This document shows, one piece after another, positions 1 to 52,715 of a stretch of DNA of 52,715 nt. The stretch covers positions 1,046,363 through 1,099,077 of the forward strand of contig FN649738.1 in the NCBI GenBank assembly GCA_000310025.1. The letters are read 5' to 3'. Within the stretch, counting starts at the first letter, position 1, and each line of letters begins with the position of its first letter. The translations under genes were made by a program, and so were the position numbers. Source of the stretch: Ectocarpus siliculosus. Its lineage: Eukaryota; Sar; Phaeophyceae; Ectocarpales; Ectocarpaceae. The notes below the pieces were generated by a model. The model did not search any database. It was not told the DNA's origin and saw only the letters and a program-made list of their open reading frames with translations.

Positions 1-180
1 TTGGTTTGATTTGGTTTGGGTTGGGTTGGGTTGGGTTGGGTTTTTGGTAGGGTAGGGTAGGGTAGGGTAGGGTAGCGTTGGGTTGGGTCGGTCGGTCGGG
101 CGGCCGGTCGACCGGGCGGCCTTGGGCCGCCTTCGTCGATCGCGCCGCCGTCGCTCCGTCGATCGTCGCCGTCGACCGCC
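1..180. repeat. G-rich simple repeat tract at window start
   Basis: The first 75 bases are runs of GGGTT and then GGGTA units, followed by GTCGG/CGGCC-rich simple sequence. The pattern is telomere-like in composition, but the unit changes within the tract (TTGGG, then TAGGG). It could be subtelomeric DNA, an interstitial tract or ordinary G-rich microsatellite at a contig edge. No gene is visible. Confidence 0.5.
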
Positions 181-186
181 CTTGTA

Positions 187-243
187 ATTAATAATAGCGG
201 CAATGGCCCCCAATAGCGGCAATCTTGCCGCAATAGCGGAGAA
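187..243. repeat. Cluster of AATAGCGGCAAT motifs
   Basis: Three copies of a TAGCGGCAA-like motif, two direct and one inverted, lie within 57 bp. A related cluster (GCCGCTATATCGG, which is the same core read on the other strand) lies at 1818-1937. The two clusters point towards each other. They could be the subterminal repeats of one DNA transposon of about 1.75 kb, but I found no convincing terminal inverted repeat with a target duplication. Confidence 0.4.
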
Positions 244-552
244 AACGTTTTGATGCGCACACCAAAATGAAGATGGTAAAGGGAAAAAGTAGGGTATAAT
301 TTCCTGTACTGTATACATACACGTACGTGTGTAGTGTGTAGCGTGACGTGTGTTGTGCTTGGCCGGATAAATACAATGAGTGATTCTACATTGATTCTTC
401 GTGGTTGGTTGGGCATTTCAAAACGAAACACAGCTGATCTCGGCCCTTCACGTCAAATACAGAAACTCTTGCTCGTCAAATGACATCGATGCCATTCTTT
501 TCTCCGTCGTAGTTACGCAAATAAATGTTATTATCTGGTGAGTCACATGTCC

Positions 553-663
553 GCAGGAGGGCGTCCAACCCCCCTCCTATGTGACCCTGGTTGGGTCGTC
601 TAGCTAGTAGAAGTGGAGGATGGGGGCCAGAGGGGCAGACGACAGAGTCCAATGATGGGAGAA
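553..663 (+). repeat. Dispersed repeat, copy 1 (inverted copy at 11938-12050)
   Basis: About 110 bp here, from GCAGGAGG to the GATGGGAGAA end, reappears on the opposite strand at 11938-12050 with only scattered changes. Shared blocks include CCTCCTATGTGACCC and TTGGGTCGTCTAGCTA. No coding capacity is evident. It is probably a piece of an interspersed element. Confidence 0.7.
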
Positions 664-959
664 TTGTTTTTTTGTAAGATGGGGTTCTGACGTTCGGACC
701 AAGGAAAGATCACGTAGAAAACAGTGTAGTACTTGTACGCGAAACCAACTGGCTGGATGGAGCTACCAAGCAGTAAACGTCGAATACCCCCCCCCCCCGG
801 GGCATCAATCCCAACCGTTGCAATGCCTTTGCAGCCCTACGTAGGCATCTGCCGACTATTTCCCCTATCTTGTAAACGCTCTGTTTGATGTCCAACTGCC
901 GTGGTGACGGTTTAACGACGTTGGTGCCTGTCATTCTCTCTGAATGGTCGGTTTGGGAG

Positions 960-1686
960 TACCGTAAACGACACAAGATAACACACCCACATAAAAAACC
1001 ACATCCCCCACAGAATACGACACCCCGGTGAAAGTTTTCGGCATTTCTGACAAACCATCCATTTATCACCGGGGCTACATAAGGGTACCCCGCAAGCTCC
1101 TCCGTCTATCACCGGGGTGACACAACATCTGCCGCGTGGGCATGTGGGTATCTCACACGCACAACATCTGCGTAACCCTCTTTTGGTCGTACCCAATAGT
1201 AAGGTATGCAGGAGCCTACTTTTTTGTGTAAGGGGGCAGGACGGATGGCGCACTCTGTGGCCACCGAGTCATGTGCTCAGGAGTTTCGTCACCTCCGTTG
1301 AGCTCCTTTGTTTTACCACATTCCGCAGAACCACAAGTCAAGAAGTGTTCGTACAGGCAATGCTATCACACTACCGCAATACCAACCAAGTGTGCGGCAG
1401 CAGCGGTTCAACTCTACAAGAAGTGTTACAACACCTTTTTATCACACATTCTCATTATCACACCCAACACCCACCCTGGGGTATTCGGACGTGCTAGCAC
1501 ACCCCCTTACCCCCTCATTTATCACACCCGTAACACACCCTGTGCGTGTTCGGGCGTGCTATCACACTCCCTTAAGGGCCCCAGCAAGCTGCACTTTATC
1601 ACCTGGGCTACATAAGACACCACACCATATTTCTAAAGCCCAAAATGTTATCACCGGGGTGTGTTATCTTGTGTCGTTTACGGTAT
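960..1686. mobile_element. MITE-like element with 28-bp inverted repeats
   Basis: A perfect 28-bp inverted repeat starts TACCGTAAACGACACAAG at 960-987 and recurs in reverse at 1659-1686. If the outermost TA on each side is the target duplication, the element is 962-1684, about 0.72 kb, fitting a Tc1/mariner-type non-autonomous element. The interior is crowded with TATCACACC and ATCACCGGGG motifs (for example near 1067, 1111, 1440, 1516, 1596 and 1648). Only short low-quality ORFs lie inside, so it would need a transposase supplied in trans. Confidence 0.6.
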
Positions 1687-1817
1687 ACGATGTTCTACAT
1701 CCGCGCATGATACGTGTGGCGCCCACGGGGTGTGTGTGTTTGAGTGCGCGCAGGTGAAACACATGGGGCCCCGCATGTTTGGAATTGCCGTGATCGGGTG
1801 TGTGAGATACCCCAAAT

Positions 1818-1937
1818 GTGCCGCTATATCGGGCTTCGTCCTCTATGCCGCTATATCGGCTCAAAATTGGGACAAGAGATTTTTATACCGCTATATCGGC
1901 AAGTCCGCTATTCAGGTTGCCGCTATATCGGGCCACC
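1818..1937. repeat. GCCGCTATATCGG repeat cluster
   Basis: Four copies of a near-palindromic CCGCTATATCGG motif plus one partial copy (CCGCTATT) occur in 120 bp. The core is related to the motif at 187-243. Such clusters are typical of the subterminal region of DNA transposons, though no terminus could be fixed. From here to about 2640 I see no convincing gene. Confidence 0.5.
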
Positions 1938-2648
1938 TAAATAGTGTGCGGCTGCCCGGCGAGTTGTTCATTTAACGGTCTCCATCTCTCGTTGTATCAT
2001 GTCGTAGGTGAAGATATTGTCCACAATGGTCCAGAGTGTGAGTTGCAGCACGTACGTGTACCTACTTGGAGACGGATCAAAAAAGAAAACAAACAACAAA
2101 TATGCCAATATCACAGTATTAGTAAAACGACGGTCGACGACGACGTTCCTAGCTGTGTGTAACTCATGTAGGTGATACCATAGATTGTCTGATTTTCTAT
2201 CTTCCACTTCCACCACATTACACCCTGTATTTCTTACACAACGTACCCACATCCATCCGCCGGCTACGTCCTTCTTTTCCCCGACGACGACGCAAGTCTA
2301 GCGCTGCGTCAAGTAATAATGTCATCAGTGACGTCCCGCCTATTCGGCGGGCGGCCGCCATACAATAGTAGAAGTTGCATGCCGCCTCCACATACGGCTT
2401 CCATGGAAGTTGTGAACGAGAACTTCAGGCTTTGATGGAAGTTGACCAAGCTTCCATGGAGGCATCAACAGTTGGATTTCGACCTTTCCCGGCTACTTTC
2501 AGTTTAATGGCAAACTTCCGTCCATGTCCAAATCACGTTCTTCAACAAGGTCCTCCACGGATTCCAGTTCACTTCGTCAATATCGAGGTGAGTGATCCCT
2601 CTCCAGGGGGCACGCGGGGGGGATTGTTCGCCCGGGTATGTTTGCCTC

Positions 2649-2858
2649 TTAGGTTCCCTTTGCGCGGGTGTTGCTCCGAGCGACTTTGAGGTGAAGGAAT
2701 AGGCCATACTCTGCCCACCATTCACCGTCAACCGATCTCATCACGGTTGGTCCGTATTGCGGGGGCACCGTCGGACTTCCACGACACCTGATTCGGTCTT
2801 TGATTGAGACATAGGCGCCTGCTTCATGCACCAATCGGGACACAGGCTTCCAGCCCAC
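2649..2858 (-). CDS. Possible exon of unknown gene
   Basis: The minus strand is open here, with a compositionally normal reading that includes the stretch RSVDGEWWAEYGLFLHL near the downstream part. It lies in line with better-supported exons of the same strand at 3277-5220 and may belong to that gene. I could not fix splice borders and recognise no domain. A plus-strand reading of the same region is also open, so the call is weak. Confidence 0.25.
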   Translation of the reverse strand: MGWKPVSRLVHEAGAYVSIKDRIRCRGSPTVPPQYGPTVMRSVDGEWWAEYGLFLHLKVARSNTRAKGT

Positions 2859-3276
2859 ACCTCGCCCGTCTTTGCATGTCCAGGCAGGGACTCGACGATC
2901 TCGCAGACAGATTCAGGGATCGCTTTGACGTGGAACGGCAGAAGCGCGCTAGGGCAATCCGAGCACACCTGACGCATGATCAATTTCGGACAGTGACAAT
3001 GGAGAGACAGAGATTAGGACAGGGCTAACAAACTCACGCTGAAACTGGCGCTTGCGGCGCGTTCCAGTCTTCGCCTGCGTCGGAAGTCTTCATATTGTAA
3101 TGTTTGTTTGGTGTAGAGCACTACATTCGTATGTTATTTGCCGCCCCGTCTAGTTCGAGAGCCAGTCTACACCTTCCCGTGTATGTTTCACGCGCCAGCC
3201 AAGTCACACATCTCTGGAGCATCAACCAGAAACCGAACAATACGTGTTGTTTTGGCTCAATAGTCTACATACCCAC

Positions 3277-3384
3277 CTGGAACGACTTCCCGACCTCCGC
3301 GCTCATTTTTCGAATTTCGTCGGTTGATGCGGCGGCCTTTGCATAAAGTTTCGCCTTTGTTTCCACGGCCCGGCCGATCATGAC
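3277..3384 (-). CDS. Internal exon, unknown protein
   Basis: A 108-bp phase 0-0 exon is bordered by TTTGCAG/GTC (acceptor) and CCAG/GTGGGT (donor). It encodes 36 residues starting VMIGRAVETK and ending VGKSFQ, an Ala/Lys-rich stretch likely to be helical. It lies downstream of the exons at 3615-3785 and 4638-4793, and all three have intact phase-0 borders, so they probably belong to one transcript. The product is not recognised. Confidence 0.55.
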
Positions 3385-3614
3385 CTGCAAATTGCATTTC
3401 ACACACAGTTAGGCCGGTGAAAGACGAAAGGAGAACCCTTGGCTTTGGCTCGACCTTGAAGGGAAATGTGTAGACGGGCTCAACGTCACCTTTAGACAAA
3501 TGTCTCTCACCCTTCGCTCTACATACAGCCGTCTGTTGGTTTCATAAAACAGACACCACCAGAGGCGATTGGAGCAACGGTTTCGGTCCGGGTAAGCATT
3601 TGCCTTCGACTTAC

Positions 3615-3785
3615 ATTAGCCAGCATCTCTGTTATCGTGGAGTGCACCATGATTGTCCCGTTGCGCGTTTCAGGGGCGGACGCGTCTGAGGAGACGTAGT
3701 GAAAGTGATGGCTGGCTGCGAAACGCCGAACTCCGTTTATTCCGTTGTTCGATTCTTCGTTTTCGAACAGTTTCGCCTGGTACAT
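3615..3785 (-). CDS. Internal exon, unknown protein
   Basis: A 171-bp phase 0-0 exon runs between TTGCCAG (acceptor) and GCTAAT/GTAAGT (a near-consensus donor). The 57 residues begin MYQAKLFENEE and contain an aromatic and His-rich middle (SHHFHYVSS) and one N-glycosylation sequon (NGT). The next exon upstream on the minus strand is at 4638-4793. No family was recognised. Confidence 0.6.
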
Positions 3786-4637
3786 CTGGCAATAGGAAAA
3801 GCAGCAGCGCAGGTCAGCATGGGGGGAGGAAAACAAGAGCAGCTAAGGTATATAATGCCGAATGTCGTACTTTGTGACGCCCGGGCAGTCCATGATATCT
3901 ACAGCAGAATGCCATGTCTGCATTCACGGAAACGGCGTTGACTCATTGCATGAGCGCCCCACCGTGACGAGGACAAAGAGATTGGGTGAAAATGTGGCAC
4001 GGGAGAGCTCGGCCCGTTTGTTGATATGCAACACACACATATATGGCTCTACATTGCTCGAGCCCACAAAGTACAGCGAGGCGGCTGGAACAAATGACCT
4101 ATCATCTAAACAGTGATGTGGACACAACAAGGACCCGCGTGTAAACCAACAACGCCAGCGCTCTGCACAAGTGACTCAGAAAAGTGAGCATGTAGGCGAA
4201 GTTCGTTCCCACGTACGAAGTTTAGGCAAACTACGGTACATACATCTGTACTATGAGGGAGTGTAATTACCCTAGCGGCCTTCCAGAGGAACCGATATAA
4301 TCATACGTGTTTATTTTACTTTCGCTGGGACTCGTGCGTGTCGAACGGGAGCGCTATTGGATCCATGCTAAGTCTCGTTTGCCCCAACATCTTGCCTGTG
4401 ACGTCTGAATGTCTGGGGCCTCTTTGGTCCACACTATCTGTCACTGCTGAAAAATCTTGGTCATTCCAAAATGTCACATTTGACACTCAATGTTTGGGTA
4501 CTATGCCTGGGGAGGGTTTCCGTGCCTGGATGACCGGTGCGGACGTTAGAAGGTGCTGAGCAGAGATCGGAACGGACAATAATGTGAAAGGCAGCCCATC
4601 TACACAATGAAGGCGGCCCTAAACCAACCAAACTCAC

Positions 4638-4793
4638 AGGAAATACGCTCATGAAGGATACGCGAGGGTCTCGGGTTTCGTAACCTTCCATTTTGCCGAG
4701 TCCATTGTCGTCGTCTGGCGAACTGCCTAAGTGCCATATCCTGACGTCTTCCAGATCGGTCATGGTTGGGTTATCTTCCTTCCACAAAATCTC
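4638..4793 (-). CDS. Internal exon, unknown protein
   Basis: A 156-bp phase 0-0 exon runs between ATTCAG/GAG (acceptor) and TTTCCT/GTGAGT (donor). The 52 residues begin EILWKEDNP, contain an Asp-rich loop (SSPDDDNG) and end SFMSVFP. The balanced, mostly hydrophilic composition and clean borders support a real exon. With 3277-3384, 3615-3785 and 5152-5220 it makes a run of symmetrical phase-0 exons. It may be the 3' half of the secreted PC-esterase-like gene starting at 10365, or a separate gene. Confidence 0.6.
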
Positions 4794-5151
4794 CTGAATG
4801 TTGGTGTGCACCGTGCCAAGGAAACAGGAACGTTAATGTGATCACGATAACGAATCTTAGATCTCGAAAAGAAGTTTCCGTTAACGAGCGGAAGAGATGG
4901 TGCTGGCCCATTTGCTTTGCCAATCTCCTTTACATGACTCTGCAGCACCATCATAATGCCCCCGTCCGACCTTCGAGAGGGTTGTAATGGCTCAGAGGGG
5001 CTCGCTCAAGAACAAATTACGGCGGAGATGCTACTTGCGCAAGCCAATCGTCGCATTCCTCGATGACCTCGGACGGTAGATTGTTCAATCGCCTGTCTCA
5101 GGGCTATTGAAGCTTCCGGCACATCGTACAGCGGAACCCGATGGCACTCAC

Positions 5152-5220
5152 AAATCCAGCCATGTGATCCACGAACGAGAGCTTTCCTTCCCAGCTAGGC
5201 GGCAGGGCGCCCATGAGTAC
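5152..5220 (-). CDS. Internal exon, unknown protein
   Basis: A 69-bp phase 0-0 exon runs between ATCCGCAG (acceptor) and GGATTT/GTGAGT (donor). It encodes 23 residues including GALPPSWEGKLSFVDH. Its phase agrees with the neighbouring minus-strand exons. A further short exon around 5020-5080, reading VIEECDDWLAQ before a GTAGCA donor, is possible but less certain. Confidence 0.5.
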
Positions 5221-5639
5221 CTGCGGATGCGAGCATGTGTGTGATGCACGAGTTGTGTATGCACATCTTCAGCGCGATCGGAGTGTGCGAATGGTGGGGA
5301 ACCCGACTGCTACACAAGAAAGAACGAGCAGAATTCTTCAAGGCCAGGCGCAACAAGACCTGCTTGGCGCCCATAGGTTCTCTTGGTTAATTGTTTCCCA
5401 AGACTCCTGTGCCCAGTCCCCTGTCAAGATGCCAACCTGTTTTCCCTGTTACACATCGACCATAATGCATTCCACATGATGTACCTGGTATATAGTACAG
5501 AAATCCAAAAACAGCCGCCCACATCGCATGCCCTCGATGCTCGTAGGCCCCGCGTGAAGGCCAAGCACTATGGCAATTTTCAGGCAGATGCTGCTACTAA
5601 TCGTGGTCAGGCAACCTACAAGTTCTACACTCTCTGACG

Positions 5640-5850
5640 GTCAAGAGTGTACTCATGCGGTAAATCGTCTGTTGTCCATCTTCGTTCCGTGTCACCTCAA
5701 CCGAGAATTGGGTGCCTTCTTTGCTGGACGGGATTAAATTGGACGGAGCCATCACGATCGTAGGCCACGGGCCACCTTCTCGAAAAATCGTCGACGCCAG
5801 GAACTGCTCGGCGGAGTGAATGAAGGCTGACGTGCTCCCGCTCATGAGTT
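5640..5850 (-). CDS. Probable exon, beta-rich segment
   Basis: An open minus-strand reading contains SAEQFLASTIFREGG, then PWPTIVMAPSNLIP, then EGTQFSVEVTRNEDGQQTI. The alternation of hydrophobic and polar residues suggests beta strands, as in extracellular domains. The exact acceptor and donor are unresolved. It lies between the exon at 6520-6669 and the one at 5152-5220 and could join either. Confidence 0.4.
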
Positions 5851-6519
5851 TTTCGTTGTTGCAGACCAGCGAATCTACCGAGTTGGAGAGGCTAGCGTTG
5901 GTGAAAAAAAGCAGCGCATTATGTTCGTCTAGGCTTCAATATGGAACAGCAATGGCGGCAACCAGAACAATTCCCGATGGAGCTGGCGCCATTCCAAGCC
6001 GATATCGCAAGCTCTCTGCACGCGAAACACAACAATAAATTTAGTTTTCCGCTCCACATGAGCAACTTTGGCAACGTGAATTGCGCTTGGCGTGATTAGA
6101 CCAATAATCATGTACCAATTGTTCTTGAGGGTTGTTTCGCAAGGCAGGGGTCTCGGGGTACCATTGCCGGAACAGGTTAACCTACGAATAGTCACCACCA
6201 CGTACAGTACGTGTACAAGGACGTAAAACACGGGAACAGCGGATAAAATGCATAATGAAGAAGGGACGTCAAATATAAGCCTAATTTGTCTTTCAGTCTG
6301 AACGAACACCGGCGAACAAGAATAGCGCACCCATGGTCCGACATATTTCTTCATGTAAACCGCTCCTGTCAACTCACAGCTGCGGGAGCTGAGAATTTAC
6401 ACGGAGTAGCTCAACGGTTGACCGACAAACATGGACACTCAAGGCACGAGACCATTCTGACAGCAATGCACCCGCCCAAACCATCCGTTACAGCTACCTG
6501 CTAATGGGGCTACGCTCAC

Positions 6520-6669
6520 CGGGACTGCTGGTGATTCTAAACAACCGCATATCCTGGATAGAGAGGGTATAGGCAAAAACGTTACGAATGCGTGCGGTGT
6601 TAAAAGGTTGCATGTCAGTGCGCATCGACGGGCGAAAGTGGAATTGGTCCCACTCCTTCATCTTCCACG
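6520..6669 (-). CDS. Exon of PC-esterase-like gene (3' part)
   Basis: A strong acceptor (pyrimidine tract then CTCTCTAG) and a strong donor (CCCG/GTGAGC) bracket 150 bp. The open frame includes WKMKEWDQFHFRPSM followed by RTDMQPFNTARIRNV. A Trp-Asp...Phe-Arg-Pro stretch of this kind would suit the C-terminal half of the PC-esterase domain begun at 7017-7715. The phase with the exon at 6760-6884 does not resolve with the borders I chose, so one border may differ. Confidence 0.5.
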
Positions 6670-6759
6670 CTAGAGAGAAAGAAAATATTGATGTGTAGTG
6701 CTGAACGAAAGTACGCGTGCCCTCACTTGCTGAGTGTGTGAAAGGAGCAGAGTTGCTAC

Positions 6760-6884
6760 CTATGAATCTTAACATGGATAACGAAAGACTGTTTCATCTT
6801 GTCATGGAGATAGTAAGCGTTGCACGTCGGTGTTCTACGGTCACACCGCTTTGAAATCAACTTCCAGTCATTACTCGCGCCCCG
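6760..6884 (-). CDS. Probable exon of PC-esterase-like gene
   Basis: The exon starts after CCCAAG and continues the frame from the phase-0 donor at 7017. It encodes about 41 residues beginning RGASNDWKLISKRC and including TPTCNAYYLHDKMKQ, and it ends at CATAG/GTAGC. The two Cys and the aromatic run suit an extracellular enzyme. The acceptor is weak, so the start is uncertain. Confidence 0.45.
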
Positions 6885-7016
6885 CTTGGGACCCGAGCGA
6901 TGTGACTTCACCCAGGGCAACAAAGTTGACCTCAAAACAGCAAACACTACTCCACAAGAAGGAGCCCGCTCGCATCACCAGTAGAGCTCAACGGACATTA
7001 TTCAAGAAATCCTTAC

Positions 7017-7715
7017 CTGATACGTCAGGCGGAAGTTTCCAACCCGGACGTCGGCGTATCCCCAGCATTTCTGAATTACACTTGACCGGATGTCGTGCTT
7101 TTGCCCGGCCGCTAACACCATGTCTACCAGGGTCAGAAACACACCCCTTTGGACGGATCCTCCCAACACCAGAAGCCACGTCGGCTCGCCGTCGAGACTG
7201 GCAAGGAGCATGAGATCCTCATATGAAAACGTGTCGAAAACACAAGATTTGGGCTGAAACACCCACCCGTTTCTCATAACTCCATGCGCCGCACTAGCTA
7301 CGTTCGAGGATAGCCATGTCCCGGACCTCCAAAATGTATCCGCGATGTCTTTGTTGGCATCTTCGTGGGTGCTACACACTGGAAGGGAGTTGATGTCCAG
7401 CGTCGGAGCATCGCCGGCAATCGTGAGACTGAAGGGGCTGCCCAAGATAGGAACGCCCTCATCCTTTTTTGAAGACTCGACTTCATCGATATACACCAGG
7501 TAGTCCCCGGGGAAATCACTCTTGTACGTGGCGGTTAGAGTGCCGTTCTTGCTGCCGCCGTCTACTACCTCCGCGATCAAGATCTGCGGTGTCGTGCATG
7601 AAATGTTCGAGTGTGTACACATGAAGTGGGAGTTGTATTCAATACGGACCATTTCTGCCGGGTAGGAGCTCCACTCCGTTGTCACACAGAGGGGTTCCTC
7701 TCCCTGAGACCCCTT
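7017..7715 (-). CDS. Filamin-like Ig fold plus NXPE/PC-esterase core exon
   Basis: A 699-bp phase 0-0 exon (233 codons) runs between CTGCAG and TATCAG/GTAAGG. Its first third looks like a filamin/ABP280-type Ig repeat: an alternating strand pattern (GTLTATYKSDFPGDYLVYI) closed by GSPFSLTIAG. Then come LPVCS, GTWLSS, and WVFQPKSCVF, the Cys/Trp spacing that precedes the esterase core in NXPE and TBL-type PC-esterases. The core is WLLVLGGSVQRGVFL, equivalent to the GDS motif, with Ser as the expected nucleophile and Gly where Asp is usual. In known families this domain transfers or removes acyl groups on glycans in the secretory pathway or outside the cell. The exon fits the signal-peptide exon at 10228-10365. 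I did not identify the catalytic Asp/His pair, so activity is inferred only. Confidence 0.65.
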
Positions 7716-7775
7716 CTGCAGTGCTTGCCTTCGACGTTCAGTTGAGGATCGAATACAAACAATAATCGAGACCAC

Positions 7776-9065
7776 CGCACATAGTCAGTGTTGCAAATAC
7801 GGGCGCACCCGACACATACTCCGCCGCCGGTTTTGTGAGTTTTGCCAGCACGCAAAACGCTGTGAGTTACTCACAGTGAATTATGTATTGGATGGAAGGT
7901 GGTCACTCTATCCTCTCGCGTTTAATATGTACCGTCGTTCCCAAGACCGTAATATTGCGAGTTATCGTACCGCGGTCGTTGTTTTACCTTTTCGCTATTT
8001 TCGTTTCACCGCAAAGCGATGCGATAACTCCGAACCCGTGAGGGAATCGAATTACAATACAAATCGTTTGGCTTTTACATATTACGGGCATGCTTTTGCG
8101 ATACCTCTGGTGTGTGCAGTCTGAGTATAACCGTAAAGGCGACACCTGGTCGCTTCACGAACACCCCTGTGCGATAACCCCAGTATCATTGGAAATATGG
8201 ATCTATGTTTCTCTTGTCCTTGATGCCTCCATGTGTGGCTTGGGACGATACCATATACAGCGGATCGAACATGCCCGCACCGGCATGCTTGCAGGGTAAA
8301 AACTTCCCCCGGAACCGTTGGCACTCAGCTACTCTGGGTTGCTAGTCATCGCACTCCTGTGCGATGACTCCGGACACTGTGCAGTAATCTAATGTGTATA
8401 ACAAGGTGACCAACATTCCTCTCTGGCGCTACAAATGGCTTCGCACATGTTGATTCCTCCACATACATGCGGTTCGGGCTCCGATGGGTTTCATGTATCT
8501 TTGACCTCTCTTGATGACCAGGTGGCTGGTTCAAATCAAATGCCGATTTGCATTGCTGATACCTCGTCCTGCCGTGTTTATTCTTCAGCCGACTCCGCCA
8601 CTCCGGGTGACAAGGTTGGTGAATGGTTCTTTCGTCATACTGTGCTGTACGACCGACCCTATGCGCCGGACAGGAAATCCACGTAGTAGGTACAGTGTGG
8701 ACCTGCCCCGTGTTCGGATGGTGTGTTCAAGACGTTTCTGTCACTTGTTTTAAGGACAGCAGATGAGTTCAAGACTCTGAGACAAGGAGGCGGGAGACAG
8801 AGTGCACAACGCCAGAAAGCACTCTCAGAGAGCCGACCCCCGTGGATCAACCACGAATCCAACCCAGGGTGCTATCAGAGTATCTGCGAAGCCACCATCC
8901 TATATTGTATATCCCAATCCGCCCATGCTCACACCAACGCCCCGACCAACCACCTCCCCAAACATCTCCCCAAACTCATAATTTCCTCCTGTACAATGGA
9001 GTAGCTCGTGTACCAAGTATTATGACTGTCCCACCTGATCCTTATTCGCGATCCAAACGTATATG
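7776..9065. other. Probable large intron, no gene seen
   Basis: This stretch lies between minus-strand exons of the PC-esterase-like gene. It holds only short overlapping ORFs on both strands with no domain or splice context. Two small perfect hairpins are visible: CTGTGAG/CTCACAG near 7860-7876 and TCATCGCA/TGCGATGA near 8347-8368. Confidence 0.4.
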
Positions 9066-9699
9066 AACCTTGTGCTGGTGTTTGGTTTCCAGTCAGGCAG
9101 CGAGCCGAGTTGGTCCCCCACCAACTGAATTGTAAACGATGCCGGTCTTCCCACCGTCGCCTTGTGTAGTCCATCACCAGAGGCCGTGTGCGGGGCTCTT
9201 TCATGGGATCTGTAGCTGTGAGCCTATGCAACAAGCGGTCCGTCAGGCGGGAGCTTGTTTGGTGATTTCGATGTACCCACTGATTTTTTTGTACCGATTC
9301 ATTGAGTGCCCCCTTTCGCTGTGGGCGAATAGCATCCCTTTACCTGAGCGCCACGTGCTGCAGGAGTGAGCGCTGAAAAATACGGCGAGAAAAGGGGTGA
9401 CATCGACGGCCCCTCGTCGAGCACCTTTGGAATGAATATACTCCGGGCCTGAACTCGGCACACAACAGGAGTGCGTGAATGGTCCTGTTGGTAATCTGCT
9501 ATCGTGGCGCTTTCTGGCTCTAGACCGTGGGTGGGGTTGGAATCTCCTCGGAGTGCCAAAACAAGCAACATCATGGCCCAGAATCGTGAGTTCCCGTAAC
9601 AGAGGGAACAGAATACTGAACGCTTCTCGCGCAATCTTTTTCGAAGTCGAAGACAATTAACGCAGGAGACAAGGTGGACGAAAGCACAACAATAGAAGC

Positions 9700-9889
9700 T
9701 CCTGTGGTCACGTTCCTTCAGCGTGAATCGGGCGGGTGCGTCAAACGTATCCGGAATACCGAATTCAAGATGGGACAGGATCACAGACTGAGTCTGACGC
9801 CTATTCATTGGCCAGTCGGTTAGCGCGGTCGAAACTACTGTAATATTGATGCCGCACACTTCATGCGACCAATTGCTGATGCTGTAGTG
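9700..9889 (-). CDS. Probable 5' exon of the secreted PC-esterase-like gene
   Basis: After an acceptor at CACTACAG the minus strand reads ISNWSHEVCGINITVVSTALTDW and continues through HLEFGIPDTF and APARFTLKER. It has an NIT glycosylation sequon, one Cys and a beta-rich pattern. It lies between the signal peptide exon (10228-10365) and the core exon (7017-7715). The downstream border is approximate, and the upstream frame is closed by a stop just before the acceptor. Confidence 0.4.
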
Positions 9890-10227
9890 AGGAACAGACA
9901 GTACAATGTGGATGACGGTTCATATTCGTCTACTTGCAGCACCGGGCCCTCTGTCGGGCGGCAGCCGGTATGGGGCAGGCAAATCCGCGGTCAAGGAAGA
10001 AAGTCTGCAATCACGGTAGGTGTGTTTACCACATTGAATGGCGTTTGGATGCCCGATACAGGGAGGGTGACAAGGGCCGGGTCAATACCCACCCTATAGA
10101 GGAACCCCCCCCGAAACTCTGCTCGTTCTGCAGCCTGCCCTTGCGGTTGAGTCCTAAAAAAACTTCTACCCACATCCGCCGATCTCCAATGTACAGTAGT
10201 ATTAAGGCCGATTGGAAGATGCCATAC

Positions 10228-10365
10228 CTGCTCGTTGTCCGGTTTACCCTGAAAGCCACCGTCGATCTCCACTCTAACGGCGGGGGGGACAACTCCTTGG
10301 GCAGCCAACACGCATGTAGTTACGAGCAGAAGTCGAGCATTACAGCGGCCCTTTGTTACCCTCAT
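10228..10365 (-). CDS. First exon with signal peptide
   Basis: The ATG at 10365 opens 46 codons, ending at GAGCAG/GTATGG in phase 0. The first 28 residues are a textbook signal peptide: a basic start (MRVTKGRCNAR), a hydrophobic core (LLLVTTCVLAAQG) and a Val-Pro-Pro break. A short mature N-terminus (AVRVEIDGGFQGKPDNEQ) follows. It lies upstream of the minus-strand exons at 9.7 and 7.0-7.7 kb and is the best candidate start for that gene. The product would enter the secretory pathway. Confidence 0.6.
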
Positions 10366-10369
10366 GGTC

Positions 10370-11920
10370 GTCTTCCGGGCAACTCACAAGAATTTTCCTT
10401 TCCCGGCACGGCGGTGGCCCTGGAATATAGTGAATAAACGTATGTTTTTCATACCACGGACGGTAACTCATGAAGGAAGAATTAAAACACGTACATATCG
10501 ATAGATGCGTTTGTGTGGACTGGAGAGCGATTGACTTTGCGTAGAATCAGACAGCCTACGCAGTATTAGAAGCGTAGAGAAACGGTTGAACCCAGGATCT
10601 TGAGAGGAGAGAGGAGGAGGAAGAACGTGGGACCCTACCTGGGAGGCCGTCGCCCTATCGCATTTGTTCCCGCACACACACCCGCCTAGCCCCCAGAGTC
10701 CCCTGAGATTCGCATGGAGTGCCGGGCGCCCCAAACAGCGCCTCTACCCGGTACTCCACACGATTTACGCAGGAAACTCTTCACGCAGCACCCGGTACGC
10801 CGACTAAATATTGACCTGCAATCCAACCGCATCAACTATGCAGTAAATGTTGTTCTACGAATCCTCGGATTCTTCTGGTATCAAGCCGTGTCCGTTCGGA
10901 ACTTTATCCAAAGGGCTGTTACCCACAGGGGGATATCGAGCACAAGTAGAGTAGTTTGTCCGCTACCGACGCCAGACACCATGCATATGAGTTCATTGCC
11001 AATTGGTTGACGTCTTGGTCTCGCTCCGCCCGAGTTTATTGCCAATCGGTTAACGCCTTCGTCTCCCCCCCCCCCCCCCCCCCTATGTTGTTGCGCTTTC
11101 TGTAAATTGAGCTTGTGCCCTATCTTGCCTTGCGATCGGGCCCCGCCGCCCACGTTAAATAGTACCAGAAACCTCCCATTTACCAGACTCGAGTGTGTCG
11201 GTGCATTCCTGGGCCATCCTGGGCCCCATATGTAGACGTGGGCCTGACGGGGACAACAGTATGAATGTTTTGAAGAAAAGGTGGAAAACCAGGAGCAGGG
11301 AACCAGGACTCCCGAATCACCATAGATATGCCTATGCACTGGCTTTGAAAGGAGCCGTGCGCATTTTTCCAGGCGGCTCCAAGTGCATACACTTCTTACG
11401 CATAAAAAGTATGGAGTTGATGTCTGGATTGCGCTTCTGGTGCATGTTTGAGGGAGTTGCTGAGGGATATATATTGTTGCTCCCCCCTCAGTGTTGCCTT
11501 TCCACCACAAACTCACGGTGATGGTGCTTGTGTGCCGATTCGAGTGCTATCTGGGGGCAAAATCCAGGGTGGTGAGGTACGTTCAGGCTGTTCAACAGCC
11601 AGTGGGGTAAACTGCGTCGTTCTCCCACCGGCCACGGCAGCACGTTATGGTCCGTCTTGTGTCATGGGAGTTTTTTCCATTGTAATTTCGTGTTCAGGTC
11701 ATCTAAAGTACACGGCAATAATCCCCACATCAGCCAAGGCCAGAAGGCGTCAACCACAATGTAAATTGCTCTACACAAATATGAAATTGTTTTGGGGCCG
11801 GTAATGCTCTGAAAAGTTTCAGCATGAGAAATCTCGGTTTTACACAACGGAGAATAGAATAATACATAGCCCGGGGGTAGCCCCGGCCTCAACTGAAGCC
11901 CATTCGCTCGTTCCCCAGTA
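10370..11920. other. Intergenic, no supported gene
   Basis: There are only short ORFs without domain or splice support. A poly-C run lies near 11067-11083. A minus-strand ORF at 10881-11516 is broken up by that run and by low-complexity Gly/Arg translation, so I did not call it a gene. Confidence 0.4.
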
Positions 11921-11937
11921 TTGTATTGTTTTTTTTT

Positions 11938-12050
11938 CTCCCATCATTGGATTCTGCCGTCTGCCTCTCTGGCCCCTTATCCTCCACTTACTAATAGCTA
12001 GACGACCCAACCGGGGTCACATAGGAGGGGGGGGTTGGACCACCTCCTGC
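11938..12050 (-). repeat. Dispersed repeat, copy 2
   Basis: The reverse complement matches 553-663 over about 110 bp with roughly a tenth of positions changed. It directly abuts the tail side of the SINE copy at 12060-12285, so it could be an older insertion beside it or part of a composite element. Confidence 0.65.
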
Positions 12051-12059
12051 TGTTCCTGC

Positions 12060-12285
12060 CTTGGATATTTTTATCGCGAGAAGGGTACAGCAATCCCTTC
12101 CCTCGCGACTTACGAAGTCGATCGAGTTTACTACCAACGAGTTTCGCAGCGCGTCGCTTCCAACTTAGACCAGGATCTATTCAGTGAGAAAAAAACTCAC
12201 TTTTGCCGGGACCCGAACCCATGACCTGGCCCTTGAGTAAGCTGCGAGGTTACCCACTAGACCACCGGGGCGACCGGGTATTATG
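12060..12285 (-). mobile_element. tRNA-derived SINE, divergent copy
   Basis: On the minus strand the head contains a pol III A box (TGGTCTAGTGGG) and B box (GGTTCGGGTCC) in tRNA spacing, followed by the family-specific AAACTCACTT-type body and a GAAGGG tail. The head strongly resembles the copies at 13229-13535 and 33883-34183, while the body is more diverged. Confidence 0.65.
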
Positions 12286-12299
12286 TGTGGGGTCGAGGA

Positions 12300-13220
12300 T
12301 GATGTAGTTGGGAGCGGTGATGAAGATGATGGATAAGTCCATCCATCCATGGACGTAAAATGAAAGAGGCGAATAAGTAAGAACAAAGGAAACCATTTCT
12401 CCCCGTTTTCGACTTAAACCCCAACTTCGACGCGCAAGGGTACGAAATAGAGCGGGCAAAAACACAGGTCGTCGGCCGTGACCGTAGTGTCCATCGCCGG
12501 CAATAATAACAATTAGGCCAACGTTTGACGGGTAGATGGGAACCGCCGCAATTACCCCGGTGGACAATGTTCGGGATAGAACGACCGAGGGCAGCCCCGA
12601 TGAGTTCAACTGCGGTGTTAAAGCGAACGTTGTGAAATTTCTTTTTATGATCGTCCCGGCATGTATGTGTGTGTGTCTGCAGCACAACGAATACCGCATA
12701 CAACAAGCGGTAAACCGCAAAAGAATCGACATTCAGACGGAAAAGGCAGTCACTCCAGGCGAGGAACGCAGCATGAAATCCTGATTCGTACGCCGACGAA
12801 GTAGTACCCAAAGACGGCGACGAGGGGAGTGGTCGCGGCAAGGTCAGGCGCGCAGATCACTCATCATATAGACGCAAGTGCAAAGTGGACTCAAGACCGA
12901 GGATGGATGCAATAACACACGGGAAAAAGAAGTCGAAAACCGCGGGAAACGGGGTATATAAAAATTTAAATTTGTAAATCTTTTTAAAACTTCAGACAAG
13001 GAAATAAGGTAGAAATAGAACAGGAGTCCAAGATAGGGCAAGGCGGGCAGGCCACCTCCCAGGGGTGAAACGGAGTCGTCGGGGAGAGGATTGCCGCCGG
13101 AGTCCGTTTCGGACGCAATGAAGTGGGTCGTTGCTGGTGTGTGTGGACGTATCATTTAGTCCGATTGCTTCCTCATCCTTCCTTTCTCTCTCAGTCGCTC
13201 GATATAAAACGCGCCACCAT
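12300..13220. other. No supported gene
   Basis: Several overlapping short ORFs occur on both strands, but there is no domain, signal peptide or convincing splice pair. An A/T-rich patch lies near 12955-12990. Confidence 0.35.
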
Positions 13221-13228
13221 ATATATAT

Positions 13229-13535
13229 TGTCTTCACTTCAAATCAGCGCTCACAGCACTAGTGCCGTTTACTCCAACCCGTGGTCACACAGAAGAGCCC
13301 CTCTCTACCCTCCCCTCCTGCGGCACTTTGCCTTCGATTTATAATGCGAGAAGAGTTTAGCACTTTCTTCCCTCTGTCTACACACGAACGAGCGCAATCC
13401 ACTAGGTAGGCCAGAAGCGGAAGCGAGAGAGAAACTCACTTTGCAAGAAAAGCTCGCGTACGCCGGGATTCGAACCCCTGATCTGACCTCTATAAGGTTT
13501 CGAGGATACCAACTAGACCACCGGGGCGGCCCATA
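13229..13535 (-). mobile_element. tRNA-derived SINE, well-preserved copy
   Basis: Read on the minus strand this is a head-body-tail SINE of about 307 bp. The head has an exact A box (TGGTCTAGTTGG) and an exact B box (GGTTCGAATCC). The body has TTGCAAAGTGAGTTTC, and the distal part shares TCACACAGAAGAGCC and CAAATCAGCGCTCACAGCAC with the copy at 33883-34183. The internal boxes imply RNA polymerase III transcription. No ORF is needed; mobilisation would rely on a LINE partner that is not in this window. Confidence 0.8.
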
Positions 13536-13539
13536 GAGG

Positions 13540-14415
13540 AATCGCTTTTATTGCGTGAGGTTCGACCCGTTTTTTGCCTCAAACCGAGTCCATTGTTCGA
13601 AATCTGTAAGTTCTTCTTTCGCGCATAGCATAAACAAACGGGATTCTCGTTCATATTCTTTCACCAACCATTTCCTCCTCGGAGATCCTTGCCCAATCAT
13701 TTTCCCCTCCAACCATGAGATACCAACCATCAACTCTTCCCGCCCGAAAACAACCATGGCAACTGGGCATAACTCTGTCAGGACGGCATTAATTCTCCGG
13801 ACGGAATTTCCGCCCTGTACGAAACATCACTTTTGTGTCAGTACGCCCCCTAGGACATACCGGTTGCAAAGTTTGAGAGCAAACAAACGTGGCCTTTCGT
13901 GCCCGGGTTTCAATTGATTTATCGCGCGAAAGAGGGGATGGGTCTCAACCCCTGGAAAGGCTTTGGTCGCGCTGAAATCGCCATTTTCGAGTGAGTCTCG
14001 GGTGGGAGGTCACGAATCTGTCATAACATCCCAGTTCGACTATCTTGTTGTTTTGTTATTTCTCTCACATTAGCTCTATGGTCCACTAAAATGGGGAGCC
14101 CGTGGTCGCAAAACCCGGCACATACGACGCCGCGGGGGAACAAACCAAGAACATACAAACCACTCGGAGAAAGAAAACAAATGATAGAAAGAGAAGAACA
14201 GCTACCTCACCGACCGGTCGGGAAAAGGAGCCCTAGGAAACCGATCACAACAAAAACAAAACAAAAATAAAGGCAAAAATAAAAAGGAAAAAGGAGCGCT
14301 TCCCACACCCGCCTAAAACAATCAAAGGGTGTCGTCCCAGCATCAGGCACTACGCACCAGGGCATGGGAGAAATGGAGGCAACAGAACAAAGAGGCGGCA
14401 TCTATGTGTCGTTGA
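13540..14415. other. Intergenic, no supported gene
   Basis: Short ORFs on both strands, none with recognisable domains. From 14240 to 14300 the sequence is A-rich. Confidence 0.35.
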
Positions 14416-14419
14416 CTTC

Positions 14420-14650
<231 letters not shown>

Positions 14651-14651
14651 G

Positions 14652-14804
14652 CTGTCTTCACATTAAAAACCGTTCCGATCTTTCTCTACCCAGTACCTTC
14701 GGTACTGATCCAACACTCGACGCGGTCGATTCCCGTGGTCACGGGTTAACTATCCTAAAAAGGTACACTCAAATAAACTGGCCCCGAGGGGTCCGCAAGT
14801 CAAT
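14652..14804 (+). repeat. Dispersed repeat family R, longest copy
   Basis: It begins next to the (TTG)n tract with GTCTTCACATTAAAAACCG, passes through CAGTACCTTC and CGCGGTCGATTCCCGTGG, and ends with GGGTCCGCAAGTCAA. Other copies are at 14420-14516, 14826-14866 plus 21118-21170 (split), 21525-21612, 33600-33795 and 46417-46515. There is no coding potential. It is possibly a SINE. Confidence 0.7.
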
Positions 14805-14866
14805 AGAAACCAACGACAGAGTCGTAGACTAGTACGGACAGAAGAAGGTACTGGGCAGAGAGAACG

Positions 14867-15081
14867 CTGAAGATTGCAGAGACAGAGGCGTTGAAATCTG
14901 AGTTTTATGAGGAGCGGAAGATGAAATCTCTGTTGGCCAATCAGAGAGCAGCAGCATTGAGTCAGCGTGAAAGTGTCTGAAACCTGACTAGAAGGGTAGA
15001 CTTGGGGGCACTTGTTGGTCTGCCCCAAGGAAGCACGAGGGAGGCTGCTGCAGCCAAGAGGTATTTCGGAGGAGATCTATT
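14867..15081 (+). repeat. DIRS split direct repeat A1
   Basis: This is the left terminal repeat, 215 bp, starting CTGAAGATTGCAGAGACAG and ending GGAGGAGATCTATT. It matches A2 at 19933-20147 with about five substitutions. It is the left boundary of the element: the bases before it belong to family R. Confidence 0.93.
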
Positions 15082-15083
15082 AG

Positions 15084-16246
15084 TTGGGGACGGGAGGGGG
15101 TGCGTCTCTCCCGCGGCCGTCCCAGGTCGTGGCGGGCGCGGTGGCGGCGGCTGCGAGCGCTGCCGCCGGGGGCGTGGATTCACCAGCAAATGTCGTGGCT
15201 TCAACAACCACGCCATCCTCCGCAGAGGTGGGGGCTGCAAGGAGCGGTGGGCTTCAGACTCAGGGTCACGATCGGGCCTCGGCTGCCGGCGGTGCCAGCC
15301 CGCCGGCACCCCGGCGTGCTGATGACCCCGTCCATGCACACCTCATGTCGCGTTTGCCCATCTGTCGGTGGATGCGGCGGGGGCGGTAGAGCCCAGCGAG
15401 GGCACCCCGCTCGAGTCTGAGAATGCGGGGAAAATCGCTCGGTTGGAACAAGGTCAGACGAACATGGTGGCGCAGCTTACCGAGATTGCTGGGTTGCTGA
15501 AGAACTTCCGGCCGGAGTCGGGGCGGACTGGGAGTGGTGGGCCCGGGGAGTCGGGAGGCCTCGGTCTGGTGCCGGTGCCGTCGCCGTGGGGCGGAGGCGC
15601 GGGTGGGGGGGCGAATGCGCCCTCGAGGTCCAACGCCAAAGAGGAGGCGAGGAGGGAGGCCACTATTTGGCAAGCCAAACATAATCAGACACTGTGGGTA
15701 CTTCGGGGGCAGCCGGGGCCGGAGCCCGGACCACAGAAGGAGGACGGACCTGCAAGGTTTGATGGGCGATATCGTGCACGTCACAGGCGACGTCCTCGCT
15801 CAGATGCGTGCGTTTTCGTCTTTCGACGTCAAGAGCTTCCGGCCCGTGGGGGTCGCACGCACGGGGTTAACCTCTTCCGGTTGGTCCTGAGTGAGGGGGG
15901 ATCCCTCCCCGGGGCAGGAGGGTCGCGGGGAGGGAACGGCAAGCGTAAGGCGGGCCAGCTGGATCGGGGTGATTCCTCGTCACGGAAGCGCGCCTCGCGG
16001 GAGTGTTTCCAATTCCGCGACTCTGGCACGTGCACCTTCGGCGATAAATGTAGATTCGAGCACGTCAAGCGCCGCGACGCGTCAAGTACCGGAAGTGGAG
16101 GCGGTGGGGGCGGGAGTCGTGGTGGGGGGGGGCGCTCGTCGGCGGGTGGTCAGGGGGGCGGTGTCGCCCGTGGAGGAGGACAGGCTGACGGTGGCGACGG
16201 TGGCGGCTCGTCGGCGGCCTTGGTGGTGCGGGGTGGCAGCAACTAG
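15084..16246 (+). CDS. DIRS gag-like protein with CCCH zinc finger (frameshifted)
   Basis: The coding signal runs in successive frames. An Ala/Ser-rich N-terminus (ASLPRPSQVVAG) reads to about 15360. The frame then changes, with AGKIARLEQGQTNM and a short predicted coiled coil (VAQLTEIAGLLKNF). From 15745 to 15890 a third stretch (MGDIVHVTGDVLAQM) is in the first frame again. The last part returns to the frame that ends at 16246 and carries a basic region (KRKAGQ) and CFQFRDSGTCTFGDKCRFEH, a C-x8-C-x5-C-x3-H finger, then a Gly-rich tail. It would bind element RNA in a particle. Gag normally carries CCHC knuckles, so a CCCH finger is notable. The frame changes mean this copy is broken or the assembly has indels. 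Confidence 0.65.
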
Positions 16247-16282
16247 GGGTGCGGGCTCCGCCAGCTGGCGGGGCCAACTTCT

Positions 16283-18606
16283 GTGTCGGTTCCAGCTGAG
16301 AGGCCGCAACAGCAGCCAGGTCATAGGGAGATGGCGTCCCGGGACTTGGCTGGCGTGGGGATCCGAGGCGAGCGCTGTGAGGGCTTGCCCGGAGTGGCTT
16401 CCGACTTGGAACCAGGTACGAGGCAAAGTTTTGAACAGGTTTCCCCGTGCGAGGTTGACGATTGGCGTGTGGCTGTGTCTGCGTTGGCTGAGTGTGAGGC
16501 TGCAGAACGGTACGTCTATCTTAACCGTGTGGCGCATGTGGGTTCGAACTTGCTTCGACGGTGTGGGGGACGCGTGGAAAGGTTCGTCGACGCTGTTGGA
16601 CAGGCGTTCTTTCTGCCCCATGTCGATGTGGTGCGTGTCAAGGCACATTTTGGGTATGTGAAAAAATTTCCCCGAGTTGGTCAACTTCTGAGATCGTTGT
16701 CTCCGGGTGCGCCGGTTGACGTGTGCTCAGGTGGGAACCTTGGCGCTGAAGTGGCGTATGGCAACCATCCTAGCGCGTTACTGCACCGCGATCGGATCAC
16801 AGACAAAGTTGTATCGGACGTGATATTGGGGCGTGCGCTGATTTCGATGTTGAGTCCATCCGAGAAATCTTAGGAGTCCGAGTGTCGCCGTTGGGCGTCA
16901 TCGACGAACCGAAGTTTAGAATTATACACGATCTCACATTCACCTCTGGCGTGCCAACTCGTACGAGCGTAAATCACGATACGGACTTCGATCAAGCACC
17001 AGAATGCCTGTTGGGTCATGTATTGAGTGACATTCTGAAGCGGGTGCTGTATTTGCGACAAGTACATGGGGTGTCGTTGGAAATTCTGATCTGCCGCATT
17101 GACGTGAAAGAAGCCTTCCGACAAATCCCGGTGGATCCGTCTCGGGCGTCGGTTTTTGGGTACACGCTAGGAGGTCACGCAATTGTTGACCTACGGTGTC
17201 AATTTGGATGGCGGTCGAGCCCAGGGTTTTGGTCCTTGTTCTCGTCCGCCTTGGAACACTCACTCACACACACACTACATTCCAGGAAGCGTCCGTCTCT
17301 CCCGCCGGTGCTGCGGCTGTGCAGCATGTTCAAGTAGTGTCCCCACCAGACGAAATTGCAGCGGTGCCGTTGCCTGTTGACTGCCAGACTATTGTGGGTG
17401 ACGGGGCGTTCGCTGGTTGTCCGTTTTTCGTGCGATACTACGTTGACGATGGCGTGTTGATTGAAGGGAGATTTTTCGCTGATGGTCGCCGATGTTTGCG
17501 CGCGGTGCGTTCTCTCGCTACGGATCACTTTCGTCTGTTGGGAGAAAGAGGCCCAGCCGACCCGCCGTTGTTGTCGCGAGGCAAGATAACCGATTTCGCA
17601 ACTCGCTTGGATGTGTTGGGTTGGACATTGGACACTCAGCAACTCACGACTACTATGACTGACACGAAACAGCAGAAACTGGGACGCATTTTGGCTGCGT
17701 GGCCCGCGACGCGGAGAGTCGCTACAGCTCGTCAAGTAGCCGAGTTGACAGGGTTTCTCATACATGTTTCGTTCGTGTTGCGGCCAGGAAAGTTTTTTGT
17801 GGGGCGCCGTTTGTCCGCGGTAGGGATGCCTGCTTCGTCTGCATTCGCGTCCCAAGTGCCGAACCCAACCAGACGTGTAGTGCTGGGTCCCTTATTCCAC
17901 GATGACCTCGAACTTTGGCGGTGGTTCCACGGGCGTGGTCTCTCGTGGCGCGGCGGAAGTTTATGCGCACCCATGTACAACATTTTGGATCGCCCACCCA
18001 AACTATCCGTGTTCACCGATGCGTCTAAGCAAGCAATTGGAGGGTATTGTTTGCAAACGGGCCCCTACTTTCGATATGACCTGTCGGTGGAAGAGCGGGC
18101 TCGCTTTGTGGGGTCGAGTAAATCGGTCCAAGGGTTCAATGATGTCAGCATTAAATGTGCTCGAACTCCTTGGCATGGTCATGGGGGCGTGGGTGTTGGT
18201 ATTGGGCCAAAGTCACCAGCCTATGGAGGCGGGTGATTGTGTGCGACTACGAGGGGACAACGAAGCAGCGACAGGGTGGATTGAGCGTTGTCGGGGGGGC
18301 ATTGAGCCTCGATCGGGGGCGCTGGTGCGCTTACTGGGGGCGCTTGAGGTAGCCAGCGGGTGGCATTTCCACGCGACCCATGTTCCTGGCATACTCAACT
18401 CGCTTGCTGATGGTATCTCACGTTGGAATACTAACGATGTTCATGGTAATCTGTGCTCCGCCTCCCCTCATGTGGCGTGGCAGATCGTGGAGTTGGGCCC
18501 GACGGTGCGCGAGCTGTGCTCCACCGTGCTGGCTTCGAGCTCGTCAGGCACGCACTTGCGCCGTCGTCTGAACGAACTTACCTGGGATTTTTTGGAGCGT
18601 GGGTGA
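16283..18606 (+). CDS. DIRS reverse transcriptase and RNase H (frameshifted)
   Basis: The N-terminal part reads open at 16283-16840 (CEAAERYVYLNRVAHVG; GGNLGAEVAYGNHPS). It then moves to the frame with SPLGVIDEPKFRIIHDLTF (from about 16885) and ICRIDVKEAFRQIPVD, the first catalytic-Asp region. Near 17265 the frame changes again, leading to FFVRYYVDDGVLI with the YVDD box at about 17439-17450, then LDVLGWTLDT. The RNase H-like part starts near KLSVFTDASKQAIGGY (about 18000). It shifts frame near 18125 and continues with RLRGDNEAATGWIERC and HVPGILNSLADGISRW, ending at 18606. These motifs and their order are typical of DIRS polymerases. At least three frame changes prevent a single product in this copy. 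Confidence 0.8.
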
Positions 18607-19664
18607 AGTTTCGAGAGGACTTCGTGGGGAGACCGGCCTTCATGGTGCCGTCGTCTACATTGCGGGCCATCGTTTCGCAATTGTTGGATAACGTTGCGTA
18701 CGCGTTCACGGTGTTGGGTTTGAGGCAGACGACGATAGCTGGTCACATGTCTGCTGTTAAAATGTTTCACCGCTTGTCGTATGCGATGGAAGTTGACACA
18801 TGCCATTCCTTGGTTAAGCAGGCGCTCAAAGGGGTAGCACGAGGGCATGCGGGTGTAGGTGTGCGACAACGGGTGCGACGTCCGATTTCGTGGTCGATGC
18901 TGAAGGAAGGGGGGCGTCTGGTGCCACAGTGGGGCACGGGTGGGCGCGTGTTGTTTCTGGCGTTGAGTGCGTCATTTGTTTTCTTGATGCGGGCATGTGA
19001 AATGTTCGCTGGGTCCTCGTTGGTCATGGATTCTTGTCATGGGTTGCGTCGGGGGGACGTGGCGTTTTTTTTGGGTTCTCACCAGTTGCCTCCGGCGCGG
19101 AGGGGAGAGGCCGACAGAGTCGAGGTACGGTTTCGGTCGTCGAAAGGCGACCAGTTTCGGAAGGGTGCCGTGTGTACGCGGGCGAGGCCGGGGCCTCCCC
19201 AGTCTGTGGAGTGTGGGGGGGGTGCAGTCGATGTGATGATTGAACTCCTGTCATGCTATCCCTTTCTCCCATCGTCTGCCCCGTTGGTCGCGTTCGGCGC
19301 CGGGGAGGGGCGATGGTCCGTGTGGACTCGTCGTCAGGCGACGGAAGCGCTGCGGCAAGTCGTGTCGTTGGCGGGTCTGCCGCCGTCAGAGTACGCGTTG
19401 CATTCCCTTCGGATTGGGGGCGCCACGTACTTGGCAGCGGGGGGAGCGTCGCCAGAAGTTCTGAGACGAGAGGGGAGATGGGCTGGGGAAACGGGGTATC
19501 GGCCGTACGTAAGGAACCATGGAAAGGATGAAGAATGGGTTTCTAGTACCTTGGCGTTGGAGGGTGATACAGTGAGGCAACCGGGACAGGGTACAGAGTG
19601 GGGAGACGTAGTCCCAGAGGCTGGTGAGGGCGAGCTGTATAAGGAGGGGGTGGAGTGTGTGTGA
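18453..19664 (+). CDS. Tyrosine recombinase of DIRS element
   Basis: One uninterrupted frame overlaps the end of the polymerase region. An N-terminal core-binding domain runs through SSERTYLGFFGAWVKF and TTIAGHMSAVKMFHRL. The catalytic domain has the first Arg in FLMRACEMFAG, the HxxR box in YALHSLRIGGATYLAAGG, a Trp in REGRWAGETGY and a likely nucleophile Tyr in YRPYVR. The enzyme would integrate a circular DNA copy, using the split repeats, without target duplication. The start codon is unclear: sequence before about residue 20 overlaps the RNase H end, and initiation may be by internal or frameshifted translation. It is the best preserved ORF of the element. A Lys/Arg-poor acidic C-terminal tail of about 45 residues follows the Tyr. 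Confidence 0.9.
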   Translation: MLRLPSCGVADRGVGPDGARAVLHRAGFELVRHALAPSSERTYLGFFGAWVKFREDFVGRPAFMVPSSTLRAIVSQLLDNVAYAFTVLGLRQTTIAGHMSAVKMFHRLSYAMEVDTCHSLVKQALKGVARGHAGVGVRQRVRRPISWSMLKEGGRLVPQWGTGGRVLFLALSASFVFLMRACEMFAGSSLVMDSCHGLRRGDVAFFLGSHQLPPARRGEADRVEVRFRSSKGDQFRKGAVCTRARPGPPQSVECGGGAVDVMIELLSCYPFLPSSAPLVAFGAGEGRWSVWTRRQATEALRQVVSLAGLPPSEYALHSLRIGGATYLAAGGASPEVLRREGRWAGETGYRPYVRNHGKDEEWVSSTLALEGDTVRQPGQGTEWGDVVPEAGEGELYKEGVECV

Positions 19665-19758
19665 TGAGGGTATTGGTCGCTGTAATTGTGGGAACAACGA
19701 GAAGGGGGGAGAGAGAGTGCAGAGGATCAGTATGGTCAACCAGTCCGCGGTTAGGTTG

Positions 19759-19932
19759 GGGGCAGGCATGACTTTGAGAGTATGCCTGATGGTGCGATGA
19801 CTGGTTTATACTGATGATGGTGTTGTGGACGGGGATAGGTTGAGATCCCCGAGTTCCACTCTTCTCTCCCCCCCCTGTTCAAGCGTGGGGGGGTACGACC
19901 AATTAATGCAATTTCGAAAGCAACGAATAAAG
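19759..19932 (+). repeat. DIRS split direct repeat B1
   Basis: This 174-bp repeat starts GGGGCAGGCATGACTTTG and ends CAACGAATAAAG. It is identical to B2 at 20944-21117, directly follows the recombinase ORF and directly abuts A2. Confidence 0.93.
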
Positions 19933-20147
19933 CAGAAGATTGCATAGACAGAGGCGTTCAAATCTGAGTTTTATGAGGAGCGGAAGATGAAATCTCTGTT
20001 GGCCAATCAGAGAGCAGCAGCATTGAGTCAGCGTGAAAGTGCCTGGAACCTGACTAGAAGGGTAGACTTGGGGGCACTTGTTGGTCTGCCCCAAGGAAGC
20101 ACGAGGGAGGCTGCTGCAGCCAAGAGGTATTTCGGAGGAGATCTATT
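19933..20147 (+). repeat. DIRS split direct repeat A2
   Basis: This 215-bp partner of A1 begins CAGAAGATTGCATAGACAG. With B1 it forms the internal B1A2 junction, which would template circle formation from a linear transcript. Confidence 0.93.
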
Positions 20148-20943
20148 TCTTTCCCACCCCCCCACCATTTTTCTTTTTTTTTTGCTTTTGGGGGGTCGGG
20201 TGTCAGTGGTAGGGCGAGGAAGGGTCACCAGTAGTGGTGAACGAGGAATGTGTGGTCGTTTGCACGATACTGCTGAGGGGGCGAGGGTTCTTGTGGGTAG
20301 ATGGTCCTTGCCCGGGTGTGTCTGTCGCGTTAGAGATGTTGCGGTACTCTCAGTGTAGGTGAGAGCGCGTCAATGGCTGTGCCACTAAAGGAAGCGAGTG
20401 CACAGTGAATGGGTGAGAGGTTATGGTCGACAGGATCGGCTGTTGTAGCTGTGGGCCGGCGGTCGGGGGGCGGGTGCGAACCCAACGTGGGGGTTCGTGA
20501 GGTACCGCGTGGGTGCGACCGTTGATGAGCTTGACGAGGTAGCGCGACTAGACATTGGCATGCAGTGGGGTACTTCATGGTACTTCACAATCGATGTGGT
20601 ATATGTGCGGTATATTGAGGTTGGTATATCGGAACATGCATGCAATCTGGAGAGAAGAGAGTGTGTGAAGCACACGACATCCCGGGGGCAGTGGGCGCGC
20701 AGTTGAACGTTGATGCTACCAACTGACGCTGAGTGAGAGGGGGATGAGTGTTGTGCTAGGAGTATTTCCAGTCCATATTTCCTGTACTTAAATGTACAAT
20801 ATGTACAGGGCGTTGCGGTGCCGGGCAATTTTTTTGTTTATGTGTGCATTTCCTGTCCGTGGAGATGCAGGTTGCGCGGCATTATCTATGCATATGTATG
20901 CTTTGGGTATATGTGCTGTATGTATGGATATCTGAGTCTGTGC
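20148..20943. other. Spacer between A2 and B2 of the DIRS element
   Basis: About 800 bp of unique sequence separates A2 from the right end. It holds a T-rich run at 20163-20185 and short ORFs (for example 20497-20706) without a recognised domain. Some split-repeat elements carry a further ORF here; none is convincing in this copy. Confidence 0.6.
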
Positions 20944-21117
20944 GGGGCAGGCATGACTTTGAGAGTATGCCTGATGGTGCGATGACTGGTTTATACTGAT
21001 GATGGTGTTGTGGACGGGGATAGGTTGAGATCCCCGAGTTCCACTCTTCTCTCCCCCCCCTGTTCAAGCGTGGGGGGGTACGACCAATTAATGCAATTTC
21101 GAAAGCAACGAATAAAG
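20944..21117 (+). repeat. DIRS split direct repeat B2 (right end)
   Basis: Identical over 174 bp to B1. The sequence after it (GAACGGTTTTT then GTGAAGACAACAAC) is family R, so the element ends at AATAAAG. Confidence 0.93.
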
Positions 21118-21175
21118 GAACGGTTTTTCTGTGAAGACAACAACACCACCACCAACACCACCAACAACAACAACA
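21118..21175 (-). repeat. Family R, right part split by the DIRS insertion
   Basis: GAACGGTTTTTCTGTGAAG followed by an AAC-rich tract continues the family R sequence broken at 14866 (GGTACTGGGCAGAGAGAACG). Joining the two flanks recreates the same order seen uninterrupted at 21525-21612. Confidence 0.75.
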
Positions 21176-21524
21176 TCCCAGTTTGAACTACTACGTTACA
21201 TGCAGCTGCCCTACAGGCCAATTGTCGAAAGTTCTCAGAATTCCTGAGATTATTTTTAAGCAACCAACCTATCTCGGCCACTATTGGTCAGATCAACGTT
21301 CTCGTAGTGGTTCCGCCTAGACCGACCAAGACGAAATGATTCCCGATGGGGGCGAAAAAGAAAACGTACTGGTACTGCCTCGAAAATTGATATTTCGGCG
21401 AAGATGAACTAATGTTCTTTGTGATTTTGTTATGCGTACCTCGTGTTTGGCCGTTTTTTTAGCGCGACCTGTGAAATCGTTTTATTGGTTGTTTTTTCCA
21501 CCGAGCACTGAGTCAAGTGTTCGA

Positions 21525-21612
21525 CTAGTACGGACAGAAGAAGGTACTGAGCAGAGAGAACGGAACGGTTTTTAATGTGAAGACAACCACAACAACAACA
21601 ACAACAACAACT
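21525..21612 (-). repeat. Family R, uninterrupted copy (empty-site paralogue)
   Basis: It reads ACTAGTACGGACAGAAGAAG, GGTACTGAGCAGAGAGAACG, GAACGGTTTTTAATGTGAAG and then an AAC tract. It spans the exact point where the DIRS element is inserted in the neighbouring copy. Confidence 0.8.
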
Positions 21613-21654
21613 GAGCGCTTCGTCTCTACGGAACCTGCCACAACTATCCTTGTA

Positions 21655-21860
21655 TATGCCCCGGAGGAAGCCCGAACCAGAAGGCGTGGCAGGAACATGA
21701 GAGTGCCAGGTGGAGGGTAGAAGGAGGTTCGTTTGCACACATTACATGCATGTTACGCGTTGGGCAGCACCTCACCACGCCACGTTCTTTCTGTGGTGAT
21801 GTCGGTTGAAGGTTTTCAAACACGACAGATGTGGTGTGGGGTGCGTGCCCGCCCACAACA
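21655..21860 (+). pseudogene. Decayed coding fragment, copy 1
   Basis: This stretch and 22672-22870 are imperfect direct repeats: each has CC(A/G)GAGGA(A/G)GCCC, then CGTGGCAG, then GTGGAGGGT, and then GCAGCACCTCA. The second copy reads open for about 38 codons (EEAQKRVAEAQDYEWLVEGG); here the corresponding frame is broken. It is probably a fragment of a repeated gene or transposon ORF. Family unknown. Confidence 0.4.
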
Positions 21861-22671
21861 AAATAATATCTCTCATATTGTACGAGCTACACGTCAGCAA
21901 AAAAGGGAGCACTTGGGTGATTCACAGCAGAGACCCTTCCCCCAAAACCCCCAGCGAGCGAGCCCTTCACCCAGGAATGCTTGCCAATTATTGCCGAACG
22001 CAGTACTCACCGTTTTGTAGTTGGTTGTGGAGCCTGTGATTGATAGGGCAAACTACACAACAGGGTATACCCTGATCGAAAAGCGACTCAGCTTGGCGCA
22101 AGTACACGCATTCAACAACGTGAAATGAACCCAAATGATTGGCCAAGGCCTGCTGCGTAATAAAATGCGCTATTTATTACGGTTTTTGCGAAGATCGAAT
22201 TTCAGTTTGGTCTTGGTCTTTTTCATCCCCACGAGCGCCGAAGACCGATGAATCTTTAGGAATTTGGTCTTTTGCTCCTACGAATTGGCCCCAAAGACCA
22301 CAGAACAGACTGAATTTTATGTTGGTCATTTGGGTCTTTCGAGGAACAGTTTTCCATTGGCCTATACACCCCGAGATACTCCCGTCGTCCTCCCGACACA
22401 CACCGCACCATCCCGTGAACCTGCCTAAACACACACACCTCGGCCATCATAGACGACACCATGGCGAACCAACTACAGTTCCGCCAGACAGTCAGACAGA
22501 CGTCCCTGCACCGCAGATAGATCCGGTGCAATGCATGCTGCCGACATGGTGCACTTGCGTTTTATCTTGCTCACAGCTATTTTTGTAGGAGCATTTTCCC
22601 GGAATTTTCCGCCCCATGAGATAAACCCGTGGTCTTCATTCGTGCTTCGAACGACACATAGTACCCTTCCT

Positions 22672-22870
22672 TGTGTGTGCTCCAGAGGAGGCCCAAAAAC
22701 GCGTGGCAGAAGCACAAGACTATGAGTGGCTGGTGGAGGGTGGAGAGAGGCGTGTTTGCGCACATGCACTTGCTACTCGTTGGCGCAGCACCTCATAGCA
22801 CGCGCTCGGTTGTGTACAAATTGACTGTTGTTGCTGAACTTGTTCAAACGACACACACACACCACTCACC
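22672..22870 (+). pseudogene. Decayed coding fragment, copy 2
   Basis: Partner of 21655-21860. The frame beginning PEEAQKRVAEAQ runs through GGERRVCAHALATRW to a stop near 22798. No domain was recognised, and the short length together with the decayed paralogue suggests a relic. From 21870 to 22670 I see no supported gene. Confidence 0.4.
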
Positions 22871-23457
22871 GGTCGCAAAAAAAGGAAAGAAGCTTAGGCG
22901 TTGCGCAGCACGCGCTACAACTACCTCTCTCTCGGGGTTAGCCTTCCCCCGACAAACAACAGATATCGCAGCAACATAGCTCAGAGAGAGAGGAGGCGCG
23001 TATTGTATCAAAAAGGTTCCGTGGCGATCGGCGTTTACAACTGCGTGAATGCAATGTATAGTATGTGTGCCGCCAGCATACATATTGTCACAAGGAGCCG
23101 TATGCACACGGCGTTTACAGCAGGCAGGCGTGGTTGTGGAGGTGTTGCCTCTGTCTTTCGGCGCAACAGACGAGCCGACAAGCAAGCATGAGTTGCTCCG
23201 TGCGTGCAGTCTGGACGTGAGCAGAACAAAAAAGGGCAAACCGCTACCACTTCGTGACGTCACATCGGATGACTTCTTGCAAAAAATACACTAGGATCTT
23301 CGCAAGCTGTTTTTGAACTCCATTTTTTTGTCTCACACAACATTCCTTCGGATTTGAAAGATCAAATACAAACTCCAGCCCGCAACACCTTCCTTGCCTA
23401 TACCAGTAGATATATTGTAGGTGATTTTCTTTTTCTATTTTTTCCAGTATTTGGAAT

Positions 23458-23685
23458 ATCGGTCGCCTCGGTCGTCCAGTTGGCATCCTCGAATAATATC
23501 GTCTAGATATTGTTGTAGTGGTCGGGGTCAGAGGGTTCGAATCCCGGCGTAAAATAACCCAGACGTCTTGCAAAGTGAACGTTTCTCTCGCTTCCGTTCC
23601 TCGCCTGGGTGGAAAGCGGCTGTAGTTCGTGTGTACACAGAGGGAAGGGAGTGCCGCACTCTACTCGCATGAGGAATCTAGTCTA
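23458..23685 (+). mobile_element. tRNA-derived SINE, plus-strand copy
   Basis: The head reads GGTCGTCCAGTTGGCATCCTC and GGGTTCGAATCCCGGCG (exact B box). The body reads CTTGCAAAGTGAACGTTTCTC with CTCGCTTCCG, and the tail AGAGGGAAGGGAGTG. Same family as 13229-13535. An extra segment between the boxes (GATATTGTTGTAGTGG) makes the head longer than in the other copies. Confidence 0.75.
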
Positions 23686-23689
23686 CATT

Positions 23690-25019
23690 AGTCATCGTCG
23701 TTCCACTTGTTATTTTTGAATGTGATGATGGATGTGTGTGCCATAAGATGACGATGATGATAGTGCACGGGTAACTTTGTGCGCAGCTCCTTTCACCGTA
23801 GCTCCTTTGGCGCCATTCCCTCCTCCCTGATGATTGATGATGACGGCGTGTCGTGTGCGTGCGTGCTTCTGGAGTAGAACATTCCATTTGTATGTGCCTG
23901 TCTCCCCTCTCTGCGGCCACCAGCTCGCCGCCACAACATCACCGCACATCTGTCCATGCATGCATCTCAACCATCCTGGACCCGTCCCGCGCTTCACGCG
24001 TGATCCGTAGCTCCCACCTAGTCTACCTCTGAAACTCTCCTGATTGATTTCTGCCCAGTTGCCATGGTTGAATTTTGGCGGGAAGGTGGTACGCCGGTTG
24101 GAAAAGGATTAGGATTGCTTGGGAAGGGCTGGCGGAGGAAATCTCACATCCCGTCAGGTCGGTTGCATTTCCGAAAGCAGGGTACACTTCCGGAGAAAAG
24201 TAACCACGGCAGGAACCCTGCCCTTTTTGGGACGCGGCGGGTTGAAAGTGGTCCTTGACCAATCATCGGGTTCATTTCACGCTGTTGAAACTGCTTGTAA
24301 TTATACCCAGCTGTTTGTGAGTCGCTTCTCGAACAGGGTTGTGCCAAAAATACCCTGTTTGTTCTGTCGATTATTTCGGAAGGTCCGCGTCCACCCCCGC
24401 GCACGGTGGCGGCCGCGGGCGCAGCGGCAACCATGGATAGCAAGCGAGGCTGCCCCGGTCTGCGTTCTCATCAAGAAGGCTCGCATCAGGCCTACTGGAC
24501 GAGAGAGCGGGGAGGGGAGCACGAACAAGCCAATAGCCTTTGAGCACACCAGAGCACAAATGTGGGTGCCTGGTGCCTGTGCCCTGGGCCCTTCTCTCTT
24601 CGCTGTGATCTCCCGGGAAAAACATGGAACGAGGCGTTTTGAGCAAACAGTCTCGCCGCATCCTGGTCGACCTTCGATCAGTCGCAGAGGACTTCAAGAC
24701 ACACATCAGACACGACGACACGACACAAAGAATACTTGATGTGAGTAGTGGTGCATCAAGTGTGAAGCTCCAAGTATTTTACAGGGCCGAATCATTTAAT
24801 AGGGTTGTCCTTGCGATCGATCCTCATCATGATTGCAACCAAGTTTGATCGATCTGGTGCGCGGAGCGCCGAGCAAGAGGTTTTCCCTTCCAGCAAAGAG
24901 TTCCGATATTAGAAATCAATCATTTTAATTCCTCGTCGTGAAATCAAGCACCACCTCCGACGAACTTCAGGCAAACGGCCTCGAAACACCACGTGACGAC
25001 ATTCCAGACCAAAATGGAC
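23690..25019. other. No supported gene
   Basis: Longer ORFs exist on both strands (for example plus 24119-24739 and minus 24371-24721), but they overlap each other, are Arg/Pro-rich as expected of GC-rich shadow frames, and show no domain. A host exon cannot be excluded around 24100-24750. Confidence 0.3.
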
Positions 25020-25647
25020 GAGGACACCAAGGGCGCACAAAAAAAATTATATCCGACACCTAACCCTACCCCCCCCCCCCCCACCGGGAGGGGTGTGAAA
25101 AAAGTTTTTTTTTTTTGAATATTTTCGTACAGGCTTTCTTTTGGCTTTCTCCTTCTCCATTGCGTGTGCTTGCGTGTGGTGGTGTTTACGGCACGACGTG
25201 CAACCAGGACCTTGTTACTAGGAAGGTGTAGATTGCTACTTCATGTACTGAAATAAGCTGTGAATGGCTGGGGACACTTCTTATTTGGTTTTCAAGTCTT
25301 GAAGTACAGCAGTAGTGCTTGGGGACAACCCCTCAGCTACAAGTAACTTAGAACTTCTCCAAGCCTCTGCGACAAGTTCACGACATTTGACCTCGGTCGA
25401 ATGTGGCGAAAGGACACAACCAAATGACACATACCCATGCGTCGAATCATTCCAAGCTTACTCAAGCCGGCAACATACCGAAGAGGGGCTGTCGATGAGC
25501 CTACGGCGGTGGAATCACCTTCGCCACGTGCAACACCCATCCAAAAATAATAGAAAATTATCTTGGATGGTACTTATTATTCACTCCCCGAAGCCCCTCC
25601 AGTATTGCCAAGTCAAACTCATCCTCGCTGAACCCTTTGGCACTATA

Positions 25648-25978
25648 CTAATACTTGCCATTCACCGCCTGCTCTAACCTATGCATGATACCACTCAGCG
25701 ACAAGCCGTCTCGCCGCGCTTGAGCCATCAACCTTCGAATGACATTCACGTCATTGTCTGCCATGTAAATGAAGATACTCTTCGCGAGTGCAACACGGCC
25801 ATGCAAAGCCGCGCACTTCCTGAGTTGATTCAAAGTGTACAGTTTCTGCACTTCGAACTTCTTCTTCCACCGCGTCAGCCTGCGTCGTTGCTGGTGAGGA
25901 GTCAACAAATCTAGAGCAAGGTGCTTCAACCTTGAGTCTTCTGGCTTCAACGATGATTGTTGAACCAGATCTGCTCCA
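25648..25978 (-). CDS. Cargo ORF in MULE, basic helical protein (truncated by a stop)
   Basis: After an acceptor at TTGGAGCAG the frame reads DLVQQSSLKPEDSRLK, LTPHQQRRRLTRWKKK, LRKCAALHGRVALAK, ADNDVNVIRRLMAQARRDG and GIMHRLEQAVNGKY, then TAG at 25648. Directly past the stop the same frame continues with a plausible stretch (SAKGFSEDEFDLAILEGL), so the stop looks like a nonsense change inside a longer gene. The pattern (short helices ending with an NG-aromatic turn and an acidic D-L-A box) recalls a large multicopy ORF family I have seen in fungi and other eukaryotes, probably mobile-element linked; I cannot name it securely. Confidence 0.5.
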
Positions 25979-26125
25979 AGACGGAAGGGGTGCAGAGGGA
26001 ACAATCCAAATAAAAAAAAGTACATGTGTGGTGGAATGAGGGTACGACAGTTAAATTGTCTTGCCTTCCTAGTTGTGCCTTCCTATTTCGCGTTTTTTTC
26101 GCTTCGTGGTCTCACCTCTGTAAAC

Positions 26126-26677
26126 CTAACTACCCCTGATGTCCACACACGGCTCGCACGTGCCTCCTGGTTCTTCCACTGCTCCAGCACAACCTGGGCT
26201 CAGGATGCCGCGGGAGATGGATTCCACGGCGTAAAGAGCCACGCCATTCGGGTCTATCCGAGCCTCCCACAACAGCCCCTTTTTGACGACACCATGCCAA
26301 GCTCCTGGGTAGTGTTGGCGAAGAGGCTCCCGAACATTCGGACGCAATCCCGCGCAGCGTAGGGGGTTTTGGACGCGCACCATATCGGTCGAACCACTCT
26401 CGTGTGCAGCGTCGGAGAAAGTTCCATCCACTTCGCTGCTCGCGCCCTCACAACCCTCACGCCCGTTCACAACTCCCGTCGCAACCACCTCACCGTCGCT
26501 ACCCGTGCCCGTTCCGCCCTCACGCCCGCCTGCAACTCCCGTCGAGAGCACCTCAACGTCACTGCTTGCGCCCGCTCCGCCTCCACCCCCACCTGCGACT
26601 CCCGTCGCAACCACCTCAGCGTCGCTACCCGCGCCTGCTCCGCCCTCACGCCCGCCTGCAACTCCCGTCGTAACCAC
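26126..26677 (-). CDS. Cargo ORF in MULE with four 21-residue Gly-rich repeats
   Basis: The N-terminal 84 residues are four tandem 21-residue units of the form V-V-x-T-G-V-A-G-G-R-E-G-G-x-G-x-G-S-D-x-E, encoded by 63-bp DNA repeats at about 26425-26677. A unique part follows, including LRQHYPGAWHGVVKKG and LLWEARIDPNGVALYAV, which slightly resembles the Trp/Ala-Ile strand of an AP2 domain but is not convincing. It may be an upstream exon of the ORF at 25648-25978. A donor close to GACATCAGG is possible. Function unknown. Confidence 0.4.
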   Translation of the reverse strand: MVTTGVAGGREGGAGAGSDAEVVATGVAGGGGGGAGASSDVEVLSTGVAGGREGGTGTGSDGEVVATGVVNGREGCEGASSEVDGTFSDAAHESGSTDMVRVQNPLRCAGLRPNVREPLRQHYPGAWHGVVKKGLLWEARIDPNGVALYAVESISRGILSPGCAGAVEEPGGTCEPCVDIRGS

Positions 26678-26690
26678 CTAAATGTCACTG
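26425..26690. repeat. 63-bp tandem repeat, about 4 units
   Basis: The repeated core is CTCCCGTCG(C/A)AACCACCTC with a CGCCC(T/G)C(C/A)CGCCC(G/A)CCTGCAA spacer. The period of 63 bp keeps the minus-strand frame open, which suggests selection for coding at the time of expansion, or chance from a frame-neutral period. Confidence 0.75.
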
Positions 26691-26885
26691 CTTGCGCCAC
26701 CGCTGCTATCCATCACGCCCCTCGACCCCTTCCCGCCGCCCGTTGATCGTCGGTTTAAAAAAACTCAGCATTGTATTCCTCTGACGCTTAGCTTCAGCAC
26801 CACGCCTGCGGATGTGAATAAATATTGATTGATCCGCCGTTGAGAGACGGAATAATTATCTAATCGTTCTACTGTACATGCTGTG

Positions 26886-27308
26886 TCAAGTTGCGTAGTA
26901 GGCGACGCATTCGCACACATCGACAAAGCTGCATGCACGCATTGATACTTTGCGCGACATGCGTGCGGCGAGGATAGACAAAGTAACGGGTCTTGCGAGG
27001 TCTTGAAATGTTGGTAAGCACAAGTGAGCAGTCCAAATTACTCGAGAATGCAACTGCGGACACCGACCGCCATCGCCCTCACATGTGTGCGGTCGACCTC
27101 TCTCGTGCTGTTTCACATGAAACTGGGTCAGCCCTTCACCGGAGCCGAAATAGTGCTGGCACGTGGTGCAAACCCAGTTACCACTGCTATTCTTCTGAGC
27201 GATTTCGCAACAGGCGAACGCGATCTGCTCGCATGCGATGGGCGTGCGGAAAGTGGCAGGCAAGGGCAGGGGACACCAATGTAAAGGCCTGTTCTTCTGC
27301 AGAGGCAC
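26886..27308 (-). CDS. Possible exon with C2H2-like finger inside MULE
   Basis: The minus frame includes NWVCTTCQHYFGSGEGLTQF followed by HVKQH, a C-x2-C-x13-H-x3-H arrangement close to a C2H2 zinc finger, with further Cys nearby (FACCEIAQ; PHTCEG). It lies upstream of the Gly-rich ORF on the same strand. It could be an N-terminal exon of the same cargo gene, for DNA or RNA binding. Borders are unknown, and the downstream part looks like shadow translation. Confidence 0.35.
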   Translation of the reverse strand: MPLQKNRPLHWCPLPLPATFRTPIACEQIAFACCEIAQKNSSGNWVCTTCQHYFGSGEGLTQFHVKQHERGRPHTCEGDGGRCPQLHSRVIWTAHLCLPTFQDLARPVTLSILAARMSRKVSMRACSFVDVCECVAYYAT

Positions 27309-27628
27309 GAATATCCCCGTGGCACACAGCGTTGTGGGTGGTGCCGGTCTGCATTTCGCGCATTTTTTTTCTCAAACGTTGTCACAAGTTGTCATGCTGC
27401 TCAGCTACCGCTGCGGCTTCTGCCTCTGCTGCTGAGGCTCCCGCTACTGATGCTTCCAGTTACATGGGAAGCAGCACAACACACACGCAGACGCCGCTGC
27501 CAGCTACACGGGCAGCAGTACAACCACGTTTGGTGTGTACACGACGGCAGTTGCATCGCGAGGGCTCCGCATTCGCGCACTCTTGGTTGCGTCCAACCTT
27601 GGTGTGGGTTGTTGTGTGTGTTGTTCTT

Positions 27629-27665
27629 GCTGTTGCTGCTGTTGCTGCTGCTGCTGCTGCTGCGA
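27629..27665. repeat. (TGC)n microsatellite
   Basis: A run of TGT/TGC triplets becomes pure CTG. Short overlapping poly-Cys or poly-Leu ORFs here are artefacts of it. Confidence 0.85.
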
Positions 27666-28118
27666 GGCAGATTATAATATAATGCAACCAAGGCAATCTC
27701 ACAAAATGGTCCTCATTCCTCAACACTCACTCTTCGTGCTTGTGCGAAGCCTCATGCTGCAAGGCGGTGCCCTCGTCGACTCCTGAACCGTCGCCGAAGT
27801 TGTGTCCGCAGCGGCAAACAAACTCCATGCCATCCGCTCGCTCTCGGCAGACGCGGTTTAGCCAAGCCGTCTTGTCGAAGGGGGTTGATTGTTGATAGGA
27901 ATCCCCTCCCCACGGAGACTGTGCTCGTCGTGACCACTCTCCCCAAGCTCTCGCTCTCCCTCGCTCCTCTGCTACGGACGGTACCGCGGCTGCGGGCTGC
28001 GGTACTCTGGAGCAGGGGCTACGTGGATTGCACTACCCCCTTGCATGAAATGTGCCCACTTTATATATAGGATTTACTATAGACTTGTTTATATAAGAAA
28101 TTGTGTGGCGTTTGGGGG

Positions 28119-28218
28119 NNNNNNNNNNNNNNNNNNNNNNNNNNNNNNNNNNNNNNNNNNNNNNNNNNNNNNNNNNNNNNNNNNNNNNNNNNNNNNNNNN
28201 NNNNNNNNNNNNNNNNNN
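28119..28218. other. Assembly gap (100 N)
   Basis: A gap of exactly 100 N, flanked by G runs, is a placeholder of unknown true length. It lies inside the MULE-like element, so the length of that element is uncertain. Confidence 0.98.
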
Positions 28219-28924
28219 TGGGGGGGGGGGGATAGAACCTTCGTCCCCCCCCCCCCCCCGGAGGGCCCCAAAAAAACGTTTTGGGGGTTAGGTGTCGGAA
28301 ATTGTTTTTGTGCGCCTTTGAGGACACCGGTGACATCTGTTACAGCGAGTCATTTGCCAGAAACCAGAAACCCTCCGCCCACGAATCATCCACGTCACGG
28401 CGGAGACATCTGAGGTGCGGCACAATGATCTATTCCTCCTTCTGGCTTACAAAGCGAAAGGTCGACGCAACCCCAATAAAGGCCACACTACTTTTCGTAT
28501 CGAAACAAAACGGTGTCCTCAACACGAGCCCCTATCACAAAATGCGATGCAACAAACGGCAACAGCTAACGTGACAGCTAAATAACAAAGCAAGAAAGAA
28601 GCCTACGCCCCACCCAAGCACATTAACCCACAGCCCGCACTAAGATCTGCTACAACAGGCAATTCCCATCCAGTTTATTTTAGCACGAACGGTCGGAAGG
28701 TAGATTTTCGCTAGAACTACATGCATGGTTCCCCCCCACCCTCATGCATGCAACCTCACCCACCCGCAAAAGCACTCCGTAATCCACAACCGCGCCGCAA
28801 CAGGACCTAAGGGACATGAGGTTGAATGTGCAGCGGAGACAACGAGGGGTCGTCCCACCCCAGCCCGCATCGATGGAATGGGGTTGAAGAACAGGTGCTC
28901 CCGGGACTACGACGTGTGGGTGCA

Positions 28925-29150
28925 ACGGGGGGGGGGGACTTCGCTGGTGCTCTGGCAACAGCGATCGGCCTTGGCCTTGGTTGAGGTGACGCCGTGGCCA
29001 AAGCCTTGCTTGGCGAGGGCTCGCGGTGGCAAAAGGAGAACGGCATCGGTCATGGCAAGTCTTTCAGTCCAGATATGCTGGAGGAGCTGACCAAGAAGGC
29101 CTACGAGGTGCACTCACGAGCAATAGATGAGCTAGGCGCCAGTTTTCCTG
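28925..29150 (+). pseudogene. Possible coding fragment with in-frame stop
   Basis: The plus strand reads a Gly run, DFAGALATAIGLGLG, a TGA near 28985, then in the same frame GDAVAKALLGEGSRW, KSFSPDMLEELTKKAYEVH and SRAIDELGA. Both sides look like genuine protein, so the stop may be a mutation or may lie in a very short misread region. No domain was recognised. Confidence 0.35.
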
Positions 29151-29804
29151 TCGAAACAAAATCCTGTACTTTTTTCCCTCCTCCGCTCGGCCACCTGCAT
29201 GCCCGAGGATACCAAGAGCACCCCGCATTAAGGTGGTTTACGGAGAAGGGTACTTCCCCGGCCTTCATGGCATCTCAGCTACTCCCTAGACCTACTGTTT
29301 CCCAAGAAAGTGGAAATCGCCAACCCTGCACTCCGTCGTAGCCACATTCCTCTGGGCGTCGATAGATCGCACAACACCGTATGACAGTATTCGCAAGAAC
29401 CGACCATCCGCCAACGCAATGGCCTGCCTGATTCTAAACTTCTCTCAAAATGTGTCGATGTCGTGCACTTTCTCTGTTGCGCCTTGCACGTGTAAGCTAC
29501 AGTACCTGCTGCCGGGCGGGGTATGAAACAACGAAAGTTCTTTGGGTAGCAAGCCCATTGGAAGGGCAACCAACAGCAGGACGGAGCCACCGCCGCTGCA
29601 TCCCCGCTTGCCTCGAACAGCAACGCCAGGCAGGAATCGCAGCCAACGACGGGGAGCACGGTGGAATCGAAATTAAGGGTAGAAGCCGCCGCAGAAGCGC
29701 CTAGACACTGACCTGTTACGGGCAATTGCTACCGAGCTGTATCTGCCGAAATGAGGACGTGGTGGGGGTACGGAATTGATGGTGCGTACTTTCTCTAGGG
29801 GGGT

Positions 29805-29805
<1 letters not shown>

Positions 29806-29876
<71 letters not shown>
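29806..29876. repeat. (GA)n microsatellite
   Basis: A mostly pure AG dinucleotide tract with a few GATA interruptions. A complementary (CT)n tract follows at 30048-30081, 170 bp away. The two could pair as a hairpin in single-stranded DNA or RNA. Confidence 0.9.
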
Positions 29877-29878
<2 letters not shown>

Positions 29879-30045
29879 GCCACAGGCGGCGCATCTATCG
29901 CAACGATTGCAGATGAATGATTCCGATCAGTTCACGACTAGCAGGGCTTACGATGCACACAACGTAGGTAGCTGGCACGGGATTCTTTTTGGAGTATGCA
30001 TTGCCACATTACGATTTTGGATAAGTACGTGTGTCGAGTGCCCTT

Positions 30046-30047
<2 letters not shown>

Positions 30048-30081
<34 letters not shown>
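30048..30081. repeat. (CT)n microsatellite
   Basis: A pure CT run of about 34 bp. Between 30090 and 31150 I see only short ORFs with no domain. Confidence 0.9.
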
Positions 30082-30084
<3 letters not shown>

Positions 30085-31159
30085 ATTATTTCGTAGCGAA
30101 GGTCGGTGATGTCGTTCGCCCCCGCTGTTTCTGTTTTGAGCTATGCTGTGCAAAAGCGAGAAAGGTGAAGCCCGACGTCGTGACCCGATGTTACTAACGT
30201 GTGGAAAGCATGCGATGACCTCAGTCACACGTCGAAACGCAAGTGGCTAACCGATGCATAAGTTCGCCAAGTTTTTCACGACGACCCGCACGTGTTCTGA
30301 CGCTCTCGCGTTTGTTTATCCCAGATGGACAATCAACATGCCATTCATCCAGAACAGTACCAACCCTAACCCCATCTTCAAGGTGCTAGACAATGCTTGA
30401 CGTCTGCACCATATTTTTCTATAAGTTTGAAATGTCCTGATTATTTCTTTCTTCGTCGGTGGGGGGCCGGTGATGCCATTCGCGCGGACAGCCCAGATTG
30501 GATACACTCGGCAAGCGGGGCGCCCCGCCCATTGTGAACTGGCGTCCGCCGCCCCGTCGTTTCGGCGATGTGCGAACCGACACCTACCAGTTTCACTCGC
30601 CGGCAAGCAAGTACTACAGTAGTGCGAACATCCGATAGCAAGCGTCACCGTTACCGTTCATTGTGGTAGGGATGCTTTAAAGTCGCTGCGTCACATTGTA
30701 CGGTCACGGCATCTAGTGAGTTAGTGCAGCTGCCCGGGTAGGTCCAAGCCCGTTCGTTCGCCCCGCCAACCTCTGCATGCGTGCCTGGCCAGGAATTTCG
30801 GTCGGCGAAAGACTCAACGCCGCCATTTTGAAAGGCTGTTGTCAACGACATGTGCAGAAGCTTGTACCCATTGACCTTACAGCAAATATAACACACAGTT
30901 CCTGGGACGCCGATGTTACGAAGAGAGCCAGAAGCCGCCGCAACTGTGGGAACTCTCAAAAGGCGGCAGCGGGATTCGTTGGTGGCTCAATGCGGGGGCA
31001 CCTGCTCCATGCCATTGGTCGAGGCAAAAACGCGATTGAAACGATCGATGTTAAATTCTGAAGCTTTAACTTCAGTCTCATCTTTCAATATCCGTGGAAC
31101 TTTTATTCGCATAGCCCACCCCTTGCCCGACCCTGCCTCAAATGCCGATCTCGAGCTAC

Positions 31160-31345
31160 AGTGTAAATCTCGTGGCGCCTGGAGTATGGTTCGGTGTGGA
31201 ATCGCAAACTTCGTTGCGCCCCCGAGTTTGAGCAGCTTCCGCCTCCTGTGGCCGGCAAGAGTCGACCTTGACTGTTCCTTGCCCTGTTTCGCCATGAGAA
31301 CGGCCGGTTGAACAACGATAGAGGGTCCTGCGTGCTGCGCGCCAC
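31160..31345. repeat. Imperfect duplicated block, copy 1
   Basis: It shares scattered blocks with 32190-32395: GTGTAAATCTCGTGGCGCC versus GTGCAAATTTCATTGCGCC, then a common TATGGTTCGGTGTGGAATCG-like stretch, TTGAGCAGCTTCCGCCTCC-like text and AGAGGGTCC near the end. It is an old interspersed repeat with about 70-75 percent similarity by eye. Coding status is unclear. Confidence 0.45.
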
Positions 31346-32189
31346 ACTCTTTTTTTATTTATTTTTTGCGTTTGTTCTTGAGTGACCACTGTACACATGC
31401 GGCTGCTGCTGCGGTTGCTGCTGTTATTCTCGGAATGTGCTGCAATGGTCGTACGGTTATCGTAGTCAGGTTTGACAACAGTCTGCTCGTTCGTATAGCG
31501 GTAGCGGTGCACATCTATCGCGACGGCAAGCAAGCGCATTGAGATAATAGTTCGTCCGTCGTGCTTCCAGTCTACAGGCGTGTTCTTCTTTGTTGCCACT
31601 TCATACCAGAACAGAAAGAAGGTCTCCACCAACTTACAGCATCTCCTACAGCAGTTTGGAAACGACGACTAGATTATTTTTCTTTTGTCGTGTTTGTTGT
31701 TGCTGAGCGCACATCGGGTGTCGCCGTTCGTTACACGTGTTCAAGCCTGCGGTGGGCCAGAGGGATGAGAGTGGGTGTCTTCTTAAGAGTTCATGCCTTG
31801 TCTTCTCGAGTCTCCCTTCCTTTAGTCTACCTCTCTCTCTCTCTGTTGCATTTTCGCCGTTAGGGTCCCAGTAACATCGAACGTCAACGGCAATCGTTTT
31901 GCATCTTGCTGAGTAGGAGGCTACCCGTGTACCCGGTTGCTGCATGTGAGGCGATGGGCGCCGCCTCTTTCCGTCAAGCAATGCACATGGCCCCTACGGT
32001 TCGCCGCACATGCACTGTTGTGTATCAGCTTCCAGCGGTTCAGAGCGGCGACGATGTTTTTCGCCGGTAGGGCCCCAGAACAACGCGAACCGCGATTGTT
32101 TCATTGTTTTGGGGTCCCCCACTCACCCAACCCACCCATGAATTTTGTTTTTTTTGTGTTTCCCTGCCGACTAACAACCTCGGCTACTG

Positions 32190-32395
32190 CAGTGCAAATT
32201 TCATTGCGCCTCAAGTACGGTTCCGTAGGGAATTGCAAATCACGACCCCTCCCCGACTTTGAGTATAGCTTCAACCTCCTGCGGCGGATAAGACCGACGT
32301 CAACCCCTAGATTTTGTCTGTCTGTGTCGCCATGTGGCCATCCACGAACAGCAAGCAGTTGGAGAGTCACAATAAAGTAAAGAGGGTCCGCTTCG
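32190..32395. repeat. Imperfect duplicated block, copy 2
   Basis: Partner of 31160-31345, in the same orientation. The region 32400-33595 has no supported gene; its ORFs are short and overlapping. Confidence 0.45.
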
Positions 32396-33599
32396 CCACC
32401 AAGAAGACAGTTTTTTTTTCGATTCTTCCACAGCTGGATATGATGCTACCATGTATCTATCGGGTATAGCTGTGGTTGAGCTTGAGGGATAGGGTCTGTC
32501 TACGCAGCATACTGTTCTGTGCGAGGAGTTAACGCCTTCCTCGCGTAACGATGCGCATCTCCCACGGCAAGCAGAATGAAGTACGTCGTCATGACGCTAT
32601 TTCTTGTGACTACAAGTTCAAGTTCGCCCGGGCGTTATTACTAAACTCGTACTACAATACGTCCCAGTTCGTGTACCCAGGTATGCATGTTGTGAGGTAG
32701 TGGGTGCTGCCCCTGCTGTTTGCTGCGGTACATGGAAAACTTCCGGTGGGTCAGAGCGGCAAGGGGGCCTTGTTTTTTCACTTGTTTCTTAGCTCTGCTC
32801 TCCTCTACTTCTTTGTTTCCTGTCGCTGGCGGTCTCTCTTTTTTTATAACCCTTCGTTCTTGCTTGCAAGAAACTGTGAGGACGTAAACTGGCTGAGTCT
32901 GGCTGTTTCTTAGGGTCCCCCGCCCACCCACGACACACCTGTCGGTTTGATTCGTGGTCTCCAATATTCTCAGCAGTAGTTAGTTGTCTAGGACATGCGC
33001 TACTACTGCTGCGTCCGTCCATGGGTGGGTGCAACAGAAGAGCCCCGGGGACTGGTGGCCTTCTGACCTGATCGCAGAGAGAGAGGTTCCTGCCACTACC
33101 ACAATACGACTCTTACTGAATGTCCATGACGGGGAACGCGTACTACGCCTCTACTCTTTTCTTTTTTCCCTCTCTCCCGTCCGTTTCTTTCGTTTCGGAG
33201 AGGAAATCTACTCTAGAAAAGCAAGCGCATCTTCTGGGGTCCGCATTCATATAGTCCCGGATTCTTTCCCAGCGTGCGGAGAGCGCGTTCTGGTGTGGTC
33301 TCCTTTTCATTCGGGTGTGACGTGCGTACTACATGTATGTATCAGTATGTAAACGACAGAAAAAGATCAACGAGATGATTGGCGGCATTCTTGAAAGCAT
33401 GGAGTCCCTCGGCACCAAAAAGTGCATGCGCATGGATGGGCGTAGTGAGAAGTGCCGGTCGAAGACTGACGGTTTTTTCGGGTGCGCGCGAGGTCGCCTC
33501 TATTATTATTCTTTTGCTTTTTTCTTTATTGTCCAGGCTATGGCTGCTACCTCGCATAGCGTATTGAAGCAAGCGGGGGGTCCTGGACTAATCTGTCGT

Positions 33600-33795
33600 T
33601 GACTTGCGGACCCTTCTTCGGGTCAATTTCATTTTCGTGTAACTTTTTTGGGCAAGACAGCCTGTGACCACGGCGGGGATCGACCGCGTCATTTGTCAGA
33701 CTATCATACATATTAGTACGGACAGACGAAGAAGGTACTGGGTAGAGAGAGCAGAACGAACGGGATTGTAATTGATTGTGAAGACAACAATAATA
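33600..33795 (-). repeat. Dispersed repeat family R, near full-length copy
   Basis: Contains CTTGCGGACCC, AGCCTGTGACCACGG, GATCGACCGCGTC, TAGTACGGACAGACGAAG, GGTACTGGGTAGAGAGAG and GTGAAGACAACAAT in the same order as the composite of the other copies. It shows that the two halves seen separately elsewhere belong to one unit of about 200 bp. Confidence 0.75.
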
Positions 33796-33882
33796 GCGGA
33801 ACTGCTGGGTTCGTCCATGGATAACTTTTGCAGCACTTATGAAGTATTAGCGTACAAAACGACTTCTTCATGTTTTTTTTTT

Positions 33883-34183
33883 TTTTCACTTTAAATCAGC
33901 GCTCACAGCACTAGTAGTGTCGTTTACTCCAACCCGTGGTCACACAGAAGAGCCTCTCTTCTACCCTCCCCTCCTGCGGTACTTTGCCTTCGTTTTTAAT
34001 GAGAGAAGAGTTCAGCACTCTCTTCCCTGTGTGTACACACGAACTAGCGCTATCCACTAGGCTAGAAACTGAAGCGAGAGAAAAACTCACTTTGCAAGAA
34101 AAGCTCGCTTACGCCGGGATTCGAGTCTCTGACCTGACCTTAAGAAGGTTTCGAGGATACCAACCAGACCACCAGGGCGACCG
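33883..34183 (-). mobile_element. tRNA-derived SINE, full copy
   Basis: About 300 bp, aligning end to end with the minus-strand copy at 13229-13535. Shared blocks include AAATCAGCGCTCACAGCACTAG, CTACCCTCCCCTCCTGCGG and ACTTTGCAAGAAAAGCTCGC. The B box is slightly decayed (GACTCGAATCCC), and the A box has a change (TGGTCTGGTTGG). Confidence 0.8.
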
Positions 34184-34189
34184 GCATAT

Positions 34190-35770
34190 GTATGGGTATA
34201 ATGAGAGGTTTCAGTTCAACTAATACTAAATAAATACAATAACAACTTACTGGAGTATGGAGGGTGCTCCTTGTTCTTATGCATGGCATGTACCGGCAGT
34301 AGGTGACATAACATATCGCATCATCGATATTCACAGTTAATAATGTTAGTCCACGACGACGAGGATGTCAAACGATAGGTTTGTTTCGGAAAGCTATCGG
34401 TGCCAACGCAGCCCGGCCACGCCACGCTTTCTGCTGCGGAGTAAGGTTATAATCGAGCTTTGAAAACTAAAAAAAAATGTTCAGGGGGTGTGACATCTTA
34501 TGTCATATATACTCTGTGTACAGAACTCTTTGTCGTGCTCGGTGGGCGAGCGTGTCGCGGTGTGCGCCCTCGACTTCATTGACCGCTAAAAAACTGGAAA
34601 GCTTCAGACAGGCAACGCGACGATACTCGTCGAGTTGCTATCACAATGAATGTTACAGATGACCGAAAATACGGTTGTATTCTGTATCTGTCACCCCATC
34701 TCTCGCCACACATCGGGCCTACCGATGCCGTAAACAGCTAGTGTACACATCTAGGGCAAATTCTACCATGGTGTGCGATACACCCATTCGCTACTATCGT
34801 CCTCGAGAAACCCGCAGCGTACGCTAAACACGAACGCCGACAAATTGGCCATCCGAGAAAAAAGCACATCGTTTGACGGACAGAAAGAAGTTTATCGACA
34901 AAAAAAGACGTTTCCCTGGTGGGTGGAACAACGCGCTCCTCTACATCTGCCTTGCCTCAACACACGCACGCTGCTTGATCCTTAACAAAATCCACGATTT
35001 AACTGTGTCAGTCACGATCTCATTCCCGGATGGTGCTTACGAAAGGAATAAATCTCACCAAAGAAAAACAAACAATGAGGTCTGATAATGTCTACCTGCT
35101 CAAAAGTCCACCAGTGTACGCCGATATCGTAACTCGCTAGTCAGCTTCAAACTACCAGGTAGGACCGGGTTGGTAGTGATAATCTATTTTGTTGAAGCAA
35201 AAAACAAACGCCTGGGAAGAGGACGGCGAGAAAAAAAATTCCGAACCCCAAGAAAAATGGGGACGACCATAATGACCTCGCCTCTCTATGTATTTATCGC
35301 TATTGCAAGAGCCTCGCCTGAAGAACCTGAACGTTATCGTACTACAATTATGAGTCGCTTGGTGTACGCAACACGGGAAGGAGAGAGAAAGTGACGAGAT
35401 CTAGGGTACAAGGCGCGTCCCGCAACGCGGTCAATCTGGAAATACAAGGGTCCATGCAAGCTCGGCGTGGCAATGGGGCGAGCGTGGAGCACACAGCAAA
35501 TTCCTCTCACCCTCCATGTGGCGATAACAAAGGTATATATGTCTGACGATGAAACACGCAGTATGCCCCTCCCCCCCCAAACCTCCACCACGTAGCCCCT
35601 GTGTGCGCGCAGATTGAGTGTTTAAAAGAGTCCGTGCTGCCTGCCTCAATAAATTTGACCCTTTGGCGCCTAATGCTGGCTAAAATTCCGGCTGCCCCCC
35701 GCCGTCACAGAAACGGAACGCGCCGCTATCTCTCTCGTTGCATGCCGGCGGCCCCTGCCCTCCTCATCCC
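34190..35770. other. Intergenic, no supported gene
   Basis: A/T-richer DNA with only short ORFs and no domain or splice support. A small exon cannot be excluded. Confidence 0.35.
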
Positions 35771-35775
35771 CGCCT

Positions 35776-36057
35776 TCAACCGGTGCCACCTAACCCTATC
35801 CCGGACATCTCCCCGTCGCCTTCATTAGCCCATCCCCCGTTACCGCCGTCGCCCCCGGCCCCTGCCTTTCTGCGTCGCCACAGGCCCACCAGCGTCGCCG
35901 CGAGAATGATGAACAACGACGCGCCCACCGCGGTGGCGATAACCCACGACGATGAGCTGTCCGCCGCTACCGTAGGGCTCTGGGTAAGGAGCTCGTCGCA
36001 GTCGATGTGCGTGGAAGGGTTCTGGCAGCTGCATCTTCTAGCGTCAAGTGACAAGTC
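35776..36057 (-). CDS. Terminal exon of type I membrane protein
   Basis: After a strong acceptor (TTGCCCCCTCCGCAG) the phase-0 frame encodes 93 residues and a stop. It begins DLSLDARRCSCQNPSTH and IDCDELLTQ, a short Cys-rich extracellular segment. A Ser-rich linker follows, then a 23-residue membrane span (WVIATAVGASLFIILAATLV), a stop-transfer basic cluster (WRRRKAG) and a Gly-rich cytoplasmic tail ending GLGGTG. This is the classic C-terminus of a type I surface protein. The partner exon at 36449-36565 is in compatible phase. Its extracellular function is unknown. Confidence 0.7.
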   Translation of the reverse strand, partial: DLSLDARRCSCQNPSTHIDCDELLTQSPTVAADSSSSWVIATAVGASLFIILAATLVGLWRRRKAGAGGDGGNGGWANEGDGEMSGIGLGGTG

Positions 36058-36448
36058 CTGCGGAGGGGGCAATGAAAACAGCAAGGTCGCGACGGTGGAG
36101 CCACATGTTCAGTGGGGCTCGCTGGCTGGGAGAGCGAGGATATCGCAGTATCACGATAGCTGTCGGAGTCAGCAGCTACACGCATGCTTGTCGGAATGAT
36201 AAGCGGGAAGAGGGTGAGGGCACCGGAAGCAAAAAAAACGACGCACGGACGGATACTAGGGCAGGGGGATCAGTGTGGCGTTCAAGTACCCCATCAGAGA
36301 TACACTGAAATGAAAGAATCCTTGCCGTGCGGTCGCCAACGGGCATGCATGATGCGCGGCGCGTTCTTAACGCCGCCACCGATACACAACGAAAACCTAC
36401 ACAACAACGCCAGTCAAACGACACAGCCAGCAGTTGGATTATCTCCAC

Positions 36449-36565
36449 CTTGATGATGATGTCCAGCCCAGAAGCCGTGACGTTGTCGCAAAATGCCAGA
36501 TCGAACTGAAAGTACTCCACATCCAGCACGGCCTTGCCGGCAGAAACGAAATTAGGCTCGTACGC
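36449..36565 (-). CDS. Internal exon of the type I membrane protein gene
   Basis: A 117-bp phase 0-0 exon runs between ATTTGGCAG/GCG and ATCAAG/GTGGAG. The 39 residues start AYEPNFVSAGKAVLDVEY and include FQFDLAFCDNVTASGL, with an NVT sequon and one Cys: a beta-rich extracellular pattern. A further small exon may lie at about 36250-36285 (after TTTCATTTCAG, reading CISDGVLERHTDPP). Upstream exons, if any, would lie beyond the satellite at 36840-37850. Confidence 0.6.
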
Positions 36566-36839
36566 CTGCCAAATGCCAGGAAGACATCGAAGGCGGCGTT
36601 GTGCAACAACTTTGACAGTGGAAAATCGCTCCGCATGCCGGTGCTATCGCACGCATTAATGAAAGGCGTGCATCGAAGGCCAAATCGCACCGCAGGCGTT
36701 TGTGATTTCATTTCTTCATCGATGCACGGTGTCGAAGAGCTCCGCAACACACAACACTATACACTATTATAGTGTGGCTGAGTCGACAAGTTGGCGCTCG
36801 CCCTCGTAGAACCATCTGGATACAACACTGTGAGCTACA

Positions 36840-37850
36840 AGCTCTGCGGTGTGAAAACAGCCCCGAAGCCACCAGTGAAACGGCCATTCCAGCAAGTCCT
36901 TCGTGACTGCTCACCCTTCTGTGGTCGACAAGTGAAGGGCAGAAGCGCCGCGAAAGGCATGTGCTGTGCGCTGGAATTTCTCCGGAGTGAAAAAAGTCCC
37001 CAAATTCGGAGTGAAAATGTGCGAATGTGGTCCACAGTGACTGCTTATTCCTTCTCTACTTAAAACCTGAAGGTCAGAACCACCGTAGGAGGTAGGTGCC
37101 GTGCGCTGGAAACATTCCTCAGTGAAAAAACTCCGAAAGAAACACACAAAAGGAAGCGCGAATGTGGCCGCGAGGGGGCAACCCTTCTCGCGTCACAACT
37201 TGAGGGCAATCACCACCACAGGACGTGGGTGCTGTCCTCTGAAACATCTCCGAAGTGAACAACGTCCCCAACTTGGAGTGAAAATGCCGAATGATGTAGT
37301 CGTGAGTGACTGCTTAACACCTCTGTCGTCCAAAATTGAAGGCAAGGAGCACTGTGGGACGTAGGTGCTGTGCGCAGGAATGTTTCCGGAGTAAACCACG
37401 TCCTCAACTTGGGTGTGAAACCACTCATATGTAGTCGCGAGTGACTGATAAATACTTCTCTCGTCGAAAATTGAAGGCCACAAGCACTGTAAGAGGTATA
37501 GGTGCTGTGCGCAGGGATATCTCCGGAGTGAACAACTTCCCTAACTTGGAGTACAAACGCTCATATCTAGTCGTGAGTGACTGCTTGACACTTCTCTTGT
37601 CGAAAATTGAAGTCCACAAGCACTGTAGGAGGTAGGTGCTGGGGGGTGAATATCTGCGGGGGTAAAACATTATCCAACTCAGGAGTGAAAATGCGCGAAT
37701 GCAGCCATGAGTGACACTACCAACACACTCTTTGTGATGAAAAACCGAAGGCGGAAAACAGTCGAGCAAGCAGGCAGGTGCTATGGGCTGGAATCCCCCC
37801 GGGGAGTGAACAACTCCCCCAACTTGGAGTGAAACAGCGAGTGGTCGTGA
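36840..37850. repeat. Satellite, about 135-bp period, 7-8 units
   Basis: The anchor word GTGACTGC (or a close variant) recurs at 36903, 37037, 37306, 37441, 37577 and 37711, spacing 134-136 or twice that. A second anchor, GTAGGTGCTGTGCGC, has the same spacing. Unit text also includes CCGGAGTGAA and CAACTTGGAGTGAAAATG. Units are fairly diverged (about 70-85 percent by eye). Open minus-strand readings cross neighbouring units because 135 is a multiple of three, but no single frame persists, so I treat it as non-coding. Confidence 0.85.
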
Positions 37851-38089
37851 AAGGTGTATATACTGGCTGAGCCCCCTGTGAGGCTATTTGGCGGAGTGAA
37901 ATGATGACAGGGGTAAAAAGCAATAGGTGTTCATTTCCGAAAGAGAATATCGTTTCTGGCAGTAGGATCTTTAACGTTGTTATCGTACATCGTTGATCCG
38001 CCTCCGTTCTATCATCGTAGGCTTTTCCGCATAAGGCCATATGCATCAGGGTACACCTCGGTACTAGTTTTTTAGGCGGATCCAGGCGG

Positions 38090-38370
38090 GGCGGTACGTC
38101 AATGTGGCGGTACTTTTTTGGCGGTTGGCGGTATTTCGTTTTCCGGCGGTACCGCCTTTGGCGGTTCCCGGTACTGCCAATACTGGCGGCACTTTTTTGG
38201 CTACGTCAATATGCCGGTTGTTTTTAGGCGGTTCCCGGTACTGCCAAATACGGCGGTATTTTTCTGACGGTACTGAAATATGGCGGTACCGCCTTCGGCG
38301 GTTCCCGGTACTGCCAAATATGGCGGTATTTTTCTGGCGGTACTGAAATATGGCGGTACCGCCTTCGAGG
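38090..38370. repeat. 70-bp tandem units with GGCGGTAC motifs
   Basis: GGCGGTTCCCGGTACTGCC starts at 38160, 38227 and 38297 with periods of 67-70 bp. Each unit ends with TATGGCGGTACCGCCTTC. This is the left subterminal region of the hAT-like element and a likely transposase-binding array by analogy with the hAT family. Confidence 0.8.
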
Positions 38371-38804
38371 GTTGCGAGTAGACCAGAATATCAAAATATA
38401 AAATATGGCGATGCCAAACTACATTTCGGTGCCCTTGGCGCCCCATCAACCGGCGAACCTCTTTCCTCTCTTTCAGGATGGGTCTCTTTTTGTCTCTTGT
38501 ATGTACGCTTGAGAGCCTGCATCTCCCATATGATTTCGTGATTTCACGATGCGATGCATACCCATGTTCAAATCGAGCTGTTCATGGACAAACGAAAGGC
38601 AACCAAAAGAAGAAAGAAAATGCAAAAATAGAAGAGTGCGCCAAAACGCGATCCGTCGAATGCCACGGGTAGCTGACGATCGGCGACAGATGAAAGAGGT
38701 TTCGCCGAAAAGGAACAAGGCAGAACCAAAAAAAATAAATATATATATACATGTATGACGAAAGAGAAAAAGAAAAAAGAATAAATGTGAACAAAGACGC
38801 ACGC

Positions 38805-38876
38805 CAGTTGGACTCGAACCACTGTTGTTCTGCGCAAGACATGGCGTTGGAGTTAGTGCCCTATGCTACTTTAGAG
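38805..38876 (-). tRNA. tRNA-like sequence, probably a relic
   Basis: The minus strand has TAGCATAGGGC (A-box-like) and GGTTCGAGTCC (exact B box) in tRNA spacing. The acceptor stem does not pair and the T stem has only three pairs, so it is more likely a tRNA-derived repeat head or pseudogene than a functional tRNA. It lies inside the hAT-like element. Confidence 0.3.
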
Positions 38877-39162
38877 GGCAAAACTGAAGTATGGCGGTAC
38901 CATTTTGGCGGTACTGCAGTACGGCGGTATTTTTTCGGCGGTACTGCAATATGGCGGCTCTCTTTTGGCGGTTCCATTTTGGCGGTACTGCAGTACGGCG
39001 GTACTTTTTCGGCGGTACTGCAATATGGCGGTTCTTTTTAGGCGGTTCCCGGTACTTCGATTTTTGGCGGTACTTTTTCGGCGGTACTGCAATGTGGCGG
39101 TACTTTGTAGGCGGTCGGCGGTTTTTCGTTTTTCGGCTGGTACCGCCTTCGGCGGTTCCCGG

Positions 39163-39191
39163 TACAGTGGGGGGCCCTCTATAGTGCCGGT
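39163..39191 (+). repeat. pogo terminal inverted repeat, left, with TA
   Basis: TACAGTGGGGGGCCCTCTAT followed by AGTGCCGGT, a perfect reverse complement of 42817-42845. Confidence 0.95.
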
Positions 39192-39245
39192 TGAATAGTG
39201 CCAACTGCCGGTATAGTGCCGGTAAAATCTCTCCACACAGAAAGC

Positions 39246-39279
39246 GCCCTCAATAGTGCCAAACGGCACTATTGAGGGC
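39246..39279. repeat. Perfect 15-bp stem hairpin in pogo left arm
   Basis: GCCCTCAATAGTGCC, a four-base loop (AAAC), then the exact complement. The stem contains the ATAGTGCC core that is repeated through both arms. Confidence 0.9.
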
Positions 39280-39420
39280 GGGCCTGGTATAGTGCCGGTT
39301 GGGCACCACGTCAGCCCGCAATAGTGCCGGTTCACACACGCACGCACACACACCACCCCACTCCCAAAACACAGACACCGTGCTGCTGCAGTCCAACACA
39401 GCTCTACGCAGAGGCGCACC

Positions 39421-42307
39421 ATGCCGTGTGCGGAAGGTGAACTGTGCCTTCAACAGAACAGAACGCCGAAGGCCCCTCATGGCCACGTCTGCAAGGGAGG
39501 ATGTGGCGGGCGGCTCCATGGCACTTGCGGCAGCGTGGAGGGTGACTTCGAAACATCCCGCATCTGCAGTTCTTGCGTCGCTGCTAAGACTGGCAAGCGC
39601 AAAGCGACCGCAGCTGGGGTTGATGCTGGGGCGGGACCATCTAAACGTCCGACAGAGAAGGGGGGGGGGAAGAAGGCTTCTCGCGCGCGGCTGAGCAACG
39701 CTGACAAGGTTGAGGTCCTCAAGCTGCTGGATGCCAAGATTTCTCATGAGCAGATAGCAGATCGCTTTAAGTGCTCGGAACGGCTGGTCCGCAAGGTGAA
39801 AGCTGAACGGAAGGAAGTGGAGGCTAAGGCAGCTGCAGGCGACGGAAGCCAGAAAACCGCACGCAGAGGAGACTTTCCGGAGGTAGGTAGAGTACACGAC
39901 ATGCCTGGCAATTTCCTCTCGAACGTTGTTTTTCCCCGCCATTTTTCAAAAATGCCCTCATGTCGCCGATTTCTACTGCTGTACCTTTTTTTTTTTTGCC
40001 CTTCCTTGTTTCTTTGCCTTTCCCTTTTCGTCTTTTCGTATGTATCATATGGTGTTTTTTTTTTTCATGTCACCTCCTTTTTTTCTTTCTCTTTGCCTTT
40101 TTTTGTTATGTCTTTGGCCTTTGAGGTCCTCGATGTCCACACTCATAGACCTTCCGATTATTTGTCCTTGAAAATGAAAGAGCACTGTTGTGTACATATT
40201 CGCACCCGCTTTTTTTTCAAAACAAACAAGCAGATGTAAGCAGATGTAAGCAGATGTAGCCTGTACGAGCGTCTCCTCGCAACTTTCCCTTTCCCCTCCC
40301 GCAATTTTTTCTTTCCGGGTGTAGTGGCACTTAAAAAACATCAGCTTTGTTTACGGTGTACCGCGGCGTCGTCCCTCGTATCTGCGCCGCGCAGTGTAGA
40401 TGCTTACGTTTGAAACTAATCGTTGGTCGTTTGAACCTCTGCATTGTATACTCTTTTTCGCCGGCAGGTGGATGAGATAGTTATTGATCTGCTCGATAAA
40501 GCCCGGAAGGCCAAGATGCCCGTCACACGGGACGTACTTCGAAGCTTCGGCCGTTCCACCGTGGCAACCCTGCTCGCTGAGCCCGCTACTTCTGCAGCAG
40601 TGAGGGCGAGGGTCAAGGACTTCAGGGCCGGTGAAAAGTGGGCCAAGAACTTCGTGAAGCGCAACAAGGTGCTGAGTGCGAGACTTCATGGCGAGGCTGG
40701 TAGTGTCGACCCAGCGGCCATCGAGAAGGGCATGGAGGAAGTCAGGAGCCTTTGCGCGAAGTACCCAGCTAGGTTCATCTTCAACGTGGACGAGACAGGC
40801 ATCCAGTGGAAGCTTATGCCCAGGCGCACGTATCTTTCCTCCTCGGAGGACCGCAAGAAGGCGCGGGGCTCCAAGAGCATGTACTTCAAGGATCGGATGT
40901 CTGCCATCATGTGCAGCAACGCCGACGGCACTGCAAAGGTGGACATGGCCATCATCGGGAGGTCGAAGGTGCCTCGCTGCTTCACGGACGCGCCTTCACC
41001 TCTGAAGTACTTCTCGCAGGCCAACGCGTGGTCTGACTCCGCGACGTTCCTCAAGTGGTGGCTTGAAGTCTTCCTCCCGTTCATTCGGCGCTTCACTCAC
41101 GAAAAGGTGCTGCTCCTGATGGACGGCTGCTCCTCTCACGGCGATCTCGTTGATGATCGTGGGCAAGTTACCATCAAGTTCTATCCTCCGAACTGCACCA
41201 GCCTGCACCAGCCCATGGACATGGGGATCATCGCGAAGACGAAGGTCCTCTACAGGAAGGAGCTGCTCGACGTGAAGGCATCCACAATGTTGGTCGCTGA
41301 GACCCTTCGCGCCCAGGCCAAAGCCAGTAAGATGAAGGCCGGGACGATGGGGCTGGCGCAGGGGCACCAACCTCACCTACGGGACGCCGCTGAACTTCTT
41401 CAGAAAGCATGGGGCAGCGTCACTCCCCAGGACATCGCCAGGTCAGGTTTGAACATGTTCTGTTGCTATGTAGAGGCTTCAACTCGGGCGGTGGTGCTAG
41501 CACAATAGCTTTGGTGGCACGTTTCGTGGCAGAGGTGGTACGGATTTTTTTTGAGAAAGTTTCCTGCAGGGGCATCCCTCGTTTGCAATAAAAATTTCCT
41601 CTTTTTTTGCATGCGGATGAGTCAACTTCTGCCGCTGGGTCCGTCTAATATCTGCGTTGCACTCAAAAACGGATGCGGTTCGTATTCTCGGCAACCCCGC
41701 GACCAGGTGCTTTGTCAAAGCCGACACGCTTCCGCAGGAGATGGCGGCTGAGCTCACCAACCTCCACGGGAAAACCCAGGCCCGCATCCACGAGCCTGCG
41801 TTGAGGTCCCTCACGAAGAGTGTCCACTCGTTGAGCACGAGCGTGCACGACGCGCAGCAGCAGGGGTCTCGCATCGAAGACGAGGACCTGAGTGAAATGT
41901 GCGCAGAACTCAACGTCTCACCCGGAGAGCCTGCCCCGGAGGAGGCGGTGGACTTAGTTCAGGCGTGGGCTACCATCGAGGATGACGATGACGTGGTGGA
42001 GGCTTTTCGACAGGATGCAGCGGACGAAATGACGGCACAGCTGGCGGGAACGCGCCTATCTACCTGCCGCGAGGAGGAATCCGAAGATGAGGCGGACAGT
42101 GATCATGAGGACACGGGGGGCGGCCGCCGCGCCCCACCGGCTTACGGTGAACTGTCTTCTCACTTCGGCGTCCTGGAGGTGGCCGCGCGGGAGAGTGGAA
42201 ACGGGGACGCTGCGTTCCACCTATCGAAAGCGAAGATGGCGATGATCGCGGCGCATGCCGCTAAGGGCGTGCGCCAGACAGACATGAGAGAGTTTGTTGA
42301 TGAGTGA
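39421..42307 (+). CDS. pogo/Tigger-type transposase, three exons
   Basis: Exons 39421-39882, 40468-41441 and 41707-42307 join in frame (phase 0, then phase 2) with GT..AG introns of 585 and 265 bp, giving 678 codons without a stop. An N-terminal Cys-rich segment (HVCKGGCGGRLHGTCG, ICSSC) may bind zinc. A psq-type helix-turn-helix follows (VEVLKLLDAKISHEQIADRF), then a CENP-B/Tc5-type DNA-binding domain (KWAKNFVKRNKVLSARL). The DDE_1 catalytic core has Asp about 262 (FNVDETGIQW), Asp about 373 (LLMDGCSSH) and Asp about 405 (HQPMDMGII), the last two 31 residues apart: the DDD triad of the pogo group. The C-terminal exon is acidic (EDDDDVVEAF, EEESEDEADSDHED). The second splice was chosen because it restores IARCFVKA. 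All key residues are present. It would act in the nucleus on the element's own ends. Confidence 0.9.
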
Positions 42308-42687
42308 GGGGGGGACAGCTATACCGCAGTTTTTTTCTTTTTGTTTTGTTTTATTTTTGTCCGCTTCGTTGCTGGCGCGTTTATTGGTTTTGTTGGCGTG
42401 TCTCATCACGCAACATCGTAGGGAGGCAGCGAGGAACGTGATATTTTTTCAAGTATACTAAGTCGCACGGACGGGAGCTGTACACGGGGTTTGGCTCCGA
42501 AGGTGAATTCTGCGCGTGCATGCGGGAATGGTTTCGCGGCAAACTCAGCTATCAGAGTGGAACCCACATTTGTCTCAGAAAAGGCTGCCCCTGCCGCCCA
42601 CAAAGTATATTCACCACACTCGATCCACATGCTACTCTGTTGGCCTCGCAAATGGTAAGCGATACACCATGAACTCAAACAGCAGTG

Positions 42688-42755
42688 CCTCAGTAGTGCC
42701 AGACCGGCACTACTGAGGGATATCGATCACCCGAATAGTGCCGTTTGGCACTATT
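42688..42755. repeat. Two hairpins in pogo right arm
   Basis: A 13-bp stem (CCTCAGTAGTGCC, 42688-42700, with 42706-42718) and a 9-bp stem (AATAGTGCC, 42734-42742, with 42747-42755). Both carry the AGTGCC core, mirroring the left-arm hairpin. Confidence 0.88.
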
Positions 42756-42816
42756 GAGGCACTATTCCCAGTTGTGCCGGTGCCCGCTATAGTGCCGGTG
42801 AACGCCCTGCGCACGT

Positions 42817-42845
42817 ACCGGCACTATAGAGGGCCCCCCACTGTA
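42817..42845 (-). repeat. pogo terminal inverted repeat, right, with TA
   Basis: Perfect reverse complement of 39163-39191. The sequence beyond it (CCACCGAATGTGGCGGTAAT) resumes the hAT-like element. Confidence 0.95.
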
Positions 42846-42949
42846 CCACCGAATGTGGCGGTAATTCCCGCCAGTACCGGGACCGCCCACCACGGCGGGA
42901 AAAAAACGGCGGGAATTTTCCCGAGGTGTACCCTGATATGCATAGCGAT

Positions 42950-43560
42950 CGGGATCGTATGACGTCTCTCCTCTGTTGTCAGCCCTAGACTCCCACTCAA
43001 GGACACTCTGCGTTGGATATCACCCCGGGACCTCGCAGATCAGTCGGTGTTTCAAGAGGCCCTAAAAAGGACCTTTGTTAGTCATCACGACTAAAACATG
43101 CTCGCGACGAGCCACCGACACAGAAGTTGATACCCACCAACCCGATGCGACGACCATCACGACGACGAGCACGGCAATGTCAAGAGGCGAGAATAGCTTC
43201 CCGCGCTCAACACGCCGAACCCTCGTACGCCCACGCGATGGATGGCAACGACCCCAATCAACTTAAAACTTCACCGAGAAAAGCTGAACACAGCAATTGA
43301 ACAGCACCCCGTCCCCCCGGTGTCCCGCGATAATAGTACTCACCCCGCACTCCCCCTGGAAAAGACAGTCTTCACTCAAGGCCCAGTCGAAGGACGGCTC
43401 CAGGTCGTCCAGCTGCAGCCAATCGTTCCGGAGCCCGACCGACAAATTTCGATCATGCGCCTGTTTTTTTCATCGAATGACAGGGGGAACGGTGTGATGC
43501 CTGATGTACTAGCATAAACAGGTCTGGAACAAGGTTAGAACCAAGGTGACTGTTCGAAAG
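42950..43560. other. No supported gene
   Basis: Short ORFs only. The phrase AAAGACAGTCTTC at about 43360 resembles part of the following tandem repeat. Confidence 0.35.
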
Positions 43561-43564
43561 AGGC

Positions 43565-43780
43565 GGGGGACATTGGGGGTTGTATCTCGAAAAAACAGTC
43601 TTCCGCGAAAACAACGTGACTGTGACTACGGTACGGAAATTCCATACCCTGACGAGTACGGGGCGGGACGGGGGACATTGGGGGTTTGTATCTCGAAAAA
43701 ACGGTCTTCCGCGACAACAACATAGCTATGACTACGGGACGGAAACTACGTACCCTCACGAGTACGGTACGGAAGGACGT
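43565..43780. repeat. Two tandem units of about 105 bp
   Basis: GGGGGACATTGGGGG, then GTATCTCGAAAAAAC, GTCTTCCGCGA, and ACTACGG-ACGGAAA are repeated with a 105-bp offset (CATTG at 43571 and 43676). The units differ at scattered positions. Confidence 0.8.
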
Positions 43781-43978
43781 GAGGGGGCATAAAAGACGAA
43801 ACTCGCTGTCTTTTGTTTTGGGGTTGATGGAATCTTCGAAGCACATACTGCTGTGGTTACAAAAAACCACAACAACAGGGGTGTATGTCGTGTTGCCTTC
43901 GGGTTGATGCTATTGCACACATGGAATGTACTTTGAGGTCGTCCCATATGTTGACGTAGGTGTTGGCGTTGGTCGTAC

Positions 43979-46900
43979 CTGCCCCGCCAGCCACGTGTTG
44001 TACGTCAGCTGATCGCTTGCGGTGATGTTAAAGCCAGAGTTTTCATTCAAGTACACCTGTCGCGGTCATAGCAACAGCGCCGGTTAAGGGGCGGGGGGGT
44101 AAGAGAGGAGGGAGAGAGACAGAAAAGAAACGGGCACCTACCGAAAAAACTCAACGCCATGTGGTACGAAACAGCTGGTATGTATTTGGATACTAAACAA
44201 CGCACTCAGTTCTGCTCGCCATATCCCTGTGTGCTTCGCTCGCGATCTCTGGCTTCGAGGGCTATCAGCTAGGCAGTCCTGGAATAGTTAACCATTTCCC
44301 AAGAGGCCGGCCCTGCTGACACGCCTGTCATACCTCTCCCCTCCTGAGCACCCCTTCCACTCCTCCTCTGAAACCCGCGACTAGCAAGACAAGATGGTGC
44401 CCGCTCCTCCCGTACCCTAGTTCGACGCCGTCACTAAGCGCCCGCATCGCGCAAGCCGATGGAAATCGTCATTTAACCCGGACATGACATCTATGTGGCC
44501 TCCCCGTTGGCACAGCAAACGCAATGGCGATGGCCAGCTTCTGGCGCATGCTTGTGAAACGTAGCCTGAGCCGGCGAAAACCCCCTTTAAATCGCTCCGT
44601 TCCGGCATGCGAAGTCTATGGTCTAACGACTATGGTATTCGTTTGGTACCCTCACCCCCCCCGTCCTACCTGAACGTTGCTGGGCTCCACCCCCTGGCAG
44701 CTCTTGTTCGTAGCCAAGTCCAGCCTTGCTGTCATCACCGTAAGCACTCCCTGCAAGGACATTAAACAAAAGGAGAAGAAAAAAACTTAAAGTTTTTGAG
44801 AGAGAGCGTACTCCCTACGTATCCTGCTCTCCCCACGGCCAGAACTACAACAACAATTAAAGGCGAGCGGTGATAATTATTGAGCCAACCTGTTCGCCGT
44901 TCAACCGCTTCTTCTCTAGCGCACCAGAAACACAAAACAATCAAAAGCCATAGTTCTCGTCAGGTAGACATGACTTTATCACGGCTGGGTATCTCGATTT
45001 CGGGTCGCAATGAAGCACCGCAACGAACGTATTTGTCTGATGAGGGCACACATGCTTGCATCTCGACACTGCGCCGGCTACGTCCTCCTCCTTCTCCTAC
45101 TCCTACTCCGCAGAATGAAACGGTATACAATGCGCACTGCCGCACTTCCCGATCGATTTGTCTAGTGCTTCGTACGCGTTTTTTCCTTCTCTGCGTGTCC
45201 GACCGCGTCATGCCCGAAACATACCGACCGAGCGACGCCAAACACAGAGCCACGGGCAAAAAGACCCGAACCGACGCCAGTTGACCCGCATTTGACTGTA
45301 CCTCAGCCGTGATGTTGAGCCATCTCTCGCCTTCGAACCCGTCCTCCACCCCGCCCCCCAACCAGTCCGACTCGAAATCGTCTGAATCGAGCCTACCCTC
45401 CTCGAAAGTTCCCGCCGAAAACGCTGCGCGAAAGAGTAACACCGCACATACGCGCACGCACGCAGCAATTTGCGTAATACCTTCGTTGTTCAACCGGTCG
45501 AAATGTCGGGTGAAATGTAGGAACACGTGCCGTACAGGTCGCGAGCAAGCGAAAGTCGGAGTTATGCTCTACACACCTATATCGGAAGAAGAGCAAGGCA
45601 ACGCATACATTTGTTTTGTCGTTTTCCACAGGCGCAGGTGCTCAACAGCCCTGCCGTTCACTCGCCACCGGGAGTCTCAGTGGGCATAAACCATGATGAT
45701 GACAGCCACGTTGGACCATGGACACAGCCGTCGCCACAGCACGAAGTCAAAAGCTCTGCAAACAACCTACGCCACTTTCATTCACCGCAAGCGGTAGATG
45801 GAGCAGCAGCAGCAGCAGCAGTGTCACTCTTGAAAACAAAGCGAATCAGAGGTTCCAAACAAGGATCCAACGTATGCCGCTGATTGCACACAACGCCTTG
45901 GGAGGGCTGTAACTCACAGCAGATAACAACGACGTCCCTATCCCGAAGCTCCTCTATTTCGCTGGTCGCAGCGTCTGTTGGATGTAGAGGGGGTGCGCGG
46001 ACGGGGCATGGGCAAGAATTATCAGACACAAGGGAGTTACTCTCGAATTAAGCAATACCAGAGTGGGGAGCGGGTGAGGGCCTAGCACGGGGCGGAGGGT
46101 CAACCAAATCCAGTTGCAAAAATCGAACAGATGGGTCGGGACAAGTCTCGATTCCCCCACCCAACCCGCGCCTGTGGATTCATTAGGTACCACGAACCTC
46201 TGCCCAGGCCTGACCGCAGTCTGCTACCAACAGCGTTACGAGACGGCCAACGCGCCGTACTGTCAGGCCTAAGCGTGGGAATCACGTCTACCACGGACGG
46301 TGCACACGTACCCCAAGCCAACAATTCAGCTTGGGTCTAAATGCCTCTCAAGGAAAAAAGATACCTCCGCTCCCAAATGACAAAAACAAATAGCTGTCAT
46401 GTTCACTTGGTGTGTCTTCACATCAAAACCAGTCCGATCTCCGCTCAGTACCTTCTGAAATCCGTACTGGTCCGACGGACGGGGGCGCGTTATTTCGTGG
46501 CCACAGGCTAACCAACAAACCAGCGTACGATAGAACTAAAAAGAGCCAGTAAATAGTAGACGTCGGGCGGCGGAAGTCACACCTCGCAACGTGTAGTTTG
46601 CAGACACAAGAAGAGCCTACCACGGAGGGAAAAAATACGCCCAACGGATCACGGGTGCTGTATGTCCTGGGGACCGTGGAACATAAACAATCGCCCGGTG
46701 TGTCTCCATCGATGTCACGATGCCTCCCCCACAATAGCCTTACTCTCCATCCCTCTCCGCATGTGCCTCTCTGCCTATCTGTCTGCCTGTCTGCGCGCCT
46801 GTTGGTTTCTTTCTCTCCCTTTCCCTCTGTCTGTCCGTCTCTTCATCTTTTAGCTCTCTCTCTTGCTCAGCAGTGGAGAGGTGTTGTATTCATGTTCGCC

Positions 46901-47213
46901 TCCTCTCGGCTGCCTGCCTCTTCCCAGGAGGCCGACTCCACAGAAGATCTTGGCCGACCGTTGCACCAGCAAGGACAATTTTGGCGGAACTGGACAGGAG
47001 GCAAATTATTGTCCGAATGCGGAGCAACTAGAAAACATCACACCCCTTCGGAACAGAGACAAACGTCCGTGGCAATCACTGACCAATGACGGCGACAGCG
47101 AGACGCTGCGTCGTCTTCGAACTCACTCCCTCGGGACACCACCTCTCACCAAAAAGGTCGATGTTGTACATATCAACGTCTACCGAGAGGTCGATCTCGC
47201 CCGCCAGCTGCAT
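43979..47213 (-). CDS. Three phase-compatible exons of a probable secreted or surface protein
   Basis: Exons 47213-47150, 45423-45302 and 44056-43979 have good borders: TTTCTCCTTCAG/ATG and TTTTTG/GTGAGA; TTTCGCGCAG and GCTGAG/GTACAG; GCGACAG and GGGCAG/GTACGA. Their phases agree exactly (0 to 1, 1 to 0, 0 to 0). The first reads MQLAGEIDLSVDVDMYNIDL. The second is strongly acidic (TFEEGRLDSDDFESDWLGG) and ends WLNITAE. The third is VYLNENSGFNITASDQLTYN. Two NIT sequons suggest an extracellular product. The acidic beta-like pattern recalls no family I can name. Extra exons in the 1.2-1.7 kb introns are possible, and both gene ends are unknown. Confidence 0.55.
44101..45301. other. Probable intron of the minus-strand gene
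   Basis: No supported exon of its own. It contains purine runs near 44105-44130 and short ORFs on both strands. Confidence 0.3.
45802..45823. repeat. (CAG)n microsatellite
   Basis: About seven AGC/CAG triplets. No coding frame is supported around it. Confidence 0.8.
46417..46515 (+). repeat. Dispersed repeat family R, partial copy
   Basis: GTCTTCACATCAAAACCAG, then CGATCTCCGCTCAGTACCTTC, TCCGTACTGGTCCGACG and CGTGGCCACAGGCTAACC follow the family order. This copy has lost the GTT tail. Confidence 0.6.
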
Positions 47214-47381
47214 CTGAAGGAGAAAACGTTGGGCCGCGCGCACAAACAAAAGACGCCCAGATGAAAGGCGCCCGCATCGATGCATTATCGGACCGAAGAA
47301 CAAAACACAAGAGCGTCCCCTTGCACATGAAGTGTTGCCGTTAAGACGCTGCCGTTGAGACGAAAAAAAATATATATATAC

Positions 47382-47554
47382 TTATATCAGAGGTCGAATT
47401 ATTCTACGGCCGCCACCGCGCGGCAACGGCCGGGAGGTCTCCGAGGAGAGAAAATCCCGGATATTCCCTGTGGCAAAGCCCCCCATGATCGCTGCCACAC
47501 CCAAAAAGACGATCGTTTCCGTAGGGTACGGGGTAGGCGTTGGGTGAGTGGACA
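47382..47554 (-). CDS. Terminal exon of a membrane protein
   Basis: An acceptor at GAACGTTGCAG is followed by STHPTPTPYPTE, a Pro/Thr-rich stalk, then a hydrophobic span (TIVFLGVAAIMGGFATGNI), a short DFLSSETSRPLP segment, a basic cluster (RGGGRRIIR) and a stop. The stalk, membrane span and short basic tail suggest a type I anchored surface protein. It ends 170 bp before the first exon of the neighbouring minus-strand gene, so the two may be consecutive genes, or this may be an alternative terminal exon. Upstream exons were not identified. Confidence 0.5.
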
Positions 47555-47599
47555 CTGCAACGTTCGTAATGTAGATGGGACGCAATAACACAATACAAC

Positions 47600-48035
47600 A
47601 AGCATGGAGTAAAGCGAGGGAAAGGTAGTCGACACTTGGTGAGGACTTCCCTTGAAAACGAGGAAGCTAAATAACCCTCCTGTACGACCTAAACAAGACC
47701 AGTAAAGCACTGATTGGCGATGCGCCGGCTTCTGAGGGGGAAGCAAAATAGCGCAGTCTTCGTCACATCGGCTTGGTCGTGCTCCGACGACAGATGGCCG
47801 TGCTGCACAGGCGTTTAAGCCGGAAATTCGTAGCGGAGATACCTCACACTAACCCCGGGAGTTGTCGGGCGAAAGGGGAAACACAAGGAAGAGATCTCAC
47901 GCACGCGATTTAAACTAGGAGAATAATCAGAGGAAAACGCCACGTCCACCACCGGGACGTATGTTTACGCCTCACAGATCCGAAGTCAGCTATCTACTAT
48001 CAAAAACAGGACGGGTCTAGCCTATAAGACCTGCG
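47600..48035. other. No supported gene
   Basis: Only short ORFs. Introns of the upstream part of the membrane protein gene are possible. Confidence 0.3.
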
Positions 48036-48040
48036 CGCGG

Positions 48041-48164
48041 TGGGGTTAGCCATGCGGCATGTGTAACCTGGAGGGTTGTGTATTGTTGCGTGGGTCCGCG
48101 ATGTGGGTATAGCCATGCGGCATGTGTAACCTGGAGGGTTGTGTATTGATAGCGTGGGTCCAAC
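48041..48164. repeat. Two tandem units of 63 bp
   Basis: TAGCCATGCGGCATGTGTAA, CCTGGAGGGTTGTGTATTG and GCGTGGGTCC recur with a 63-bp offset (48047 and 48110). They are near-identical, so recently duplicated. Confidence 0.85.
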
Positions 48165-48169
48165 TCACT

Positions 48170-50010
48170 GCTCAACAGAAAACACACAAGGTGCGATCGC
48201 TCACGCCCATAGCCACGGATCGAGAGAAACCTTGGAGGGGCGTGAGCGTCTACCAGCTACGGCGCTTTCTCATGATAGTTGCCCGGGATCGGCTCATCAC
48301 GTTGCTTACGCCAAGCTGCTGTCTTCGAAGACAAACGTTAATTGCGGCAAAGCCTCCTGCCTGCTGCTGTTGCTGCTGCCGAGCCTCTCTTGCGTGAAAA
48401 TTGACGTCAACGTTTTTTCTTTGTTGCTCGGGGAATAACGTACGAAGTGCTTGCTGTATGCCCGTGAGAAACTCGCCAGGGTTGAGACGATTGAGTGTGT
48501 GGCGGGATTGTTGTGAGCCTGCCGCACTGCCTGTCGCGATGCCTTGTCTACGCTGCCGCTGGTGCTCTGCGGCGGTGTGAATTGCTTGTTACAGGAAAAT
48601 ACAGTGCCTCCTCCCAGCAAATGCGTAGTTGCGTCCGCACTCTACTTGTGCCCGCCGGAAAGACTTCATGTTTGATTTGGTTCTTCGCCAGTGGGTGGCA
48701 TCAACGGACTAACAAACAAACCCCACAGGGCCACCTTCACGTCGGCAAACACACAAGACCTGTTGCATGCCTGTGGCTGGCGAACCTAGCTAGACGACTA
48801 ACGGGGCTCTACATCGCACAGCAGTATTGCAGCTAGACTACTGCAAGGTACTCTGCTTATTACCCCGCCCTATCTCGTAGGGCATGGCAAGGCTTGTTCT
48901 TCACGCGACACCCTCTTCGCTGGTGAACACTCGACAACATGATCGGGCTTGAACGTTGGCTGGTCGGAAGCACCGAAGCGTAAAGATGGGAGACTTGCTA
49001 CAAAGTCTATGGTACACGCGTGCTGTGCATATGTCCTTTCGAGCTTTGGAACGAGCGGCAGAACGTAGTCTGCGGCTCAACGAAACAACAAGCTGGCCCA
49101 AACCTCCGCAGCCTCTCGGCCCTTGTTCCACGCGAAGGAAGCAGGTGCCAGCAGGGGCGTGGATCCAAAGGCAACACAAATACGGCCTTAGCTAGTGTTT
49201 GGGTGTTGCGTGCAGGCGTCGTAACCACCTTCCACGCCGACTAAGCATTAGTCCCATCTCCGGTCGGCGTACCATGCATGTATGCATACGGAGATGATAC
49301 AGAGCGGCCCTTCCGCGCACGAGTTCTGAAATTCAACGGGCAAACACGCATGTTCTTCTCCTGAAATAATGCATGTAATTTGCTGTGCGCCGTGCGGCGA
49401 GATACGTTGCTGGGGCTGACCTTCTACAGCAGGCACCAGCGAGCATGGCGGTGAGCGGGACTACTGCTGCGGCTATCGGAGAGTAACCCCGAAGCATCCT
49501 CACCTGCCAGCTCACGCCAGGCCCCGGTTTCCACCAATCCCCTGCCGCAACCGCCGCGTCCAGCAACAGCGCTGACAGAAACAACGACACTGATGTTGCT
49601 GCTGCTGCTGCTGCTGTGGGCAACCTCCTCCTCCTCCTCCCTCTCCCTGTCGAGCAACGACAAGTTGGGAAGCCCCCCGGCTGCCGCCGATGCTCTCGAT
49701 CCCGATGTGTTGTCGCTCGCATCGTTAGCTCGTCCATCAACCGTCACACACCCAAGGTTCGCCACGGCAGTTTGACTATACGAGCTCTGCCAGGTGTCTT
49801 GCGAAACTGCCTTGGCCCGCTCTTCCGGGGTTCTACGCCCCTTACCCTCGCTCCCAAAGAGCTCCAGCCCTGGAGATCAGTCTCCCAACCAGCGAGCGCC
49901 GGTTGCGGTGGCAGATGGCAGAGAAAGTGAGGAATGTCGGCGGAATCCGAACAGTGGCCGTTGCCCGGTTTGATCTTGTTGTACCCACAGAAGCTTCCGG
50001 GCCAGAGAGG
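48170..50010. other. No firmly supported gene
   Basis: ORFs on both strands are short or biased by triplet runs (CTG near 48360-48380 and 49593-49616). A minus-strand reading around 49570-49765 (GGLPNLSLLDREREEEEEV) could be an exon, but it is low complexity. Confidence 0.3.
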
Positions 50011-50013
50011 ACC

Positions 50014-50655
50014 TCAAATTAGATATAAACTGCTGTGCAGGGCACAGAGCCCGAGTGCCACGGGGTTGCGTGCCTTCCTCGACACACGCACCCAACGACG
50101 CCAATCTCCTTCTCTGTCAGCGGTGTACGGCAGTAGTACCTGCCAGTGCCTGCCGTGCGTCGCCCGCTGCCAAGGGAGAGCGGTTCGCACCCCGATTTCC
50201 GGAGCCCCTGAAACTAGCGGGTTATGTCGTCGTTGTTGCATCTCATTCTGCGTCACCCCCAACACCGCTCGCTCTCTTGTCTGTTGCCCTGTGCCTTGTG
50301 CAACAGCAGGGGAGAGAGAGGGGGGGGGGCACGTCGACAAGTACCGAAGCCTGGGAGAGCGCTGGGAGGTGTGCCTGTTACCTTCTCTAGCTGTCTGGAT
50401 ATCCTGGTGGTGAGTCTTCACAAGCTTTTCCTTTAGCAATCCAGCAGCTTGTGTCCCTGAGGTCTGACCGGACGACCATACAGCAGCAGCTATCGTAGAT
50501 CGAGCATCTGCGGTCGTGCAGATACTCGCCGGGTGGTATTGCACTAACGACGAAGCAAAATACGATACTTTGGGTTGTAGCCATGCTACCACTGATCGTT
50601 TGGAGGGAGAATCTGGCTCTCGGAATTGGAGCTTTTCAACGTCCATTCCATGCAC
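50014..50655 (-). CDS. Long ORF, unknown, doubtful
   Basis: A 213-codon open minus-strand frame, the longest in this stretch, includes KVSYFASSLVQYHPASICTT and GLLKEKLVKTHHQDIQT before a possible donor (GAGAAG/GTAACA, about 50380). The remainder is Arg/Pro-rich and looks like shadow coding. An alternative Cys-rich frame (SIYDSCCCMVVRSDL) overlaps. If real, probably only 50380-50655 is an exon. Confidence 0.3.
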   Translation of the reverse strand: MHGMDVEKLQFREPDSPSKRSVVAWLQPKVSYFASSLVQYHPASICTTADARSTIAAAVWSSGQTSGTQAAGLLKEKLVKTHHQDIQTAREGNRHTSQRSPRLRYLSTCPPPSLSPAVAQGTGQQTRERAVLGVTQNEMQQRRHNPLVSGAPEIGVRTALPWQRATHGRHWQVLLPYTADREGDWRRWVRVSRKARNPVALGLCALHSSLYLI

Positions 50656-50874
50656 TCAAGTCGCTGTTGCCGTTTTCAGCGACTGCCCGCTGATTTAATA
50701 GCACAGGCGCCGTATGGTATGCCCCGCACTTCCCGCATGGATTTAGCTTCGTTGAATGCGGGGTTCAATACTGCGGGAAGGGGAGCAATATGTGTTTCAT
50801 TCCATCACCAGGCTGGAGATGAGATCTTGCTTCTGGTTGTTGATCCAGGGAAGTTTTGCATGCTGTAGATCAAA

Positions 50875-51234
50875 CTATGTTCTTGCCCCTGGGTACAACG
50901 ACCACGGCTCCACGACAGTAGCATCTACATAATTTTTGAGCGAGTGTTCGACCTGCTCTACCGTGGGTACCATGCAACAGTAGTGGCCCCCACATCGGAA
51001 ACCACTATTTTCTTGATAGCAGGGTTCCAACTGCTGTAGGTTCGCTTTCCAACCTGTGCACCCTCGTGCTGCCGGCCGATTGCTTAATGTTGTACCATCG
51101 ACGAGCGGCATCGGGCTACACACCAGCTCGTTGAGGTGGCCAAACGCGCGTGCTTTGTACAAGGCCGGCTTGCAATGCCCCTTGTTCCGCTGATTATATT
51201 CTCCGGGAATGCGCAGCCGCGGGGCTGTACACAT
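50875..51234 (-). CDS. Cys-rich ORF, head to head with the helicase gene
   Basis: From the ATG at 51234 the frame gives 119 residues: MCTAPRLRIPGEYNQRNKG, HLNELVCSPMPLVDGTT, then CYQENSGFRCGGHYCCMV and VEHSLKNYVDATVVEP, ending YPGART. Nine Cys and natural composition favour a real protein or exon. The family is not recognised. It starts only about 140 bp from the helicase start codon on the other strand, so a shared bidirectional promoter is possible. A 3' exon of an antisense gene is the alternative. Confidence 0.45.
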   Translation of the reverse strand: MCTAPRLRIPGEYNQRNKGHCKPALYKARAFGHLNELVCSPMPLVDGTTLSNRPAARGCTGWKANLQQLEPCYQENSGFRCGGHYCCMVPTVEQVEHSLKNYVDATVVEPWSLYPGART

Positions 51235-51376
51235 AACGTCAGGAAACGAATAGCCCGACCAACGCACACATCATCATTATGATGACCCCATGACCCCCCA
51301 TTGGAACCCCCGCCCCCGCCCCCCCCCGAACACCTGCATCCACCTACAGTACAACACCATCTACGGAGAAGCAACC

Positions 51377-52386
51377 ATGGGCGATCGGGAGCTGCTGCAA
51401 TGGGTGTCCGACAAGCTCCACGACGTGGTCGGCTTCAGCGAGAGCTCCACGGCGCAGTTCGTCTTGGCCCTGGCGCGGCGGGCGTCCAAGTCCGGCAAGG
51501 GTGCCGCGGCACTGTTGGCGGGACTGTCAGACCTGGACGTGCCCGCGAACGCCACCTCGCGAGCCTTCGCGGCGGAACTCATGACCAGGTACGTATGTAT
51601 ACACAAGGCGGCGCGCCGCCGGAGTGGGCTCAGCAGGGCTGGGCTAAGGCAGTAGTGCCATCAAGACATGATGCGAGATGAAAGTAAGCATACCGGTATG
51701 TTGGTGTTGGTCAGCTGCCTTCAGCGACGTTTCCCACCTTCGAACAGGTCATCCAGCTGACGTGTTTTATACTCGAAGAGCCCAACGAAGTTCACCGAAC
51801 CAAAAAGAAAAGTGTACAAGTCTGTATACAGTCTCATGTGCGTTGCTGAAGACTTGGTGCCTCTGTGATGGAGTGTTTCTCGTGTAGATCGATGTATGTA
51901 TGTATAGATGCTGGCGTTAAGCGGAGACTTGGCGTGTGTGGAGTTTTTCTCCTGCAGATCGACGTGTGTATGGATGCTGCTGCTGGACGGTTACTTGGTA
52001 TCTGCGGACTGTTTCTCGTGTAGGTACGACTCTTCTGGTTCCTCCGGTGTCGGACGAAGGACTTGCGAAGTTTTGCAGGGTCTTCATGGGCTTCGTTCGT
52101 CCCTCTCCCGATGCTGTGCCCACACCCCCTGCTCGCTGTAGCGTTTTAATAGCGTAGCTCGAACGCACCTGTCCTTGCGCCCTAATGCGGGCAATCGCCA
52201 CATTGCGTCCATTTTTGCGACAGGGTTGGAGCCTCCGGGGGCGGGGCAGGGGGGGGCGGCCGCGCGCTGCAGCGGCAACAGCAGCAGCGGCAGCCCACGA
52301 ACGCGGAGCTGCTGAAGCAAAGCCAGAGCTACGCCCTGCTCTCTAGCGACGAGGAGGACGGCGGGGGGGGCTATTCGAGCCTCAAG
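51377..52386 (+). CDS. DHX16/Prp2-like pre-mRNA splicing helicase, N-terminal exons (partial)
   Basis: Exon 1 (51377-51588) begins at GCAACCATGG, a good initiation context, and encodes MGDRELLQWVSDKLHDVVGF, then ESSTAQFVLALARRA and a conserved helical end FAAELMTR. Exon 2 (52224-52386) joins in phase 2 across a 635-bp intron (donor AG/GTACGT, acceptor TTGCGACAG). It continues with a Gly run, Gln-rich LQRQQQQRQP and ELLKQSQSYALLSSDEED, ending at CTCAAG/GTGAGT. The PWI-like start (W-V-x-D/K-L-H-x-V-x-G-x-S-E) and the SYxLL-acidic motif match the N-terminus of DHX16/Prp2 DEAH helicases, which remodel the spliceosome before the first catalytic step. The helicase core lies beyond the window. Confidence 0.82.
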
Positions 52387-52654
52387 GTGAGTCGTCGCCG
52401 TTGGTTGTGGCTATGGTTTTGGTCGCCGGAGATAGTTGTGCATGGCTTGCCGGTTTGTGTTTGTATTTTTTCGTTGGGGGGGGGGGAGGTAGGTTGTCAG
52501 TCGCCGCTGCACTACATGCACGCCCCCAACGCAAACGTCACGAAAAGTTGGTTACGTGGTATTTTTCCGTGGCGGTGTCGTATGTATCACCCCTCACATC
52601 GATCGATCCAACCCCAAACATCCGTACCTTTTTCATGGCGATGAAAGGCGCTGC

Positions 52655-52715
52655 CTTCTGCCCCCCCCCCCCCCCCTACAAAAAAAAAAAAAACCCGAAC
52701 CCCCCCCAAACAAAA
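52655..52715. repeat. Homopolymer-rich contig end
   Basis: Runs of C, A and C with little else, probably intronic simple sequence of the helicase gene or an assembly edge. Confidence 0.6.

Follow-up and report, generated by a model that had tools for sequence, protein, structure and literature searches.

The question raised by this locus is what kind of mobile element lies at positions 14866-21116 of the window (the whole stretch of DNA that was analysed, 52,715 nucleotides of Ectocarpus siliculosus contig FN649738.1), where exactly it ends, and how it entered its present site. It is very probably a Ngaro-type tyrosine-recombinase retrotransposon, inserted without target duplication into a dispersed repeat of about 100 bp via a circle closed at a B2-GCA-A1 joint, A and B being two pairs of direct repeats. 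As read from its sequence, the element may be written [GCA]A1 - gag - RT/RNase H - recombinase - B1-[GCA]-A2 - spacer - B2.

A direct-repeat search of the window gave the order A1, ORFs, B1 A2, B2, with the A pair at 14863-15081 and 19929-20147 (219 nt, 97%) and the B pair at 19759-19932 and 20944-21117 (174/174). The length and likeness of these repeats are far beyond chance. Pairwise alignment found 5/215 differences between A1 and A2, in agreement with the about five sites given in the initial annotation, and 0/173 between B1 and B2. The parts, all on the plus strand and, for A and B, defined by repeat search and alignment, are as follows:

14866..14868, plus strand: triplet GCT before A1, element-side; GCA in most copies
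14869..15081, plus strand: A1, left terminal half of the split direct repeat
19759..19931, plus strand: B1, with AATAAA at its end
19932..19934, plus strand: GCA linking B1 to A2, identical to the junction of a circle B2-GCA-A1
19935..20147, plus strand: A2, internal A copy
20148..20943, plus strand: A2-B2 spacer, 796 nt, longest open stretch 138 aa
20944..21116, plus strand: B2, right terminal repeat, with AATAAA at its end

The ends of the element can be set almost to the base. A starts with GAAGATTGCA in most copies, and AATAAA is the B terminus at 8/8 B ends read (window, L050, L051, L052, L055), while older, more divergent copies (L053 and L054) have ACAAA instead. The B1A2 joint is exactly 3 nt long in 4/4 cases, GCA in the window, L051 and L053, and CCA in L050. 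These boundaries refine the initial annotation at three points: B1 and A2, described as directly abutting, are separated by the GCA at 19932-19934, between the B1 end at 19931 and the A2 start at 19935; A1 proper begins only at 14869, behind the GCT at 14866-14868; and the identity of B1 and B2, given as 174/174, holds for B itself, the 174th base lying outside it as the G of GCA at B1 and the G of target GGA at B2. On the host side, GCA stands before A at 12 of the 17 left junctions starting at A position 1 (from 31 match rows, excluding 4 internal joints and 10 rows not from position 1), and the other five read GCT (window, L073), CCA (L052), AAT (L059) and GGA (L063). Six different triplets follow the six right ends counted (window, L050, L051, L052, L054, L055; the count omits the L059 miniature and a spurious match in the window), and none of them is GCA. 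Because of the constant 3-nt joint, the GCA on the left and the variable triplets on the right, the element is best read as GCA-A1...B2. The G of the window GCT may be element side or equally target sequence.

The same organization recurs in the genome (189 Mb, 492 contigs, GC 53%), where A has 30 and B 11 matches, the window's own included. At two loci, L050 (contig C178) and L051 (C24), A1, B1, A2 and B2 are all present, with the order and the terminal bases of the window element, so that both the split-direct-repeat layout and the ends proposed at the outset are borne out by complete copies elsewhere. The A2-B2 spacers of the window and L050 differ in 27/797 alignment columns. Within-copy differences are 2/216 for A and 3/175 for B in L050 (two indel columns), and 3/216 and 5/176 in L051 (three indel columns in B). 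Taking the majority base in the A alignment as reference, A2 has four of the five changes seen in the window and A1 has one, the T of GCT. Partial forms are also found: in L052 (C186) and L055 (C25) a single B forms the end, host DNA comes directly after it, and A2 and B2 are missing; L053 retains the B1A2 joint, and L054 retains part of A2...B2. In the miniature L059 (C169, about 617-882), a B-like end, GGAATAAA, stands no more than tens of bases behind A. Judging from their structures, the partial forms L052, L053, L054, L055 and L059 are consistent with recombination between repeats; for the Ngaro elements of Cafeteria, a passage of PMC8547959 describes isolated AB repeats.

The target can be recognized as well. 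The window element sits inside a dispersed repeat roughly 100 bp long, with the left flank ...gagagaAC and the right flank GGAACGG..., and an uninterrupted copy of the entered repeat lies nearby:

21512..21611, plus strand: uninterrupted copy of the dispersed repeat (gagagaACGGAACGGttttt), from repeat search and alignment

Among 29 further copies of this repeat, 16 in readable orientation were aligned (13 in reverse were excluded); all 16 cross the insertion site gap-free, 11 with exactly ACGGAACGG. For the other copies, matches to the joined flanks were judged by positions and identities, not letters. The L051 junction is crossed by 17/20 matches elsewhere in the genome, and in two of these (179 and 139 nt, 98%) the query and the match are equally long to the left and to the right; the L050 junction is crossed by 40/40 among the matches listed, with small length differences, and the L052 junction by 1/40 among the matches listed, for a query that lacked one C. 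Uninterrupted sites of this kind are C24:1134982-1135160, C18:97841-97974 and C492:523851-524028. No target duplication is seen, and since joined flanks occur uninterrupted elsewhere in the genome, insertion without target duplication is indicated. Layout, ends, triplet, flanks continuous elsewhere and sister copies are directly observed. The dispersed repeat, SINE-like in look and with an (AAC)n tail, occurs in the window at 14627-14685 (inverted), at 14820-14865 with 21117-21175, and at 21512-21611; the genome search gave 1802 candidates and scored 40 of them. An inverted repeat, 14420-14519 with 14711-14809 (51 nt at 88%, 56 nt at 71%), flanks a long GTT tract immediately left of the element.

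We infer the RNA, circle and strand-exchange steps as follows. The element RNA would be copied into cDNA by the RT, and the internal B1-GCA-A2 would serve as the template for joining both ends of the cDNA as B2-GCA-A1. At this joint the circle would recombine with the target by the element's recombinase, after which GCA would remain on the left and target sequence would directly follow AATAAA on the right. The internal joint, already invoked in the initial annotation in support of the circle model, does mirror the circle joint, and B2-GCA-A1 fits the GCA on the left, the variable triplets on the right and the lack of target duplication. In the model given for DIRS1-like elements in a section of PMC3266345, recombination occurs with an identical 3-bp target; as the right-hand triplets here are not GCA, identity of all three target bases is seemingly not required. 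With target sequences found uninterrupted elsewhere, the element cleanly illustrates the short joint between B2 and A1 predicted by the circle model.

The coding region lies between A1 and B1:

15082..15083, plus strand: site of a 215-nt loss; the sister segment includes the likely gag start
15326..16246, plus strand: gag-like frame remnant, with a CCCH zinc finger at 16004-16063
16247..18236, plus strand: RT with the beginning of RNase H; frames 16247-16873, 16774-17337 and 17190-18236 overlap
17881..18606, plus strand: remainder of RNase H in another frame, with the motif HATHVPGILNSLADGISRW at 18370-18426
18450..19664, plus strand: tyrosine recombinase frame, 404 aa, from catalytic-residue motif, gene order and repeat anatomy

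The assignments of RT and recombinase rest mainly on motifs, the profile tests being weak. In the RT region we take DVKEAF (17092-17133) to be motif A-like, and we likewise assign YVDD (17439-17450) and TDAS (18009-18032); HATHVPGILNSLADGISRW is presumably an RNase H motif. With Pfam, the RT region matches RVT_1 at E 0.0044 and the gag-like frame zf-CCCH_DUS3L at E 7.2e-6, each below its cut-off, and no RNase H profile matches the window element. The RT has 149 matches in the genome. For the recombinase, R181, K232, H318-x-x-R321, W344 and Y353 are assumed by motif to be the catalytic residues; the same residues are present in two pieces at L006, 36% and 49% identical. These pieces (L006 1-592, on C24 upstream of L051) belong to the recombinase of a different element adjoining L051.

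Recombinase profiles gave little. No Pfam integrase and no NCBIfam model matches the frame, and a PHROG integrase does so at E 0.26; run over the genome with E up to 1, the Pfam integrase model picks out 23 places, and neither the window element nor any of the 117 genome matches of the recombinase is among them. Profile comparison with E. coli recombinases was not significant for the joint profile (E 0.12), and single profiles gave 0.13 (XerD), 0.061 (XerC), 0.2 (FimB) and 0.14 (FimE, cut at the locus end), beside 0.26-0.6 for four unrelated control proteins and 0.19-0.77 for five shuffles. An AlphaFold model from an 11-row alignment has a mean pLDDT of 31, and a PDB sequence search returned weak finger-like and chance matches only (best E 0.012). 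No relative was found in the viral contigs scanned, and Rfam has 0 matches over 13800-22200. With weak or negative profile results and a low-confidence fold, the recombinase call rests on motifs, gene order and repeat anatomy. Dozens of the recombinase matches form a group at about 46% identity to the query, in which equal scores and open frames are frequent (for example C3:4090486-4091430); this group suggests a recent burst of a related family.

The window copy is decayed. Compared with L050, 215 nt behind A1 are missing and 2 nt stand in their place; this segment is present in L050, L051, L052 and L058, and partly in L055. A second gag segment of about 365 nt, near 15863, is lost from the window and present in L050, L051, L052 and L055. 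In L051, gag and RT are read as a single open frame (1090 aa), the alignment of the window to it being spread over several frames, and the coding parts of L050, L051, L052 and L055 each have frame breaks or stops somewhere. From the two gag losses and the broken pol frame, the window copy is either dead or moved by the proteins of other copies, in which case it could have moved before or after its losses. The description as a textbook element accordingly suits the repeat layout and not the coding part; likewise gag-like, RT/RNase H and recombinase stretches do lie between A1 and B1 as annotated, with gag doubly deleted and pol in several frames.

By anatomy, the window element appears to be Ngaro-type rather than PAT or DIRS1, since no methyltransferase is found and the internal repeats lie behind the recombinase, whose frame ends at 19664 with B1 starting at 19759. 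The Dam model has 0 matches in the whole genome, and no methyltransferase was found in the ORFs searched with Pfam. Passages of PMC4157794 assign a methyltransferase to DIRS1 and PAT and place the Ngaro internal repeats behind the recombinase, and warn that element anatomy is homoplasious; in a part of PMC3783388, Ngaro repeats are given as A-pol-B-A-B and methyltransferase is detected with the Dam model. Shared with Ngaro elements, as portrayed in parts of three papers, are the layout A1-[ORFs]-B1A2B2 of about 6-7 kb and, by the motif-based assignments, the order gag, RT-RNase H, recombinase without a methyltransferase (PMC8547959, PMC3783388, PMC12477816). Unlike Ngaro elements, ours has a CCCH-type gag finger, a pairing that no paper names among the 12 listed of 103 literature matches, and a 796-nt A2-B2 spacer, in a defective copy. 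A 3-bp circular junction and the lack of target duplication are common to DIRS1-like elements, which according to a section of PMC3266345 have inverted terminal repeats and a methyltransferase, whereas the repeats here are direct; the inverted pairs within 14866-21116 are two short ones (20 and 22 nt), and neither is terminal. In an excerpt of PMC12477816, 15 Ngaro and 5 PAT-like families are listed for Ectocarpus sp. 7. The present element adds a well-bounded Ngaro-type family, possibly one of those already counted; no general view is changed, the element being ordinary apart from its clear layout and ends.

The initial annotation spoke of a PAT/Ngaro arrangement, of which the split-direct-repeat, tyrosine-recombinase kind stands; by anatomy, with no methyltransferase found, Ngaro is favoured over PAT. 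It is unlikely that the element is a PAT-like (PAT/TOC) one that lost its methyltransferase and whose anatomy now misleads. PAT-like elements (PAT, TOC, kangaroo) do share split direct repeats and a recombinase with it, and the CCCH finger of the window copy recalls the gag zinc finger of Pat1; moreover, a Pat1-related lineage in C. briggsae lost its methyltransferase (all in passages of PMC4157794), and Ectocarpus holds the PAT-like families just mentioned. PAT-like elements nevertheless carry a methyltransferase by the same account, whereas no Dam-type match exists anywhere in this genome, the 137 nt from the RNase H motif to the recombinase start leave no space for such a domain, and the internal repeats sit behind the recombinase, as in Ngaro.

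The Ngaro-type reading also has to be set against two others that concern the integrity of the locus. Both missing gag segments are cleanly absent from the window and present in sister copies, as if they were introns and the window copy came from spliced RNA; but the second is open gag coding sequence in L051, neither is bordered by GT...AG, and the first leaves 2 extra nt and removes the likely gag start, so that splicing is contradicted by the sequences and this origin is extremely improbable. The region is rich in other repeats, and an unrelated composite of nested repeats might mimic a split direct repeat; against such a composite stand L050 and L051 with the same parts, order and ends in different flanks, which leaves it practically no probability at all. 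A is probably not a protein-coding exon: A2 of the window is open, but most other aligned A copies read TGA.

Among the 28 loci fetched by A and B matches (L050-L077), A occurs in 26 and B in 7, so that A-bearing loci outnumber B-bearing ones; of the 26, four (L074-L077) match in part and over a short length. L057 (C27), L056 (C155), L061 (C4) and L065 (C20) carry A alone and keep its left end exactly. Young A-only copies start precisely at the element's left terminus, GCA|GAAG; their other boundary coincides with the 3′ end of A or falls close to it in L056 and L057, and lies about 60 nt short of it in L061. In L057 the 15-bp sequence GTTCTGCTGCGAAAT stands as a perfect direct repeat to the left and right of GCA-A, as a LINE-type insertion would leave; other A-only copies have no flanking direct repeat of at least 8 bp within 45 nt. 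It is a doubtful suggestion, and a tentative one, that A has also been inserted alone. If so, a discrete RNA or cDNA would begin exactly at the left terminus, which would mark a transcript start or a strong-stop product integrable by other machinery.

Elsewhere in the window, a DDE_1 transposase ORF lies at 40435-41508 on the plus strand (Pfam E 6e-29), with a helix-turn-helix frame (39325-40239) upstream of it. A chlorophyll-binding protein has 87 matches in the genome, which marks it as that of a photosynthetic eukaryote, with tandem series of identical-scoring genes on C92, C488 and C232.
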